Notes under the pieces: model-generated | Databases searched by the model: none | The model's input: the letters and a program-made list of their open reading frames with translations, nothing else | What the model was told of the DNA's origin: nothing | Shown here: positions 1 through 64,000 of the stretch, in pieces | How the letters are laid out: each line of letters starts with the position of its first letter | Position numbering within the stretch: the stretch's first letter is position 1 | NCBI RefSeq assembly: GCF_964275005.1 | Contig: NC_092698.1 | Coordinates: forward strand, 27,213,447 to 27,277,446 | Source: Diadema setosum | Taxonomy: Eukaryota; Echinodermata; Echinoidea; Diadematoida; Diadematidae | DNA length: 64,000 bases | Reading direction: 5' to 3' | Program-made: the position numbers and the translations under genes

Positions 1-32
<32 letters not shown>

Positions 33-399
33 TAGACGTTTGATCACGCAGATTCGCGTGTACTCTGGGTCGAGTGACTCACAATGTGAGTGTGGAAATT
101 AGGATCACAAGGAGCGCGAGCGCCCCCCCCCCCCCCTCGAAATAGAGAAAAGGCTTGGTCGTTGAATCGTCATCTTTGTGCCAGAGATGAATGGTCAGTC
201 ATTTTCCATGTGATGAGGATCTTTAGAGATTTCCGTAAAATACTTCCAGGTTTTTCAGGAACTCGAAGAGGGGTTATGAAATTGTTAGTGAGTTTGGGGA
301 GGGGGGGGGGGGGTTGTGCACTGTGGACTCTGCGTGCGTGGTAGCCCATGGCTGAATAAAAAAGGAGGATTTTGGTGTAGTGGTGTAGTTCAGGGTGCA
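1..399. other. Gene-free left edge
   Basis: The window opens with a poly-T run and contains a poly-C run near 122-136 and a poly-G run near 300-313. Open frames here are short, lack splice context and resemble no protein I know. Nothing else is supported. Confidence 0.6.
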
Positions 400-745
400 T
401 GAGACGAGTTCGATATCCATGAGTCATACAGTCCAACAAGAGTCATACAGCCCATGAGCTCGACACGAGGCAAAAAAAAAAAAAAAAAAAGAGAAAAATA
501 ATAATGATAACAATACATAGGGTCCTAAATAAATGAAAAACGATAATGATGATACTTAATGAATAAAGGCCCATGAGTTCGAAGCTAGGCAAACAAGGCC
601 GACGAATCCGACTTTTCCCTAGTGTCGGACTCGTGGACCTTGTTCAACTGTCGAACTCATGGGCCCTATTTTCCTAGTGTCGAGCTCATGGGCTGTGTGA
701 CTCTTGGGCCGGATGACTCGTGCGTGTCGGTCTTGTGGACAGCAA
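400..745. repeat. Foldback built from repeated CATGAG(C/T)TCGA blocks
   Basis: A segment near 437-475 (GAGTCATACAGCCCATGAGC and following bases) is the near-complement of a segment near 670-706. Between them lie further copies of the same block: GCCCATGAGTTCGAAGCTAGG near 570 and its complement near 650. A related piece recurs near 2,585-2,635. It looks like a decayed inverted-repeat element. No transposase is present, and I cannot name the family. Confidence 0.55.
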
Positions 746-1495
746 ATAACTGTAGCGGACGACGTGCAGTTTTGCACTGTGGAGAAACTTTACCTGCTGT
801 GCCTAAGGCAGAAGACTTTATAGACTGGTAAAACCACTCTGACCCAGTGAAATAACACCACACAGGGCAAAAGTAATACTCTGATGTACAATCGAAATGT
901 TATTTTGACATGGTTGCTTGATATTGATAACTGTTCAGCACAGAAATCAGTCTCAATCCACGATGGGTCTTTCACTTTTGTTTCATAATAATGGTCCACT
1001 GACATAATCCGATTCGTGCATCCATTCATGCATGACCCAATTTTCAATTCAATTCAATTCAATAGTTTATTTAATTTTCCATCATCAAACAAAAAAGAAA
1101 AAGGAAAAGAGAACATGATACTAGTAGGCACCTATACGATACAAACATACATACATGTCAGGGATTTTACCCCTAACACCCGCAAAGCTTGTCACAGACA
1201 ATGCCCGACATAGCATTAACTACATGCCAGCCTGAATCTTTGTATCAAAGGCATTCAACTGGAGCAGGTTTTTGAAGAACCACCTACAGGTCTTTCTTTC
1301 TATATGTTTGCGTTTTACCCCTCTCCCTGAATTTCTGTCTGTTTCTGTGCAGATTTGATGAATGTAACCATGTTCCTGCAATCTTTTCCAGTGTAAGATA
1401 TGCAGTGAAATTTCGAGGTGCCAATTCAGTGATCATGATGATAGCACCTGCAACAAAATCCTCCAGGATTTGATACGTAACAAGGAAGTGAAGAC
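746..1495. other. Intergenic stretch, nothing recognised
   Basis: It holds a short CAATT pentamer repeat near 1,047-1,062 and otherwise looks like unique sequence. I see no coding exon with splice sites and no RNA gene. Confidence 0.5.
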
Positions 1496-1498
1496 TAG

Positions 1499-1855
1499 TT
1501 ACCGGTGATTTGGCTCAGTCGGTAGCGCCTCTGCCCCCAGATCCAAAATGACCTGGGTTCGATTCCCAAGTCTAACTGAGCAATGTTGTGTGTAATCATA
1601 CCGTCGCCATGTAAGAGGCAAAACACACACTGTCCCTCGGATATGACCAGGGAGGTGTTCCACCTCCCTGATATGACATAAAATGGAGGTCCCGTGTGTG
1701 AGAAGAGTCACAGCTCATGCACGTAAAAGATCCCGCTTCATTCATTCATCGCAAAGAGCAGGGTTCCTAAACCCGGTGAAGTGGTCCCGCCTCACATCCA
1801 ACTGGACCCCATGGAAGACCAGGTAGTGCAGCTGAATATAGGCTATCCATCCATC
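1499..1855 (+). mobile_element. tRNA-derived SINE
   Basis: The 5' part is tRNA-like. An A-box-like TGGCTCAGTCGG lies at about 1,511 and a B-box-like GGTTCGATTCC at about 1,556, at normal internal Pol III promoter spacing. A tRNA-unrelated body follows, including TGCACGTAAAAGATCCCG near 1,719, a motif seen in many invertebrate SINEs. The copy is interrupted at 1,648-1,669 by a 22-bp palindrome with a perfect 8-bp flanking duplication (separate entry). No long A-tail is visible, so the 3' limit is approximate. It is non-autonomous and would have depended on a LINE; no partner LINE is in the window. Confidence 0.75.
1640..1677. mobile_element. Micro-palindrome with perfect 8-bp flanking duplication (in SINE)
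   Basis: GATATGAC at 1,640-1,647 is repeated exactly at 1,670-1,677. Between them, 1,648-1,669 is a C followed by arms AGGGAGGTG and CACCTCCCT around a 3-base loop. Because it sits inside a SINE, the uninterrupted SINE body gives a natural empty site with a single GATATGAC. It is the clearest member of the set. Confidence 0.75.
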
Positions 1856-2231
1856 TTCTGAGATGGAAAAAAATGAGACGAACCTTATTCTGGCAACATC
1901 TCAAATATCAGAAGGAATTCAGTCACATTTTTGGCACAACAGTATTTCGCCGAGACGAATTAAAGATTTGGCCAGGATTATAAGTAGATTATGCCAAGGT
2001 TAATCTCTCTCCGAAATTTGTGTTCCTGACATAAGTCTACAGAGTGTACAGATATTCCATCAATTTTTGACTTGGACTTGAGACCACGAAATAACCACTG
2101 CAATCGAAACTCAGAATTTTAATCCTTCCAATCAACTTTCAATCTTTAGAAACTCTGTAAAATTTAGATGCATGAAAGGCATTCATCTTGAAAACAAGAA
2201 GCATTTTTGTTAATCTTTTATTTGTTTATTT
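1856..2231. other. Intergenic stretch, nothing recognised
   Basis: No open frame with splice context, no RNA signature and no repeat structure that I can recognise. Confidence 0.45.
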
Positions 2232-2620
2232 TTCATTTTTGTCTCGCCTGCGTAGCGGAAGCGAGACATCGACGTCACTATTCCTTCCTCATCGATGTCG
2301 GCGGTGGCGTCGTCAACAATTTGGTGTACTCTCAATAAAGTTCCACATCTTTGAGCTATGACCACCAAACTCACATGACAGGTACATAATCTAAAAATGC
2401 TGGTCAGGTTCGAATACTAAGTATAGGTTAAGTCCAACAAAGTCAAAGGTCAAAAGGCCAATGAACTTGTACTCACGTTGTCTCAGTATTGTGGTGTACT
2501 CTCAATAACTTTCCACAACTCTGACTTGTGGTCACGAAACTCGCACCACGACCACAGGTACATTACTTAAAAGATATTTGCCTGGTGTCAAGCTCACAGA
2601 GTGGGTTGTATGACTCGTGG
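2232..2620. repeat. Dispersed repeat starting GTCTCGCCTGCGTAGCGG
   Basis: It starts with an inverted pair (GTCTCGC and GCGAGAC) at 2,241-2,269. It holds an internal tandem duplication in which a block around GTGTACTCTCAATAA occurs near 2,322 and again near 2,493, each followed by TTCCAC and a CACAGGTACAT-like segment. It resembles the 'AAGGTCAAAGGTCA' class repeats at 46.4, 50.9 and 63.2 kb in style but is a different family. No protein-coding capacity. Confidence 0.5.
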
Positions 2621-3560
2621 ATGTCAGACTCGTAATGTGCATTTGTTAGTTTACTACAGTTCTATGCAACAGTTTAACATTTCACTGCTCGCATAAAATA
2701 TCTTGCATTTTATATAAATGCAATTTACTGACGCAAATTCTACTTCAAGAAAATTATTATGTGGAAGGAAACGGAATGAGGAGTTAAAGTTGAATTATTC
2801 GGTAAATGTCTGTACACATATGCACGTACACAAAAAAACAAACAAACAAACAAACAAAACCACACACGTGCATATTATAAAACTTGTGACTTCGTGAAGA
2901 TAATTTTATGATAGCGTAGTAGGATGGTAGGATGGAAGGGGAACAGTTTATGTTGCAGTCGAGGGTCGGGTTATGGTCTTCAGTTTGCATGTCATGGTGT
3001 AGGCTCGTGCAGCAGATAGAGAATAAAAGAAATCACCGAATAGGGTGTGATAAGAGAGTATGAACTAGCGGCCATCTCCTGACCGTTTTCAGCTTGGTAA
3101 ATGACCATGGTCTCTTCCCACCTCCCTGGATATACTGACCAAAATGGTATAGGCCTACAGCTTAGAATTCAGAGGTCATGCAGGTTCAGCATGGAGGAGG
3201 CGACATGTCAATTATCATTGCTGGTTGATTGATTGATTGTGGGTGTGTATGTGCAAGGAGCTTGATGTGTGTGTCTATGTGTGTGTGTGTGTGTGTGTGT
3301 GCGCGCGGGCTTGTTTAGAGTAACACATATACACCTGTGTTACCCTACTCTGTCATAATCCAGAACCTAGGTTTCATGTAAACAGTAAAGAGCGTCTCCC
3401 GAGGAATGAAACTAGAATAGATATTGAGCATTTTGGTAAGAGTACGGAGGTGAAACTCTCATTGCCAGAGTATTATAGGGAAGAGAGGGATGCATCCGCT
3501 CTTTCAAGTAGTAGTGGATGTTATTGTCCCGCGCGAGACGTTTTCATGCATAACAAGTGA
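2621..3560. other. Intergenic stretch with a GT microsatellite
   Basis: A GT dinucleotide tract lies at about 3,267-3,304. Near 3,106-3,127 there is a sequence ending CCACCTCCCTGG that resembles the micro-palindrome right arm found at 20.2 kb, but its flanking repeat is poor. No gene is supported. Confidence 0.5.
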
Positions 3561-3599
3561 TATGTCCAAGGAGTTATCACAGAACTGGATAACTCTTTT

Positions 3600-3637
3600 A
3601 TTCGTCGATGGAGCTGTCGTAGCTCCATGATTCGTCG
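3600..3637. mobile_element. Micro-palindrome with perfect 8-bp flanking duplication
   Basis: ATTCGTCG occurs at 3,600-3,607 and again at 3,630-3,637. The 22 bp between them have arms ATGGAGCT and AGCTCCAT around GTCGT, plus one extra unpaired G. On the other strand it reads as C plus palindrome, the same rule as the copy at 1,648. It begins CATGGAG on that strand, fitting the CANGGAG consensus. Confidence 0.72.
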
Positions 3638-4289
3638 TAGTGCATCTACCATCCTGCTCACGGACGACTCGTGTAGCTGGACAAAAAGCTAAAATATGGT
3701 ATGTGTGTGTGTGAGAAGAGTCGCGTAATGACAACAAGCAGGGAATGCCCACTCCACATGTGGTTCCGCGATTTTCCGCTGACCCTTTGTGACCTCTGCC
3801 GATTCCCACAGAGAATCCCGTAGCGATCACAGCACCGCGGAGGTTGCTTCAGTCACGTGACCTTACCCATTGCTTCCCTCAGTTTGACATACTGTATTCC
3901 TTCTCCCCCCCCCCCCCCCCAACCTTTCATGCGAGGCAGCAGTGGATTTCCATGGCCAAAAACTGAACTACACGTCCTACATACATAAATTACAATCTAC
4001 CTTTGACTCAAGTTCGAGATGTCAATTGAAAAATTACTCGTTGCATCGACTCCACGTATCTCGTGAATCATGAAATCTACCCATACCTTCCGCTTGATAT
4101 TCTGTAATGACTTTTCGTCAGTCTCAAACTAAACGGAAAGCTTATGAAATCCGACGAAGTAGAACGTCGCTAATTGTGATGACAATCATTATGCACCGTC
4201 TCCCACAGACAGTTGCTGCGTATCTCGTCATGTCACTCGCCACTGTGTTTCGTTTGACGTAGCACTGAAGTGGACGACATAAATAGGTG
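3638..4289. other. Intergenic stretch, nothing recognised
   Basis: A poly-C run lies at about 3,906-3,920. I see no exon, RNA gene or repeat structure. Confidence 0.45.
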
Positions 4290-4427
4290 GATGTGAGCAG
4301 GGAGGTGGAAGTTCTACCATGGAGCTACTATCTCTGTTAGTAGCTCCATGGTTCTACCATGGAGCTACGACAGCAGTTAGAGAGAGTCTCTTGTAGCTCC
4401 TGCATGGTTCCACCTCCGTGATGCGAG
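4290..4427. mobile_element. Micro-palindrome carrying two nested micro-palindromes
   Basis: The outer copy (4,298-4,419) starts CAGGGAGGTGGAA and ends TTCCACCTCCGT. It sits between GATGTGAG (4,290-4,297) and GATGCGAG (4,420-4,427), a 7/8 match. Inside are two palindromic units of the CATGGAG type, at 4,318-4,349 and 4,358-4,405. They are bracketed and separated by three 8-mers: AGTTCTAC (4,310-4,317), GGTTCTAC (4,350-4,357) and GGTTCCAC (4,406-4,413). This is what two successive insertions into the centre of the outer palindrome would leave. Confidence 0.65.
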
Positions 4428-4833
4428 GTTTGCCTTTTTGACTTGCAGGCAGGGGGAATCGAGAGAAACACTGACTTGAAATATATGCTTCTTTCAAATC
4501 AATGATATTTTACCATAGTAAATGACCGAAAATCAGTCTGTATCGTCTGGAGTGTAAATGTTCCGCAGGGACTACGTCTGGCTTCACGGAATCCCTATCC
4601 TGCGTAAGGAGGAAAACCGTTCAAGTTAAAAAGATAAAAAGGTAGACATAGAAAAGAAATCCTAGGAAGACTGATTTTTCTGTCTACCATCGTAGGCAAC
4701 CCACATAAGCCTACGCTTCATGAGACGCAGCAAGTCAGATGGTGGATTTGTCCTCTTCAGGCAGCAGAAATTCAAACTTGTCCGAGCTCTTTGGGCGTGT
4801 TGTTATTGTTTTTCTTGTCTTCATTTTTGTCGG
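4428..4833. other. Intergenic stretch, nothing recognised
   Basis: It lies between the nested micro-palindromes and the microRNA hairpin. No exon or repeat structure that I can support. Confidence 0.4.
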
Positions 4834-4835
4834 CA

Positions 4836-4930
4836 CGATTTGGGCGCTGAGATAGAGATGGCTGCAGCTGCCGTTGACCGTTGAGAAGTCGGCATTGCAC
4901 TCATCTCGGTCTGAGCGACTGGATCGCAGT
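4836..4930 (+). ncRNA. miR-25/92-type microRNA precursor (divergent member)
   Basis: The 3' arm at 4,893-4,914 begins CATTGCACTCATCTCGGTC. It keeps the miR-92/miR-25 seed ATTGCAC and differs from vertebrate miR-25 as I recall it at only about two positions. The 5' arm (about 4,836-4,872, with CGCTGAGATAGAGATG) pairs along almost its whole length with the 3' arm. Pairing extends about 15 bp below the mature region, as expected for a Drosha substrate, and leaves a loop of about 20 nt. The product would guide Argonaute to mRNAs with GTGCAAT sites. It lies 15.6 kb upstream of four same-strand family members. It could be expressed separately or be a distant cluster member. Pairing was judged by eye; no energy was computed. 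Confidence 0.72.
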
Positions 4931-5395
4931 CTACACGACGACATTCCTCAGTTGCACTGCGACCTTCTGACCTGGGTATTGCTTGTGTTCCCCGAGAGCA
5001 GTAGTCGTCAGTTCTCTCTGCAGCCTGTCATAAAATGAGCGGAGAGATGTCTGAACGGGCAATTTTCCATCACATCATGTCGAAAACGTGAGCAGGGAAG
5101 AATGGGGCTTTCCTTGCCAAACTTTTGAAGAACTATTCCACGGCAACGAAAATGTGCATGACAAGTTGCAAATCTATGTTATGGGGCGGAGTGATAGGCG
5201 GGTTATTGCGTGCTCGTGCTTGAATTGTTATTATTGATATGGCTTAGGCTTTCTGCATCCCCATTTGTCAGTTTCTCTTCATCAAACAAATTTCAAGGCT
5301 TGAAAGGCTAAACCTCACAATTGTTAATCCCAGATCCGACCATGATTCCGAAGGCGAGTTGGTGGAGTGGTGGTAGTCATGCTAGCTGCATGTAC
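4931..5395. other. Intergenic stretch, nothing recognised
   Basis: No coding or RNA signature seen between the microRNA hairpin and the next micro-palindrome. Confidence 0.4.
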
Positions 5396-5435
5396 TATGT
5401 AGGCAGGGAGGTAAGACTCCCCTCCCTCATGTAGG
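5396..5435. mobile_element. Micro-palindrome with 7/8 flanking duplication
   Basis: TATGTAGG (5,396-5,403) and CATGTAGG (5,428-5,435) flank a 24-bp unit that starts CAGGGAGGT and ends CCCTCCCT. The palindrome is imperfect near its centre. It follows the C-plus-palindrome rule. Confidence 0.6.
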
Positions 5436-5460
5436 TCCATGCTATGTGCTGTAGGTAAAC

Positions 5461-5487
5461 CAGGGACGTGGGAAGATCAACCTTCCT
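5461..5487. mobile_element. Candidate micro-palindrome, weak duplication
   Basis: The unit starts CAGGGACGTGG and ends CCTTCCT. The flanking GGTAAACC and GGTGAGCC match at only 6 of 8 positions, and only with a one-base shift from the usual frame. It is probably an older member. Confidence 0.35.
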
Positions 5488-5497
5488 GGTGAGCCAA

Positions 5498-5534
5498 GGA
5501 GGTACCAAGGAGCTTGCAAGCTCCTTGGAGGTAT
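5498..5534. mobile_element. Micro-palindrome with 7/8 flanking duplication
   Basis: GGAGGTAC (5,498-5,505) and GGAGGTAT (5,527-5,534) flank a 21-bp unit: C followed by the perfect palindrome AAGGAGCTTGCAAGCTCCTT. Downstream, GTGTACCTCC near 5,560-5,569 pairs with GGAGGTATAC at 5,527, so a larger hairpin may surround it. Confidence 0.65.
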
Positions 5535-5878
5535 ACGGAGCTCCCTAGGCGACTGGGGAGTGTACCTCCGCGATAGTTCCCCTCATTCTGTCGTAGAATT
5601 AGGAGGGGGGGGGGGGGGCTCCTACTATGTCCTTTCCCGCCAGTACTGGGACTCTTCGTGAGTATTATTCACTGAACACAAAATCGCACTCTATAGCATG
5701 AATGGATGCTGAGTGAAGAGCAAAGCTCACTATTATCTGCATTATAATTATCTCCTCACCCCATGTCAGCAGCGCTTGAGGCTACCCACCACACCATCCA
5801 TAAATCACATCTCCTTGTCTCTTCCTCTTCATCCCCCTCCCGTTTGAAGGCGACACAACATCTAGAGCCTAAATAATT

Positions 5879-5903
5879 ATGGAGCTACAACTTGTAGCTC
5901 CAT
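5879..5903. repeat. 25-bp palindrome of the same arm family
   Basis: A perfect palindrome with arms ATGGAGCTACAA and TTGTAGCTCCAT. The arm matches the CATGGAG class of micro-palindromes, but the flanks show no 8-bp repeat. Confidence 0.6.
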
Positions 5904-5968
5904 TTGCCATGAGAAAGTTGTTGCTCTGTAAACACTTCTAGAAGAAAAGAAAGTGCGCAGATATCTTT

Positions 5969-6001
5969 GTGCAGACCAGGGAGGTACCTCCCTGTGCAGA
6001 C
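5969..6001. mobile_element. Shortest micro-palindrome, perfect flanking duplication
   Basis: GTGCAGAC at 5,969-5,976 is repeated exactly at 5,994-6,001; the match runs to 9 bp if the next C is counted. The insert is only 17 bp, CAGGGAGGTACCTCCCT: a C plus a perfect 16-bp palindrome with no loop. It is too short to hold any subterminal binding site beyond the 8-bp arm. Confidence 0.75.
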
Positions 6002-6098
6002 CCAGAGACCCATTTGCGGGGGCGCGCGCGTCTTTGATGTCTCGTTACTGCAACAGACGGATAGGCCTACATGTTATATATGGCAGTATTCCACTTCA

Positions 6099-6265
6099 GG
6101 GCCCTGTTGCATAAAACCCTTACCGCTGGACTTACCGCTCCTTTCTAGCGGTAAGTCTTCAAATTAGCGGTAAATTTTATAATCCTTAATGCTGATTGGC
6201 TGTCACGCGTAATTTTGACGGTAGCTACCATTGAAATTCAACGGTAAGTTTTATGCAACGGGCCC
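6099..6265. mobile_element. MITE with GGGCCCGTTGCATAAAAC termini
   Basis: The left end GGGCCCTGTTGCATAAAAC and the right end GTTTTATGCAACGGGCCC are inverted copies differing by one base. The interior carries a second inverted motif (ACCGCT...AGCGGT). About 167 bp, no coding capacity. A target duplication is not clear; CA is possible. I cannot assign a superfamily with confidence. Confidence 0.75.
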
Positions 6266-8050
6266 CAGGTTTTTTTTTTTTTTTTATATGTCTTATGTGC
6301 CCTGTGGTCAAGGTGACAAAGTCCGTTTATGTCATGTACTCAAATCATATGCATGCTTTGTTGTCTTGACGTTACCACAAAGCTTGCCGGAGCCCTACCC
6401 AACCCAGGCCAATAGCTGATGAGTGCTGAGTGATTTCTTGTCTAATTTGAGGGAGCAGGTGAATAAAATGGTTCGTTACTAGGCTTTAGAAGAAACATCC
6501 ATGAATTGTAATACATTTAATTACAAAAACGGTTAATTTCCAATGACTCTCCGCATCGGGTCTTTCCTTTCTCTCTGAAAGTTCACTATATAGGGGCCTA
6601 ATGATACCAATTAAAAAACAATCTTCTTGGTTATTATCTGTTGGTTTGTATTTACAAGGCCTTTGGGAGCCATACGCATTGAAGTACTTAGTATGTCTAT
6701 ATACAAGTGTAGTAGAGAAAAACGGTCCAAGGTACGATTGATGATGAAAAAAAGAAAGAAAGAAAGAAGAGTAGAATATTGTGAAAGAACCCGGTTCGCA
6801 TCGTGACAAATATAATATTTCAGAAATTGAACTTTGCACCTGTCAGAAGCGTTGTTCGAAGTTCATGCTTTTCTGTGGTGGTCCTTTATCGGGCAATCTT
6901 TCCGTGCGGCGTACAAAGGAATTTCTTTGTGCTTGTATTTCAAATAAATGCAGTGCGGTACACAGCATCTAAGGATATGCAGACACCTTGAAAGCATCAT
7001 CCATATTTGATTAACATTAAATTTTTTCGTGACACTCTTCCTCTACATTTTTATTATAAATATAATATCCTGAGCTCTCTGAAGGTCTTTGTGTTGAGGC
7101 ATTTGAATACTGCGTGTGAAGCTGACACACTTTCCGATCTGGCAGGTGGAAGAGGAGTGAGTCGGTAGCCTCCCGTGTTCGGTCCCATCCAATACTAAGT
7201 GCATTTCATCTCCCTGTCCGAGCGATCACTGTCGGAAGCTAGTTTGTAAGCACAGTCGTAAAGGAGTCTGTGCTAGGCATCTTTCATAAGATGATTCCCT
7301 CCACTGTAGCTTCAATACACGACCTATGGGACACTGCCAGTGATGCATGTAGTCTTTTGGACGCAGACTACTTTACGACCGACAAGGGTTTGTGCCTGCA
7401 ACCTAGTCGAAAGTACGGGGTCTCTATCTGGCGCTAGTGTTGCAGATGTGAGTGTGTCTTTCTTTCTGTCTGTCCGTCTGTTTGTGTCTGTGTCTTGAGT
7501 ATCTGTGTCTGTATACCGTGCCTTTCAATCATATCGCCCCTATATACATGCCAAATTCGTGCATAATTCCGTTAATTCGTGACAAAGGTTACAGTGACAA
7601 CTGAAGGCTTATTTGGACCTTGCCTGATATAGCAAAAATTTGTGTGCAGTACGTCGTGCAGTCAGTCCTGACAATATGTATAGGTATCTAAGCCAGTTCA
7701 TAATTAGCTCATGTGTAGGCCTACATTGGTACTTATTGAGTTTTCCATTTCTCAATTGGTAACGCGCTTCACTCGTTTTCAAAGGACCATGATGAAAAGT
7801 CGTGAAATTTTAAGGTTTCGATATAGCCATCGCTTGATGAAAAGACTATAACAGTTCGTAACGTCTTGTATGAAATACGATAGGCCCTATAGAGAAGATA
7901 CAAAGAAAAGTCCTCAGATTTAAAGTCCTAGATTTTCTTTCCCTCCACTTTTACTGACGTATGTTCCGAGGGAAATACAGTGTATAATTCCCCCTGCTTT
8001 CTGAAAGAAATAAGTCAAGTGCTGTGCCATGTTAGGAAAGTAAACATAAT
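6266..8050. other. Intergenic stretch, nothing recognised
   Basis: It contains a poly-T run near 6,270. The open frames near 6,486-6,991 overlap on both strands and have no recognisable product. No RNA gene or transposon end is evident. Confidence 0.4.
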
Positions 8051-8760
8051 GGCCCGAATTCACGAAGGTGGTACAAATGAAACCATGGTTTAAAGGGTGT
8101 GTACAGTTCTGGTCGAGGTGAAGATTTCGCTTTTAACGTTTTGTGAGATATTCAAAAACCACTATATGAGATGTCAAAGAGCATGCAGTTCTAAGGGGTA
8201 TCAAAAGTTTATTCGATGAAAATCGGTTTTGAAATGGCTGAGATATCCAAAAACAAGGTGAAGCAAAGAGATACTAATAAAGTTGGGGCATGTCGCCTTT
8301 TATTATTAGCACTTTTTGGGATATCTCAGCCATTTGAAAACCAATTTTCATCAAATAAACGTTGAATCCTTCTTAAAATTACATGCTCCGTCATATTTCA
8401 TAAGAGGCTTTTCATTATCTCACTTAGGAATGTTCAAAACATGAATCCCTACCTCAACCAGTACTGTACAGTCCCTTTAAACCATGGACAAAAACAATGG
8501 AGCGCCAAGTGTCGCATGGAATATTTCCTTACGAAATCAGTCATTTCGTCGATGAAATGATTATTTTGTAACGAAATGACATTTTGTAACTAAATGAACA
8601 TGTCGTCCACGAAATGATAATTTTATTAACGAAACGGTCATTTTGTCGACGAAATGACCAATTTCGTAACAAAATATTCCGTGCGACACTTGGCGCTCCA
8701 TGGTTTTTGTCCATGGTTTAAACCATGGTTTCATTTGTACCACCTATGTGAATTCGGGCC
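8051..8760. mobile_element. Foldback MITE interrupted by a second MITE
   Basis: The outer element begins GGCCCGAATTCAC and ends GTGAATTCGGGCC. Long arms continue inward through ACAAATGAAACCATGG and, after the inner insertion, through CATGGACAAAAAC and GCGCCAAGTGTCGCATGG. AAT flanks both ends and could be a 3-bp target duplication. The centre is rich in ACGAAATGA-type blocks. The inner element occupies 8,094-8,476. Without it the outer arm reads through TTTAAA into CCATGG, so the insertion is the younger event. Confidence 0.75.
8094..8476. mobile_element. TTAA-flanked palindromic MITE, copy 1
   Basis: It runs from AGGGTGTGTACAG to CTGTACAGTCCCT, with TTAA directly on both sides (8,090-8,093 and 8,477-8,480). 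The 383 bp fold back almost end to end: TGAAATGGCTGAGATATCC on the left answers GGATATCTCAGCCATTT on the right. TTAA target sites are typical of piggyBac-type elements, but no transposase is present and the superfamily is inferred only. Three more copies lie at 12.7, 16.9 and 25.7 kb. Confidence 0.75.
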
Positions 8761-9259
8761 AATATGTTTCTTTACATTTTCTCTATATCGTTTTCCATAT
8801 GTGACGTCACTAAGTGTTGTCATCGTCTCATCCAGCGATAGCTGCATCAAGATAGTAAAAAACTTAACTTTTCAACGGATTGTCTGATTTTCCTCCAACA
8901 TCACTTACGTGTTCTACTATAATAATATCGTTACATTCCCGCGATTCACATACAGTTTTGCTGTCAGGTGAATGCGCTGACAAGCACCATTCATAGTAGG
9001 ATTACATGAATAATCATCACATGACAAATGCAAGTTATCTCGTTGAATTTTCTGATAATGACTAATGTCAAAAGGGGAACTACGAACTGCTGATATAAAG
9101 AACGCCAGTGGCGAATGACAAGTAGTGAATGCATGTGCAATTGTCGATTTTTTTTAAACTTATATGTATTTTTGTCTTCAAAATGTGTGTGTATTCTGTG
9201 CATGAGTTTAATTTGATCTGAAGAGATGTAGTTACCTTGTTCATCTTCGCCTTTTTCTT
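8761..9259. other. Intergenic stretch, nothing recognised
   Basis: No exon, RNA gene or inverted repeat seen. Confidence 0.4.
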
Positions 9260-9266
9260 TGTACCA

Positions 9267-9267
<1 letters not shown>

Positions 9268-9311
<44 letters not shown>

Positions 9312-9312
9312 G

Positions 9313-9357
<45 letters not shown>

Positions 9358-9400
9358 TATAGTAGTAGTAATAGTAGTAGCAGTATATAGTAGGGCCTAG
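9268..9400. repeat. TTA and GTA trinucleotide microsatellites
   Basis: A TTA tract at about 9,268-9,310 passes directly into a GTA/TAG tract to about 9,358, with interrupted copies beyond. Long Leu/Ile/Tyr-rich frames on the other strand are artefacts of this tract. Confidence 0.9.
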
Positions 9401-9636
9401 AAGTAGTGGTATCATATTTACTACTGGTAATATTATTACTAGTACATGTAGTAGCAGGAGTGGTAGTGGTGCTGATAGTTAATGCAATTGTAGTAGGAGG
9501 GTTTCATCATTATTACATTCACTTATTTCAGATCAAATCGTTACATATCTTGCAAGATTAGGGTAAAATTTGATATTCAAGCACCTGAATTTGGGCGCGG
9601 AAATCCTACACAGTAGGTTGGGGAGGGTGGACTACA

Positions 9637-9690
9637 ACGTTTTGTCTCTCTCTCTCTCCCCCCCCCCCCCTCTCTCTCTCTCTCTCTCTT
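9637..9690. repeat. CT microsatellite with central poly-C
   Basis: Two TCTC tracts flank a run of about 12 C. Confidence 0.85.
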
Positions 9691-12673
9691 GTGAACGATT
9701 GTCCTTTTGTTTCTTTTTTTTTCAAGCAATTTGTGGTGGTGGCATGTAGAGTGTATATACAAGGGGGTATAGGTGCGTGGCAAGTTGTGAAACATGTCTG
9801 GTATGTCAGACTATTGGCAACAATGATTGTGATCCCCTTTGCGCGGTGGTCTAGGCTGTGTTCCAAACGCTCATTCTCATTCCTGCCCCATCTTCTTGAT
9901 CTATGAATTAAGGGGTTTGATAGGAGACTGTGCATGGAACTGCAGACATATTGTCATGGTTATGTCGACAACCGTGTCTTGATTGACAAGCTAGAAAAGT
10001 TGCAACTATAAGGAGGTCCGCTTGCGACAACGTCTGAAAGCGAAACTAGCTAACGCAGCACGATTATGTAACAATATTATCTTTGTTCTAGATTAGACAG
10101 TGGAGATCATTGGTGCGGAAGGCGTCAACCCTTGGTCGAGCAGGTGCAAGTCTCAATACTAAATTCAACCAAAGAGCCCTTTGATTCAGCCAAGGAGCTT
10201 CACATCGAAGTGTATGGCATACCACTGCTAGATACGCTGCATATATCACAGCTATCTACACAACACACCCAACCTATTCTCTCTTTCTCTCTCTTTCTGC
10301 ACTCGATACGTGCTGTAACTGCTCCTTCAAATCAATTTCTAGGTAACATGGGCATTTTACAAAACTATTTGAAACAAGTGGTAAAAGTAATTTGTTCGAA
10401 CGCGCATGACTATAAATTCAATCAAGACCAGTTTCTCTCGTGAGTATGACCCCATATGCAGTTGCCACAGGCGAGGGGATGTGATGCCACGCGGTTATCT
10501 GGACTTGGCGACACCCTAGATACCATTTTGCGCATTATTCGAGTGCATTTGTAAAGAAGCAGGATTCATCTGTATACAATTACATTCCTGGCTACACAGC
10601 GCGACAGTGGTCCACCATTTATGTTAGCACACATAATGTCGCCTCAGCGATCTGAATGAACACAAACGGAGTCCATGCAGAGCACAATCTCAATAGTTTC
10701 CAAAGAAAGCATCCCAGGTGCCCTCTGAATACTGCCTTTTATTTCGCGGGCTTTTTGTTCGGAACTGTTCAGCTGTGATGGAATGTGGAAGACTGGGCCA
10801 TTGAACCTTTGGCTTAGGCGAGTCGACTCGCCAGGCGGGGAGATGAACGAACGGAGGGACGTGAAATAATTTTCTGCATAAGTCCCAATCGATTTAGTTG
10901 CAAAAAAGAAAACTCTGATAGCATATCTACATACCGTTACGACAGATAGTATTCGTGATTTCGTCATGACGGACGAAACCACGAGATTCTCTCTGCATTT
11001 TGTTTCTTTCTATTCAGGTAACGCGCTGACATCCTCCCCCATTCTTGCGAATTTCACATTCTGTGGGAACTATTCAAATTGCTTTCAGAGATTTGCCAAA
11101 GCTCCAATCCCCGTACGTTGTGTACTTCATTACTTCTTCTTGTGCACGTTCAAGCCGTTCCTTCTCGCTGGCTTTCGTCCATGCCCAATGGAAGAACTGT
11201 TCAAATGCACATGGACTGTTGCGCATTAAAGCAAACATTCTGTACGTAGCTCATGTGAAGATCGCAGAGATGCCAGTTATTATGTGGTCCACCCGCGTTC
11301 GCTTCCAGCGCAATAAAAAACGTCTTCATCTCTTCGCCCCATAGCTCGTATCACCACCAGTGCCGTGTGGTGGACGGGTAGCAGAATACTCAGCGGATAT
11401 ACGGACTGTAAGTTCGTTGGACGGACATGTTAGACTGCGACATTGTCATATCCACTGAAACCACCCATCGTTTCCTCTTTCCAGTCAAGAGTTCAGCTCC
11501 ATTCACACACGCTCTGATTTCCTGTGGTGAGAAGCGCGCCACACACCAGCCATTATACTTTCAGGAGATTGGTGTTCTGCCAGGACCAGGCCGCTACCAG
11601 CCCGTATACACTACCATTGGCTGTGTGTGTTTGTGTGAGTATCGATGTTGGGAGAGTGTGTATACTGCGCTGTTTCTTGAATAGTAAATTTAACCAGCCA
11701 ACTTCCTTTATCATGATTCTGACGTGATTTTTATATGCTTTTCTACCGTCATTTATGTTGGTAAACTCGATTATATAGGGGGATGCTCGTCTGTCAAGTG
11801 AATCAAGTCGTTTAATGAGTGCCCTCCCATCGTGAGACTTTACTTAGTTTGGACGGAGCGGAGAGTTCAAAATGTCTTGCTCCGTTTGGTGGATTGTTGG
11901 AAGAAAAAACACCTGGTGTGTCGGTGTAGAAGCGTGTGTCATAAAAATCTGTGCAGATGACCTTAGCAATGGTGGAAGTGCTACTGTCTAGACTGTAGTA
12001 TTAATTATACTCTATGCACATACATTTGTATTATACAGTGTATCATAAAACCACGTCGTATATTCACTCAACTTAATGTAAAAGATATGATATACCATGA
12101 ACTTGTGTGTGATTGTCGAGAGTCGAGATGAAGTGAATGAAGACCACGTGCTACTGCGTCTACCACCTTCCCACAAACGCAGCATTGGCGGGAAAGCTCG
12201 AATTCGTGACTATTTCGGTATATATTGGCGTAATTCCCGACTGTGATCGTATTCATACATTATGGGACGATATAAAACTCGGATGACTATAAATGATCTC
12301 GTCCAAACCTCTGGTTTTATCCTTCTTTCCACGTGACAAAAACATCTAAGATTTTTTTTTTAATTCTTACTTCTCATGAGTCGAAAGACGATAAGATGTT
12401 CCTCAAAATAGCCAGCGTTGGATTTTCGACGAAACTTGTTATACTAAGGAAATCCTCATGTGTTGGGGGAAAAAAAGAAAAAAAAAAGCGACACGGCCAT
12501 GCTACTGTTATGGGTAAATATAATACTGACAAGGTCAGTGAGATATTTATCAGAACGCAATCCAGGCAGTATTAGAATAATTACGGTCAGCATGATCCTG
12601 AAGTGTTTTAGACCCCCAACGTCAGAAGAAGCCCACCATGAAGAGACAGATACCATCGGTCTAGAAGTGCTAA
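9691..12673. other. Intergenic stretch, nothing recognised
   Basis: Several open frames of 80-112 codons occur (near 10,132-10,443, 10,644-10,982 and 11,045-11,344), but none has a recognisable domain or convincing splice context, and several overlap on opposite strands. I see no RNA gene or inverted repeat. Confidence 0.4.
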
Positions 12674-13058
12674 AGGGATCGTGTAGTTTTGGTTGAGACT
12701 TAATTTCAGGTTTCTAAAATTTTTTGGTGAGATAATGAGAAAACTTTTATAAAACATGAAAGAGCATGTAATTCTATGAGGAATTCAACGTTTATTTGAT
12801 GAAAATTGGTTTTGAAATGGCTGAGATATCCAAGAAAGAGCGATTCTAATAGAGTATGGGACCCACACTTTATTACGACCGCTTTGTTTTACTTTGTTTT
12901 TGGATGTTTCAGTCATTCCAAACCCGATTTTCATCAAACAAACTTTGAATTCCTCTTAAAATGGTGTTATGCTCTGTACTATATCGTAAGTGTTTTCTTG
13001 GTATCTCGCAAAAAGTTAAAAGCCCAATTCTCATCTCCACCAATACTGTACCATCCCT
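12674..13058. mobile_element. TTAA-flanked palindromic MITE, copy 2
   Basis: 385 bp from AGGGATCGTGTAG to GTACCATCCCT. The right side abuts TTAA and the left abuts CTAA, a decayed TTAA. The interior repeats the copy-1 arms (GAAATGGCTGAGATATCC and its complement). More diverged than copy 1, especially in the right arm. Confidence 0.7.
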
Positions 13059-16000
13059 TTAACATATTATGTAATAAGATTTCTACATAACTATGATTCC
13101 ATCTCCGATCGATTATAATGTCCGTCGAGGTTCTTATCGCAGGTTTCATTCCTCACAACCTGTTACCAATTTAGCAGGTTCGTTCAAAGGTAGGTTTCGA
13201 GATTGTTATAGTCGTGCCATTTACCATCTGAACATACGTTCTCGTCTCGCGGCCATACCACGCGCCGAGAGTGGAAAAGCCGGGTTCCGCAAGTAGTACT
13301 CCTTTATAGTCTTCAGTTTACCAGACTGGGTAGAGCTATAAGAGAAATCCCCTTGCCTAGAACTCTGGAAAATAGTAGTTCCAAAAGCTCTGGGTTGTTG
13401 CAACAACGAAACTTGGGGTTACCATGTCAAAATCTGAAACGAGTACAGTGGACTCCCGTTACACGAAATCCTTGGAACCGCCAGTTTTCTTTCGTTTTTA
13501 CGGAATAAATAAAAAAAAATAAATAAAAAAGTAAGGGCGGATAATGCTGCGGCATGAATTTTTACTTCGTTGTAACCGCAATATCGTTATAACGAGAGTG
13601 CATTATAACAGCCACACGCTGTTCATTTCCAACGGGCAAGAGCAATTCCAAGGGAATTTCGTTAGGGGAAGTCCCTAGTCCCTGTGTTAAAGGTAAAGAA
13701 TATTGATGTGATAAGCTAGTAATACATGTACCCCCTTTATCGGCTGGAACATTGCTGAAGAGTCGTGATCGTTAAAAACAAAACTGAAATAAGCAATTAG
13801 CGATGAAAGGGATTCCGTAAGTAGGATTGCCTGTTAATTCATATAGACGCCAGTCTATTTATGGCCTTAAAGGAGTTTTGTGGTGTAAAGAAAAGAAAAA
13901 AGCCTTTGATGAGAGTGGTGAGAATAAGCTTTAGATACTCGTAGTTGGGCAAGGCTGCAGCCACCGATAATTCTATGCATAATTGATGGCAATTGTAAAG
14001 CGACCCCACAAAACGACTGGGTGTTGTAACAATACTACCAACCACCCTATTCATGAGTCGGATTATAAATCGTCGCCCCCTGGCGATCGTACAAAGGATG
14101 GTTTTATAAGATTCACTTGGGCCCAGTGAAGAAAGTAATTAAACCTTATTTGTCTTACGTCTTTTTTTCCTCCCCAACAATGGACCATACACGTCCTGAC
14201 AGTGTATCTGGAAATTCTAGTTGATCGGATAACATTTCGTTCTGAAGGGATGACCTACGTGGCGACTTCCTAGATGCGCAAGGACAATTCACCCGATCCC
14301 GCCGCTTCGTATGTCGGACCGACCAACAAACATTCCGACACACATGCACGTAAATAATGTTCATTCAGACGATAAATTGTTATATACAAACCGACACTCT
14401 CTCCTTAATAAGCAGTGCAAGACCCGAGTGTTCTGATATATCTTTTTTTTTTCATCACCAAGTTGTTGCCATTTGTGCGATTACATTGTATATTGGTTTG
14501 TTTTACACGTAGTTGCCTGATAATTAAGTTAAATACACATGTCTATTAACGGAAACGGGTTCGTGATAGAAGCCATACAATACCGCGTTTAATGGATCAA
14601 GCGAGTAAAACCCAAGGCAAGGGCAACTAATGGCAATCAATATGAGAATTTGTAATACTCTGTGCGACAAATAGTATCCCTAGAAAATAAAGTATTAATA
14701 AGTGACTGTGGCAATCTTCAGCTAGAGGGCGTTATTTTCTCATAAGTAATGATTATGCAGTAATATTAGATAATGTACCATTCAAAAAGGATTTTCCGTT
14801 CTAGCTAATTGGGTTGTGCAAAAATTAATCCTGAAAGGTTGGATCCTGTCTATCACCTTTCATGGCTGGACGAAGTTGAGCCAGCGCCATTCTCAGAAAA
14901 TGTTGGAGGCTTCATGGTTTCGCATTCGTTTTGTAGTTGTCCATATTGTGGTGTGGGATCTCCTGGTTTTGATACAGGAAGCTTTAAAAAGACACAACTA
15001 TACAGACATGTATCTACCGATGTCGTTCGTCGGGCAGCGATGGTGTATTTAATATAATTTCAACTACGGAAGCATGAAAGAAATAGGCTTCGCATGTGAG
15101 TCACAACAATGAATAAAATTGCATCAAGTATCGAATACAAATTGTGTATCGAGGCCCCGATCCATGTGGGGAGTCTTGCTCCGTAGTCGTCCTAAATGAT
15201 GTGACGTGGAGTGCGTGCTGCATTGGTGTGTAATGCAGATGCATTCTTTTGTGGATTTCAAAGTGAGCCCCCCTAAAAGGGGCCCCAACTTTGCGCCCTA
15301 TTGTTGCCCTGGTTAACACAACCCATTTGTTATAAAACGTGCTTCGTGCCGCACCAAACTCTTGTGAAGCACTCTTCCATTGGCTGCCGCTGAAGACCGT
15401 TCGTTTTGTGTAGACGGTATTACATTATGTATTTTGATAGCTTAGAATTTGTATTGCGGTCAACACACCAGAATTCCTTCATTTTGCTTCGCAACACGTG
15501 TATTTTGACATTACTTTCGCAGGTAATAAGAGTTACTTTAAGCACCTGCCTAGACTTTAGGATTACATCACTTGATCTGTACAGTTTTGTATGAGAAAGA
15601 GGCATTGGAATGAACTATAAAGTACTAGCAATTAACGCATTTTCAAGATGTTGCTACAATGACTATGTCTTTATTTAAAAACAGTGACTCACGGGATAAT
15701 TGTAGCATTACACAAAAGCTTAGGGCCCACTTTACACTCTGACATAATCCGTCATAATTATTAGGAATGTTTCCCCAGTCCCTTCCAAATTCCGATGGAC
15801 ACCTCTATTTAGGACCAGAGGGCTTTGTCAAGTGCGTGATATCAAATTACATAATGGCATTTCTCATCTAGTTCTACAGTTAAAAATCTGTTCGACAACA
15901 TAACGTTCATTAATTTGCGTGATAGAGACGTGAATTCACTCTGTTGAGGTGTTGAGTTTCAGAAGGAAGGAAATCGCATGTTTTCATAAGAATCAGCCGA

Positions 16001-16912
16001 AGTGTCTGTTCGTGTTATAATTCACATCTGAACTCTGTAGCAGCAGAACAGATGTCTGATTCATAGAGTCATCTCAGTTGTTCCACTCTCAGAGTGACGT
16101 AATTTATCAGATTGGTTTTGTTTTGTATTATTTTATTGTTATTTGGCCGGCGCTTTCATCGGAACTGGTAGTAAGATGGGCGACCAACTCCTTGCTTTCC
16201 CGTTAACTGTGGCAACACTTCACTACTTCACCCGATGGTACACCGGGTCGGGTTGTATTCATGCCTAGGGCTAGATCACTGTAATATCAAGGAGTTGTCT
16301 GGTAACTCCTTGGTGCGACGAATCGGCGTTAGTTCCATCCAAGTCGTCTTTTCTTTTACTACTTTTAGCTGGGCCCATATCCGGGATACCTTGGCAGGTC
16401 TTCGTGTCGAGAGCTGTAAGGAGAAGTTCCCTTATCGATATTCTCATCGATGAGTTCATTGTGCTACATATTGAAGGCATACTTATGCCGATTTGGCATA
16501 GCGATAACTAACATCCGCTTTTAACCACTTGTTGAACAAGTTGTATTTCAACGGAAACGTGATCTCCAATAAAAAAAAAAAAAAAAAATGCCCCTTCCGC
16601 CAAACGTTTTTGAGGCTAGCTTGCGATTAATACCACCAATATACCTTTATGGCGGTTTATATTATAGCACTTGAATCGGTACGTCTACATCTAAACGCGA
16701 TGGTAACCTCATCCGCTGCGTTGGATGTAGTCTATAGTGCACGTGCAGTCCTGCTGGTCTCTCGGAAAGTGACAATGGCAATGGCAATCTGATCGTTAGG
16801 TTGCAGAAATAGTGTGTGGAAGGTTTCCGCCTGACATGATTGCTACTCTTTTTGTTTTAGACGAGTTTCTTAAAGAAAAGATGCGACGGAGGTACGGTAC
16901 TGTTTCGTTTAA
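13059..16912. other. Intergenic stretch with a possible DNA-transposon remnant
   Basis: Near 13,447-13,610 the phrases CAGTGGACTCCCGTTACACG and ATCGTTATAACGAGAGTGCA resemble the ends of Tigger/mariner-type MITEs, but I cannot close both ends. A palindrome near 16,288-16,311 (CAAGGAGTT...AACTCCTTG) has micro-palindrome arms but no flanking repeat. No gene supported. Confidence 0.4.
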
Positions 16913-17300
16913 AAGGATGGTATACTATAGTATTGGTGGAAATGAGGATTGAACTTATAACTTTCTGCGCGATACTAAGAAACTGCTTAGGAAATGTTGC
17001 AGAGCATACCATTCTAAGAGGAATTCAAAGTTTAGTTGATGAAAGTCAGTTTTGAAATGGCCGAGATATCCAAAAACAGAGTAAAACAAAGTGATCCTGA
17101 TTAAAAAAAAAAGGGGGGGGGGGTCCCACCTTTTATAAGGATCACTTTGTTTTGGATATCTCAGTCATTTCAAAGCCAATTGACATCAAATAAACGTTAA
17201 ATTCCTCTTGGAATTACATGCTCTTTCATATTTCATTAGAGGTTTGTCATTATCTAATCAAAAGAGAGAGAGAGAGAGAAGCCAGGTTTCAACCAAAACT
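16913..17300. mobile_element. TTAA-flanked palindromic MITE, copy 3
   Basis: TTAA occurs at 16,909-16,912 and 17,301-17,304. The left end begins AAGGATGGTATACTATAG. The right end has lost the outer ~17 bp seen in the other copies. The centre carries a poly-A/poly-G run near 17,103-17,123 and a GA tract was gained near 17,264-17,278. Confidence 0.68.
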
Positions 17301-17304
17301 TTAA

Positions 17305-20202
17305 AATCCCAGAAGCCATTCTTTTTAACACATTATTTTCTTTTTATATGTCCGCCGTGAGTTAGTATGTTTGAGCACTTCCATGAATATCAATGGAGAA
17401 TTAAAATTTATAGTAAAGTCATGTTGGTGCCTACAGACAGTGGATTTGAAAAAAACGTTTTGTGGCATTCCGCTAAAAGGAGAGCCACTGGCAAGATATA
17501 AAGCCGACTTAACGACTCTGACTTGAAACCCAGAAAACTCGTGCTAGTTGCAACTCTGTCGTTTATGGTCATATGAAATGGGTTTTCATTCTTTGTATGT
17601 CTGCTGATCTTCACTAAATGGCTCTTTATTACCGAAATATGAAACAATGGTCAAGTGATTCCTTCCATATTATGGACTTATATTGACATGTGTTGTTCAA
17701 AAGCCGCTTTTCAATGTTTTCTGTCTACCAAATTAATTTATCATAGGAAAGGATATCAGATAGGATTGTGTTATTTTCTTATTTAGTTTTGTGTTCCTGA
17801 ATTTGTTGACCCTTCACACGGTATAATTCGCTCTCCTAGGTTCAATTAAAGATGAAATGCTATGTTTTACATATTTTTTTTTCCGGAGGTGGGGGCAAGG
17901 CTAACTTTTACTGCTATTTGTTACTTTGTAGAATTCTAAAATGATACACATCACTATCGTTCTGAAGATAGTTGTATATTGCGCTTGGACCTATACCTGG
18001 TGTGTGTTTTCTAATTTCAGATAAATTTGCATGTACACAGCCAAGGCAAGCTCATAACGTTCATTAATTGAGTTTCAGCATTTCAATAGGTTGAAAACGC
18101 ATTTGTGAAATTTGGCAAAAAAACGCGAACATAATTTTCAAATCATGATGTAATCTGTCGTGTATAAGAATCAGACTGTTTTACTATTCAAGCTTTATAT
18201 ACTATCCCATCAAAGCTCTCCAAAATCGTATCCGGGCAAAAAGTCAATGCTGTTCAGTAGTATTACGTAATAAATTTCCCGTTGATCTTTGTTTCTGCAC
18301 TCCATTTTCATATGTGTACAGTAGAATGGGATTCCGGTATTGTGTCCTGAACGTGGACTGCCTGCCATATTGTATTGATCTTCGCCCTACGCGCACCATT
18401 CCCCTTGACAAAGCAGCCGTAATGAGTTCAGGTCGCCTACAAAGGCTTTTCTATTCCGGAGTCGGGCGATACGTACAAGCCTTTATCCAAATAGCGTCTT
18501 TATGGGCCTCTTGAATGTGGGCAAGGAGCAATATTGACTGGCCACAATCCCCCACTGATGCCTACAGGTCTGCTCTCTGACCCGAGAGTTTCGGAACCAT
18601 TACCCATGATGCTTTGGGGCGTGGGAACTCGTGGCGAGAGTGAGCGCGGGACTGGCTTTCAGCTAGATGCGCGTCCCTCAGTATTAGATAAATCAAACAG
18701 TGTACCTTAGAGAGGAATGCCCGTAAATTACATCTTGCAGTTCACGGGAGATGGAGGATTCTCCTTTTCCTAGCAGCTAAGATGATTTCCCAACTTGACC
18801 GTGATCTGCATTCCTTTGCGACATTGCCCTGTGAATAGAGCCGTGTGAAAATGAGCATCACAGTTCGACACTGTATGAGATTACAAGGTAATAGCTCCAT
18901 TGTATACTAAACCCCAGGGAAGTGAGAAGTTGATGTCTTTATTAAATCGTGGTACACCCGATTGAATCGTGATTTGTGGGGAGTAGATTGATTTGGAAAA
19001 CATTGCCCGATGCTACTACAATCATCAAATATCGCAATTTAGAGACGAATATACTCTGTGTGAAAATAAGATCGTGATAAGATTAACCAGCAGCGCCAAC
19101 CCCAATAATTTGTGGAGGACGTTTTAATGCCTGGTTGTAGGACGACTGAATGTGCTATCCCGCTGTAGTGTAAAGTTGCGGTTTTTTTTTTTTTTTTGTG
19201 AATTATGATAGTAATGTAAAGCAGTATGTTTTTCGGGGGGGGGGGGGGGTGACTGATTTCGACAGCTGGTGTGACCTGCCATCCCCTCCTCTACCCAGAC
19301 GACAGGTTGTGGGCCGGACGTTACCAAGGTAACACCCACTCTGGTATGCGGAAACCTCCTCGCCAGAGCATTTTCCCCCGAAGATCCATGTGATGTCGTA
19401 TAAAAGACCGGCCCTGCTGTGAGCTCCGGAACAACTGGCAACTGCGTTTCTTCCATAAACTCTAAACTGTATTCATTGATGGACTAGAATGATTTGCTTG
19501 TTGTTGCTCTTCTGGTAATCGAAACGTCTCATCTGGTGAAGATTCCCAACTTCAATTTCTTCAGAGATTTGGGGGTAGTTTTGAATATGACACTTTGTTT
19601 TGAGAGAGACTTGGTGTACAATGTATTTGATCCAAATTCAGTAGATGAATATGCAAACTACACTCAACCGTCATTTATCTTCATTTTTAAGTACTAGTAA
19701 TTGATGGATTATGAAAACACATGAAGGGAATAAAACGAGCGTAATAATAAACGTTTTGGAGCGTAACCCCTTTTGGTGAACCATACCTCCACGCGTATCA
19801 TTATTTCTGGTAACATTTGTCATGTGAGCGTTGAAACCAGATATGAATTTGATTTGATTTGAATTATACGCATGTACAATATTGCATGTCCAGGTGTATG
19901 CAAGTACGCCAATGTCCATCATCTACCCGCGTGTATATACCAGCACTAATGAGTTCGTGGAATTCAGTGGGTTCGTGTGTGGTATCCCTTAACCCCTTCG
20001 CAAAGATAATTTTAGGAGAATGGGAAACCAAAATTGATCACTCATTTCTCGGTTGATTAGTCATTATTTGATGACGTTGGCTCAATTCTTTGTAATCTGC
20101 AGTTTGTTGGACAGCAGACGCATTTGTGATTTGATCAAAGTCGATAATCCATTCCCATGCTTAGAGCGGGGGAAATAAATTGTGGTCCGGGCTTTACAAC
20201 TG
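17305..20202. other. Intergenic stretch, nothing recognised
   Basis: Homopolymer runs lie near 19,183 (T) and 19,237 (G). A TATAAAAGA string at about 19,399 is isolated and I do not call it a promoter. It could be part of a primary microRNA transcript upstream of 20.4 kb, but nothing in the sequence proves this. Confidence 0.4.
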
Positions 20203-20238
20203 CGTGTGACCAGTCTCTTTCCACCTCCCTGGTGTGAC
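20203..20238. mobile_element. Micro-palindrome relative with 7/8 flanking duplication
   Basis: CGTGTGAC (20,203-20,210) and GGTGTGAC (20,231-20,238) flank 20 bp ending CCACCTCCCT. The right arm is intact. The left side reads CAGTCTCTTT, so the palindrome is largely lost. A similar TCTCTTCCCACCTCCCTGG occurs near 3,110-3,129, which suggests a sub-family rather than random decay. Confidence 0.5.
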
Positions 20239-20417
20239 ATAAAGCAGGGCATATATCGTTGCAGTAGAACTAGGGCGTGCAAGTACAGATGACAGCTGAT
20301 TTCTTCATTTCTCTCTCCTTATCTCAATCCATTTCCCGTCACCATAAACCGCCCACCCCCCCCCCTTTGAAAAATTCCGCAACCGAGTCAGAGAGGGTCA
20401 TATGGCAAGGTCATCTC

Positions 20418-20522
20418 CATGGTGACTGGTGGTCAAGTCGGACCGAGCGCAATGTTGTTCTCCAGTGGGTGTGTCGAATATTGCACTCGTCCCGGCCTGC
20501 TCATCAACACCAGTGTCATCGG
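20418..20522 (+). ncRNA. mir-92: miR-92 family precursor 1
   Basis: The mature 3'-arm sequence starts at 20,479 with TATTGCACTCGTCCCGGCC and runs to about 20,500. It is the miR-92 sequence apart from the common C-for-T change at position 10. The 5' arm (TCGGACCGAGCGCAATGTTG, about 20,437-20,456) pairs with it. Pairing continues below through CACTGGTGTTG-type complements on each side, giving a stem of more than 30 bp. miR-92 is an ancient bilaterian microRNA with seed ATTGCAC. It is one of four same-strand copies within 4.3 kb, probably on one primary transcript. Confidence 0.88.
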
Positions 20523-22383
20523 AAGTTCTTCAAGGTCATTGTCGCACGGGCTTTCAAGGCATGTATGGCTGCAGTATAAAGGGAAGGGCAATGTTAGGTA
20601 CAGTATTTGCATTTTTTTCTGTTTTGTTTTGCTTCATTTTTTTCCCGATGAAGTCGGTTAAAATGGCTCGATATGATCCGTTGATAGGGTGCGCTTCAGG
20701 GCGTCAAAACCAGTAGCGAAAATTATTGCCGGAAATAACTAATAAGTATAGTATGGTAGCCGCTATATAGCTTTTCAGAAGCATCATGGGACAAGATTTT
20801 AGGGTTTTGATATACAATGGTACATGTGTCCTCTTTTGGCGGAGGTCTTGGGAGTTTTGCGTTTGATGTATCTGGTAAAATGCTCTTGAAATACTGGAAA
20901 CAAATGCAGTAATGTCATTCAGTGCTTGTCATGTTAGAATTACTGTACCGTTGATGGGATGTAGGTGTAATTAAGCCACATTTTCTCAAGAAACTGACAA
21001 GCGTCGGGCGGACGGAATTCCTTACCGTGAGTCACTCGCCCTTCAGCCGATAGTAGTCGTGGGCGACATTCTTGTGTGGCTTCCGAGTAACCGACATTCC
21101 CCGTGGTTCTCTCTGTTTGCTCATCGCCATATCTTATCTACCAGCGAGCTGCTTGCAATCTTTGACAAACGCATGCCTGTATAACCGCGTGTCAACACAA
21201 CCACTGTTTATAGCCGTTTGTTCCCCTCAAACAGAATGTGGGGATAGGATTCAAGGTACACGCTTGTTCTCGTTTGGACTGGTCATTGGACCCGAGCCGT
21301 AAGAGTAGTATCTATAAAAGTTAACACCCCCTCCCCCATCCTTCGCTGTAGAGTTTGGAGATATACTTCACTTACCGGAAGCTACACTGTCGCCAAATTT
21401 AGTTTGACGCTTTTGAATTTTGTTTCAAATGCGTATTGGTTTGACACATTTCGCTGTGTTAGTTATTTCTTGCATAAAATTAGTTTTGATTGTCGCGAAC
21501 AGAATACTGGAGTAGGGATGGGTTGTACTTCATTGTCAGTCAAAAGAGCTCGATATGTTTTCTGATTGCTTATTATATGGTCCTTAACGCATGGTACGTG
21601 AAATTTCAGTGATGTTTGTGGTAGTTTGTACCTGTAAGCTACTTGCCAGATCCTTAAAAAGTCGGACACAGTCATTATACACATGTGCGTTGTATATTTA
21701 TGCTAAGCAAGAAATGGTATAGCAATAGTGTAGCAATTGTGGGGGTGTGTATGTTGGCATTCCGTCGGGATGCCCTAAACAAAATGACCACATGTCGTTC
21801 GTTACCAAGCTTTCCTTTGCCAATTTGTGCAAGCTTGGAGCGATCGGAACAAAAGCTCCTTCCCAGTGACGCTACGACCACTCATGAAATCTTTTGTATT
21901 GTGGTTTATGTGAGGAAGCACTCGGTTCCTTTGTTCTGGCTTTATCAAGGGGAGCTATTCAGTGCAGTTTACTTAGCCGTAACAAAGAGCGGAGTGAAGA
22001 GGGACTATCGTTGACATGCATGAAGTGGTACGCGTATCGACGTCTGTCGGTCACGACAAAAGAGTATGTTCATGAGTTGAAGCTTATTATTCAATGGGAT
22101 GATAGGAGCTTGGGAACACAAAATTACTACAAAATGTTATTAGCTCTCCAGAATCTTTCTAGTATAGAGTGAGTAAAACTTATTGCTATTCGTATAGTCT
22201 GAAACAATTCTTGCTTGACGCGGGAATACTTGATTATAAAGTTATTATTATTTTTTTTGGGGGGGGGGGCGGGAGGGGGTGGTGTTTAGATGAATGGCTT
22301 CATTATCTAGTCCGCATTTATTACCTTCAACCCTCCACTCCATTTCTTCCCGAGGACGATACGGTACGCAAGTCATGGTCAAA

Positions 22384-22473
22384 GAGGGCAGCAAACCGGT
22401 CGTGAGGAGTGGCAATTTGTGCATACAACTTGCTAGTCATATTGCACTCGTCCCGGCCTGCTTGCAACCCACC
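22384..22473 (+). ncRNA. mir-92: miR-92 family precursor 2
   Basis: The mature arm starts at 22,440 and has the same 22 nt as precursor 1. The 5' arm (GGCAGCAAACCGGTCG, then GAGTGGCAATTTG) pairs with it and with the TTGCAACCC below it. The terminal loop is about 20 nt. Identical mature arms on otherwise different hairpins point to an old local duplication with purifying selection on the mature arm. Confidence 0.87.
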
Positions 22474-22898
22474 CACACACTGCATTGATCAGCCACGAGA
22501 GATTTATACAGCTTGGGCGATTCACCTCTCTAAAGCTGAGCAACAGAACCAGCCATGTCTTCCCCCGAAGGCTTTTCTTTTTGTCGGTTCTCAACTACTG
22601 AACTCTTCAACCCTAAATTGTGAAAAGACCAAGTCGCGTTACTTTTCACCCACTTAAGATCAAAAAGAATTTTTTTTTTCTTAAAGTTCTCCCGCGGAAT
22701 TCGTGGTAGTAGATTAGAACAGGCATAGAAGTTTTTTGACTGCATTCATATTTGTGGAGATATGTATCTTCTAATCCCGTTTTTGTTATGTCTGAAACAC
22801 GCATTCACAAAAGAAGAAAAAGTGTTGAACCCAAATGTGAAAGAGACGCGCGTAATGACGCGTGTATCGAGTATAAAGCATGACGAATCGAAATCATG

Positions 22899-22932
<34 letters not shown>

Positions 22933-23319
22933 GAAGGCAGTTCTTGTTAATATATGAGCGTGCGTCTCTGCATGTTCGCACGATTGTTGTATTGATACCG
23001 CATATTTGAAGATAATGAGCCGAGTAATGTCGATGTTAGGTTACCTGTTGTCTAACAAGCTATTGGTTTTAGAAAAAGAAAACATCTCTTTTAATGTGGT
23101 GAAGTCAAGTGGTATATAAACGAAATCTAATGATGTATTACTGCATTCGCTGTCTCTCTCTTCCCTCTGTAGGAGTATCCATGGAAACCATTACGATAGA
23201 GGTCGCCAAGGGGTTCTTCGAGGTCGCCATCGTGTGAATGAGACCATCATCAATCACTGCCGAGCTGGGGGCTGGTTGGAGATGGCCCGATAAACCCTCA
23301 CCGGAGTTGCCAGAGTTGT

Positions 23320-23413
23320 AGAGCGTGTCGCGAAGGTCGTGACGGGTGTCCAATATTTTTGTGATTTGACTCTCCTACCAATATTGCACTTGTCCCGGCC
23401 TTCGTGATACCTT
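23320..23413 (+). ncRNA. mir-92: miR-92 family precursor 3
   Basis: The mature arm starts at 23,382 with TATTGCACTTGTCCCGGCC, matching the vertebrate miR-92a form at position 10. The 5' arm (GCGAAGGTCGTGACGGGTGT, then CCAATATT) is nearly fully complementary. The stem extends below the mature region through GTGTCGCGAAGG and CCTTCGTGATAC. It has the best pairing of the four by eye. Confidence 0.9.
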
Positions 23414-24649
23414 CGTTCCGTCGGCTTGCGGAGGGAATGACAATGTGAACCGGCCGCCTGTCGAGAATGAACTACCAACCTGCCATGTATTGTACGCTAC
23501 TATGCGTTAGCAATGAACTTATGTGCCGAAAATACATGTAGTTAAAATTCAGAAACCAACAATATGGAAAAAAACAAAACAAACAACGAACCCTCATCTG
23601 CACCAGAACACGTTACTTCGGGTTTTAAATGGAGGTTTGAGGGGAAAGAAGTAGGTATGTGTGGGGAAAGAAATAGGTACTGAGTATGTGTGATTAAAAG
23701 CACATCGTATTGGCTCCAGATTTGCCAAATGTCAAGGAGATTTTCCCCTGTCCTGATTACTCAAATAGTCTCCGTTTATGTTATTATGTATGCGAGTTAG
23801 CTACTTCGGGGCTTTTGAGGCGGTTTCCGTCTTGTTCAAGCTTTCCTGGTACGGTAGTAGTTTGCTCGTATTTTCCGAAATGTTGTGAAGGCCTTATCTT
23901 AATTAGTAGGAACTGTTAATTTTTCTACATTTTCAAAACATCGGCCTGTCGCCGGTGGCGAATGACAGTAAATGAAACGCTTGAATAGGATAACTAAGCG
24001 ACAAGCCCAGAGAAATTTATTTCTGTCGGAAGGACCTACGTTGTTTCTTTACTCTGAACTCCCGTTAGAAAACTCCCGTTAGAACGAATACAATAGTTGT
24101 GAATCGGTCCGTCTACAAAGACATCAACTATTCATAGATGGGAGAATTATCACTGCACTGTATCAAAACGTTACCAACAAGTGAAATGATACACATTTTT
24201 CTTCTTTGCTTTCGCAGTTTCGTTAGCTTTTTAATATTATTTCCCGTGTAATTTGCTCGTAAATTTTATAACTTTTTTTGGTTTTTTTTTTTTTTGCGTT
24301 GCGTTTTGTTTTGTTTTGTTTTGTTTTTTTAAGTAGAAAAGCCCAGAATGTTTTTCTTAGCCAACTGATTACTTTGACAGAAGAGAAGAGAAGAAAAGTT
24401 GAAGGAATTCTATACCGCGCATTAGCCGCACTTCTTGATTGTGGAATAAATTGTATCCATTTTCTTGAAGTAGCTCCCCTTGGTGCAGATTATAATAATA
24501 ACACAACTAGGAACACGAATTTTGTCGGAAGAATGTGGCAAGCTTCACCATGGCCCTTCGAACGCTACTCTCGACCATCGTATTTGAACAGCTGGCAAAT
24601 GATTAATCGGAAATACAGCGACTGACCTGTCGAATTCAAACATTTCAGC

Positions 24650-24765
24650 CCAACCGTGCCGGTCAGGTCGACTGCAGTGCTGTGGCTTGTCCGTTCTCTA
24701 GCGAGGCGGACAGCTGGATAGCTCTCCAGTATTGCACTCGTCCCGGCCAGTAGGGTAGTAGGGCT
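24650..24765 (+). ncRNA. mir-92: miR-92 family precursor 4, long branched loop
   Basis: The mature arm starts at 24,730 with TATTGCACTCGTCCCGGCC and ends AGT, unlike the TGC of copies 1 and 2. The 5' arm GCCGGTCAGGTCGACTGCAG (about 24,658-24,677) pairs with it. The terminal region is long, about 45 nt, and contains its own small stem (TGTCCG with CGGACA near 24,689-24,712). Confidence 0.82.
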
Positions 24766-25160
24766 AATGACTTCTATTTCGGCGCGACTCAAAGAGATGA
24801 AAGAAAGGGAGACAGACAACATCTTGGCGAAGAATCAACTGTTGTGTGAGTACCATTGTCTTATGCTTATGTAAAAAGGAAAGCCACCCCAAAAAAATAA
24901 ACTTCAAAAGAAAGAACAATATTCCGTACAGAAACGATACAAAATAACAAATTGGATGAGAAATAAGGAAGATATGACATTTTGAAATGTCAATTTTTTG
25001 TTAAAGTCGGGGCGTCTCAGAGGGCAAGAACTTGACACGCTCTCGGGCGGGCAGAGCTCAGAAAGGTGTAGAGACTACTGTTCTTGGAAATAAGAAGTCC
25101 AAATTAATCGAAGTGGTATAAAGCAAACAAAAAAAAAAAAATCTATGATCAAATAGCCTT

Positions 25161-25505
25161 GAAGGGGATGGATAGTAACTGATCAGTGGGAATGCTGGGG
25201 GATGATTGTTCCAGTCCTTATGGGATTCATTTAAGAGTACATTATATATCTATTGTGTGACAATTATTTGCTTCAGAATAGTCAAGTAATGTGCAGTTAA
25301 TCGTTGACGATCGCCCCGTCATTCGTTGTACAGGCATGCGAACCTGGAAACATTAAACTGCACATTACTCGTATATGAAACCATTCTGAAGCAAATAATT
25401 TTCACACAACAATAAATATATAATGTACTCTTAAATGGATCCCACAAGGATTGGAACAATCACCCCCCAGCATTCCCACTGATCAGTTACTAGCCACCCC
25501 CTTTA
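25161..25505. mobile_element. TTAA-type foldback element, second family
   Basis: The arms are about 140 bp each: AGGGGATGGATAGTAACTG on the left answers CAGTTACTAGCCACCCCCT on the right, with GCAAATAATT-type blocks nearer the centre. The right end abuts TTAA and the left abuts TTGA. Interior non-palindromic sequence spans about 25,303-25,351. A right-arm fragment recurs at 25,685-25,733. Confidence 0.72.
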
Positions 25506-25684
25506 AGCGCATACTGCTATTGCACAAACAACAATAAATTGATGATATACACAAATTCCAAACCATCAACCTTGTCTAAAAATAGTTTTGTTCGTTTGGT
25601 GATTTATGTATTACTCCCACTAACATATTTTTCTGATTTTTTTTTTTTCATTTCTATGAAGACATCTTCCGCTTCATCGACATT

Positions 25685-26208
25685 GGAACAATCATCCCCC
25701 AGCATTCCCACTGATCAGTTACTAGCCATCCCCTTCAAAGAGATGGTGTAGTATTGGTTGAGGTGAGAATTCGATCGTTAACATTTTGCAATATACTCAC
25801 CGAAACCACTTTATGCTATGAAATGCTGACGAGGATACGATTCTAAGGGGAATTACAGTTCATTAGGTGAAAATCGGTTTTGAAACGGCCGAGATATCCA
25901 AAAACAAAGTAAGGCAAAGCGATCCTAATAAAGCTTGGGTCCCACCTATTGCTTTGTTTTGGATATCTCGGTCATATCAAAATCAATTTTCATCAAATAA
26001 ACTTTGAATTCCTCTTAGAATTATTATGGTCTGTCGTATTCCATAAGAAGTTTCTCGTTATCTTAAAAAAAAAAGAAAAAGAAAAAAAAAATCATCAGAA
26101 ACAAAACAGCAAAAACAAAAAAAACACACACCAAAAAACCTAACAAAACCAAAACAAAAAACCGCTGGAAACCTGTAGCCCCATCTCAACCGAAACTGAG
26201 CCATCCTC
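25685..26208. mobile_element. Fragment of the second family joined to TTAA MITE copy 4
   Basis: 25,685-25,733 repeats the right arm of the element at 25,161-25,505 and ends CCATCCCCT. After four bases (TCAA), palindromic MITE copy 4 begins at 25,738 (AAGAGATGGTGTAGTATTGG) and runs to about 26,208. The two share one TTAA-like junction. Copy 4 is lengthened by an A/AAAC-rich tract at about 26,063-26,160. Confidence 0.65.
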
Positions 26209-26286
26209 TAATGGTGACAATGAAATTTAAGTGGCTAAAATTTGACTTTTTTAATGTGTTGTATATATTAATAAAAGATACATACA

Positions 26287-26288
26287 CA

Positions 26289-26319
<31 letters not shown>

Positions 26320-26340
26320 AACACAAACACAAAAAACACA
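26287..26340. repeat. AC microsatellite
   Basis: An AC dinucleotide run followed by AAACAC repeats. Confidence 0.9.
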
Positions 26341-26908
26341 ACAACAAAATGTTTCAGGAAGTGGGGAACCTCTGAACCTAATGCTTCGTATGTTTCATAT
26401 TAAAAGAAAATCCTATTGTAAAGAAGTGTGAAGAGAGTTGGCTCACGTCTACGTACATGTATTTCGTCCACCCGCAACATGCGAATAAAGTTTCTCACCG
26501 TAGAGGGGGTAAATCCAAAAACGAGTGTCTTGCAGCAATCAAATGGCCATGCCAGGCCTCTATCCTAACCGGAGGAATATTGACCGAGTTAAGGTTTCGG
26601 TAGAATAAATGAAAAGCTTGAATGGATGCAGCATTTCGAACAAAAACTTTCTAATATTCAGCAGTGAATGATTCAATGAATTGGCCATAGAAACTAGACA
26701 GGTTTGCAATGGGAAGTAATAATTTGGAAAAGTGTGCTACCGGGTGAGTGAATTGGAGAACGCACGGTCGAATATCGTCATGCTGCCTGTATGTCACGAT
26801 GGGAATTCGCACATTTCTAATTTATTCCAGCAAACATGAAGAAAAAAAAAAAGAAGACTTTTCCCTTATCCCTGTACTTGTAGCCAACTGTCTCAAATCA
26901 TCAGTCCG

Positions 26909-27145
26909 TTAAACCCTAAAAGGGCCGGGCTTTTTGGCTATGCTCAGGCCGAGATTTCGGCCATCGGTGGTGCGATCGCGATGAAATTTTGCATGCGTGA
27001 GACCCACGTCATAATCTACAAGATTATGTCATAAGATTTTCTGAAACAATCAATTCTTAATTTTAATTAATTAATTATGCAAATTGAGCTCAAGATCATA
27101 TTTTAGCCTAATTCTGCCCCCCCCCCCCCGCCCTTTTAGGGTTAA
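26909..27145. mobile_element. TTAA-flanked MITE with ACCCTAAAAGGGC ends
   Basis: TTAA at 26,909-26,912 is followed by ACCCTAAAAGGGC. The right end GCCCTTTTAGGG is followed by TTAA at 27,142-27,145. The interior includes AAATTTTGCATGCGTGAGAC and a poly-C run near the right end. About 230 bp, non-coding. Confidence 0.72.
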
Positions 27146-29685
27146 ATGTGCAATTTCACATCATATTCAAATAGGCTTCAATCAATAAAGAGAAGAATAA
27201 GACTCAATGTTAAGGGGTTCCATTGAGACTGCACCTACGCACTGAAGTGGAATATCGGTAATCCAAGATTATACAAAACAAGGGGTACACGTATCAGGAG
27301 CAACCACAAATTGGAGGCGATGTTATCGGCTCACAAAAGTTGTAATTACATGTTCATAACTCTTGACCAAACTTGAATATAGCTGTATACATATCTTTCT
27401 TACTTTTTTTTTTTAAACAGGAGTTCAATAAAAATTGTTTGAAATTATTTTAATACTTGTATAATAAAAATGGTTTAATTTTGCCTAGTTATCCACGTAA
27501 AACATCTTTTATTGTACAAATAGGAGAGTTGATGACTATGCTTCTTTAATTACTTGTTACTGTTGCTGCAACATTTATTGCCATTCAGTAACCATTTCGT
27601 GTGTCCACAAGGTTTTCAGCCAGTGTCAAGCCACAAATCCTCTATCGACTGATTATTTTCAAGACATGATAACGAATACAGTACTAGTAGTAGATGACTC
27701 CCACAGGATGCTAGCTTACCTTTGTTTTTGTTTTTTCCATTTAGTACCTCTATTTTGTATTGTTAATTGTTGTTTTGCAAAAATACTGCAGGTTTCATGG
27801 AAAATACTGTTTTCTCAAATTGTATGACTATACATGTTTATTGCTGGAAATTTATACAGACTGTATACTGTTTTTCCACCAACAAGACACCTTTTCAGCC
27901 CTCGAGGGTGGCATCCCTGGGTACAAAACCATGCGACAAGATCAATAGGGATAGGCAATGCATGAAAACGCGACTGTGACACATACTCAAGTGTATAGGT
28001 GTTAACGTGATGAAAAGAGCCAAGGCACACAGAATAGGTTGCACATATCCTGATTTTGTCTTTTATTGAATATATATATCCTTCACATTGTAGTTGCATA
28101 GTATGGTAAAGCAGTCATCAGTGTAGTGGCAGACACGTAGTACAGAAATATCGAGGGTATAATGCAAATACCAATTAACAAATTCTTGTTTTAGCAAAAA
28201 TGTTTTCCTTGCCCTTCAGTCTGATTTTATTTTTCTTTGTATCACAGCATCTTAATTTTCAAAACCAGGAAAGAAAAATTTCTCTATTGAAGTCATTTTG
28301 CTGATTAGTTGATTAATAAATAGGCAAATATGGCAAGCATTATACACTGTATTAACTTTCAAAATGATTCTTCAGACTGCTCAGCAAGATGGCAGCATTG
28401 AACCCCGATCATCAATGGCACAAATGCACCTGTGGAATTCTTTTGTACATCAATAGAAAACCGACAACTGTTTGAATAATTAAAGCCAGTTGGAAGTCTT
28501 GAACATCCTTGGTTACATGCCTGTTTTACACATCTTCATGCCACCACAGTGCTATCCACTGGAGCAGAGGTGGCCACACTTTGTGTATAGATGGCACTAA
28601 GTGCCTGACAGACATCAAGTCACAACGTGTTTAATCTATTTTGGGATAATTCCTATGTGGTTATGGCTATTATGGGTACATCCAGAACCAATGAATACAC
28701 ATGTTTTGGGCATAAACTGATGCTTACAAAGGTATGTGTGTGCATACCTTGTAAGGTTCTTTACAATGGGGGGGGGGGGGGGGGGGGGGGGAGAGAGACA
28801 GCAGCGATTTTGTAAGAGTACTCCAAAGATGAAATTCTCTCACGCGTCTTTGCACAACAATGATTTGTACACCATTCAGTCACAACATTCCATGTGCTCA
28901 CAGAGTCATGAATGCTAATGTCTAATATGCATAGTTATGAGCTTTTCTGTCAATATTCTCTTTGTGTTGATATATGACGGAGCAAACCCAACACCCCACA
29001 ACAAATACATGTACAACAACAAACAAACCCACCCTAAAACAAATATCATCGTGTAGGCTATAGACTGGAGTAGAACAGGTTACTACTGCATAGAAAAAAT
29101 TGATGTTCCATCATTTTGTGATGCATTATGAACGTAGCACGTGTAAAAGTTGACATGACACTATCAAAGCTTACTGCAACAGGAAATTAAATTGCTCTTA
29201 GTCTTATTGTATGTGGCACACTGTTATGAACATTTACATAACAAGAACAAAATTCATCACAGCATATTATAATCTTTGCTTCAGAATCAAAAGAATGCTC
29301 TTTGAGCTCTCCTGGAAAAGGGAAAAAAGTAAGTATAAATCCAATGTTGTTCTCAGATTGTACTGTGCAAGCAACAACAGTCACATTGAAAATAAGCCAT
29401 TACAATGAACATGTATACTGTATTATATACCTCATTTGATGAATCCTCCATTCTGATTGGTCAAAGATGCAGTCATTAGTTTTTGATATTTGCATACCAT
29501 TTCACGCGAGCTACATTTAGGATATATTCCTCTACTTTGATCGTCCAGTTTTGTTCGTTCAAACCTCCAATATGCTGGCATTGCTTGTATATAATTTTCA
29601 ATTGAGAATACACTAGCTTCTTCTGAGTGGACAATTTTGCAATGACCAACAAGACCAAGAAGATACTGTTTCATGAATGCCTTTA
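27146..29685. other. Intergenic stretch, nothing recognised
   Basis: A long poly-G run lies at about 28,769-28,790. The frames near 27,760-28,099 and 28,627-28,918 have no recognisable product. I see no RNA gene. Confidence 0.4.
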
Positions 29686-30118
29686 GGCTGCTTTCACATA
29701 GAAGTATACTATTCGGGTATTCGGGCTCGTTTTTCGAGGGCACGCGAATAGCTTGAATCGAACGATAGGATTTCCTCACACCGGTTCACATAAGAGGGCA
29801 CTATTCGAAAGTACCGAATACCTGCGAAAAGTATAGCAAAGTGGGAATCGAGCTTGTTCGATTTTCTTGCAGCGTATACCGTCTCTCGTTTATGAAATAA
29901 TGACACTTTTGGTCTGGATTTGCCCGTTAGCAAATATAAGCATGTAGACCGACATTCTGATGCAGTTTAGAAATTGATTATAAGATTTGCTGCGATGTAG
30001 GAGGAAGAAATCCTCACTACATGGGATGGTGAGTTGACGGTGCGGGTGATGGTGTATTCGGTGCTCGAATAGCGAATAGCGAATAGCGAATACCGAATAC
30101 TTCTATGTGAAAGCAGCC
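29686..30118. mobile_element. MITE with 22-bp perfect termini and TTA duplication (PIF/Harbinger-like)
   Basis: The ends GGCTGCTTTCACATAGAAGT and its exact complement are inverted over 22 bp. TTA occurs directly outside both ends (29,683-29,685 and 30,119-30,121). A 3-bp TWA duplication is characteristic of PIF/Harbinger transposons. The interior has GAATAGC heptamer repeats near the right end. No transposase; non-autonomous. Confidence 0.8.
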
Positions 30119-30810
30119 TTAGGCAGTGAGACATCTTGAACAGACATCATGGGAAAGTTTGATGTACATAGAGGAAAGCTTAGGTTATACAATGTATCAG
30201 TGATGTTCAGTATATAGGTCCCACTGGACAAAATGTTAGCTGTACATTTTGCAAAATTGTATTTGGAAATTTATTGGGAGGGAGAAGTTTATTACTTGCA
30301 GAGAGAGAGAGAGAACTTGGAGAGTGCTGACTTCCCCTAAGCCAGCAACTCATTTCCACCCATACACGCATGCAGTTCCCTGATATAGAAGACTTGTTCC
30401 AGCTGCCCGGCGCCTTGCCCAAGCAAAGCATGCGCTTTAGTCGGTGTATGCAAACCTCCAGTACGCGCAGCTTCAACTCTAAGTTCATTCACCTTGTATG
30501 CCAAAAGATTAAAAAATCCTTCAAAAATCTATAAAAATTCCCAGATCTTACCAAAATTTAATCATCTGTTCCTTGTGTCTTTATTGACTTTTGGCTGCAA
30601 ATTTCATTCAAATCCATTCACAACTTTTTGAGTTATTTTGCAAACAGACAAACCAACGCCAATGATCACTTAACCTCCTTTGTTGGCGGAGGTAATAAGT
30701 GTGTACTGTATCTCCTAATTGTGACCATCCTCCTGAACAATGTATCCTATCATATGACTGTAATGCGTAGACACGAATGATAATATGTCTGGTTCCAATG
30801 CTTTCTGTGA
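30119..30810. other. 3' flank of the LRR gene with a dispersed repeat
   Basis: About 30,540-30,695 resembles a dispersed repeat common in echinoderm-like genomes (TTTGTTGGCGGAGGTAATAA at its end). On the minus strand AATAAA occurs at 30,580-30,585, about 225 nt beyond the stop codon, and could serve as the poly(A) signal. A GA tract lies near 30,299-30,313. Confidence 0.45.
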
Positions 30811-33800
30811 TTATGATGAGTGCAGGAGCTTGGGGACAATGTCCTCCCCGTAGTAATCTGTTATGGAAAGGGTCCCCCGGCACACTGCCACTATCTCCTG
30901 TAGCCGATTGTCATTCACATGGTCACAGAAGGTGAGGTTGATGTGTCCAAGAGATGGGGCGTAGCTGGTGGAGCGAAGGGGCACATACAGGTCCTCAAAT
31001 TCCTGTTGTTGTGGAGGAGATGTTGGAAAGAGCAGAACAGAAATATTTAATTTACACCGCACACTTTACTTTCTGCAAAACTCCTAGTTTATACAGGGCA
31101 TTTAGAGCGCTCTAAAAGCCCTCTATATCGAGTATGAACAGACAATTGGGCCCTGGATTGCTCTAAAATTATGGCCCTCTCTTGGCTAGGTTCAGAAGCG
31201 CTCTGCAAGTGGCAAGTGATGCATGCTATATGTACAGTTAAAAGCTTACATGTTAGAAGTTCCAGTGCACCCGTAGGTCATCATGACATTCATGTCCCTC
31301 TCAGCCACTTTGTGTGGGGTCTCGGTGAGCAGTGATTCTCTGTATGAACAAACTCAGAAGGGCCATAAGTCGAAGCACTTCAGGAGCACTCCTGGGCCCA
31401 ACTTTGTGTATATATGGGGTATCAGAGACCCTGAGCAGTTATGATTAGGAGTGGTAGGGGTAAAGGAGGTTGTTGAATGTTGCTTTTTTGTTTTATATCT
31501 GTAACCTCATTCCTTTTCTGACAGAAAATGACAGTGCTACATTCTTATCACCCTCATACACTGGGCCCATAGAGGGCCTAGACTATTGCACAGCTTTCAA
31601 GTTTGATAGACTAATTAACAAAGATTTCCCAATACTGTCTGGGCAAGGGTAGAGGTGACGGTAAAACACACAAGTATTACAAACCCTTGTTTCAAATACC
31701 ACAGGAAGTTTATAGTGATGGGGTGTGATCCCTTTCCTGTGTGCTACATTATTCTGAGACTGCAACACATGGATGTTTTTTCAAAGCCACATAACTCTTT
31801 ATAGAAGTGTTAATGGTGAGCAAAATATGCGATGTTGGTGAGCCGTCGAGTTGGGTGTGCGATTGTGGCACACACAGATTGAAGTGCTTACTTGCACCAC
31901 TGTAAGGGCAGCAAAATTATGTCAATAGGTAAGCATGCAGAGAAAAAGATTTTATTCCTTTTTCAGACTTGATTGAGCTCACAGCAGGGGAATCACAAAG
32001 TTTATCACAACAAATCTGATGACCAAACATGTCATTCAAGAAATGAAAGAGAGAGAGAGAGGGGGGGGGGGGGAGAGAGAGATGGAGGGGGAGATTTTAA
32101 AAGAGACCAGTCACCTCATCACTGGAGAGTTGTGGCATCCCTGTCTCTTTCCTCAGCTTTTGTTCCCTCAGTTTCAGCTTGATCAACACCTGGCAGCGTC
32201 GCCACTTGGAGTAGTCTTACAGAACAGCAGCATTGAAAAAAAATTACATTGGAAATAGCAGATCTATGTTTCCTGGGCATATTGATAAGTACGCTAATTT
32301 TTTCAAACATGTTGTTTTGCATGTAACATGTGGGATACTATTCACAGAGACAAACCGCTGCCAGCCACAGCTCATTATTACTGCAAAAGTTGTATCAGCA
32401 TCTGCCTATGCAAACTAATGTCACAGATTATCACAGACAGTCATAGGTAAAAACCATGACAGAAATTGGTCTTCAATAAATATTTCAATCACTTTCCAGA
32501 TTTTCTCTCCATTACCAAAACAGGAGACATATTGATCAAATTTATTGTATTGTTTTCAAAGCTCTTGTTTACCAGATGAAATTAAAGATTAAGCATGTAT
32601 CTTGAAATGATGTTGTAATGTTTGGTCCAAAGTACTTTATGTCTGTAGACTCGAGATGGATTTCTACACAAACATAATTGTTTAAGAAGGCTCATAACAT
32701 GAAGGTAATGAGAGAAATTCTTGGATAGGTCACTGAATGGCCAAATGACCCAATGGTAACACTCACTGGCAATGATAGGCAGGAAGGGTTTCTCTGTGAT
32801 CTGCTTCAGTCCCATCAAAAGGAGTTGGGTCAGCAGGGGGCAAGTGGACAAGATGACCGACACAGCATGATTGGTCAAGCCTGAAATGGTACGTCAACAC
32901 ATCTTAGCTGAAAACATCAAAGTTTAAAGTCACTGAGGGAGTGAAAAAAAAAATCACTGTTTTTTTATTTCATATGGAAGATCATATCACATGCAAGATG
33001 TTGACACCAAGCTTACACTGCAAGAAGCAATTTAGCAGTACTAGGGTTTTGTGCAAAGAAAATCACTAAAAGAAGATTGTCACAGCTAACCTTAGCATGG
33101 ACATGCATTCAGAGAATGCATTTGGGCACATTCACAGATACAATAAAAAGTATAAGTCTCGTCAAAATATTCTACTAGACTGTTAAACCTCCTGACAGTC
33201 CAATTTTTTCTTCTTCACTGATAACCAAGCATTTCAATTCGGAACAGTGCATCATCGGAAGCTCCGTATCACATACATATTCCGTAAAATGCTTGGACAG
33301 GACAAAAGTAATGGGTGGGTAGTAGAATCAAAGTACATCCACATAGGGAGCTTACTGGTGAACTAAACGCAGGCATTTTTTCTGTCTGTTCTGTTTCATC
33401 CATGTTTGATCTGTTTTTGTTTTTGTTTTTGTTTCGAAGAGCGGAAAGGACAGCTCTTTATGTGAAATTCATATGCAAATCTGTCACACTATCATGTTAA
33501 TGAATGCATAAACTCTAACAGCAAACTAACTCGATGTGAGCTATGCTCATTTTCAATTAGTTTCCCAGTCATCTGCTCATTTCAGGATTCCCTAGTTTTA
33601 CCTGAATTCCAGCTGATATCCAGAGTCTGCAGCTTTCTGAGTCTTCCGCCGAGTGTCTCCATCACGTCATCACACACACAGCTGATCCCAGAGAGACCCA
33701 CGTGCTGCAGGTCTGGACAATTCTGGGCGAAGGCAAGCAGGGTGTCCACACACATGGCACGTTGCCTGAGCTGCAGGGTCTGTAGGGAAGGGCACCTCTG

Positions 33801-36363
33801 AGCCACGAGGAGCAGTCCCCTGTCAGTGATGTCATCACACCACAGCAGTTCCAGCTCCTGAAGCTAGGAGCAGCACACACACCAAAATAATATACCATCA
33901 AAATATTTTTCACTGAAATCATGAAGAGATGGTGAAAGTGATTCGTTCTAAGAGCATATGTACCTCTGATAACACAGCAGGGGCCAAGAGTTTCACACCA
34001 CAACGTGACTGTTTACCACAGGCACTGGCACAGTAAGCTGCACACCTATAACTTTAGTCATATTAGAGGCACACACTATGCTAGCTACCACAATATTCTA
34101 CCAGACATATGCCACATTTAATTAAATCAAGCAGACTAATCAAGTCAGCACATAAAGAGAGACAATAATGCAGGTTTTGAATTTGATTTTAAAGCACTTA
34201 TATCTATCAGATCCACAAACAATACCAGTGATTTACCACTTTCATGTTGTTGTTTTTTGCACAAGTTTAAATGATTTCCGTCAAATATCAGTTGAGTTAC
34301 CGCAAAAAAAGTGTTGTAATAACGAGAGCATATTGCAGCACCCAGCCCTGTTGTATGAAATTTGAACATAAACTAAAAAAAAGACTTCGACCAAACAAAG
34401 GGAACAACCATCAAATTTTGGGTCCATTTCAACCTGTTGTCACAGTAATTGCTATGATTGGCAGCTCCTGTCATCGCTCAGTAACAGTTATTTGATGGAG
34501 GGCAGGACACATTTCAATCACATTTAGCTCTCAAACAAAGCAATCCACCTTCCAGTATCTATTCATTTACCTTTGGTCCGAGGATCCGTGCAATTTGCAT
34601 CAAAGTTACATCAGTGATGCAAGTTTCTGTAAGTTTGATGACACTTATCTGACACTTGTTGCCAAGTTCGAAGATCGGGTACAATCCTCGGTCTCCCACG
34701 TGACTCAGCCCTGAAACAGGAATGGAGTGAAAACCTTTGAGCTTAACTGTACAACTCAGTTTCAAAGACATGACTGGTACTCATGTGGCATCGTATCTTC
34801 ACTACATTTTACCCGAAGTGCCATCAGTAATTTGCAGAATGATGAAGTATTACTACACAAACTTAAAATAATTTGTGCCAAGGATTTGTACTTTGATGTT
34901 ATTACATCTGGAGAGAAATCATTAAATTAGATTTACACCAAAATATTCTGGGCCATGGGGGGGGGGGGGGGGTGCATCAATACTGGACCCTCATGGGGAC
35001 ACCTGTTTTGTTTTGCAATTTTCACCTTCTGCCCTGAAGGATTCCTACTGAGCTTGGTCGAATTCTGAAAATGAATTTAAGAATTACTAAAATGTTAATT
35101 CTAACAACTGGCTGCCACCTTAGATCGATAGTACCCAATCAGGTCATGACTGCTACTTTCATGAACAACATACTGTTAAACATTATCATATACCAACATG
35201 TCGCAAAGTCTCCAAACAAAGCATCAAACACTTAAAGTCAGCAGCACCTGCTTTGTTGAACATTCAGCCTCACAGAAACCAGTATGTCAATACCACTGTA
35301 AACTTTGAATGCATACTTTAATCCCTTAGTTTACTCTTGAGAATCTATGGCCATGTTTTAATTGCACTTACAGAGCAGCTCAAAATCCTAAACAACAGAC
35401 ATTCATACAGACCAACAGACAGACAGTGTGCTAACACTAGGCCTTAGTATGGAGACATTCAAGCAAATACAAATGAAAATGAAGAACAAGAAAAAGTAAT
35501 GTCCTAATCACTGCTGTATGGAAACAAACAAACAAACAATGAAAAGCAGGTCTCAATACCTTGGACATCCAGATGTTGAAGCTTAGGGCATCTCCTGAGA
35601 AAAGTGGCCAGGCCTTCATTGGTGATCTCATGACAGTCAAACTATACACACCCAAAGAGAAGATCAAAAAATATCAAAAGCATGTATCGAAAGAGGAATT
35701 TATAATCAGAGTAAGAGTTACCTTGGGGGGGGGGGGGCATTTCAAAATTCATGAAGCATTTTGTCAGCTATTTTGATATTTTTGATTTCACTTAAACTAT
35801 TGTAACTACAGAAATCCTAGCATCTTATTGGCTGAGAGCAAATTTGTCGGACACCATGCTTAATAAAAATGCCCCCTCTGTTCACTGCACTGCTCGTGCA
35901 TTGTTTGCTCTCCTTAGCTGTAGTGTTCATGTAATCTCATTATGTTGCCCTTTGTCATGATTATCAATGTGTACTGCCTGGCTTCTATAAACACTTTTAG
36001 GTTCCTAATAACGACAAATACTTTAAATGTATTACATTTTTTTTTTAATAACTGAAAAAAAATTATAACAAGCTCGTGATTTAATGAAGTTAGAAATTTT
36101 CTCCACGGTGTTGCAACTGATTATAATACTTCAGAAGTGTGGGCATTTTAAATCTGCAATGGACAACATACCTACAAGATGCCTGAAAATTTACATAGTT
36201 TTAAATTTATGCAAACATCACTCTGAATCCTTAATTACCATCATGTGTTCCATAATGGTGATAGCAGACTGATTCATGATCTATCACTCAACAAGCAAGT
36301 ATTTCATCAATGAGTAGGGAACATCTGTTGCTAAAACCAAACAGGAGAGAGGATCACACATGA

Positions 36364-36418
<55 letters not shown>

Positions 36419-37875
36419 CGGTATTATTATCCGCGTGTTGGAATAAGAGCATGAAGACGATGAAGACAAACAAGTTGACATAATGCATTAGAATCCAACT
36501 TCATTTATTTGTAAACCAAATTTTCGACCCTTGCACGGATCTTCCTCAGGGTAACAGTAAACCAAATTTTCGACCCTTGCACGGATCTTCCTCAGGGTAA
36601 CATTAATGTTACCCTGAGGAAGATCCGTGCAAGGGTCGAAAATTTGGTTTACAAATAAATGAAGTTGGATTCTAATGCATTATGTCAACTTGTTTGTCTT
36701 CATCGTCTATATATATATATATATATTAGAAGAAAGAGTCTCAAGTACGCCATGGATCCAACGATTACAAAAGATTTTTATTACAAAATTTTTGGTCTGC
36801 CTCAGACCTTCGTCAGCGCAAAGACAACGCTCAAAAACAACCGAAAAACCTACGAAAAACCTCATTGGTAAAGAGCTCAATCTCAAAGAAACAAAAACAG
36901 AAAGCTAACCGCCCATGTGGCAAAAGCCGTTGCCAAATCTGTGCCCATATGCTCACCTCTGAAAAAGTAGATCTAACTCCTGGCTTCTCTGTCTCTACCC
37001 CTCACGCCACATGTGACACCCCAAATGTGGTTTACTGCATCTCATGCTCAAAATGCCCTAATGCGAAGTATATCGGGGAAACAGGTACTAAGTTCAGACT
37101 TCGTTTCAACAATCACAGAAATTCAATTCAGCACAAGTCATCACTACCAGTTGCCGAACATTTCAACTCAGGCAACCACTCAATTCGGGATCTGCAATTC
37201 TGTATCATCGGCACTAATTTCAAAGACAGAGAAGCCAGAAAATAAGCTGAAATGAAATTCATCATCCAAACCAGGTCTTTTGAAACAGGACTCAACAAGG
37301 ACCTTGGATGGTTAAGCAGTTTCTCTTTCTACAAGTGAAGAAATGAATCTCTAAGAATCTGAGACTAGACCAATATTATATGCATATTTTTCATTCTTTA
37401 CAAAAGGTAATGTTAAAATTTTATTATATTTCGCATTGACCACTTACCTTTTATGTTAAATATAATGTCTTGATTATCCGCAAATTTATCATACATTTGT
37501 ATTCTCATCATTACAGTAAACAGATGCTTCGATATTTGGTTATGATTATTATGAGCTTATTTTTTCATTTTTTTCTCCATTTGTAATTGATGCTTGATTG
37601 ATGCTTGATAGGCGTCTTTACATGCTTTTTTTCGATGTTTATCTACGAAAAAATGGAGTCACAAAAGTCAAATATTACATGGATGTATACATAAAGTAAT
37701 GTATTTATATAATATAGTATATATAGCATACATTGGCATGCATATAATATACACATACACTCGGAACTGTTGAGTTTGAGTTTAGTCTTCATTGAGATTT
37801 TAATTGAGTTAATGTTGAGATTTCATTATATTTGTATTGAACACTATTTTTTTAATATGATGTCTTGATTATCCG

Positions 37876-37933
<58 letters not shown>

Positions 37934-38467
37934 TATTTTTTTCAGTAAACAGATGCTCTAATAACTAGTTGTATTATTAGCTCATTCCTTTTAATTTCTT
38001 CTCCATTTGTAATCAATGCTTTATATGCGTCTTTTCTTCGATGTTTATCTACGAAAAAAATAGAATCGCTAAAGTCTATTATTACAAGGACGTGTATATA
38101 GCAATGTATTTTTATAAAGAGTATATAGCATAGTATGATTCAAACAAGCACTTGAAACTTTTGTTGAGTCTGAGTTCAGTCTTCATTGAGATTTCACTTT
38201 CTACCATACCCCTATATGTATCAGCGCTCTCCTTGACAACGCAGCTCCAGGGCAACGCACTATGCGCATGACGCGCATAGCATTGTTGTTATGATTCATG
38301 TTTATCATTGTCCATCATTGTCTTTGTACTGACGAAGGTCTGAGGCAGACCGAAAATTTTGTAATAAAAATTTTTTTGTAATCGTTGGATCCGTGGCGTA
38401 CTTGAGACTCTTTCTTCTAATTTCACAACATTCGAAGTCCAACACGTGGAAAATTCCAAGATGAACA

Positions 38468-38510
<43 letters not shown>

Positions 38511-41500
38511 ATCTTTTTTAAAGGGAGCCCCATGAAAACAAGTTTGAAGGAAAAATATCACGTTACATCTAATTTCTTATGAAATACCCCTTCAAAAACT
38601 GCAAGGGTGTATATCTTAATTTAAAATGAACATTTCCTTCACAGAAGTTATCCCATTTCTTCAGCTCCCATCTTACATGTTCTCATATTTACATTATGGG
38701 ATACAATCAATCATCTGCAAATGACAATATATCAAACTGCACTCACCAAACTGACGAATTTGAGCTCTGCACTGTGCCTTGAAATTATCTCTAGGAGAGA
38801 ATCAGTGAGTCCTCCATGAGACAGGACTAACTTCTGAAGATGTCGATTGATGGAAAAGCATTCCTCCAAACACACCTCAACCAGGTAGTTGTTGAAGTCA
38901 ATGCCAGTGATGTCTAAGAAAGCTAGGTTAGGTTCATATAGGCGAGTGAGGACGGGAGAGGGGACACTTGGCAGGGTAGCACCAACTAAGGCTTCATGAT
39001 CTCCAGGTGGTGGTGGGATGTTCTCAGCTGAAGAAGCATCAGCATCTTCAAAAAGAGAAGCGGGTGGCTGCTGAGAAGCTGTGCCTTCATCACTGCTTCC
39101 CAGAGATGCAATAAAGGCTCCTAGCTTGGGCATGACAGCATCATCCACAGGCAAGTTGCCACCGGCGAGATGCAAGGAGCTAGTACCATCTGCTGGCTGC
39201 ACATTGTGCAGTGGATTACAGGTGCTTTCTATTGCTGAGGCTATGTTGCTGCTCGATTCCTGATTTGGAAATGATTTCCAGGTCTCAGATCCAAAATTCT
39301 GGTATGCACTGTCTGTGGCCAGACTGCATGTGAGACATTTCACATCGCTCCCTTTGCTCACTGCTTCTTCCAAAGACTCGAAACTTGCGGATTGTCTATC
39401 CCCATTGCAGCTGGGGCCTGCCACAGCCACATGACTTATCGTGCTATCCCCTGCTTCTGCTTCAGCTTCAGCACCCTGACGTAGGCTGACCTGAATCTCA
39501 TCAAAGTTCAAGGCATCATTTGCGATAGGAGATGTGACTTCCTGCTCCTCTAATGCATCATGGGATATCGTCATACTTTCACTTGCTGAGCTTTCCTCCA
39601 CACAACCCTTTACACTTACGAGTGCCTGCACAGAATCTGTTTTTTCTTCCAGTCCACATCCATACAAAAGCATATTAGCAGAAGGCTTATTGCACTTATC
39701 ACAATCAAAACACTTTCTGACTGCAGAGATTGCACTGGTATTTGTCACACACATACAAGAACAACCTGATGGAGTTGCTTTATTTTCAGAGGCATCATAT
39801 TTGCCTACTTTATGAATACACCCACTATCAGAGAAGGTACGCCTGTGTCTGTTTCTGACTGTAAAGTCATCTGCACCTTCTGGCTTCAGATCCGGCAAGG
39901 AACTATGGCGCCCCTTGGAGGCCCTGGAAACAAATTCAGTGGCTGGTTCCATCAGCGCTCCTTTGTCACAGAAAGCTTTGTTGCTGGTGGGAGCTCCATC
40001 AGCATCAACTCCGTCCTCCTGAGATGGTGCATTCTCTAGGATGGCAGCCCCACCAGCATGCTGTCTGGCCACCTCCTGACTCTGCTGGATGTTTTCCTCC
40101 TTCTGCTCAATCTCATCCAGTCTGCTCCTTAGCATCTTGAAGTCCCTTAGCAGTTGGTCCAAGGCGTTTCCTGTGTCAGTCTCAATGTCCAGCCTCCTAC
40201 TGGACTGGATGGCCAGCTGGACGGCTGTGGACAGGCTGTATCCAGACAGGTACCACAGGACAGTGCAGTCCATCTGTATAATGATAATAAAAAGAATAGA
40301 ACGAGAAAACCCAAGTATACACAAGTGACGCAGATTCAAAATACAATTTGTCTTTAAAGTTGCCTGTTGCAAACCCTGTCACATGCTGTTCAGATGTTGT
40401 TTATATTAGCAGGGCATGGTCTACAGAATTTAGGATTTATAAATCTGAGGAATGCATGGTAAAAGTCAACTTACGTTGGTGCATGAAACATTCAGGCTTC
40501 TCAGCTTGGGTCCACAGAGTTCCAAGAGATGTCTGATGCAGGTGTTGGTCAACCGCTGACAACCAGAAAGGTCAACACTGACCAGATTACTTCCTGGTTT
40601 ATGCTTGGAGCTCGGAATGTCTCCACCTGGCTTCAGTTGAGACTCATCCAGGTAAAATACATTGTCCGTAATATTGCCACACATGGACAAGTTGAGGGAA
40701 CTAAGCTTTGGTAAGCCCATCAGTAAGATCTAATATTCAAAAGATGAAGTAAAGAAAAATTAGAGGTCAGACTCAAAGACTTACACAGGTCCTGTGTCTA
40801 AATGGAATGGAATTCTCTTCCTTCTTCCCTTTCTTTTGCAAAGTAAGACTATTCAAAAGATTTTTAAATTCATTATTAGTCCATTGCAGCAATCCAATAG
40901 GTTCAGTAGTGGGCATCACCACCTTTGTGCATGTTGAATCTTGTATTTCAAACTTCATATATTAAATTCTGAGAGTTGTACCTAAGCAAAAACAATCTAT
41001 GAAACAATAAAAATACTCTAAACTTTAAATTTTTAAAGAAATCTTTTGCTTTCTTTTTTAAGGGCAAAGGCTAAATGATTTATTGAATTCTTGCAACGAC
41101 ATTTAATTCTTTTTGAAGTTAATCTAAAGCAGTGACTTCAGAAAAACACAACAAATAAGGAGCATATTTCCTCAGCACTTTTAAAGAGAAATCCATATTG
41201 ATTAAATACTCAAAAAAGAACTGTGTAAAATATGACAAGCACAAGAGTGAAAGTTTGATAAAATTAGGATCAAAACGAAGCTATGAAATTTTACAAATTT
41301 GCTATTTTTGTACAACAGCTGATGTAAATGAGTTAGCTGATGATATCATCACCTCACAATTTTCCATTGTACCTCCAAAAATGCTGTAAATTCAATATTT
41401 CTGGTACAAGAGTATACATAAAACACAATGTTATTCCAGACTGAATAACTTAAAAATAATGATCAGTCAGTCATATCAGAATTTGAGACTGGGGCATAAT

Positions 41501-42698
41501 TGTTTTTTATATATTAAAAAAAAAATGGAGATTTCATGATTTTATGTATACTTTAAGGTACATTGTGAGGGGAAGGCATCATCAATTCACTACCAGTATT
41601 TGCAGTATTCATATCGACTGTTCAAGAACTGTTTCATGAAAATTAGCAATTTCATAACTTCCTTAATTTTCATCTGATTCTGATAAAACTTGCACTGTTA
41701 TGCTTGTATACTCAGATTTCTTTTTACACTAACTTTTATATTCCACTGATTTCCCCTTTAATTATATTAGGATTGCTAACCTCTGAAGACCCCTAAAATG
41801 CATTGATGCTTACTGACAAAATAAAACAAAACAGAAGAACATAAACTGTATTCTGAAATACTGGTAGCAGTACCTGAATGTCGCAGTCAGTGACATGTTT
41901 GGCTCCTTCAAAGGAGATAGAAGACAGCTGGGGAGCACTGACAACAATGCAATCAGCAATCTCTTTGAAGCCATTTTCCAGCACCATCTCATCTAGCACA
42001 AGGCTGTGAAGATAGGAACACCTGCAAAAGGAGAAAGATGTCCTTAATCTTGTACTGATAACCAGTAGCCATTCAACTTCAGAGAATGAGACTTAAAACC
42101 AAGATATTTGATGTCATTTGACTTATATGCAACCATAGGAATGTCGACAAAATAAATACTGGAAATTTAACTTACTAAACTGCAAGTTACTCTGACAGAT
42201 ATCATGCATAATAGACTCTCATAACCACAGCATTTGATATACGGGGTACCATAAACTCTTGACCTTATTGTTAATGTGTAATTGTATGAACAATTATTGG
42301 AGACACTAAGCGCATTTGGGGGATTCCTGACATATCAACAGCTCATTAAAAAAACAACAACAAAAAAACAGTATTTCTCACTTTGAAAGGGTCTCACTGA
42401 ATGTTGCCAGAGCAGTCTCATGGGCGGCTACATTGTGGCATTTGCTGAGATTCAATGTCCTCAGATGAGGTGGGGCCAAGAGGAGCAGGAGTTCATTGGT
42501 TAGACCCGACGGGAAGGCCCTGACAAACTCCTCCAGCAGGTCTGCACTCACAGCAGCAAACTGACCACTCTGGAGCTGCCTCACAAGCTTGCATCCCCAA
42601 CGCCGATTTTCGTCGGAGTGGGCATCTGTGTGATCGAGAAGTGTCCTCACAACGACCTTGCATGCCGTAGCTTGGAGGGGAAGAATGCTGCTAGCCAT
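30811..42698 (-). CDS. Large leucine-rich-repeat protein, AMN1 / F-box-LRR type
   Basis: Ten coding exons with GT-AG borders and matching phases: 42382-42698, 41874-42021, 40475-40729, 38747-40273, 35560-35641, 34571-34710, 33602-33863, 32767-32880, 32115-32215, 30811-31002. They total 1045 codons. The start is ATG at 42,696-42,698; the frame upstream has a stop and no other ATG. Residues ~70-240 and ~680-945 are LRRs of the cysteine-containing type (HLRTLNLSKCHNV, LVSVDLSGCQRLTN, LQELELLWCDDITDRGL, LGHINLTFCDHVND). Residues ~270-315 are a charged likely coiled coil and ~315-660 is a polar, Ser/Ala/Glu-rich, probably disordered insert. Residues ~950-975 are basic (KWRRCQVLIKLKLREQKLRK). Proteins with this repeat type are often ubiquitin-ligase substrate adaptors, but I see no clear F-box, so the role is open. 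A family-level call is secure; an orthologue name is not. Confidence 0.85.
36366..36416. repeat. TA microsatellite at the left edge of the Penelope region
   Basis: About 25 TA units. Two further TA tracts lie at about 37,877-37,927 and 38,466-38,507. Confidence 0.9.
36456..36708. mobile_element. Head-to-head Penelope-type terminal fragments
   Basis: A minus-oriented and a plus-oriented copy of the same ~100-bp sequence (containing CTGAGGAAGATCCGTGCAAG) face each other, with an extra partial copy between them. This phrase, like the one at the end of the next element, is typical of Penelope-like terminal repeats. TA tracts lie on both outer sides. Confidence 0.65.
36728..38421 (+). mobile_element. 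Decayed Penelope-like retroelement with GIY-YIG endonuclease part
   Basis: It lies in an LRR-gene intron, on the opposite strand. A left terminal piece in inverted orientation (about 36,728-36,815) matches the right end (about 38,326-38,421; GAAGGTCTGAGGCAGACCGA). The coding remnant at about 36,865-37,330 has a Cys linker (PCGKSRCQIC) and a GIY-YIG nuclease core (VVYCISC ... YIGETG). This is the C-terminal domain that distinguishes Penelope-like elements. The reverse transcriptase is absent, so the copy is 5'-truncated, and the remaining frame is broken. The 3' half is an imperfect tandem duplication. Confidence 0.8.
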
Positions 42699-43114
42699 TT
42701 CTGGTGACCTTTGGTTACCTTGCCATTGGCAAATGGCAACCTGCTGAAGGCCGAGGCTATCTTTTATTGCCAAGGATTTGAGTGGATTGGCGGTACCGGT
42801 ACCTTTGGGTCATCTTTTGAAACTGCCGGTGTCTGGAAAATTCAGCTCAAGTCTGTCCTCAGAGCTTAACCTGCAACATGAAATCAATTTAGGACCAACA
42901 CTAAATTTGTCCAGGGTTAGAGATTCAGGTCTTTTCCATCATTGTTATTCTTTTGTTATTATCTCCTGCAACAGTGACAGTCTACATGGACAAAACAAGG
43001 TGTTCTGAGATTCTAAAGGATTGGTACTAGGCATTCATGAAGATGAGTGACAATCATCCACTCACGTCACAGGTCTCTCATTTCCCTGCACACAAATCAT
43101 CACAGAATTTTCCT
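42699..43114 (-). other. 5' untranslated exons of the LRR gene (predicted)
   Basis: On the minus strand the first coding exon extends to an acceptor (TGTTGCAG) at 42,871, giving 172 nt of leader with an in-frame stop. A further 49-nt exon at 43,066-43,114 is bounded by TTTTCATTTCAG and by donor GTGAGT. The transcription start should be further right, between 43.1 and about 45 kb. This is inference from splice signals only. Confidence 0.4.
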
Positions 43115-45320
43115 CTGAAATGAAAAGAAAAAGAGCAGATTTAACAATAGCAGTTTGCATTAACTGGCTATAGGCTCATTAATACATCAGAATATGGCAT
43201 TCATGGGTAGGAATTGTAATTTGTAGTTACTAGATTATCTTTCAAAAGTGCAAGCGTGAGACCCTAGATCTTGTATATTGTTTTACCATTTTTATATCAT
43301 TTTCAATGGTGATAAGACGATTAATAATCAAACCCTCCCCAGCTAGTACTTAGTCTTAGAGTAGATTATTATATAGGCAAGCATGGTGTCACCGGACACC
43401 ATAGTATTACCCGACACGCACATTTTTGCGTACTAATGAAATTCTGTACGCGTGAGACTTCGTAGATTAGCCTCACAGAACTTTGTGTGGACCGAAATCG
43501 CAAAAAACGCAACATAAAAATGTAAATACACAAAGAAATTCACATTTTACCTCAAATTTATAGTTGAGTGACCCTCACCTTGTCATAGTTAATACATGTT
43601 TGAATCACATTTCACGACTGAAATTCTGTGAAATCCCACTCACATCTTACAGGAAAAATGCTGAAGATGCCAAAAGAATCAAAAGTTCACTGATCGATAT
43701 CGGACATTTGTACTAGGCCTAGTAGCTATTGTCCTCAAATGCAAACGATGCGGAATAGTTGTGCGCGAAGGGGCCCGCAACTCGTCACCCGTGCGCGCAG
43801 CTCCCATAGACAAAGCACGTAAATTAGATAGTAGAAGTATAAAGTCTAACCAGTTGTCGATTTCTCACAAGGTTTTATTGCGTGCAACTGTTCGAAATGT
43901 TCAAGACAGACATTTTACCGTAAAATACGAAATTTGAACTTCATTTGCCAATTTTTTTCTTTGTCATCCGCTCGGTGAGAATGTGTACGGTGATTTGTGG
44001 GATAAATTGTGATTATGGCGCAAGGAATAGGTGCGAAAGATGTCGATTATTTCATTGCGAAAATCGTGCCCAGTAAATTTAATACAATGCGATTTTGCAC
44101 TGCGCAAAAAGACAACTTTTCTTGAGCCCAGAGGGGTATGTTTGAAGCATATTTTCTAAAAACTGGAGCGAACAAATGACATAAGTTGGCTGAATTCATA
44201 ATTTCCAGGAGTCTGTGAATATAAAAATTGATGTTATTTTTACTAGATCTAGGCCTATTAGCCGATATTTCATCCTCTGACTCTGAGTACGGAATTCAAA
44301 GCCACGAAAAAAAAGCGTCCGGTAATTGGATGTCCCACCCTACAAGTACAATAGACGTCTAACGTGTTATAGAAACCGTTATAGATTCTAGACCCGATCT
44401 AACGTTAGACCTCTAAATTGTTAATGGTTAGATCAGTAACAGTTAGATAGGATTCATACATAAATAGATTGAAGTTAGAACATAAACAGGCTAGGTTCGT
44501 TTCGAGAGTGAATTTAGAATTTAGTAGAAAGTGCAGTGTTGCGGCATTTTTAGCTTTAGCCCGACCAGACGCTTAGTGTTACTGGGAGTGTTGTGTTAGT
44601 AATGTTTACGCTATAATATGCAAATAAATTTAAATAAACTTAACTTAAAACTTTTTTACTGCTACAGCGACTGGGCTGTGTAACGTTGGACCCTATCCTA
44701 TTTTAACTTTTAGCTTAGTTAAACTTTTCGTAGGGCCTATAACCTCGAGATAGAAATCAACATAAATTTACCTAATCAGACGGCAATGCATTATGCAGTA
44801 TAGACCAATATGGGCCGCCTCGAAGAATGGATTAGATGTGCCCCATATAGACCGTCAAGGGTCTAGAACCCTATAACGTTACAGTTCCAGGTACAGCAAG
44901 GTCCAAGCAGCAGACGGGTACTAGTAGAGCATGCATATCGACCACGGCACCGCCTCAGTTTCCCGGTGGGTGCGCCCATGAACCTTCGCTTCATTCGGCC
45001 TCGGATCCTCACGACCCCATGCAGTTTTGTACAACGGATCCGTGCGCGTTCATAGAGATAACCCGGAAACATTATGTTCACAGGAACTGCCAGCAGGTCA
45101 GACGTTACGGCGCGTTCTTGTTGCGTTTTTCCCGCACTTCACTCACGTGTTATCAATATAGTCCTATCGCAGTCAACGATAATCTGGCTTGGTGGCTTGA
45201 CCGAAATCTTCCAAAATTCATTCAACCCGGGCTGCTCTTGTGAAATTTGTAAATCACGAAGAAACGAAAATACCAGTTGTTCTTTTCATTTCACAGCAAA
45301 ACACATTAAATACTTTCATT
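42871..45320. promoter_or_regulatory. Divergent upstream region between the LRR gene and the zinc-finger exon
   Basis: The LRR gene leaves leftward and the zinc-finger exon starts rightward at 45,321. Promoters for both should lie between. No TATA box is convincing. TAACGTTA-type motifs recur at about 44,340-44,450. I can support the arrangement but not exact start sites. Confidence 0.35.
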
Positions 45321-45678
45321 ATGGAGACTGACGAAGCTGCAGTTGCAGCAACTTGGGCCAGCGACAGTATGGAGGGAGTTGTTGTGGCTGAAAGTGCGGA
45401 GGGGGGCCTCGCGATAATAAATGCTGATGTTGCTTCAGAGGGTCAAGAAACGGGCACTTCACCAGGAGCTAAAGCGCCAAAGACCAGCAGAAAGTGGAGC
45501 AAATACAGCAGGAAATACAGCAAAGCTTGGGAAGATGAGAAGGAGCTGCGTTCTTGGTTAATGCCTGTTGCTGGTGATATTACTCTTGCCACATGCCGAT
45601 TTTGTCGCTGCACTCTTCGAGCCCATCACGCTGACCTTGTTCAACATTCCAAAACTGACAAACATAACAAACACGCAG
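45321..45678 (+). CDS. BED-like zinc-finger protein, first coding exon
   Basis: ATG at 45,321 opens 119 codons up to a possible donor (GCAG|GTAGAT). The first ~55 residues are acidic and Ala/Gly-rich. Residues ~60-119 are a recognisable module: a basic KYSRKYSKAWEDEKELRSWL helix, then a zinc knuckle C-x2-C-x13-H-x5-H (CRFC ... QHSKTDKH). This module occurs at the N-terminus of many invertebrate proteins related to hAT transposases and their domesticated relatives, where it is thought to bind DNA. If the donor is not used, the frame ends at a stop at 45,702-45,704 for a 127-residue protein. No downstream exon is recognisable before DNPEP. It could be one exon of a longer gene, a short protein or a transposon relic. 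Confidence 0.6.
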
Positions 45679-46182
45679 GTAGATTCACTTCGGTGAGTAG
45701 GTAGCGCCGATCTCCCGTCAGTCGTACTGTGTACATACAGTGTAGTATTCAACACAACTTACATTATACACATAGACAACATACTGTAGCGTGTAGGCGA
45801 TCAGCCCTTGTGATTGTCAACAGAGTAGACCTTTACCATGTTTACAGTACTGTATTACAAGTCTGAGTACTACACTGGCTGGGTGTGCGTGTACGTGTGT
45901 GGCACCTATACAACTGGTGGTGTATAAAACCCACATCTAACGGGTTAGATTAGAACCCTAACGACTATGGTCTATGGGATGAGTTTGAAAACCTGTTCTC
46001 GTCTAACAAGTTAGATAAATTGTCATGTCTACATGATGTAGACAATAATATCTATGTATTTAAATGTGGTTTATTTGCGGCTGTACTTGGACTAATTAGA
46101 TTAGTTAGAATTCTTAGTAACTGTTAAATGTAATTTATGTTCTATACATAGGCCTAACGTTACACATTGAATTGATTTAGAG

Positions 46183-46312
46183 TACCGTAGTTGTGGGTAA
46201 ACTCGGCATAGTGGGTAAACTCGGCCCCTAACGCGCACGTTACCACTGGCTATAATGCGCGCGCTGGGGGCCGAGTTTACCCGCTATGCCGAGTTTACCC
46301 ATAACTACGGTA
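46183..46312. mobile_element. Foldback element with TACCGTAGTTGTGGGTAAAC ends
   Basis: 130 bp with ~46-bp inverted termini separated by about 38 bp. Each arm contains GGGTAAACTCGGC twice. The ends are TACCGTAGTT and AACTACGGTA. No coding capacity and no clear target duplication beyond TA. Confidence 0.72.
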
Positions 46313-46424
46313 TCTATATAATTTTTCTTACAAATTCAACTTCCTGAATTTTTTTTTTCCATTAAAAAAAACACATTTTGCCAATTTGGGATGCTGAAAA
46401 CAGATCCACCTGTTGCCATTTTTG

Positions 46425-47000
46425 TCGAGCCCACCTGAGGTGAGGGGAGACTAAGGGTTAAGGGATCGCCTGCGACGTCTGTCCATCCGTCGTCCGTCCT
46501 TCTGTCCGTCGTCTGTCCGTAACGCTACAAAAACTTCAATAACTCTTTACTCTGGGATTCAATTGCAATCAAACTTCGAGGGAAGAGGGGTCATACAAAG
46601 TTTCACATTTTACCATAGATCTATATGAAGGTCACCTCGAGGTCAAAGCTCACGGGCAGGGGTCAATGAACTTTTAGAGCCCAATGTTAAGTTTTTATGG
46701 CATGTTTCTATTATGGGTCATAACTTTTGATCCATAGGTCCGTTTGTGACTAAACTTGGATGGTAGATGTCCCTTGGGGCATGGATGATCACCACAAGGT
46801 CAAAGGTCACAAGCAGGGGTCAACAAACTTTTAGAGCCCAATGTTAAGTTTTTATGGCGCATTTCTATTATGGGTCATAACTTTTGATCCATAGGTCCGT
46901 TTGTGACCAAACTTGAATGGTAGATGTCCCTTGGTGAGTGGATGGTCACCACAAGGTCAAAGGTCACAGGCAGGGGTCAACAAACTTTAAGGGCCAATGT
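46425..47000 (+). repeat. Dispersed repeat with internal ~180-bp tandem units
   Basis: It begins GAGCCCACCTGAGGTGAGGG and continues through a GTCCGT-rich tract. A unit that includes GGTCATAACTTTTGATCC and AAGGTCAAAGGTCACA is then repeated (starts near 46,715 and 46,893). A second, shorter copy in the same orientation lies at 63,193-63,608. This class is widespread in marine invertebrate genomes; no protein is encoded. Confidence 0.7.
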
Positions 47001-47040
47001 TAAATGTTTATGGCACATTTCTTTTTTGCCATAAATTTTT

Positions 47041-47160
47041 ACCCTTTTCTATCTCTTTTTATCTGTTATATCTATTTTTTAATCTGTTATGTCTCTTTTT
47101 TTTATCTGTTATATCTCTTTTTTAATCTGTTATATCTCTTTTTTTAATGTGTTATATCCC
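47041..47160. repeat. Tandem ~24-bp repeat TTTTTTAATCTGTTATATCTC
   Basis: About five diverged copies directly follow the dispersed repeat. Confidence 0.8.
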
Positions 47161-48219
47161 ATTCGCGTACAATTTCTTGTACGCAAATGGGCGAGACATA
47201 TTATGGCACTTGCCTTGTTACAAATTACGTCTTCAGCCATTGTCTTGCCTCTTTGGAACAAGTTATTTGCTTAACCAGTCTGCATTTCTTGATTTTACAG
47301 CCTCAGAATTCTGTAATTTCAGCACAATGCCAAGATAAATGCAAATAAAAATCTGAGCTTGACTACAAAAAAGAACATCATACATCCATATTAATCGTAG
47401 GCCCTACCTGCATTTACTGAATGCAAATTCTGGCACATAGGTGGAAGATATTTTGTTTTCTTGTTGGGAAGAGCCATCTGTATAATTTAAAAAAAAAAAT
47501 GATTCCTCCTTTCATTTTTATGATACTTGAAAGTCATTCCCCTCAGTTCATGGTCAGTGACATTTTTCTTGTTACTAATGTTAGCTATCGTGTCCTTGAT
47601 TTTTTTTTTGCTTTTTTGCAGGACTATGTATTAATGAATACCTAGTATTGTGGTAGTGGTAAAGAAGTGGAGTCTATATCTTCTACTACTAGAAAGATCT
47701 AGGGTTTAGATCTAGATAGGTCTTACTAATAGACTGTACTCAACATTTTACACATTGCCATTTTTATGGACTCTATTCTGTTGAATCATATAAATTGTAT
47801 TCATTTATGATGAGTGATGTCTAAAACTGTGAAAGAAATTATATAAACTTTTTGGACATATTCTATTACCCAATAATTAGGTATTAGTTTGTTGTCTGAA
47901 TTTAATTCGTTAGTGATGAAATAAGTTTTGGCGAAGCTGATGTCAACACTCAGAGTTGGACTCCAATGATCGAGGGAAGTCACTGTTATTATTGGGACTC
48001 TGACACTCAGTTTATGGGAATATCTTGTAGGGTCTTCCCTCAGGGAGAACAATGTGGAAGATCCTTTAAAAAAATTAAAACAACAAATCTTCAAGTGCCA
48101 TTGATGTACTAGTATTCTTAACTGGCGGGGTCAGTTCAACTTGTTTTGTGAACTGCAATCTTCCCCATCTTGTCGGATTACGACAAATTTATCCCTTTTC
48201 TGGTATTTTGCTTCTTCAG
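47161..48219. other. Sequence upstream of DNPEP
   Basis: The first DNPEP coding exon starts with a splice acceptor at 48,218-48,219, so at least one untranslated exon lies upstream, in this stretch or further left. I cannot place it. Confidence 0.4.
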
Positions 48220-48237
48220 CTTATTGGAAACTACACA

Positions 48238-51200
48238 ATGAATTCCAAGGAGGCAGTCATGACTTCTGCAAAGCAGTTTCTTGAGTTTGTAAACAAGGCA
48301 CCATCGCCATATCATGGTAAGTGAACTTGTAAATGTAAAGTGCTCAGGGCTGGGTCAAAGACCAACACTTCAGTTTCTGGGCAGGAAAACTGAAAGCATT
48401 GTTACATTGTATAAGGGTAAGCAAAAGAGATTAGGGAAATGATGATAAAGCAGTGTGAGGCAACTTACCTGTGGAGATTTGGGAAAGGTAAGGTTGTATC
48501 AGTAAGATGTAATGATTTATTTCTTTTTGTGATGCAAAACTTCTTAGATTAAAGGGAGAGTTATACACTTTGACATGACCACTTTTCCATGAGTTTAGGA
48601 TAGATGTAGTGAAGGTCACAGGGTCGGACATCATATCCACTCTAGACTTGGACTTGGTAAACTAAAGAAATGTCAGCATGCATTTACCATATACAGGAAG
48701 TGGGATTGCAGGGCAATAGATGGCTGATATTTAAAAAAAAAAAAAAAAAATATTCCTTTTAAATATACTTGTAGGCAGGTCAATTGGATTGCAGATGGCA
48801 TGGTCTGCATCTAAAGGTATATCATTCAGTGTTGCCGTGCTGGCTGATTGCTTCTTCTTTCTTCTTACATTCACTACGGTATTCTGGAACTTTCTCTTCT
48901 TCATTGCCTTTTGAATTTTGCAGCTGTGAAAGAATGTACGTTGAGACTCTTGGCAGCAGGTTTTGAGGAACTCAAGGAAAAAGACACATGGTATCTTCAT
49001 CCAAAGAAGAAGGTTCGTGAGTACCAAGAAAGGGAACATGTGTGATTTACACTTCAAATTTAACAATATAAAATTTGGGGATGACAGAAATTGTCAGAAA
49101 TTTTCAGTCACAACTGCAAATCAATATATAAGAGCTATTACAGTGCTATGTATCACAGCACTATCATGGATGGCTATTTTAGTAATATTTTAATACTTAA
49201 TCAGACCCTTTAGGAGCAGCGTCCACACCCCCCCCCCCCCCCAAAAAAAAAACAAAAAACAAAAAAAATAGTAAATGCATGAATGATTAAACAACTGATT
49301 AACTTTAAAAAAGAAAGAAATACAGGAAATCAAAAACAATTGATGCATACAGCTCCTGAATACCAAAGATACCAGTAACTAAAGATAAAGTGAGTCAAAG
49401 TTTGGAATTCAGTTACTAGTCTGTTACCACTGAAGACTCTTTGAATGTCTGAACTCAAAAGGTCTTTGTACTTATGGATGTCTGTAAAAAGGAGGTTTGG
49501 ACAAATAATCACAAGCAGCAGCTCCTCTGCAATTATTTCATAAAGGTACATTTTGAGAGAAGATATTTCTAGTTTGTTACAAACAATCATTGTGCAGATG
49601 CTTTTTCACTTTTGATCACATAAAACTGAACAATACTACACTTTAACACTTGAACTCATGCAAGATGACATATTAGAAAGAAAAAAGTGTCAAACATGTG
49701 GTGTGTAGCAAGTTATACTTGTTTCTTTTTTTGCACACAGTACTTCTTTACTAGGAACCAGTCTGCACTGATAGCCTTTGCAGTTGGAGGTAACTATACA
49801 GCTGGGAATGGATTCACGTTGGTTGGAGCTCATACGGACAGTCCATGTCTGAAGGTGACTTTTCACAAGAGAACAAAGTTTTGTGGAGAGCTAAGCCATA
49901 TGAATCAAAATAAGGTGCAAAATATACTATACTGACTATTCTGTACAATAACAACACACAGGTGAGAGGGAGTTCAGTGTTTTCGAAAGTTTCAAGTGTG
50001 GTAGTTGTGTAATTGAATTGAGATTCCAATTGGAAATCTTTTCATTCAAAACTGTTTCTCCATTAGGCATCACTCAGTTGGAGAAAAAAAATACTTTCAC
50101 AGAGTAAGACATTTAAAAAAACAATGGCAACACTACAAGTGAAAGACAAGAAAAGTATTTGGAAAAATTTGTGCAAAGATGGACATGCCATGAACATTAG
50201 TTAAAGTGTGTTTAAGTTTGTTTCAGCAATTATTTATAAAGCAGAGCATTTTGTGTTCTTGATTTTCCAAAATGCATGCCCTTCACATTGACTAGTCAGT
50301 ATATTGAAGTCATTTCTTAATTTGGCATTCCTATTATATAAGTAATAATGCCAATGAGACTATGGACTCCCATTTTGTGGTTGATTCCTTTTTCCAAGTT
50401 TTGTTGACAATGGATTGCTTTTTCCTCTATCTACCAAGGTCAAGCCAATCTCTAAGAAAGACAAGCATGGATATTTGTCAGTGGGAGTGGAGACGTACGG
50501 TGGTGGAATATGGAATACCTGGTTTGACAGGGACCTGACTGTTGCAGGACGAGTTATGGTGAAGGTAATAAAGCTATGGACTTCATTTGACTCGTATATC
50601 TGATGTCATTGTACTGCCAAGTGCGAGTTTAGTCCACTAGAGAAAGATATGCACAACTGGTTCAGTATCGGAGGGACCACATTTGTAGGCAGTTTCGAAA
50701 CTGAGTTATCAGCTCTGTAGGGTATTTAGATGGTGTAATTATGTTTCTTTAGAAATGATCCGTACCAGAAATATGTTGCACTTCATGACTTTCCACTTGT
50801 ATTGTCATTCTCCATTTCAAACAGTTGTGTAAGTGAGTTCGTTTTTCTTCTGCTTCTTCATGTGTGACCTTGATTTTTGACCTATATTGTGCATTTTGCT
50901 ATAAAATGCTACTCCTTCGCCATTTCTAACCCGATTTCGATTCCGTTTGCTTTATGTGATAGCACTAGGTGAGGGCTTCAAAACTTCTACACAGAATTTT
51001 GATCTTTGTCTTCTTTGACCTTTGACCTTGATTTTTGACCTACATTGTACATTGGCTACAAAATGCTACTCCTTCGCCATTTCTAACCCAATTTCGATTC
51101 CATTTGCTTTAAGTGATGGCACTAGGTGAGGGCTTCAAAACTTCTACACAGAATTTTGACCTTTGACTTCTTTGACCTTTGACCTTGATTTTTTACCTAT

Positions 51201-54200
51201 ATTGCACATTTTGTTACAAAATGCTACTTCCGGCGGGGACATATATTACGCACCGCGTAATTTCTACTTTTCCTTGTTTTTTTTTCTTTTTATAATTTTG
51301 GTAAATCTTTTTTTTTCTTTTTTTTCTAAGATATAGAATAAAGGAACATAATGCCTGGATAGTATTTCAGAAATTATATGGCGATGTGTATGTGTATCAG
51401 AGCTGCCAGACTTCCCTGATTCTAATGGAAGTTCCTGAAAAAACATGATTTCATGTCGTCAAGAGAGAGAAGGTAAAAGGATCCTGATCCTGAGATTGAG
51501 ATTAATTGTCCCTTTAGTGATATAAGTAATACAAAACTGTCCCATGTTGCTCTGTTCAAACCTCCCTGAGTGTGATGTGTGACTGTTGGTAGTCCTCAAT
51601 GAATCCGTGTCTGTTTGCCCGTTAGAATGGTGAAAAGTTGGAACACCGTCTGGTCCATATAGAGAGACCCATCCTCAGGGTTCCAAACCTGGCCATTCAT
51701 CTCAACAGAACTGTCAACGATGGATTCGCCCCCAACACGGAAACAGAACTGTGAGACCTGGAGCTATTAATATTTTGATACTATTGATGAGGACACAGTT
51801 AGTGGGAATGAGATTACAATTGTCATAGCCTTGCAGAATATCAGTCAGACAGTATACTTGTAGATTTCTTTAAGACAATGTTTTGTTCACATTAATAATG
51901 GCATTGCTGTGATCCATGTAGGCATCTTGAAGACTCATGGAAAAAGAAATTGGCTGAACAGAAGCAATATTAAATCAGCTCTACCGTCCATAAATACAAT
52001 TAAGCCTTTCCGTGCCATGGTCCTTGGTCAATGTGTACAACACCTTGGGGTTTCAGTGTCAGTTGGCGCCCAAAGTATACAAAAGGTTGTTCATTCTCAT
52101 AATTATTGTAATTCAGCTTCGACATGTTTATATGATTGTACAGTTTGCAAAGATCTTTTTGCGGCTAGACCAAGATTTCATTTCAAGTTTTATTTAGGAT
52201 ATGTAATTAATGTATGATACTTGACTGTTCTGGAAACTGTTAATGGTCATGAATTATTTCTAAAGTGATCTAATGTATGAAATTACATTGCATTACAATT
52301 TGCTTTATTGTCATTTCTAATTCATCTTGTTTATATCAATCCTCCATGGAAGACTAATACAGAGCTGTTGACGAGCATGATTTTTGTTTTATTTATTTTT
52401 TTATTTAGTATTTCTCTTCTTCATCCAAATTTAGAAAATGTTGTTTTGAAATATCAAAAACAAATGGAGTATGTGATATTTCTCAATTTTGAGACCAAAG
52501 TGTGGCCAATATGTGTCTGCTTCAGTATTATACTCTTTGTGAGCTTCAGAGGTTGGCAGGCCTAGACATGAACTATTAAAACAATGCTATACACTAATCT
52601 GCAGATTGATAATGCATGTTTTCCCTGTCTGACACCAGAGTGCCCATACTCGCTACAAGCATCACTGCTCAGCTGGAAGAAGGGACCATTGATGAATCGG
52701 GGAAAGATATCACCATCACAGGCAATGTATGTATTCTCCTTCACCATTAACTTCACTTCACCACCCCCCCCCCCCTTACCTGCATCTTCAGCATTTGAGA
52801 CACACTTTATATACATAACACATATTTCATTTTATTTCATATTATTTATTACGTTTCCACACAAATTATACAGTGTTGTATTTGTAACGTACATCCACAG
52901 AGATCAATGAAAAGTGACACATATTTTGTAAATTCAATGTATATGAAGACTAGTATAATGATATTACATGACACTAAATGAAATTAAATGAGTCTGAAGT
53001 AAGTTACATTCATATTGGATGATTGAGATTATGTGCAGGGGAACCTATACATGGAAGCAGATGCTTGTGGGGGTAGGTCTCTAGAAAAAAAAAAAGTCAA
53101 ACACAATCAGATACACTAGATACACTCACACACACTCTCGCTCAAGTAAACCCCCCGAGTGGTTAAATTCACGACCTAAACAACAATTAGGAAATGATAG
53201 TTAAATATTATCCCTCTTCAAGTACTGGTAATGAAGTGGGACATATATTGCATTTGTGTTGGAAGGTGCAGTGCTTTTTTTGTATTGTTTTTCCATGTTA
53301 TCCTTGAATCAAAATGTCTTGTTATCCCTTGATTTTGTTATTGATATAATTATCTTCAGGAACATTATATGTTCATGGCCATGAATGTTAATCTTTTGTT
53401 GAAGTAGATAGAATATTGTAGAATTTGATTGATTAATAATGTTGCAAGTGTGACATTGTCAAAACTTATTGTTGGATGTCACTTCCACCCTCACCAAGTT
53501 TTGTTTGTTTGTTGATAAGCACAACTGCTTGCTTGTCTGTCATTGCTGACAAGCACAGATACCCTCGAACATGCTCTCAAATAATAGGGATTAAGCAATC
53601 TTAATCCCAGTTGTGTGATATTAATGTTTTCTCTTGTACTGTTGTATTGTCTCTGGTCTCCAGGTTCTTTAACTTTCCATCTTCAAGTTCAGTATTCAAG
53701 TGTTACTGAAAATGCCTGGCGAGGTTTTGTTAGCCCAGAAGTTTTCACGTGCTTGAAACTTTGGTGAATTTTGGCAAGGAGCCAAGATTCGTGTTAATAA
53801 AATGCCCACTAAAGTTTTCTGTCTACGCAGTACATTGAATGCCAGTACAATGCTGTACACCATCATAGTCGTCAATTTGCAAACGTTTCATGCTGCACAA
53901 AAGCTGTTGGCTCCAATTTGCAAATGTTTCTGGTTTTGCAGTACATGTAGCTGTATAAGCAGATTAGGATGTTAATCACCAAAGTATCCTTGTATTCCAA
54001 ACAGGGTATGAGGTTGAAAGAATGAAATAGATGTTGAGGTAGCTGTATACATCCCTCCATCATTCATGGTTCGTCTATCTGCCTTTCAGGATGGGAAACA
54101 TTCCAGCGTCCTGATGAAACTGTTAGCTGACAAACTGGAAGTGCCAGTAGCTGATCTCATGGACTTTGACCTCTGTTTGGCCGACACCCAGCCAGCTGTA

Positions 54201-57200
54201 AGTCATATCGGGTCATGTCTTACAAATACTTGTTTTCTATTGTTGATCCCGAGTGCTGTTTGTGCATCAGTCATGACAAACTAGTGGAACCCATTTTCCA
54301 AAATGACTTGTTAGTGGAAAAATGATACATGTAGTAGTCTGCTATTACATAGTCTGAAACTCGGGACTTTATTGAACTTTTTATCATATGGCTGTGGATT
54401 TTAGGTCTCTTTTGGCTGCATATAAATACAGCATTGACACCATTTTCACTTACTCTGCAATCAGAGCACATGGAATTATTGGCTTGAGTTCAAAAGAAAC
54501 CATGACTCCTGGTCTAAAGGCTCAGACGTTGCCACATGTGGCCCACATAGGATGATAAATGACAGTGACAAAACATACCATTTTACCTTTATGCATCATG
54601 CTGTTCTAGTTTCAAGTGGTTTTGGTTATTTTTCTTCACGTGTAACTCTTGGAAGCAATCTTTTGATCAAGTGATGTACACACACTCTTGTGTTTCTTCA
54701 ATCTTTGATTATTCAAAGTTATTCCATGTGGGCAGCTGAACTTAATGGTGTTAATCATTTTTTTTTAATTATTATTATGAAACAAAAGTTTGACCATTTC
54801 TTGCAAGAATTAAGCAGTTTTTGATGCACAATTTTGGAAAAATATGTGTATCAGCAAACATGATCTCCGAAATGTAGCTGCTATCGTCCTTTAATTGTAG
54901 CAAGGTTCCTCAGTGTAGCTTCTGCCATGGTCCTATAACTAAAGCAGACTTCGTTCCTTTCAAAGTTTAGGACCATGATATTTATAAAACCTTTGCAAAA
55001 GTAATGATAAGCAAGTGACGTTGCAGTCAAATTATCAAGGCAGCTACTTCTGGGCTTCTATGCTAAATAGTTATCATGTCTGACTTGTCACAGAAATTTA
55101 GATTGTTCTAAGGTTTAGCCTTGTATGAATTTTTGAGGGTTATGGCCTAATATCTTGTTTCCATGATGACTTCATGTAAAATTGGTCTTATGCTTTCTTG
55201 CCATGTGCAGACGATTGGAGGAGCACTGAACGAGTTTATTTTCTCTCCCCGCCTTGACAACCTCATCTGCTCCTTTGCAGCTCTGCAGGTGAGTTGTAGG
55301 CTGTTGCCTTACAAAAACATTTCAGTTGATCATTACAATTTTATGAAACACATTTTAGAGGAGCTACATGTGTGCAGATTGTTTAGGTACTTGTGTTTAG
55401 GGAAGTCTGTGTATTTGTTTTCGGTTATAACAAATGTTTAACCCATTCTGTTCTTTTGTTTGCTGATTGGCATGCATGCTGTAGTACTTTCTTCACCTAT
55501 TCGCGCAGATGGTCATGGAAATAATTTTCAATGAAGGGAGATTACCCAATCCCCCTAATCTCTACTCTGTCACTGACGTTGCTGTTGGTCTAAGGCATAT
55601 TGCCACACCTGAGTGGCTGTGCTAACTGTATGACAAAGTTAAGTTTTTTATTTCTGTAAGATTTATTGGTGCTTTCATCAAAGAATTGTGCCAAAATACA
55701 CAAACTACTCATGCTATCTCATATAGGAGGAATTGAGGGACCACTCTTTGCCCTGTTGGTTGCCTAGATGTATCTTTGCTGATATATGTTCTATACTGTG
55801 CTCTATATTGATATATGCTTTCATAGAGAAAAAAAAAAAAGTGCAAGTGAATATGGTTTATTTTCTATCACCTAGAGTCTGATGGCATCATGTGAAACAA
55901 GGGACAGCCTTGATAATGACCCAAACATCCGAGCCATCATGCTCTTTGACAACGAAGAGGTAAGAATAATCCTCATCCATGGTTTTGCTCCATTTCCAAC
56001 TTTTTAATATGGATTTGTGGTTGCTATATTTTATGTTGTTTCTGTTTTTGTTGAAGAGTAAGGGGTTTGAAGTAGGCAAAAACATCCTGTAATCCTTTCT
56101 CTCTGTACTTTACATTTTTTACAAAGCAGCATAATTCTGGCCTTCAGGATTGTCCTCACAGTAGCTGTTGACACACTGACTAACTCCATATAAATGTTGC
56201 AGTGTAGTGCTGCTAATGATAAGTGCTGTAAAGTTTCATGTCTATGGCACACTTTTTTTTTTCATCATGGAAAATATCAGAAGATAGGAATTCAACTTAT
56301 AAACAGGTGCAAGAAAATCTTGCAGGGATTGCCAAGCCTGATCTATTTTGTGTAAACCCTGTTGTGTTAGTCACTGCAATGCTAGTATTGTGTTTACGTA
56401 AATATATTACGTGATTGTGTAAAGAAATGGAAAAGACATCGATATGAAATTTCATAATGTATTACTTATAGATTTTTCAATATCACCTCCTATATAGATC
56501 ATATCTTATCCTATCACCAGTACTGTTTCCATGTAATTGTGCCATTCGAAGCATTAGAATATGCTGGCCACTTTGGTGAAAACATGCTGGAAAATGATTG
56601 ATAGCATATAATGTTGAATGTATATGTAGTATCCATAGTCCATTTAGTTCATAATGAAGACCTCTGCAAATTCAAATAGACTAAATTTAGTTTAAAGATA
56701 TTTATATTAAAGTTTTGAGATTTTTGATAGCTCATTCTCTGAAATGGTTCTCTTCAAGGTGGGGTCTGGCAGTGCGCACGGAGCGCAGTCTTCACTGGCA
56801 GAGTACTTCATGAGGAGGATATCTGCTGGAGGACACCAGACCGCATTTGAGGAGTCCGTTCCCAAGTCTTTCCTCATCAGTGCTGACATGGCGCATGCAA
56901 TACACCCGAACTACCCGTAAGTGAAGTTTTACTCGTGTCATCTGCACTTCTGTCGTACAGGTGATACAATGCACTCCCATTATAACAAACATGGTTATAA
57001 TGAAAGTTTCAATATAAGGAAGTGAAAATCAAGGTGCCAAAATTGCTATCTAAGGTTTATATCTTTGTACACTTCATTGTTCGGCTATTTTATGAGTCGG
57101 GTGTGCCTAGCAAATTTTTACCGGATTGATCAATTCACACATTTAATGCATTGTAGTATGTAATTATTGCATGATAACATGCATCACAAGATCCAAATTG

Positions 57201-60200
57201 CAAAGGATGTTCAGATGACATTACTTCCACCTCGATCCCTGAAATTAGTTTATGGGCCAATATAAGAAACTTGAGATATAAAAAATATAAATGAATCATA
57301 TGATGTTCCATGGCTCTTTATTCATTTACCAGTCAGTTAGTTGAGTCATTTCTTAAGATTTGCTGTCTTTGTGAATATTTCCTTCATAAGAAACAATTCC
57401 TATGATCAAAATTTGAGGCAAGATGATGAGAATTTCAGCTGGTGAATGAGATAATTGTGGATTTTCAGTGAGAATATTGAATGTCATCTGATTCGTAATC
57501 AACAAGACATGGTTTGTGTAGAGTCTGATATCTCAGGAGGTTATTGTGTAATTCTGTCCTTTTTTGTTGTGTGTCTTGATTTTTGTTTGCAGGCACAAAC
57601 ATGAAGACAACCACCAGATTGCTCTTCACAGGGTGAGAAAAGAAATGCTTTTAAATGTATTTGGCTTCTTTAGTGAGAATATGTTTGATAGCAAACTGAT
57701 AAGATGATATGCTAAAAATAGATTACTGACACCATGTTTTAACTCTTCATGCAAAGTCCTTGAAATATGTAGGAATTTTCAGTTGAAACCCTCTTGTAAC
57801 GTGCTATAAGTACTTTGCCATTAATACGATGCTATACTATCTTGTAAGTTTCACGGTTATACTGATTATACGGAATTAGTCTGTCATATTGAAACTGTCG
57901 AGCATTACTACAGGCATTAGGGCAGAAAGGTAGCTTTGTCAGATTTGGTATGTTTACCTAGGAACATACCTTATGCAGATATCCCCATTTTTGGTTACCA
58001 ATATAATTAGCGATTCTGAGAGAGAAATTATGAGTGGAAAAGTGAGCAAAGAAAATGGGATTCCATCGGGATTCGAACCCGAGACCTCCGGATTGCTAGA
58101 CCGGTGCTCTACCGACTGAGCTATAGAAAGCCCTAGTGCAGTGTTCGTCCCAGAAACCCTTAATTCTCAATGCTCGGGTGGTCAGAAGCTATAGCAGTGT
58201 GTTTGTGTGTGACACACACGCACACACTTGAACCTGGCATAAACCCGAAGGATAATTCAACTTGGGGATAAATGCGAGGGATCACCGAAGTGATGCAGCT
58301 TTTTGAGTTTGTAACAAATAAAGACAGAATAAACTGACCAGAAAGAATATAAATTATTAGTGGAAAAGTGAGCAAAGAAAATGGGATTCCATCGGGATTC
58401 GAACCCGAGACCTCCGGATTGCTAGACCGGTGCTCTACCGACTGAGCTATAGAAAGCCCTAGTGCAGTGTTCGTCCCAGAAACCCTTAATTCTCAATGCT
58501 CGGGTGGTCAGAAGCTATAGCAGTGTGTTTGTGTGTGACACACACGCACACACTTGAACCTGGCATAAACCCGAAGGATAATTCAACTTGGGGATAAATG
58601 CGAGGGATCACCGAAGTGATGCAGCTTTTTGAGTTTGTAACAAATAAAGACAGAATAAACTGACCAGAAAGAATATAAATTATTAGTGGAAAAGTGAGCA
58701 AAGAAAATGGGATTCCATCGGGATTCGAACCCGAGACCTCCGGATTGCTAGACCGGTGCTCTACCGACTGAGCTATAGAAAGCCCTAGTGCAGTGTTCGT
58801 CCCAGAAACCCTTAATTCTCAATGCTCGGGTGGTCAGAAGCTATAGCAGTGTGTTTGTGTGTGACACACACGCACACACTTGAACCTGGCATAAACCCGA
58901 AGGATAATTCAACTTGGGGATAAATGCGAGGGATCACCGAAGTGATGCAGCTTTTTGAGTTTGTAACAAATAAAGACAGAATAAACTGACCAGAAAGAAT
59001 ATAAATTATTAGTGGAAAAGTGAGCAAAGAAAATGGGAGAAAAAAAAAAAAAAGAGAAATTATGCATAAAATTCAGTGAAAATGTGAGCGGTCAAACGAC
59101 CTACTCTTGCCTAAAATATCCTGATTCCAATGACGTCACAAATGGCCTGTGCTCTGTGCCAGCCAGCTGCGTACTCCAAAGGCCAAAGTGAGTGCATGCT
59201 TTCTACACAGTCTGTGCAGTGTAGCTTGATCCCAAACCATTGTTTGAAGGAAAATGCTAGAACAACATTTTTTATTTGAGTTTTGAATTGGAAACCAATG
59301 AAAAGGAGAAAGGAGGGCACGATACTGAGTCATAATCCTCTATGAATTTCAAACATTGATGATGGATATTTAGGTGATTTTGACCCCAAAGCAGTCGAGA
59401 TGCGGCTGCTGATGCCGTTTATTCAGCTGGAGTGCTGGCTGCATAGTTTTGTGAAAGGGGGGTGGGCCAAAACAGCTGCATGATGGTGATGATGATAAAA
59501 ATGAACTGCTCACAAGAAGGAATGAAGATATATCTTGGCTTGACCCTAATATATTACAGTGGGAATCGGTATGAATGGCATTCTTATCAACATTTGCATT
59601 AATTGTAGTTTCCCCTGCTTTTACACCCATTGCACTGACTGCATACTGTGTACTAGACCTAGACTTTGCATTGCAAGCTACATGATGTATTTTGCACGCA
59701 TCAGTGCGACTCACTAGCACACTGCCTTTGCTGGCCGCTTGAACAGCCGCTGCCACAAGGTTGGCCAACTGGACAATACACACACTCATGTACACACATG
59801 CACCTACCAGACTGCTGTCACACAACTGTAATTTGAGCAGGAGCTTGCCTCACTGTCATTGGCTGTCATCACTTTAAGGACGTATTTGAAGCTGTTTTAC
59901 AAAAATAAAGAGTTTTAAAATGTTAAGGACAGTTAGTATTAATTTCTGATTCAGATTTTTTTTTCTAATTTCAGACTGCAAGCAGCGTACGCCGCAAAGC
60001 TCGCGAAGAGTGACAGTGAGTTGTTTTGAGCTACAACATGCATTTGTTATCAATATCAACAGATCCTAGCAACTGAAGCGGTTCATATTTTCATGAGTGT
60101 TTGAAAATACGCTATGTAGTATTGTGATTTTGGTGCCATTTGGTTAAATAGAATTTTAGAAATCTACATGGACATTAGCACCGATTCACATACACGTTCG

Positions 60201-62473
60201 CTGCTTTGAAAATATGAGGCCACTTGTGTCGTCATCAAATGATGAGGCAATATTCTGCCACAATGGCACTTACACAGGTGTGCAGAATTCAACTTAACAT
60301 TCTCTTTGGTTATTTTCTACATTGCAATTGGCATGCAAAAGTTCATATATAATATTCACATTTAATATGTTCTCAGCTTTCAGAAGAGGTATTATTTGCC
60401 GGTTTTGGGATTCTCATTGTACAATAGTTCCAGGTTAAAGCAAATTGCAGATGTGCATTTTACACTAATGGGCTGAAATACACTGCTACACATGTGGTGT
60501 CAAAAATGCTGATACAGTGTAGTATGAAAACTGCCATTCTTGCAGATAAACCTTTCTCGTCTGGATTATCTTCAATGTAAGTGGAGACAGCACTGACAAA
60601 AAGACAAAATATACCTGGTAATGAGATGCTAAATATAGATCTATACTTTTGCTGTGTCAAACATTTAATTCATTTCTATAATCATGACTTCCACAGGGAC
60701 CAGTGATCAAGATCAACAGTAAGCAGCGGTATGCCACCACCGCCGTCTCCACCGCCATTCTCAAGATGCTAGCTGAAAAGGGCGACGTTCCTCTGCAGGT
60801 GAGACTGAATTAGTAATAAACGAGACATTGAGATCACTCAAGAGCTTTAATCTAGTCCAAGAACCATTTCTAAAGCCAACACACAATTGTATGTGGACCA
60901 TTTCCATTTTCTTTGATGGGGGGCGCATCTTGTGCAGCATCATTTTATCATGACAAGATTCTGTTTTACCCTCCGTGCTGAAGGCTGAAAGTGTTGTGAT
61001 TGTGGACTACAGTTCGACCTCGATTATCCGGCCATGTCGGGACCGGCGCTCATCCGGATAAGCGAATTAGCCGGATATGGGAGACACAATGTTATTGTGT
61101 ATAGCTGCCATCCAAGCTGCCGTCCCAGTGCACTGGCAGCTAGGCAGGTAGCATACCCCGCAACGGTGGTGTAATCTATGCTAGAATTATGCTAAAATTG
61201 TAGTCCCTTCTTCACAAAAATAAAGTATACCTTTTAATGTGAAAATCATAGATGTTTTACCTCATTAAATATTGAGAAACCTATAATGCACATCTTATGA
61301 AATTAGTGAAATAGATCCATGCAAGTCACTGTTTTTTCTCAATTTTTGGATGGGAAAAAAAGTCCTTCACTGCGTGAACGCGGTCCGGATAATAGAGATT
61401 TCCGGATAAAAGGAGGCCAGATAATCGAGGTCGAACTGTACTTGATTTATCAATACCTAGACTGGACCTGAATTAGTCATGATGGTTTTACTGAACTCAT
61501 AATAATGTGAAGGATATTTGCATTCGTTTGTTTATAGTTTTGTGCATGAGCATCTTTGCATCTGTTGGCCTTGATGCAATTGCCTGTATGATTTAGTGAA
61601 ATTTGTGCATCATTGAACTGACACACTTCTTCCACTTTCTCTACCATCACTTGTACTACCTCCACTACCACTGTTGACTACCACCACTGCCAACATGACT
61701 ACCACCTCCACTGCCACCAATACTGCCACAATTACTGCCATCACTACCACCACCACTATCAACATGACTTCCACCCCCACTGCCACCAATACTGCCACAA
61801 TTACTGCCATCACTACCACCACCACTATCAACATGACTTCCACCCCCACTGCCACCACCTCTATCACCGCCACTTCCACCACTGCTACTATCAAAACGAC
61901 TACCACTCCTACCACCTCTATCACCACCACCACTGCTACAATGTACTACCAACACGACTACTACTCCTACCACCTCTATCACCACCACTACCAAAACTGC
62001 TACAATGTACTACCAACATGACTACCACTCCTACCACCTCTATCACCACCACTACCACAACTGCTAATACCAACATGACTACCACTCCTACCACCTCTAT
62101 CACCACCACTACCACTACTGCTAATACCAACATGACTACCACTCCTACCACCTCTATCACCACCACTGCCAAAACTGCTACTACCAACACGACTACCACT
62201 CCTACCACCTCTATCACCGCCACTACCACCACTGCTACTACCAACACGACTACCACTCCTACCACCTGTATCACCACCACCACTACATCAACAATGCCCC
62301 TGTAGGAATTTGTTGTGCGCAACGACATGCCCTGCGGCACCACAATTGGGCCCATCTTGTCGGCCAACCTCGGCATGAGGACCGTGGACGTTGGGGCCCC
62401 CATGCTCAGCATGCATTCCTGTCGAGAGATGGGCTGCACCTCTGGGCTCTTTCAACTTATTGTCCTCTGTAGG
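48238..62473 (+). CDS. DNPEP: Aspartyl aminopeptidase (M18), lacking only the last exon
   Basis: Thirteen coding exons, 453 codons: 48238-48316, 48924-49012, 49741-49854, 50439-50564, 51626-51750, 52639-52726, 54090-54197, 55211-55288, 55876-55959, 56759-56916, 57593-57632, 60697-60798, 62306-62473. Phases match throughout and the product aligns colinearly with vertebrate DNPEP. The enzyme removes N-terminal Asp or Glu in the cytosol as a dodecamer with two zinc ions per subunit. Expected metal ligands are present: H87 (GAHTDSPC), D259 (RLDNL), E297, D340 (SADMAH), H434 (MHSCREM); catalytic E296 is in DNEEVGS. The start ATG gives [17 protein letters not shown], as in the family. The last ~20 residues (GFFE... 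in vertebrates) need an exon to the right of 64,000. The exon-2 donor is weak (GTTCGT). All other donors and acceptors are ordinary. The 5' exon is spliced from an upstream untranslated exon. Confidence 0.95.
50866..51265. repeat. Tandem ~158-bp dispersed repeat in a DNPEP intron
   Basis: Units start at about 50,866, 51,024 and 51,181 with GACCTTGATTTTTGACC. The third is cut short and ends with GGCGGGGACATATATTACGC, a recurrent terminus of this repeat type. Confidence 0.75.
58057..58133 (-). tRNA. tRNA-Ala(AGC)-like sequence, unit 1
   Basis: The minus strand shows TAGCTCAGTCGGTAGAGCA (D arm and A box), an anticodon arm with loop CTAGCAA (anticodon AGC), and a perfect T arm with GGTTCGAAT (B box). 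CCC and then a TTTT terminator follow. The acceptor stem is poor: in a standard 7-bp alignment the two outermost pairs fail. It is therefore a tRNA-derived sequence or a degenerate gene rather than a clear tRNA. Confidence 0.5.
58383..58459 (-). tRNA. tRNA-Ala(AGC)-like sequence, unit 2
   Basis: Same sequence and the same acceptor-stem defects as unit 1, 326 bp to the right. Confidence 0.5.
58709..58785 (-). tRNA. tRNA-Ala(AGC)-like sequence, unit 3
   Basis: Same sequence as units 1 and 2. The left boundary of the array (59,035 onward) truncates what would be a fourth copy just where its 3' end would begin. Confidence 0.5.
61010..61438. mobile_element. Tigger/pogo-like MITE with TA duplication
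   Basis: The ends CAGTTCGACCTCGATTATCC and GGTCGAACTG are inverted and flanked by TA on both sides (61,008-61,009 and 61,439-61,440). Subterminal CCGGATAA blocks recur at both ends. TA duplication and this CAGT...CCTCGnTTATCCG end style fit the Tc1/mariner pogo-Tigger group. Non-coding; in a DNPEP intron. Confidence 0.8.
61640..62300 (+). repeat. 57-69-bp minisatellite ending at a DNPEP splice acceptor
   Basis: About ten units, typically ACGACTACCACTCCTACCAC, then CTCTATCACC and ACTACCAAC-like ends. The plus strand is almost free of G and very C/A rich, and long Thr-rich frames arise from it by chance. The array runs to within a few bases of the acceptor TGTAG at 62,301-62,305. Confidence 0.85.
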
Positions 62474-63192
62474 GTGAGTTCACTGACCTGTCCTTTTCTT
62501 TGCTTTTTTTTTCAGTTTTTTTTAATGTTTACTAAACGAAATGGGATTTTTTTTTTCTTTGCATGAGCTCTGAGCTCTTTGCAGTTGCTATTACTGTATC
62601 CACCAAATATTTCGCGGGGCTTTTATTTTTATTTTTGCGATTTTTTTTTTTTTAGCTGAATGTGATGAAATGATGGATCAATCATCAAAGAAAGCCAAAA
62701 CAAAATTTAGAAGTGAGTTTTTGCTTTCTTCACAAGACAAACATGAGGTTTGAATTCAAGTTAACCAAAATTTAGAACAAATCAGTCATGTGAAATGTTT
62801 CTCTTGTGTCCTTCCTTTTGGTAGTAAGATAGAAATAGGGTATCCTATGAGGATGTCCAATTCCATAAAAAGTTCTAGTCAGCCAAAGCATTCAGGCTTC
62901 ACCAGGTGAAAGCTTACTGTATCTGTGTTGTATGACATGAAGTAGCCGATGTCACATGGTCATACCGATTTGGGCATTTGCCAATGGCTCTCTCCAGTAG
63001 AGCCAACAAATAATGCTCAAAAGAGATGGTTCTACTTGAATACTATTTAGCCTTCACTGATATGAAATACAAGTTCAGCCAACCTCACCTATGCTGAATC
63101 CAAGGGACTGCACTGGAGACAATTCTTCGACTCAAGAGAACTTTGACTTACACAATAGAATTAACACATTTCTCTGTCCATTTGGTGTATAG
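62474..63192. other. DNPEP last-intron sequence
   Basis: I searched for an exon encoding the expected GFFE-type C-terminus and found none. Poly-T runs near 62,508, 62,547 and 62,641. Confidence 0.5.
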
Positions 63193-63608
63193 TTTTTGTT
63201 GAGCCCACCGGAGGTGTGGGGAGACTAAGGGATCGCCTGCGGCGTCTGTCCGTCCTCCGTCCGTCCGTCCTCCGTCCGTCATCCGTCCGTAACGCTACAA
63301 AAACTTGAATAACTCTCTACTGGGGACTTTAATTTTAATCAAACTTGGAGGGAAGAGTGGTTATACAAAGTTACTCATTTTACTACACATGAAGGTCACC
63401 TCAAAGTCAAAGGTCACAGGCATTGGTCAATGAACTTCAGGGCCTAATGTTAAGTTTTTACAGCGTGTTTGATTATGGCTCATAACTTTTGATCCCTATG
63501 TCCGTTTGTTACCAAACTTAGATGGTAGATGTCCCTTGGGAATTTGAAGGTCATCACAAGGTCAAAGGTCACAGACGGGAGTCAATTAACTTTTAGGGGC
63601 TAGCAATA
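63193..63608 (+). repeat. Second copy of the GAGCCCACC dispersed repeat
   Basis: Same order of motifs as 46,425-47,000 (GAGCCCACCGGAGGTG, GTCCGT-rich tract, AACTTTTGATCC, AAGGTCAAAGGTCACA), with one unit instead of repeated units. It is interrupted at its right side by the next element. Confidence 0.7.
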
Positions 63609-64000
63609 TTAAAGGGAAGATAAACCCCAAGAGCAATGTGGATTGAGTGAAAGCAGCAACATTAGTAGAACACATCAGTGAAAGTTTGAGGAAAATCGGA
63701 CAATCGATGCAAAAGTTATGAATTTTTAAAGTTTTGGTGTTGGAACCGCTGGATGAGGAGACTACTAGAGGATATGACGTATGAGTGGACAACAATACAA
63801 AGAAAATATAAAGGAAATTCAACAAAAATTCACTTTTCTAGAATCATGAAAGAGCAATGGACCAACCTCTTTCAGAAAGCAGGGGGAATAATTGCTACCC
63901 TTAACATATGTCAATATCAAGTTGATGGAATTTGTAATTTTCATGAAAAATGGATTTTTGTAGACTTTTCTTTATATTTTCTTGGTATTCTTGTCCACTC
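63609..64000. mobile_element. TTAA-flanked element AGGGAAGATAAACCCC, cut by the window edge
   Basis: TTAA at 63,609-63,612 is followed by AGGGAAGATAAACCCC. The insertion point corresponds to the TTAA of CAATGTTAAG in the other copy of the host repeat (46.4-47.0 kb), so the pre-insertion sequence can be inferred. The right end is outside the window. Its start (AGGG after TTAA) matches the other TTAA elements in the window. Confidence 0.6.

Follow-up and report, generated by a model that had tools for sequence, protein, structure and literature searches.

Excision footprints of P elements are known mostly from laboratory crosses and plasmid assays. The Drosophila P transposase cuts 17 nt inside the element end, a stagger that a review describes as unusual and atypically long (PMC7776569), and the excision junctions published in Tables 2 and 3 of PMC2895639 have the target duplication on both sides, with each TIR retained up to a fixed length and the two placed head-to-head through short microhomology, blunt joins or small, sometimes templated, inserts. 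Galileo, a member of the P superfamily in Drosophila, makes 7-bp duplications with the consensus GTANTAC, and a few of 8 bp (PMC4168063).

Here we describe short inserts in a sea-urchin genome that have the same form as those Drosophila junctions. They came to notice in the window, the whole 64,000-nucleotide stretch of Diadema setosum DNA analysed, where the initial annotation knew of no described element of this form; the junctions tabulated in PMC2895639 do have this form. The inserts differ from the footprints in those tables in their limit (18 or 20 nt rather than 17) and their duplication (7 bp rather than 8), and in comprising several TIR families and thousands of fixed putative scars rather than induced events. 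With Galileo they share the 7-bp duplication and a target motif that extends outward as a palindrome, although Galileo consists of long elements and the comparison concerns duplication length and target consensus only (PMC4168063).

Results

Inserts in the window

CANGGAG-armed inserts between direct repeats, reported by the initial annotation at 1,640, 3,600, 4,290-4,420, 5,396, 5,498, 5,969 and 20,203, were all seen again, and our re-check agrees with its repeat matches of 8/8 at 1,640, 3,600 and 5,969 and of 7/8 at 5,396 and 5,498 (Table 1). The insert at 20,203, which it had read as a palindrome, is one-armed and lies on the minus strand. Its general rule of an 8-bp repeat, a C and a palindrome stands as regards a short insert between repeats but not as regards the 8 bp and the asymmetric C, the repeat being of 7 bp and the insert symmetric.

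The 65 arm occurrences on both strands of the window gave nine strand-hits, representing six loci, at which the 7-bp repeat is both exact and flush, whereas taking the 7-mer from six displaced offsets gave 2, 0, 0, 1, 0 and 0 exact matches. When one mismatch in the 7-mer was tolerated there were 16 strand-hits, against 9, 3, 4, 5, 7 and 10 at the displaced offsets, so that sites in the window with an imperfect repeat are individually weak. The window belongs to a 264-kb set, of whose seven hits it contributes three.

Table 1. Putative excision scars and related palindromes in the window
Feature	Location	Strand	Insert	Sequence or arms	Flanking repeats	Remarks
Scar in SINE-like repeat	1641..1677	+	1648-1670	CAGGGAGGTGTTCCACCTCCCTG	ATATGAC, 7/7	
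Scar	3600..3636	-	3607-3629	CATGGAGCTACGACAGCTCCATC (minus strand)	ATTCGTC, 7/7	Final base deviates from expected G
Outer scar of nested group	4291..4427	+		CAGGGAGGTGGAA arm from 4298, TTCCACCTCCGTG arm to 4420	ATGTGAG / ATGCGAG, 6/7	
Nested scar	4311..4357	+	4318-4350 (33 bp)	CATGGAGCTACTAACAGAGATAGTAGCTCCATG (minus strand)	GTTCTAC, 7/7	One repeat copy common to this and the next insert
Second nested insert	4351..4413	+	4358-4406 (49 bp, imperfect)		GTTCTAC / GTTCCAC, 6/7	
Scar	5397..5435	+	5404-5428		ATGTAGG, 7/7	Final base C, not G
Scar	5499..5534	+	5506-5527	CAAGGAGCTTGCAAGCTCCTTG	GAGGTAC / GAGGTAT, 6/7	
CATGGAGCT-class palindrome, altered ends	5879..5903	.			Absent	Possibly an old scar
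Scar	5970..6001	+	5977-5994	CAGGGAGGTACCTCCCTG	TGCAGAC, 7/7	
Palindrome	about 16288..16312	.		CAAGGAGTTGTCTGGTAACTCCTTG	Absent	Possible old scar
One-armed scar	20204..20238	-	20211-20231	CAGGGAGGTGGAAAGAGA (18 nt) + CTG	GTCACAC, 7/7	

Abundance in the genome

Across the whole 912.7-Mb genome the forward strand holds 3,428 short palindromes with CAGGGAGGT arms and gaps of 1-30, against one match to the reversed-pattern control, and 958 with CATGGAGCT arms, against none; a further short-palindrome pattern has 193 forward-strand matches genome-wide, again with none for the reversed pattern. Chance palindromes are excluded by these controls of 0-1, and the palindrome between repeats is a real, genome-wide feature, with the excess over controls that the initial annotation had proposed looking for. 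Gaps of 31-60 yielded only 159 palindromes genome-wide, compared with the 3,428 at gaps of 1-30. In 200 kb of randomly sampled sequence there were 11 strand-hits, whereas the displaced offsets yielded 4, 3, 2, 1, 1 and 1, so that any density estimated from it would be rough.

Anatomy of the insert and the target duplication

The insert is symmetric (CANGGA...TCCNTG) and lies flush with a 7-bp target duplication. In a non-random survey of 41 palindromes, all on contig C1 and including 20 of about 50 listed places among the 3,428 and 20 of about 50 among the 958, the 7-mers matched exactly at shift 0 in 24 cases, at shift +1 in one and at shift +7 in one, and nowhere else between -12 and +12. 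Sixteen of the 41 show no exact flush repeat at shift 0 or +1, and ten of these match at 4-6 of 7 positions. An 8/8 match was found in one of the 41, and among 62 loci whose 7-bp repeats match exactly a G precedes the left copy in 20 and a C follows the right copy in 23; the eighth repeat base is usually a chance match. A second sample, taken with the 19-mer CATGGAGCTACTAACAGAG from 20 of its 105 places (seven of them picked because an earlier listing had not covered them), had exact 7-bp repeats at 15 loci, 6/7 at three and none at two.

The target logo, Tnn[GTnnnAC]nnA, was built from 64 entries that merge to 62 loci (L035 stands in it twice, the two tandem copies of L090 separately, and L017 is doubtful). 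Within the duplication, T occupies position 2 in 47 of the 62 loci and A position 6 in 53, and the full GTnnnAC is present in 12. In the survey of 41 palindromes, L054 and L066 are one repeat, since their flanks are shared.

Inserts in the sampled loci measure 17-48 bp, larger ones being rare, and 46 of 49 listed inserts are of 37 bp or less. Arm classes exceed the three counted previously, namely CAGGGAGGTGGG, CAGGGAGGTGGA, CAGGGAGGTGAGAC, CATGGAGCTAC (next base T, C or A), CATGGACCT and CAAGGAG. In two of the classes, each represented by 49 of at least 50 listed loci, 47 and 41 inserts were distinct, in agreement with the earlier statement that the inserts are not copies of one sequence.

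Empty sites were found for two cases, and neither retains any of the palindrome. The SINE-like repeat around the insert at 1648-1670 has 1,097 and 1,102 insert-free copies with at most three mismatches (control, 0), and the repeat units at L090 provide empty sites that are close but inexact.

Arm limits and junctions

One-armed sites pair 18 or 20 nt of one end with 0-4 nt of the other, and the copies of the duplication enclose both. Arm pairs at CATGGAGCTACTAACAGAG loci include 20+20 (L107, one mismatch), 20+4 (L100), 20+2 (L096) and 20+0 (L099, where the repeat is 6/7), and one-armed inserts have exact 7-bp repeats at L096, L100, L110 and window positions 20211-20231. The longest arms were of 18 nt in the CAGGGAGGTGGAAAGAGA set and of 20 nt both at the CATGGAGCTACTAACAGAG loci and in a set of 82 loci; for CATGGAGCTACTAACAGAGA, 20 nt is a putative limit. 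The CAGGGAGGTGGAAAGAGA set comprises 89 loci drawn from at least 100 listed matches, with one orientation each and, where C13 has three copies in tandem, a single one used. At 50 of these loci the opposite arm begins directly after position 18, and six loci are exactly 18+18; where bases are inserted, the first of them varies (A 13, C 11, T 11, G 4).

Junctions varied in both sets. Those of the 89 loci were blunt in 32, microhomologous in 18 and filled by inserts in 39; the 82 listed loci (one orientation per locus, one longer overlapping match omitted) gave 21 blunt joins, eight with 1 nt and 25 with 2 nt of microhomology, and 28 with inserts. Microhomology of 2 nt thus occurs in 25 of 54 insert-free joins, compared with 12% for blunt joins. 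This enrichment shrinks if every distinct junction is entered a single time (5 of 20 without inserts), and some of the recurrent ones may be copies of a repeat. An 18-mer was found 724 times, and in a sample of 20 regions around it at least eight of the 20 loci are copies of a single 48-bp insert carried by a repeat. At L080 an 18-nt arm continues past the usual limit, and L093, chosen on that account, had no second end.

P transposases and the search for a parent element

The host genome contains 52 matches to P-transposase domains. Three ORFs carry four P domains each, and P domains were confirmed in four ORFs, one ORF having one domain under its cut-off; the solved Drosophila P transposase was matched with an E value of 7.4e-16. 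With L115 as DNA query, internally deleted relatives of its family were present, among them copies at C14:542710-544443, C17:3832135-3833853 and C24:4055193-4056930, the ends of the family lying outside the fetched piece. Parent TIRs were not recovered from the six P-transposase loci (L069-L072, L115 and L116), where the fetched pieces stop short of the ends. Inspection by eye of 100 of the 105 listed CATGGAGCTACTAACAGAG places revealed no inverted pair 0.1-10 kb apart, and 33 of the 105 yielded no full-length parent (13 two-armed inserts, 18 scars and two unclear).

A repeat of 233-236 bp with CATGGACAAAAAC ends (window 8,483-8,715; L010 633-868) was considered separately as a P-like MITE and rejected because its inverted repeat continues through the supposed 8-bp duplication GTTTAAAC.

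Discussion

We conclude, with a probability of about 93%, that the inserts are excision scars of a DNA transposon. They combine a target duplication, a fixed TIR maximum, end-joining junctions and a preference for GTnnnAC with empty sites and with P transposase in the same genome, which are features of a P-superfamily excision footprint. Our working hypothesis is that an element with CA...TG ends inserts at a GTnnnAC-like target, duplicating 7 bp and sometimes 8, and that a transposase would later excise it with a wide stagger, cutting one strand at the element boundary and the other inside the TIR, at 18 nt in the CAGGGAGGTGG families or 20 nt in the CATGGAGCTACTAAC family. Each flank would then keep a 3' overhang of TIR sequence, and end joining would trim, anneal, fill and ligate the overhangs. 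The expected product is the duplication, 0-20 nt of one TIR, optional filler, 0-20 nt of the other TIR and the duplication again; joins of similar arm length would look palindromic and unequal ones one-armed. The initial annotation rightly took the inserts for products of DNA transposition, and rightly gave thought to aberrant ones.

Three features point to the P superfamily as the likeliest source, namely the wide stagger, the duplication of GTnnnAC form and the presence of P transposases in the genome, and a transposase of this superfamily probably made the scars. Some other superfamily, with a transposase that likewise cuts one strand deep within the ends, is an unlikely maker: the limits of 18 and 20 nt do differ from 17, and a parent element with these TIRs was not found, but a stagger of this width is not known outside the P group, a 7-bp GTnnnAC duplication and CA ends suit members of the P superfamily, and P transposases are present, the transposase search having covered P. 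That the scars are internal deletion derivatives, left when the gap repair of some longer element broke off, is very improbable. P elements are known to give rise to derivatives of this kind, and the L115 family includes internally deleted copies, yet their endpoints would be expected anywhere rather than at 18 or 20 nt, an end reduced to 0-4 nt would not be their product, and the sizes observed fall sharply (3,428 against 159) instead of forming a continuum.

Ultra-short MITEs that move as palindromic units of 17-48 bp would account for the high copy number, the target duplication and the palindromic form, and like MITEs the inserts are short and non-coding with inverted ends. Certain junctions also recur, the most frequent sequence standing at 10 of the 82 loci, but in several such cases the join falls on a 2-nt microhomology. 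Neither two inverted ends in every copy nor one amplified sequence was found; most inserts differ, and one end is often missing. Single-end inserts between two copies of the full duplication contradict any palindromic micro-transposon, including the transposon-like unit at micro scale proposed earlier, and we regard this explanation as highly unlikely. Least credible of all are hAT termini joined end to end, or palindromes arising by chance or template switching. CAGGG...CCCTG resembles certain hAT ends, but the duplication is of 7 bp (24 of 41, against one of 41 with 8 bp), the one-armed scars do not fit, the reversed-pattern controls speak against chance, and hAT excision is not known to retain 18-20 nt of transposon end; the earlier hAT-like reading thus finds no support.

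In the open-licence literature we found no genome-wide survey of P footprints and no earlier report of transposon excision footprints in a sea-urchin genome. Annotation of repeats by consensus and copy could miss such scars because most copies differ. It is possible, though we hold it only tentatively, that a P-like lineage persists here mainly as scars, thousands of copies having been excised and end-joined, at some places repeatedly, while intact copies became rare or extinct, and that these scars form an archive of germline break repair with staggers of 18 and 20 rather than 17. A single assembly offers thousands of scars, most of them apparently separate outcomes of germline break repair with known starting ends. 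They allow the cut position of a transposase to be inferred from sequence alone, end joining (microhomology, trimming and filler) to be measured in a non-model animal on an evolutionary timescale, and past insertions to be counted for families that yielded no intact copy.

Results

The inserts named by the initial annotation were found in the window where it had placed them. A search for palindromes (14–129 bp, arms ≤9 bp, ≤1 mismatch) that presupposed no arm sequence covered the window together with 200 kb of randomly sampled sequence (L009–L028). It gave an exact flush 7-bp repeat at 7 of 568 palindromes starting with CA, three in the window and four in the sample, and all seven had arms CA[G/T]GGA[G/C]. 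Nine other exact flush repeats had non-CA starts, two of them copies of a single different repeat and the remaining seven in locally repetitive sequence. From 65 arm occurrences in the window, exact repeats were present at six loci, with 0–2 matches at displaced offsets; with one mismatch tolerated the contrast was weak (16 vs 3–10). Eight of the nine counted scars, that is, short inserts of terminal inverted repeat (TIR) arms between direct repeats, lie in the first 6 kb, some overlapping or nested. Insertion hot spots are a known trait of P elements.

The genome-wide excess over a control, proposed earlier as a check, was found with each pattern searched: 193 forward-strand matches to CAGGGAGGTACCTCCCT (reversed control 0), 958 to CATGGAGCTN{0,30}AGCTCCATG (control 0) and 3,428 to CAGGGAGGTN{1,30}ACCTCCCTG (control 1). 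What is counted are palindromes rather than proven scars, with copies borne by larger repeats among them. One larger repeat was common to all four fetched CAGGGAGGTACCTCCCT places.

Shifts from -12 to +12 were scanned for 41 palindromes from 40 loci. The exact 7-mer sat flush with the insert (shift 0) in 24; L045 alone matched at +1, which makes its duplication 8 bp, and L035 alone at +7, where the direct repeat ATTTAACTCTTAAC is 14 bp, double the usual length. No further shift gave an exact match. The insert is therefore symmetric and the duplication 7 bp, although L001 also has 8 bp. The eighth repeat base of the initial annotation, which had described an 8-bp, hAT-like duplication, proved to be an outside base that matches in some loci only: the base before the left copy is G in 20/62 loci, and the one after the right copy is C in 23/62. 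The symmetrised target logo (64 entries) reads Tnn[GTnnnAC]nnA; within the 7-mer, position 2 is T and position 6 is A, each at 80%.

Distinct inserts made up 47/49 and 41/49 of those listed for two classes, and their interiors differ. Around the 19-mer CATGGAGCTACTAACAGAG (20 loci), 7-bp repeats were exact in 15, 6/7 in three and lacking in two, where the arm leads into tRNA/SINE-like (L097) or coding-like (L098) sequence. Arm pairs, given as nucleotides of each arm, ranged from 20+20 (L107, one mismatch) by way of 20+4 (L100) down to 20+2 (L096) and 20+0 (L099, repeat 6/7), and one insert in the window was 18+3; a one-ended insert cannot transpose as a unit. Among loci with CAGGGAGGTGGAAAGAGA arms, 50/89 switch straight to the opposite arm at position 18 and 6/89 are exactly 18+18, and inserts open with mixed bases; in the CATGGAGCTACTAAC family no arm ran beyond 20 nt in the loci examined. 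Arms thus end at a fixed place, 18 nt for CAGGGAGGTGGAAAGAGA and 20 nt for CATGGAGCTACTAAC. Junctions at 82 loci were blunt in 21, had microhomology of 1 nt in 8 and 2 nt in 25, and carried inserts of 1–25 nt in 28; 2-nt microhomology accounts for 46% of insert-free joins (12% expected), or 5/20 when every junction is counted once.

Genome-wide, palindromes with gaps of 31–60 numbered 159 against 3,428 with gaps of 1–30. Among the 50 matches listed for the longer gaps, 28 by our own count were variants of one 64–70-bp sequence, probably nested scars borne by a larger repeat, and several others were scars within scars. At the nested group at 4,290 the junction of the outer scar would itself read GTTCCAC, which fits GTnnnAC, and since two further inserts share copies of GTTC[T/C]AC this spot was probably struck three times.

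The insert at 1,640 lies within a SINE-like repeat, and its joined flanks, insert-free, have 1,097 + 1,102 copies (≤3 mismatches; reversed control 0), headed by five exact matches. At L090 a repeat unit occurs twice with and also without the insert; this empty site is close, not exact, because the insert-free unit carries a short repeat expansion. Empty sites retaining part of the palindrome had been named as contrary evidence; both sites examined, the 1,640 repeat and L090, occur without the insert.

The 233–236-bp element (Table) has no clear duplication because its inverted repeat extends through GTTTAAAC; TTTGAAA lies on both sides of both copies of the 98-bp repeat.

Coordinates of the features described
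Feature	Location	Remarks
Window	G000:C14:27213447-27277446	Host assembly G000, 912,680,840 bases, 102 contigs
Scar cluster	window 1,640-6,001	
Insert 18+3	window 20,211-20,231	
64-70-bp sequence	e.g. G000:C1:46232365-46232431	CAGGGAGGTGA ends, inner CAGGGAGGTGAGAC motif; many near-identical copies
233-236-bp inverted-repeat element	window 8,483-8,715; near 55,285 (-); L010 633-868	CATGGACAAAAAC near ends
98-bp repeat	window 8,235-8,332; L010 5,592-5,689	Inverted ends around TGGCTGAGATATCC
326-bp tandem unit	window 58,025-59,038	~3 copies, 99% identity; tRNA-Ala(AGC) gene in each
Long palindrome	window 36,482-36,681	Inverted 46-bp repeats; flanks AATGCATT (8/8)
Short palindrome AAGTGCCGTGTGACGGCACTG	L028 7,229	GACCGACA direct repeat (8/8); arms unrelated; perhaps another family's scar, or chance
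Repeats at ~290-bp spacing	L115 120-1,508	Non-coding side of P transposase locus

Discussion

We conclude on direct evidence, with a probability of about 0.93, that the inserts are excision scars and not elements, given their differing interiors, the one-ended inserts, the fixed arm ends, the scarcity of longer gaps and the junctions. Junctions left by P excision in Drosophila have the duplication on either side and, between its two copies, at most 17 nt of TIR, then microhomology or an insert, then TIR again (PMC2895639), the same form as the scars here. P transposase cleaves one strand at the element's 3' end and the opposite strand 17 bp into the TIR (PMC7776569; PMC10983969); the Drosophila limit is 17 nt, whereas it is 18 and 20 here, with a duplication of 7 bp. 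Galileo, of the P superfamily, has the consensus GTANTAC and duplications of 7 bp, a few of 8 bp, and resembles the scars in duplication length and in its GTnnnAC-like target (PMC4168063).

The genome holds 52 matches to the RNase H domain of P transposase, and P/THAP9-type transposases were seen in the ORFs scanned: three of four have all four P transposase domains, the fourth has three with one below cut-off, and one ORF compared with solved structures matches the Drosophila P transposase. Together with the SINE-like repeats, these transposases point to an animal genome. No inverted pair of 19-mers 0.1–10 kb apart was seen among the 100 matches listed out of 105, the ends of six fetched P-transposase loci were not found, and nor was a parent element with these TIRs among the 19-mer places and P-transposase loci examined. 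In the family of L115, one of these six loci, internally deleted copies are present; non-autonomous deletion copies exist, since relatives join query 1-1,351 to 6,310-6,601. The agreement in stagger size, duplication and target, together with the presence of the transposase, makes the P superfamily the likely maker of the scars.

Footprints of this kind are already known from Drosophila experiments. In the searches, which covered open-licence papers, no description was found of such a scale, of several TIR families, of arm limits at 18 and 20 nt or of scars whose parents are missing.
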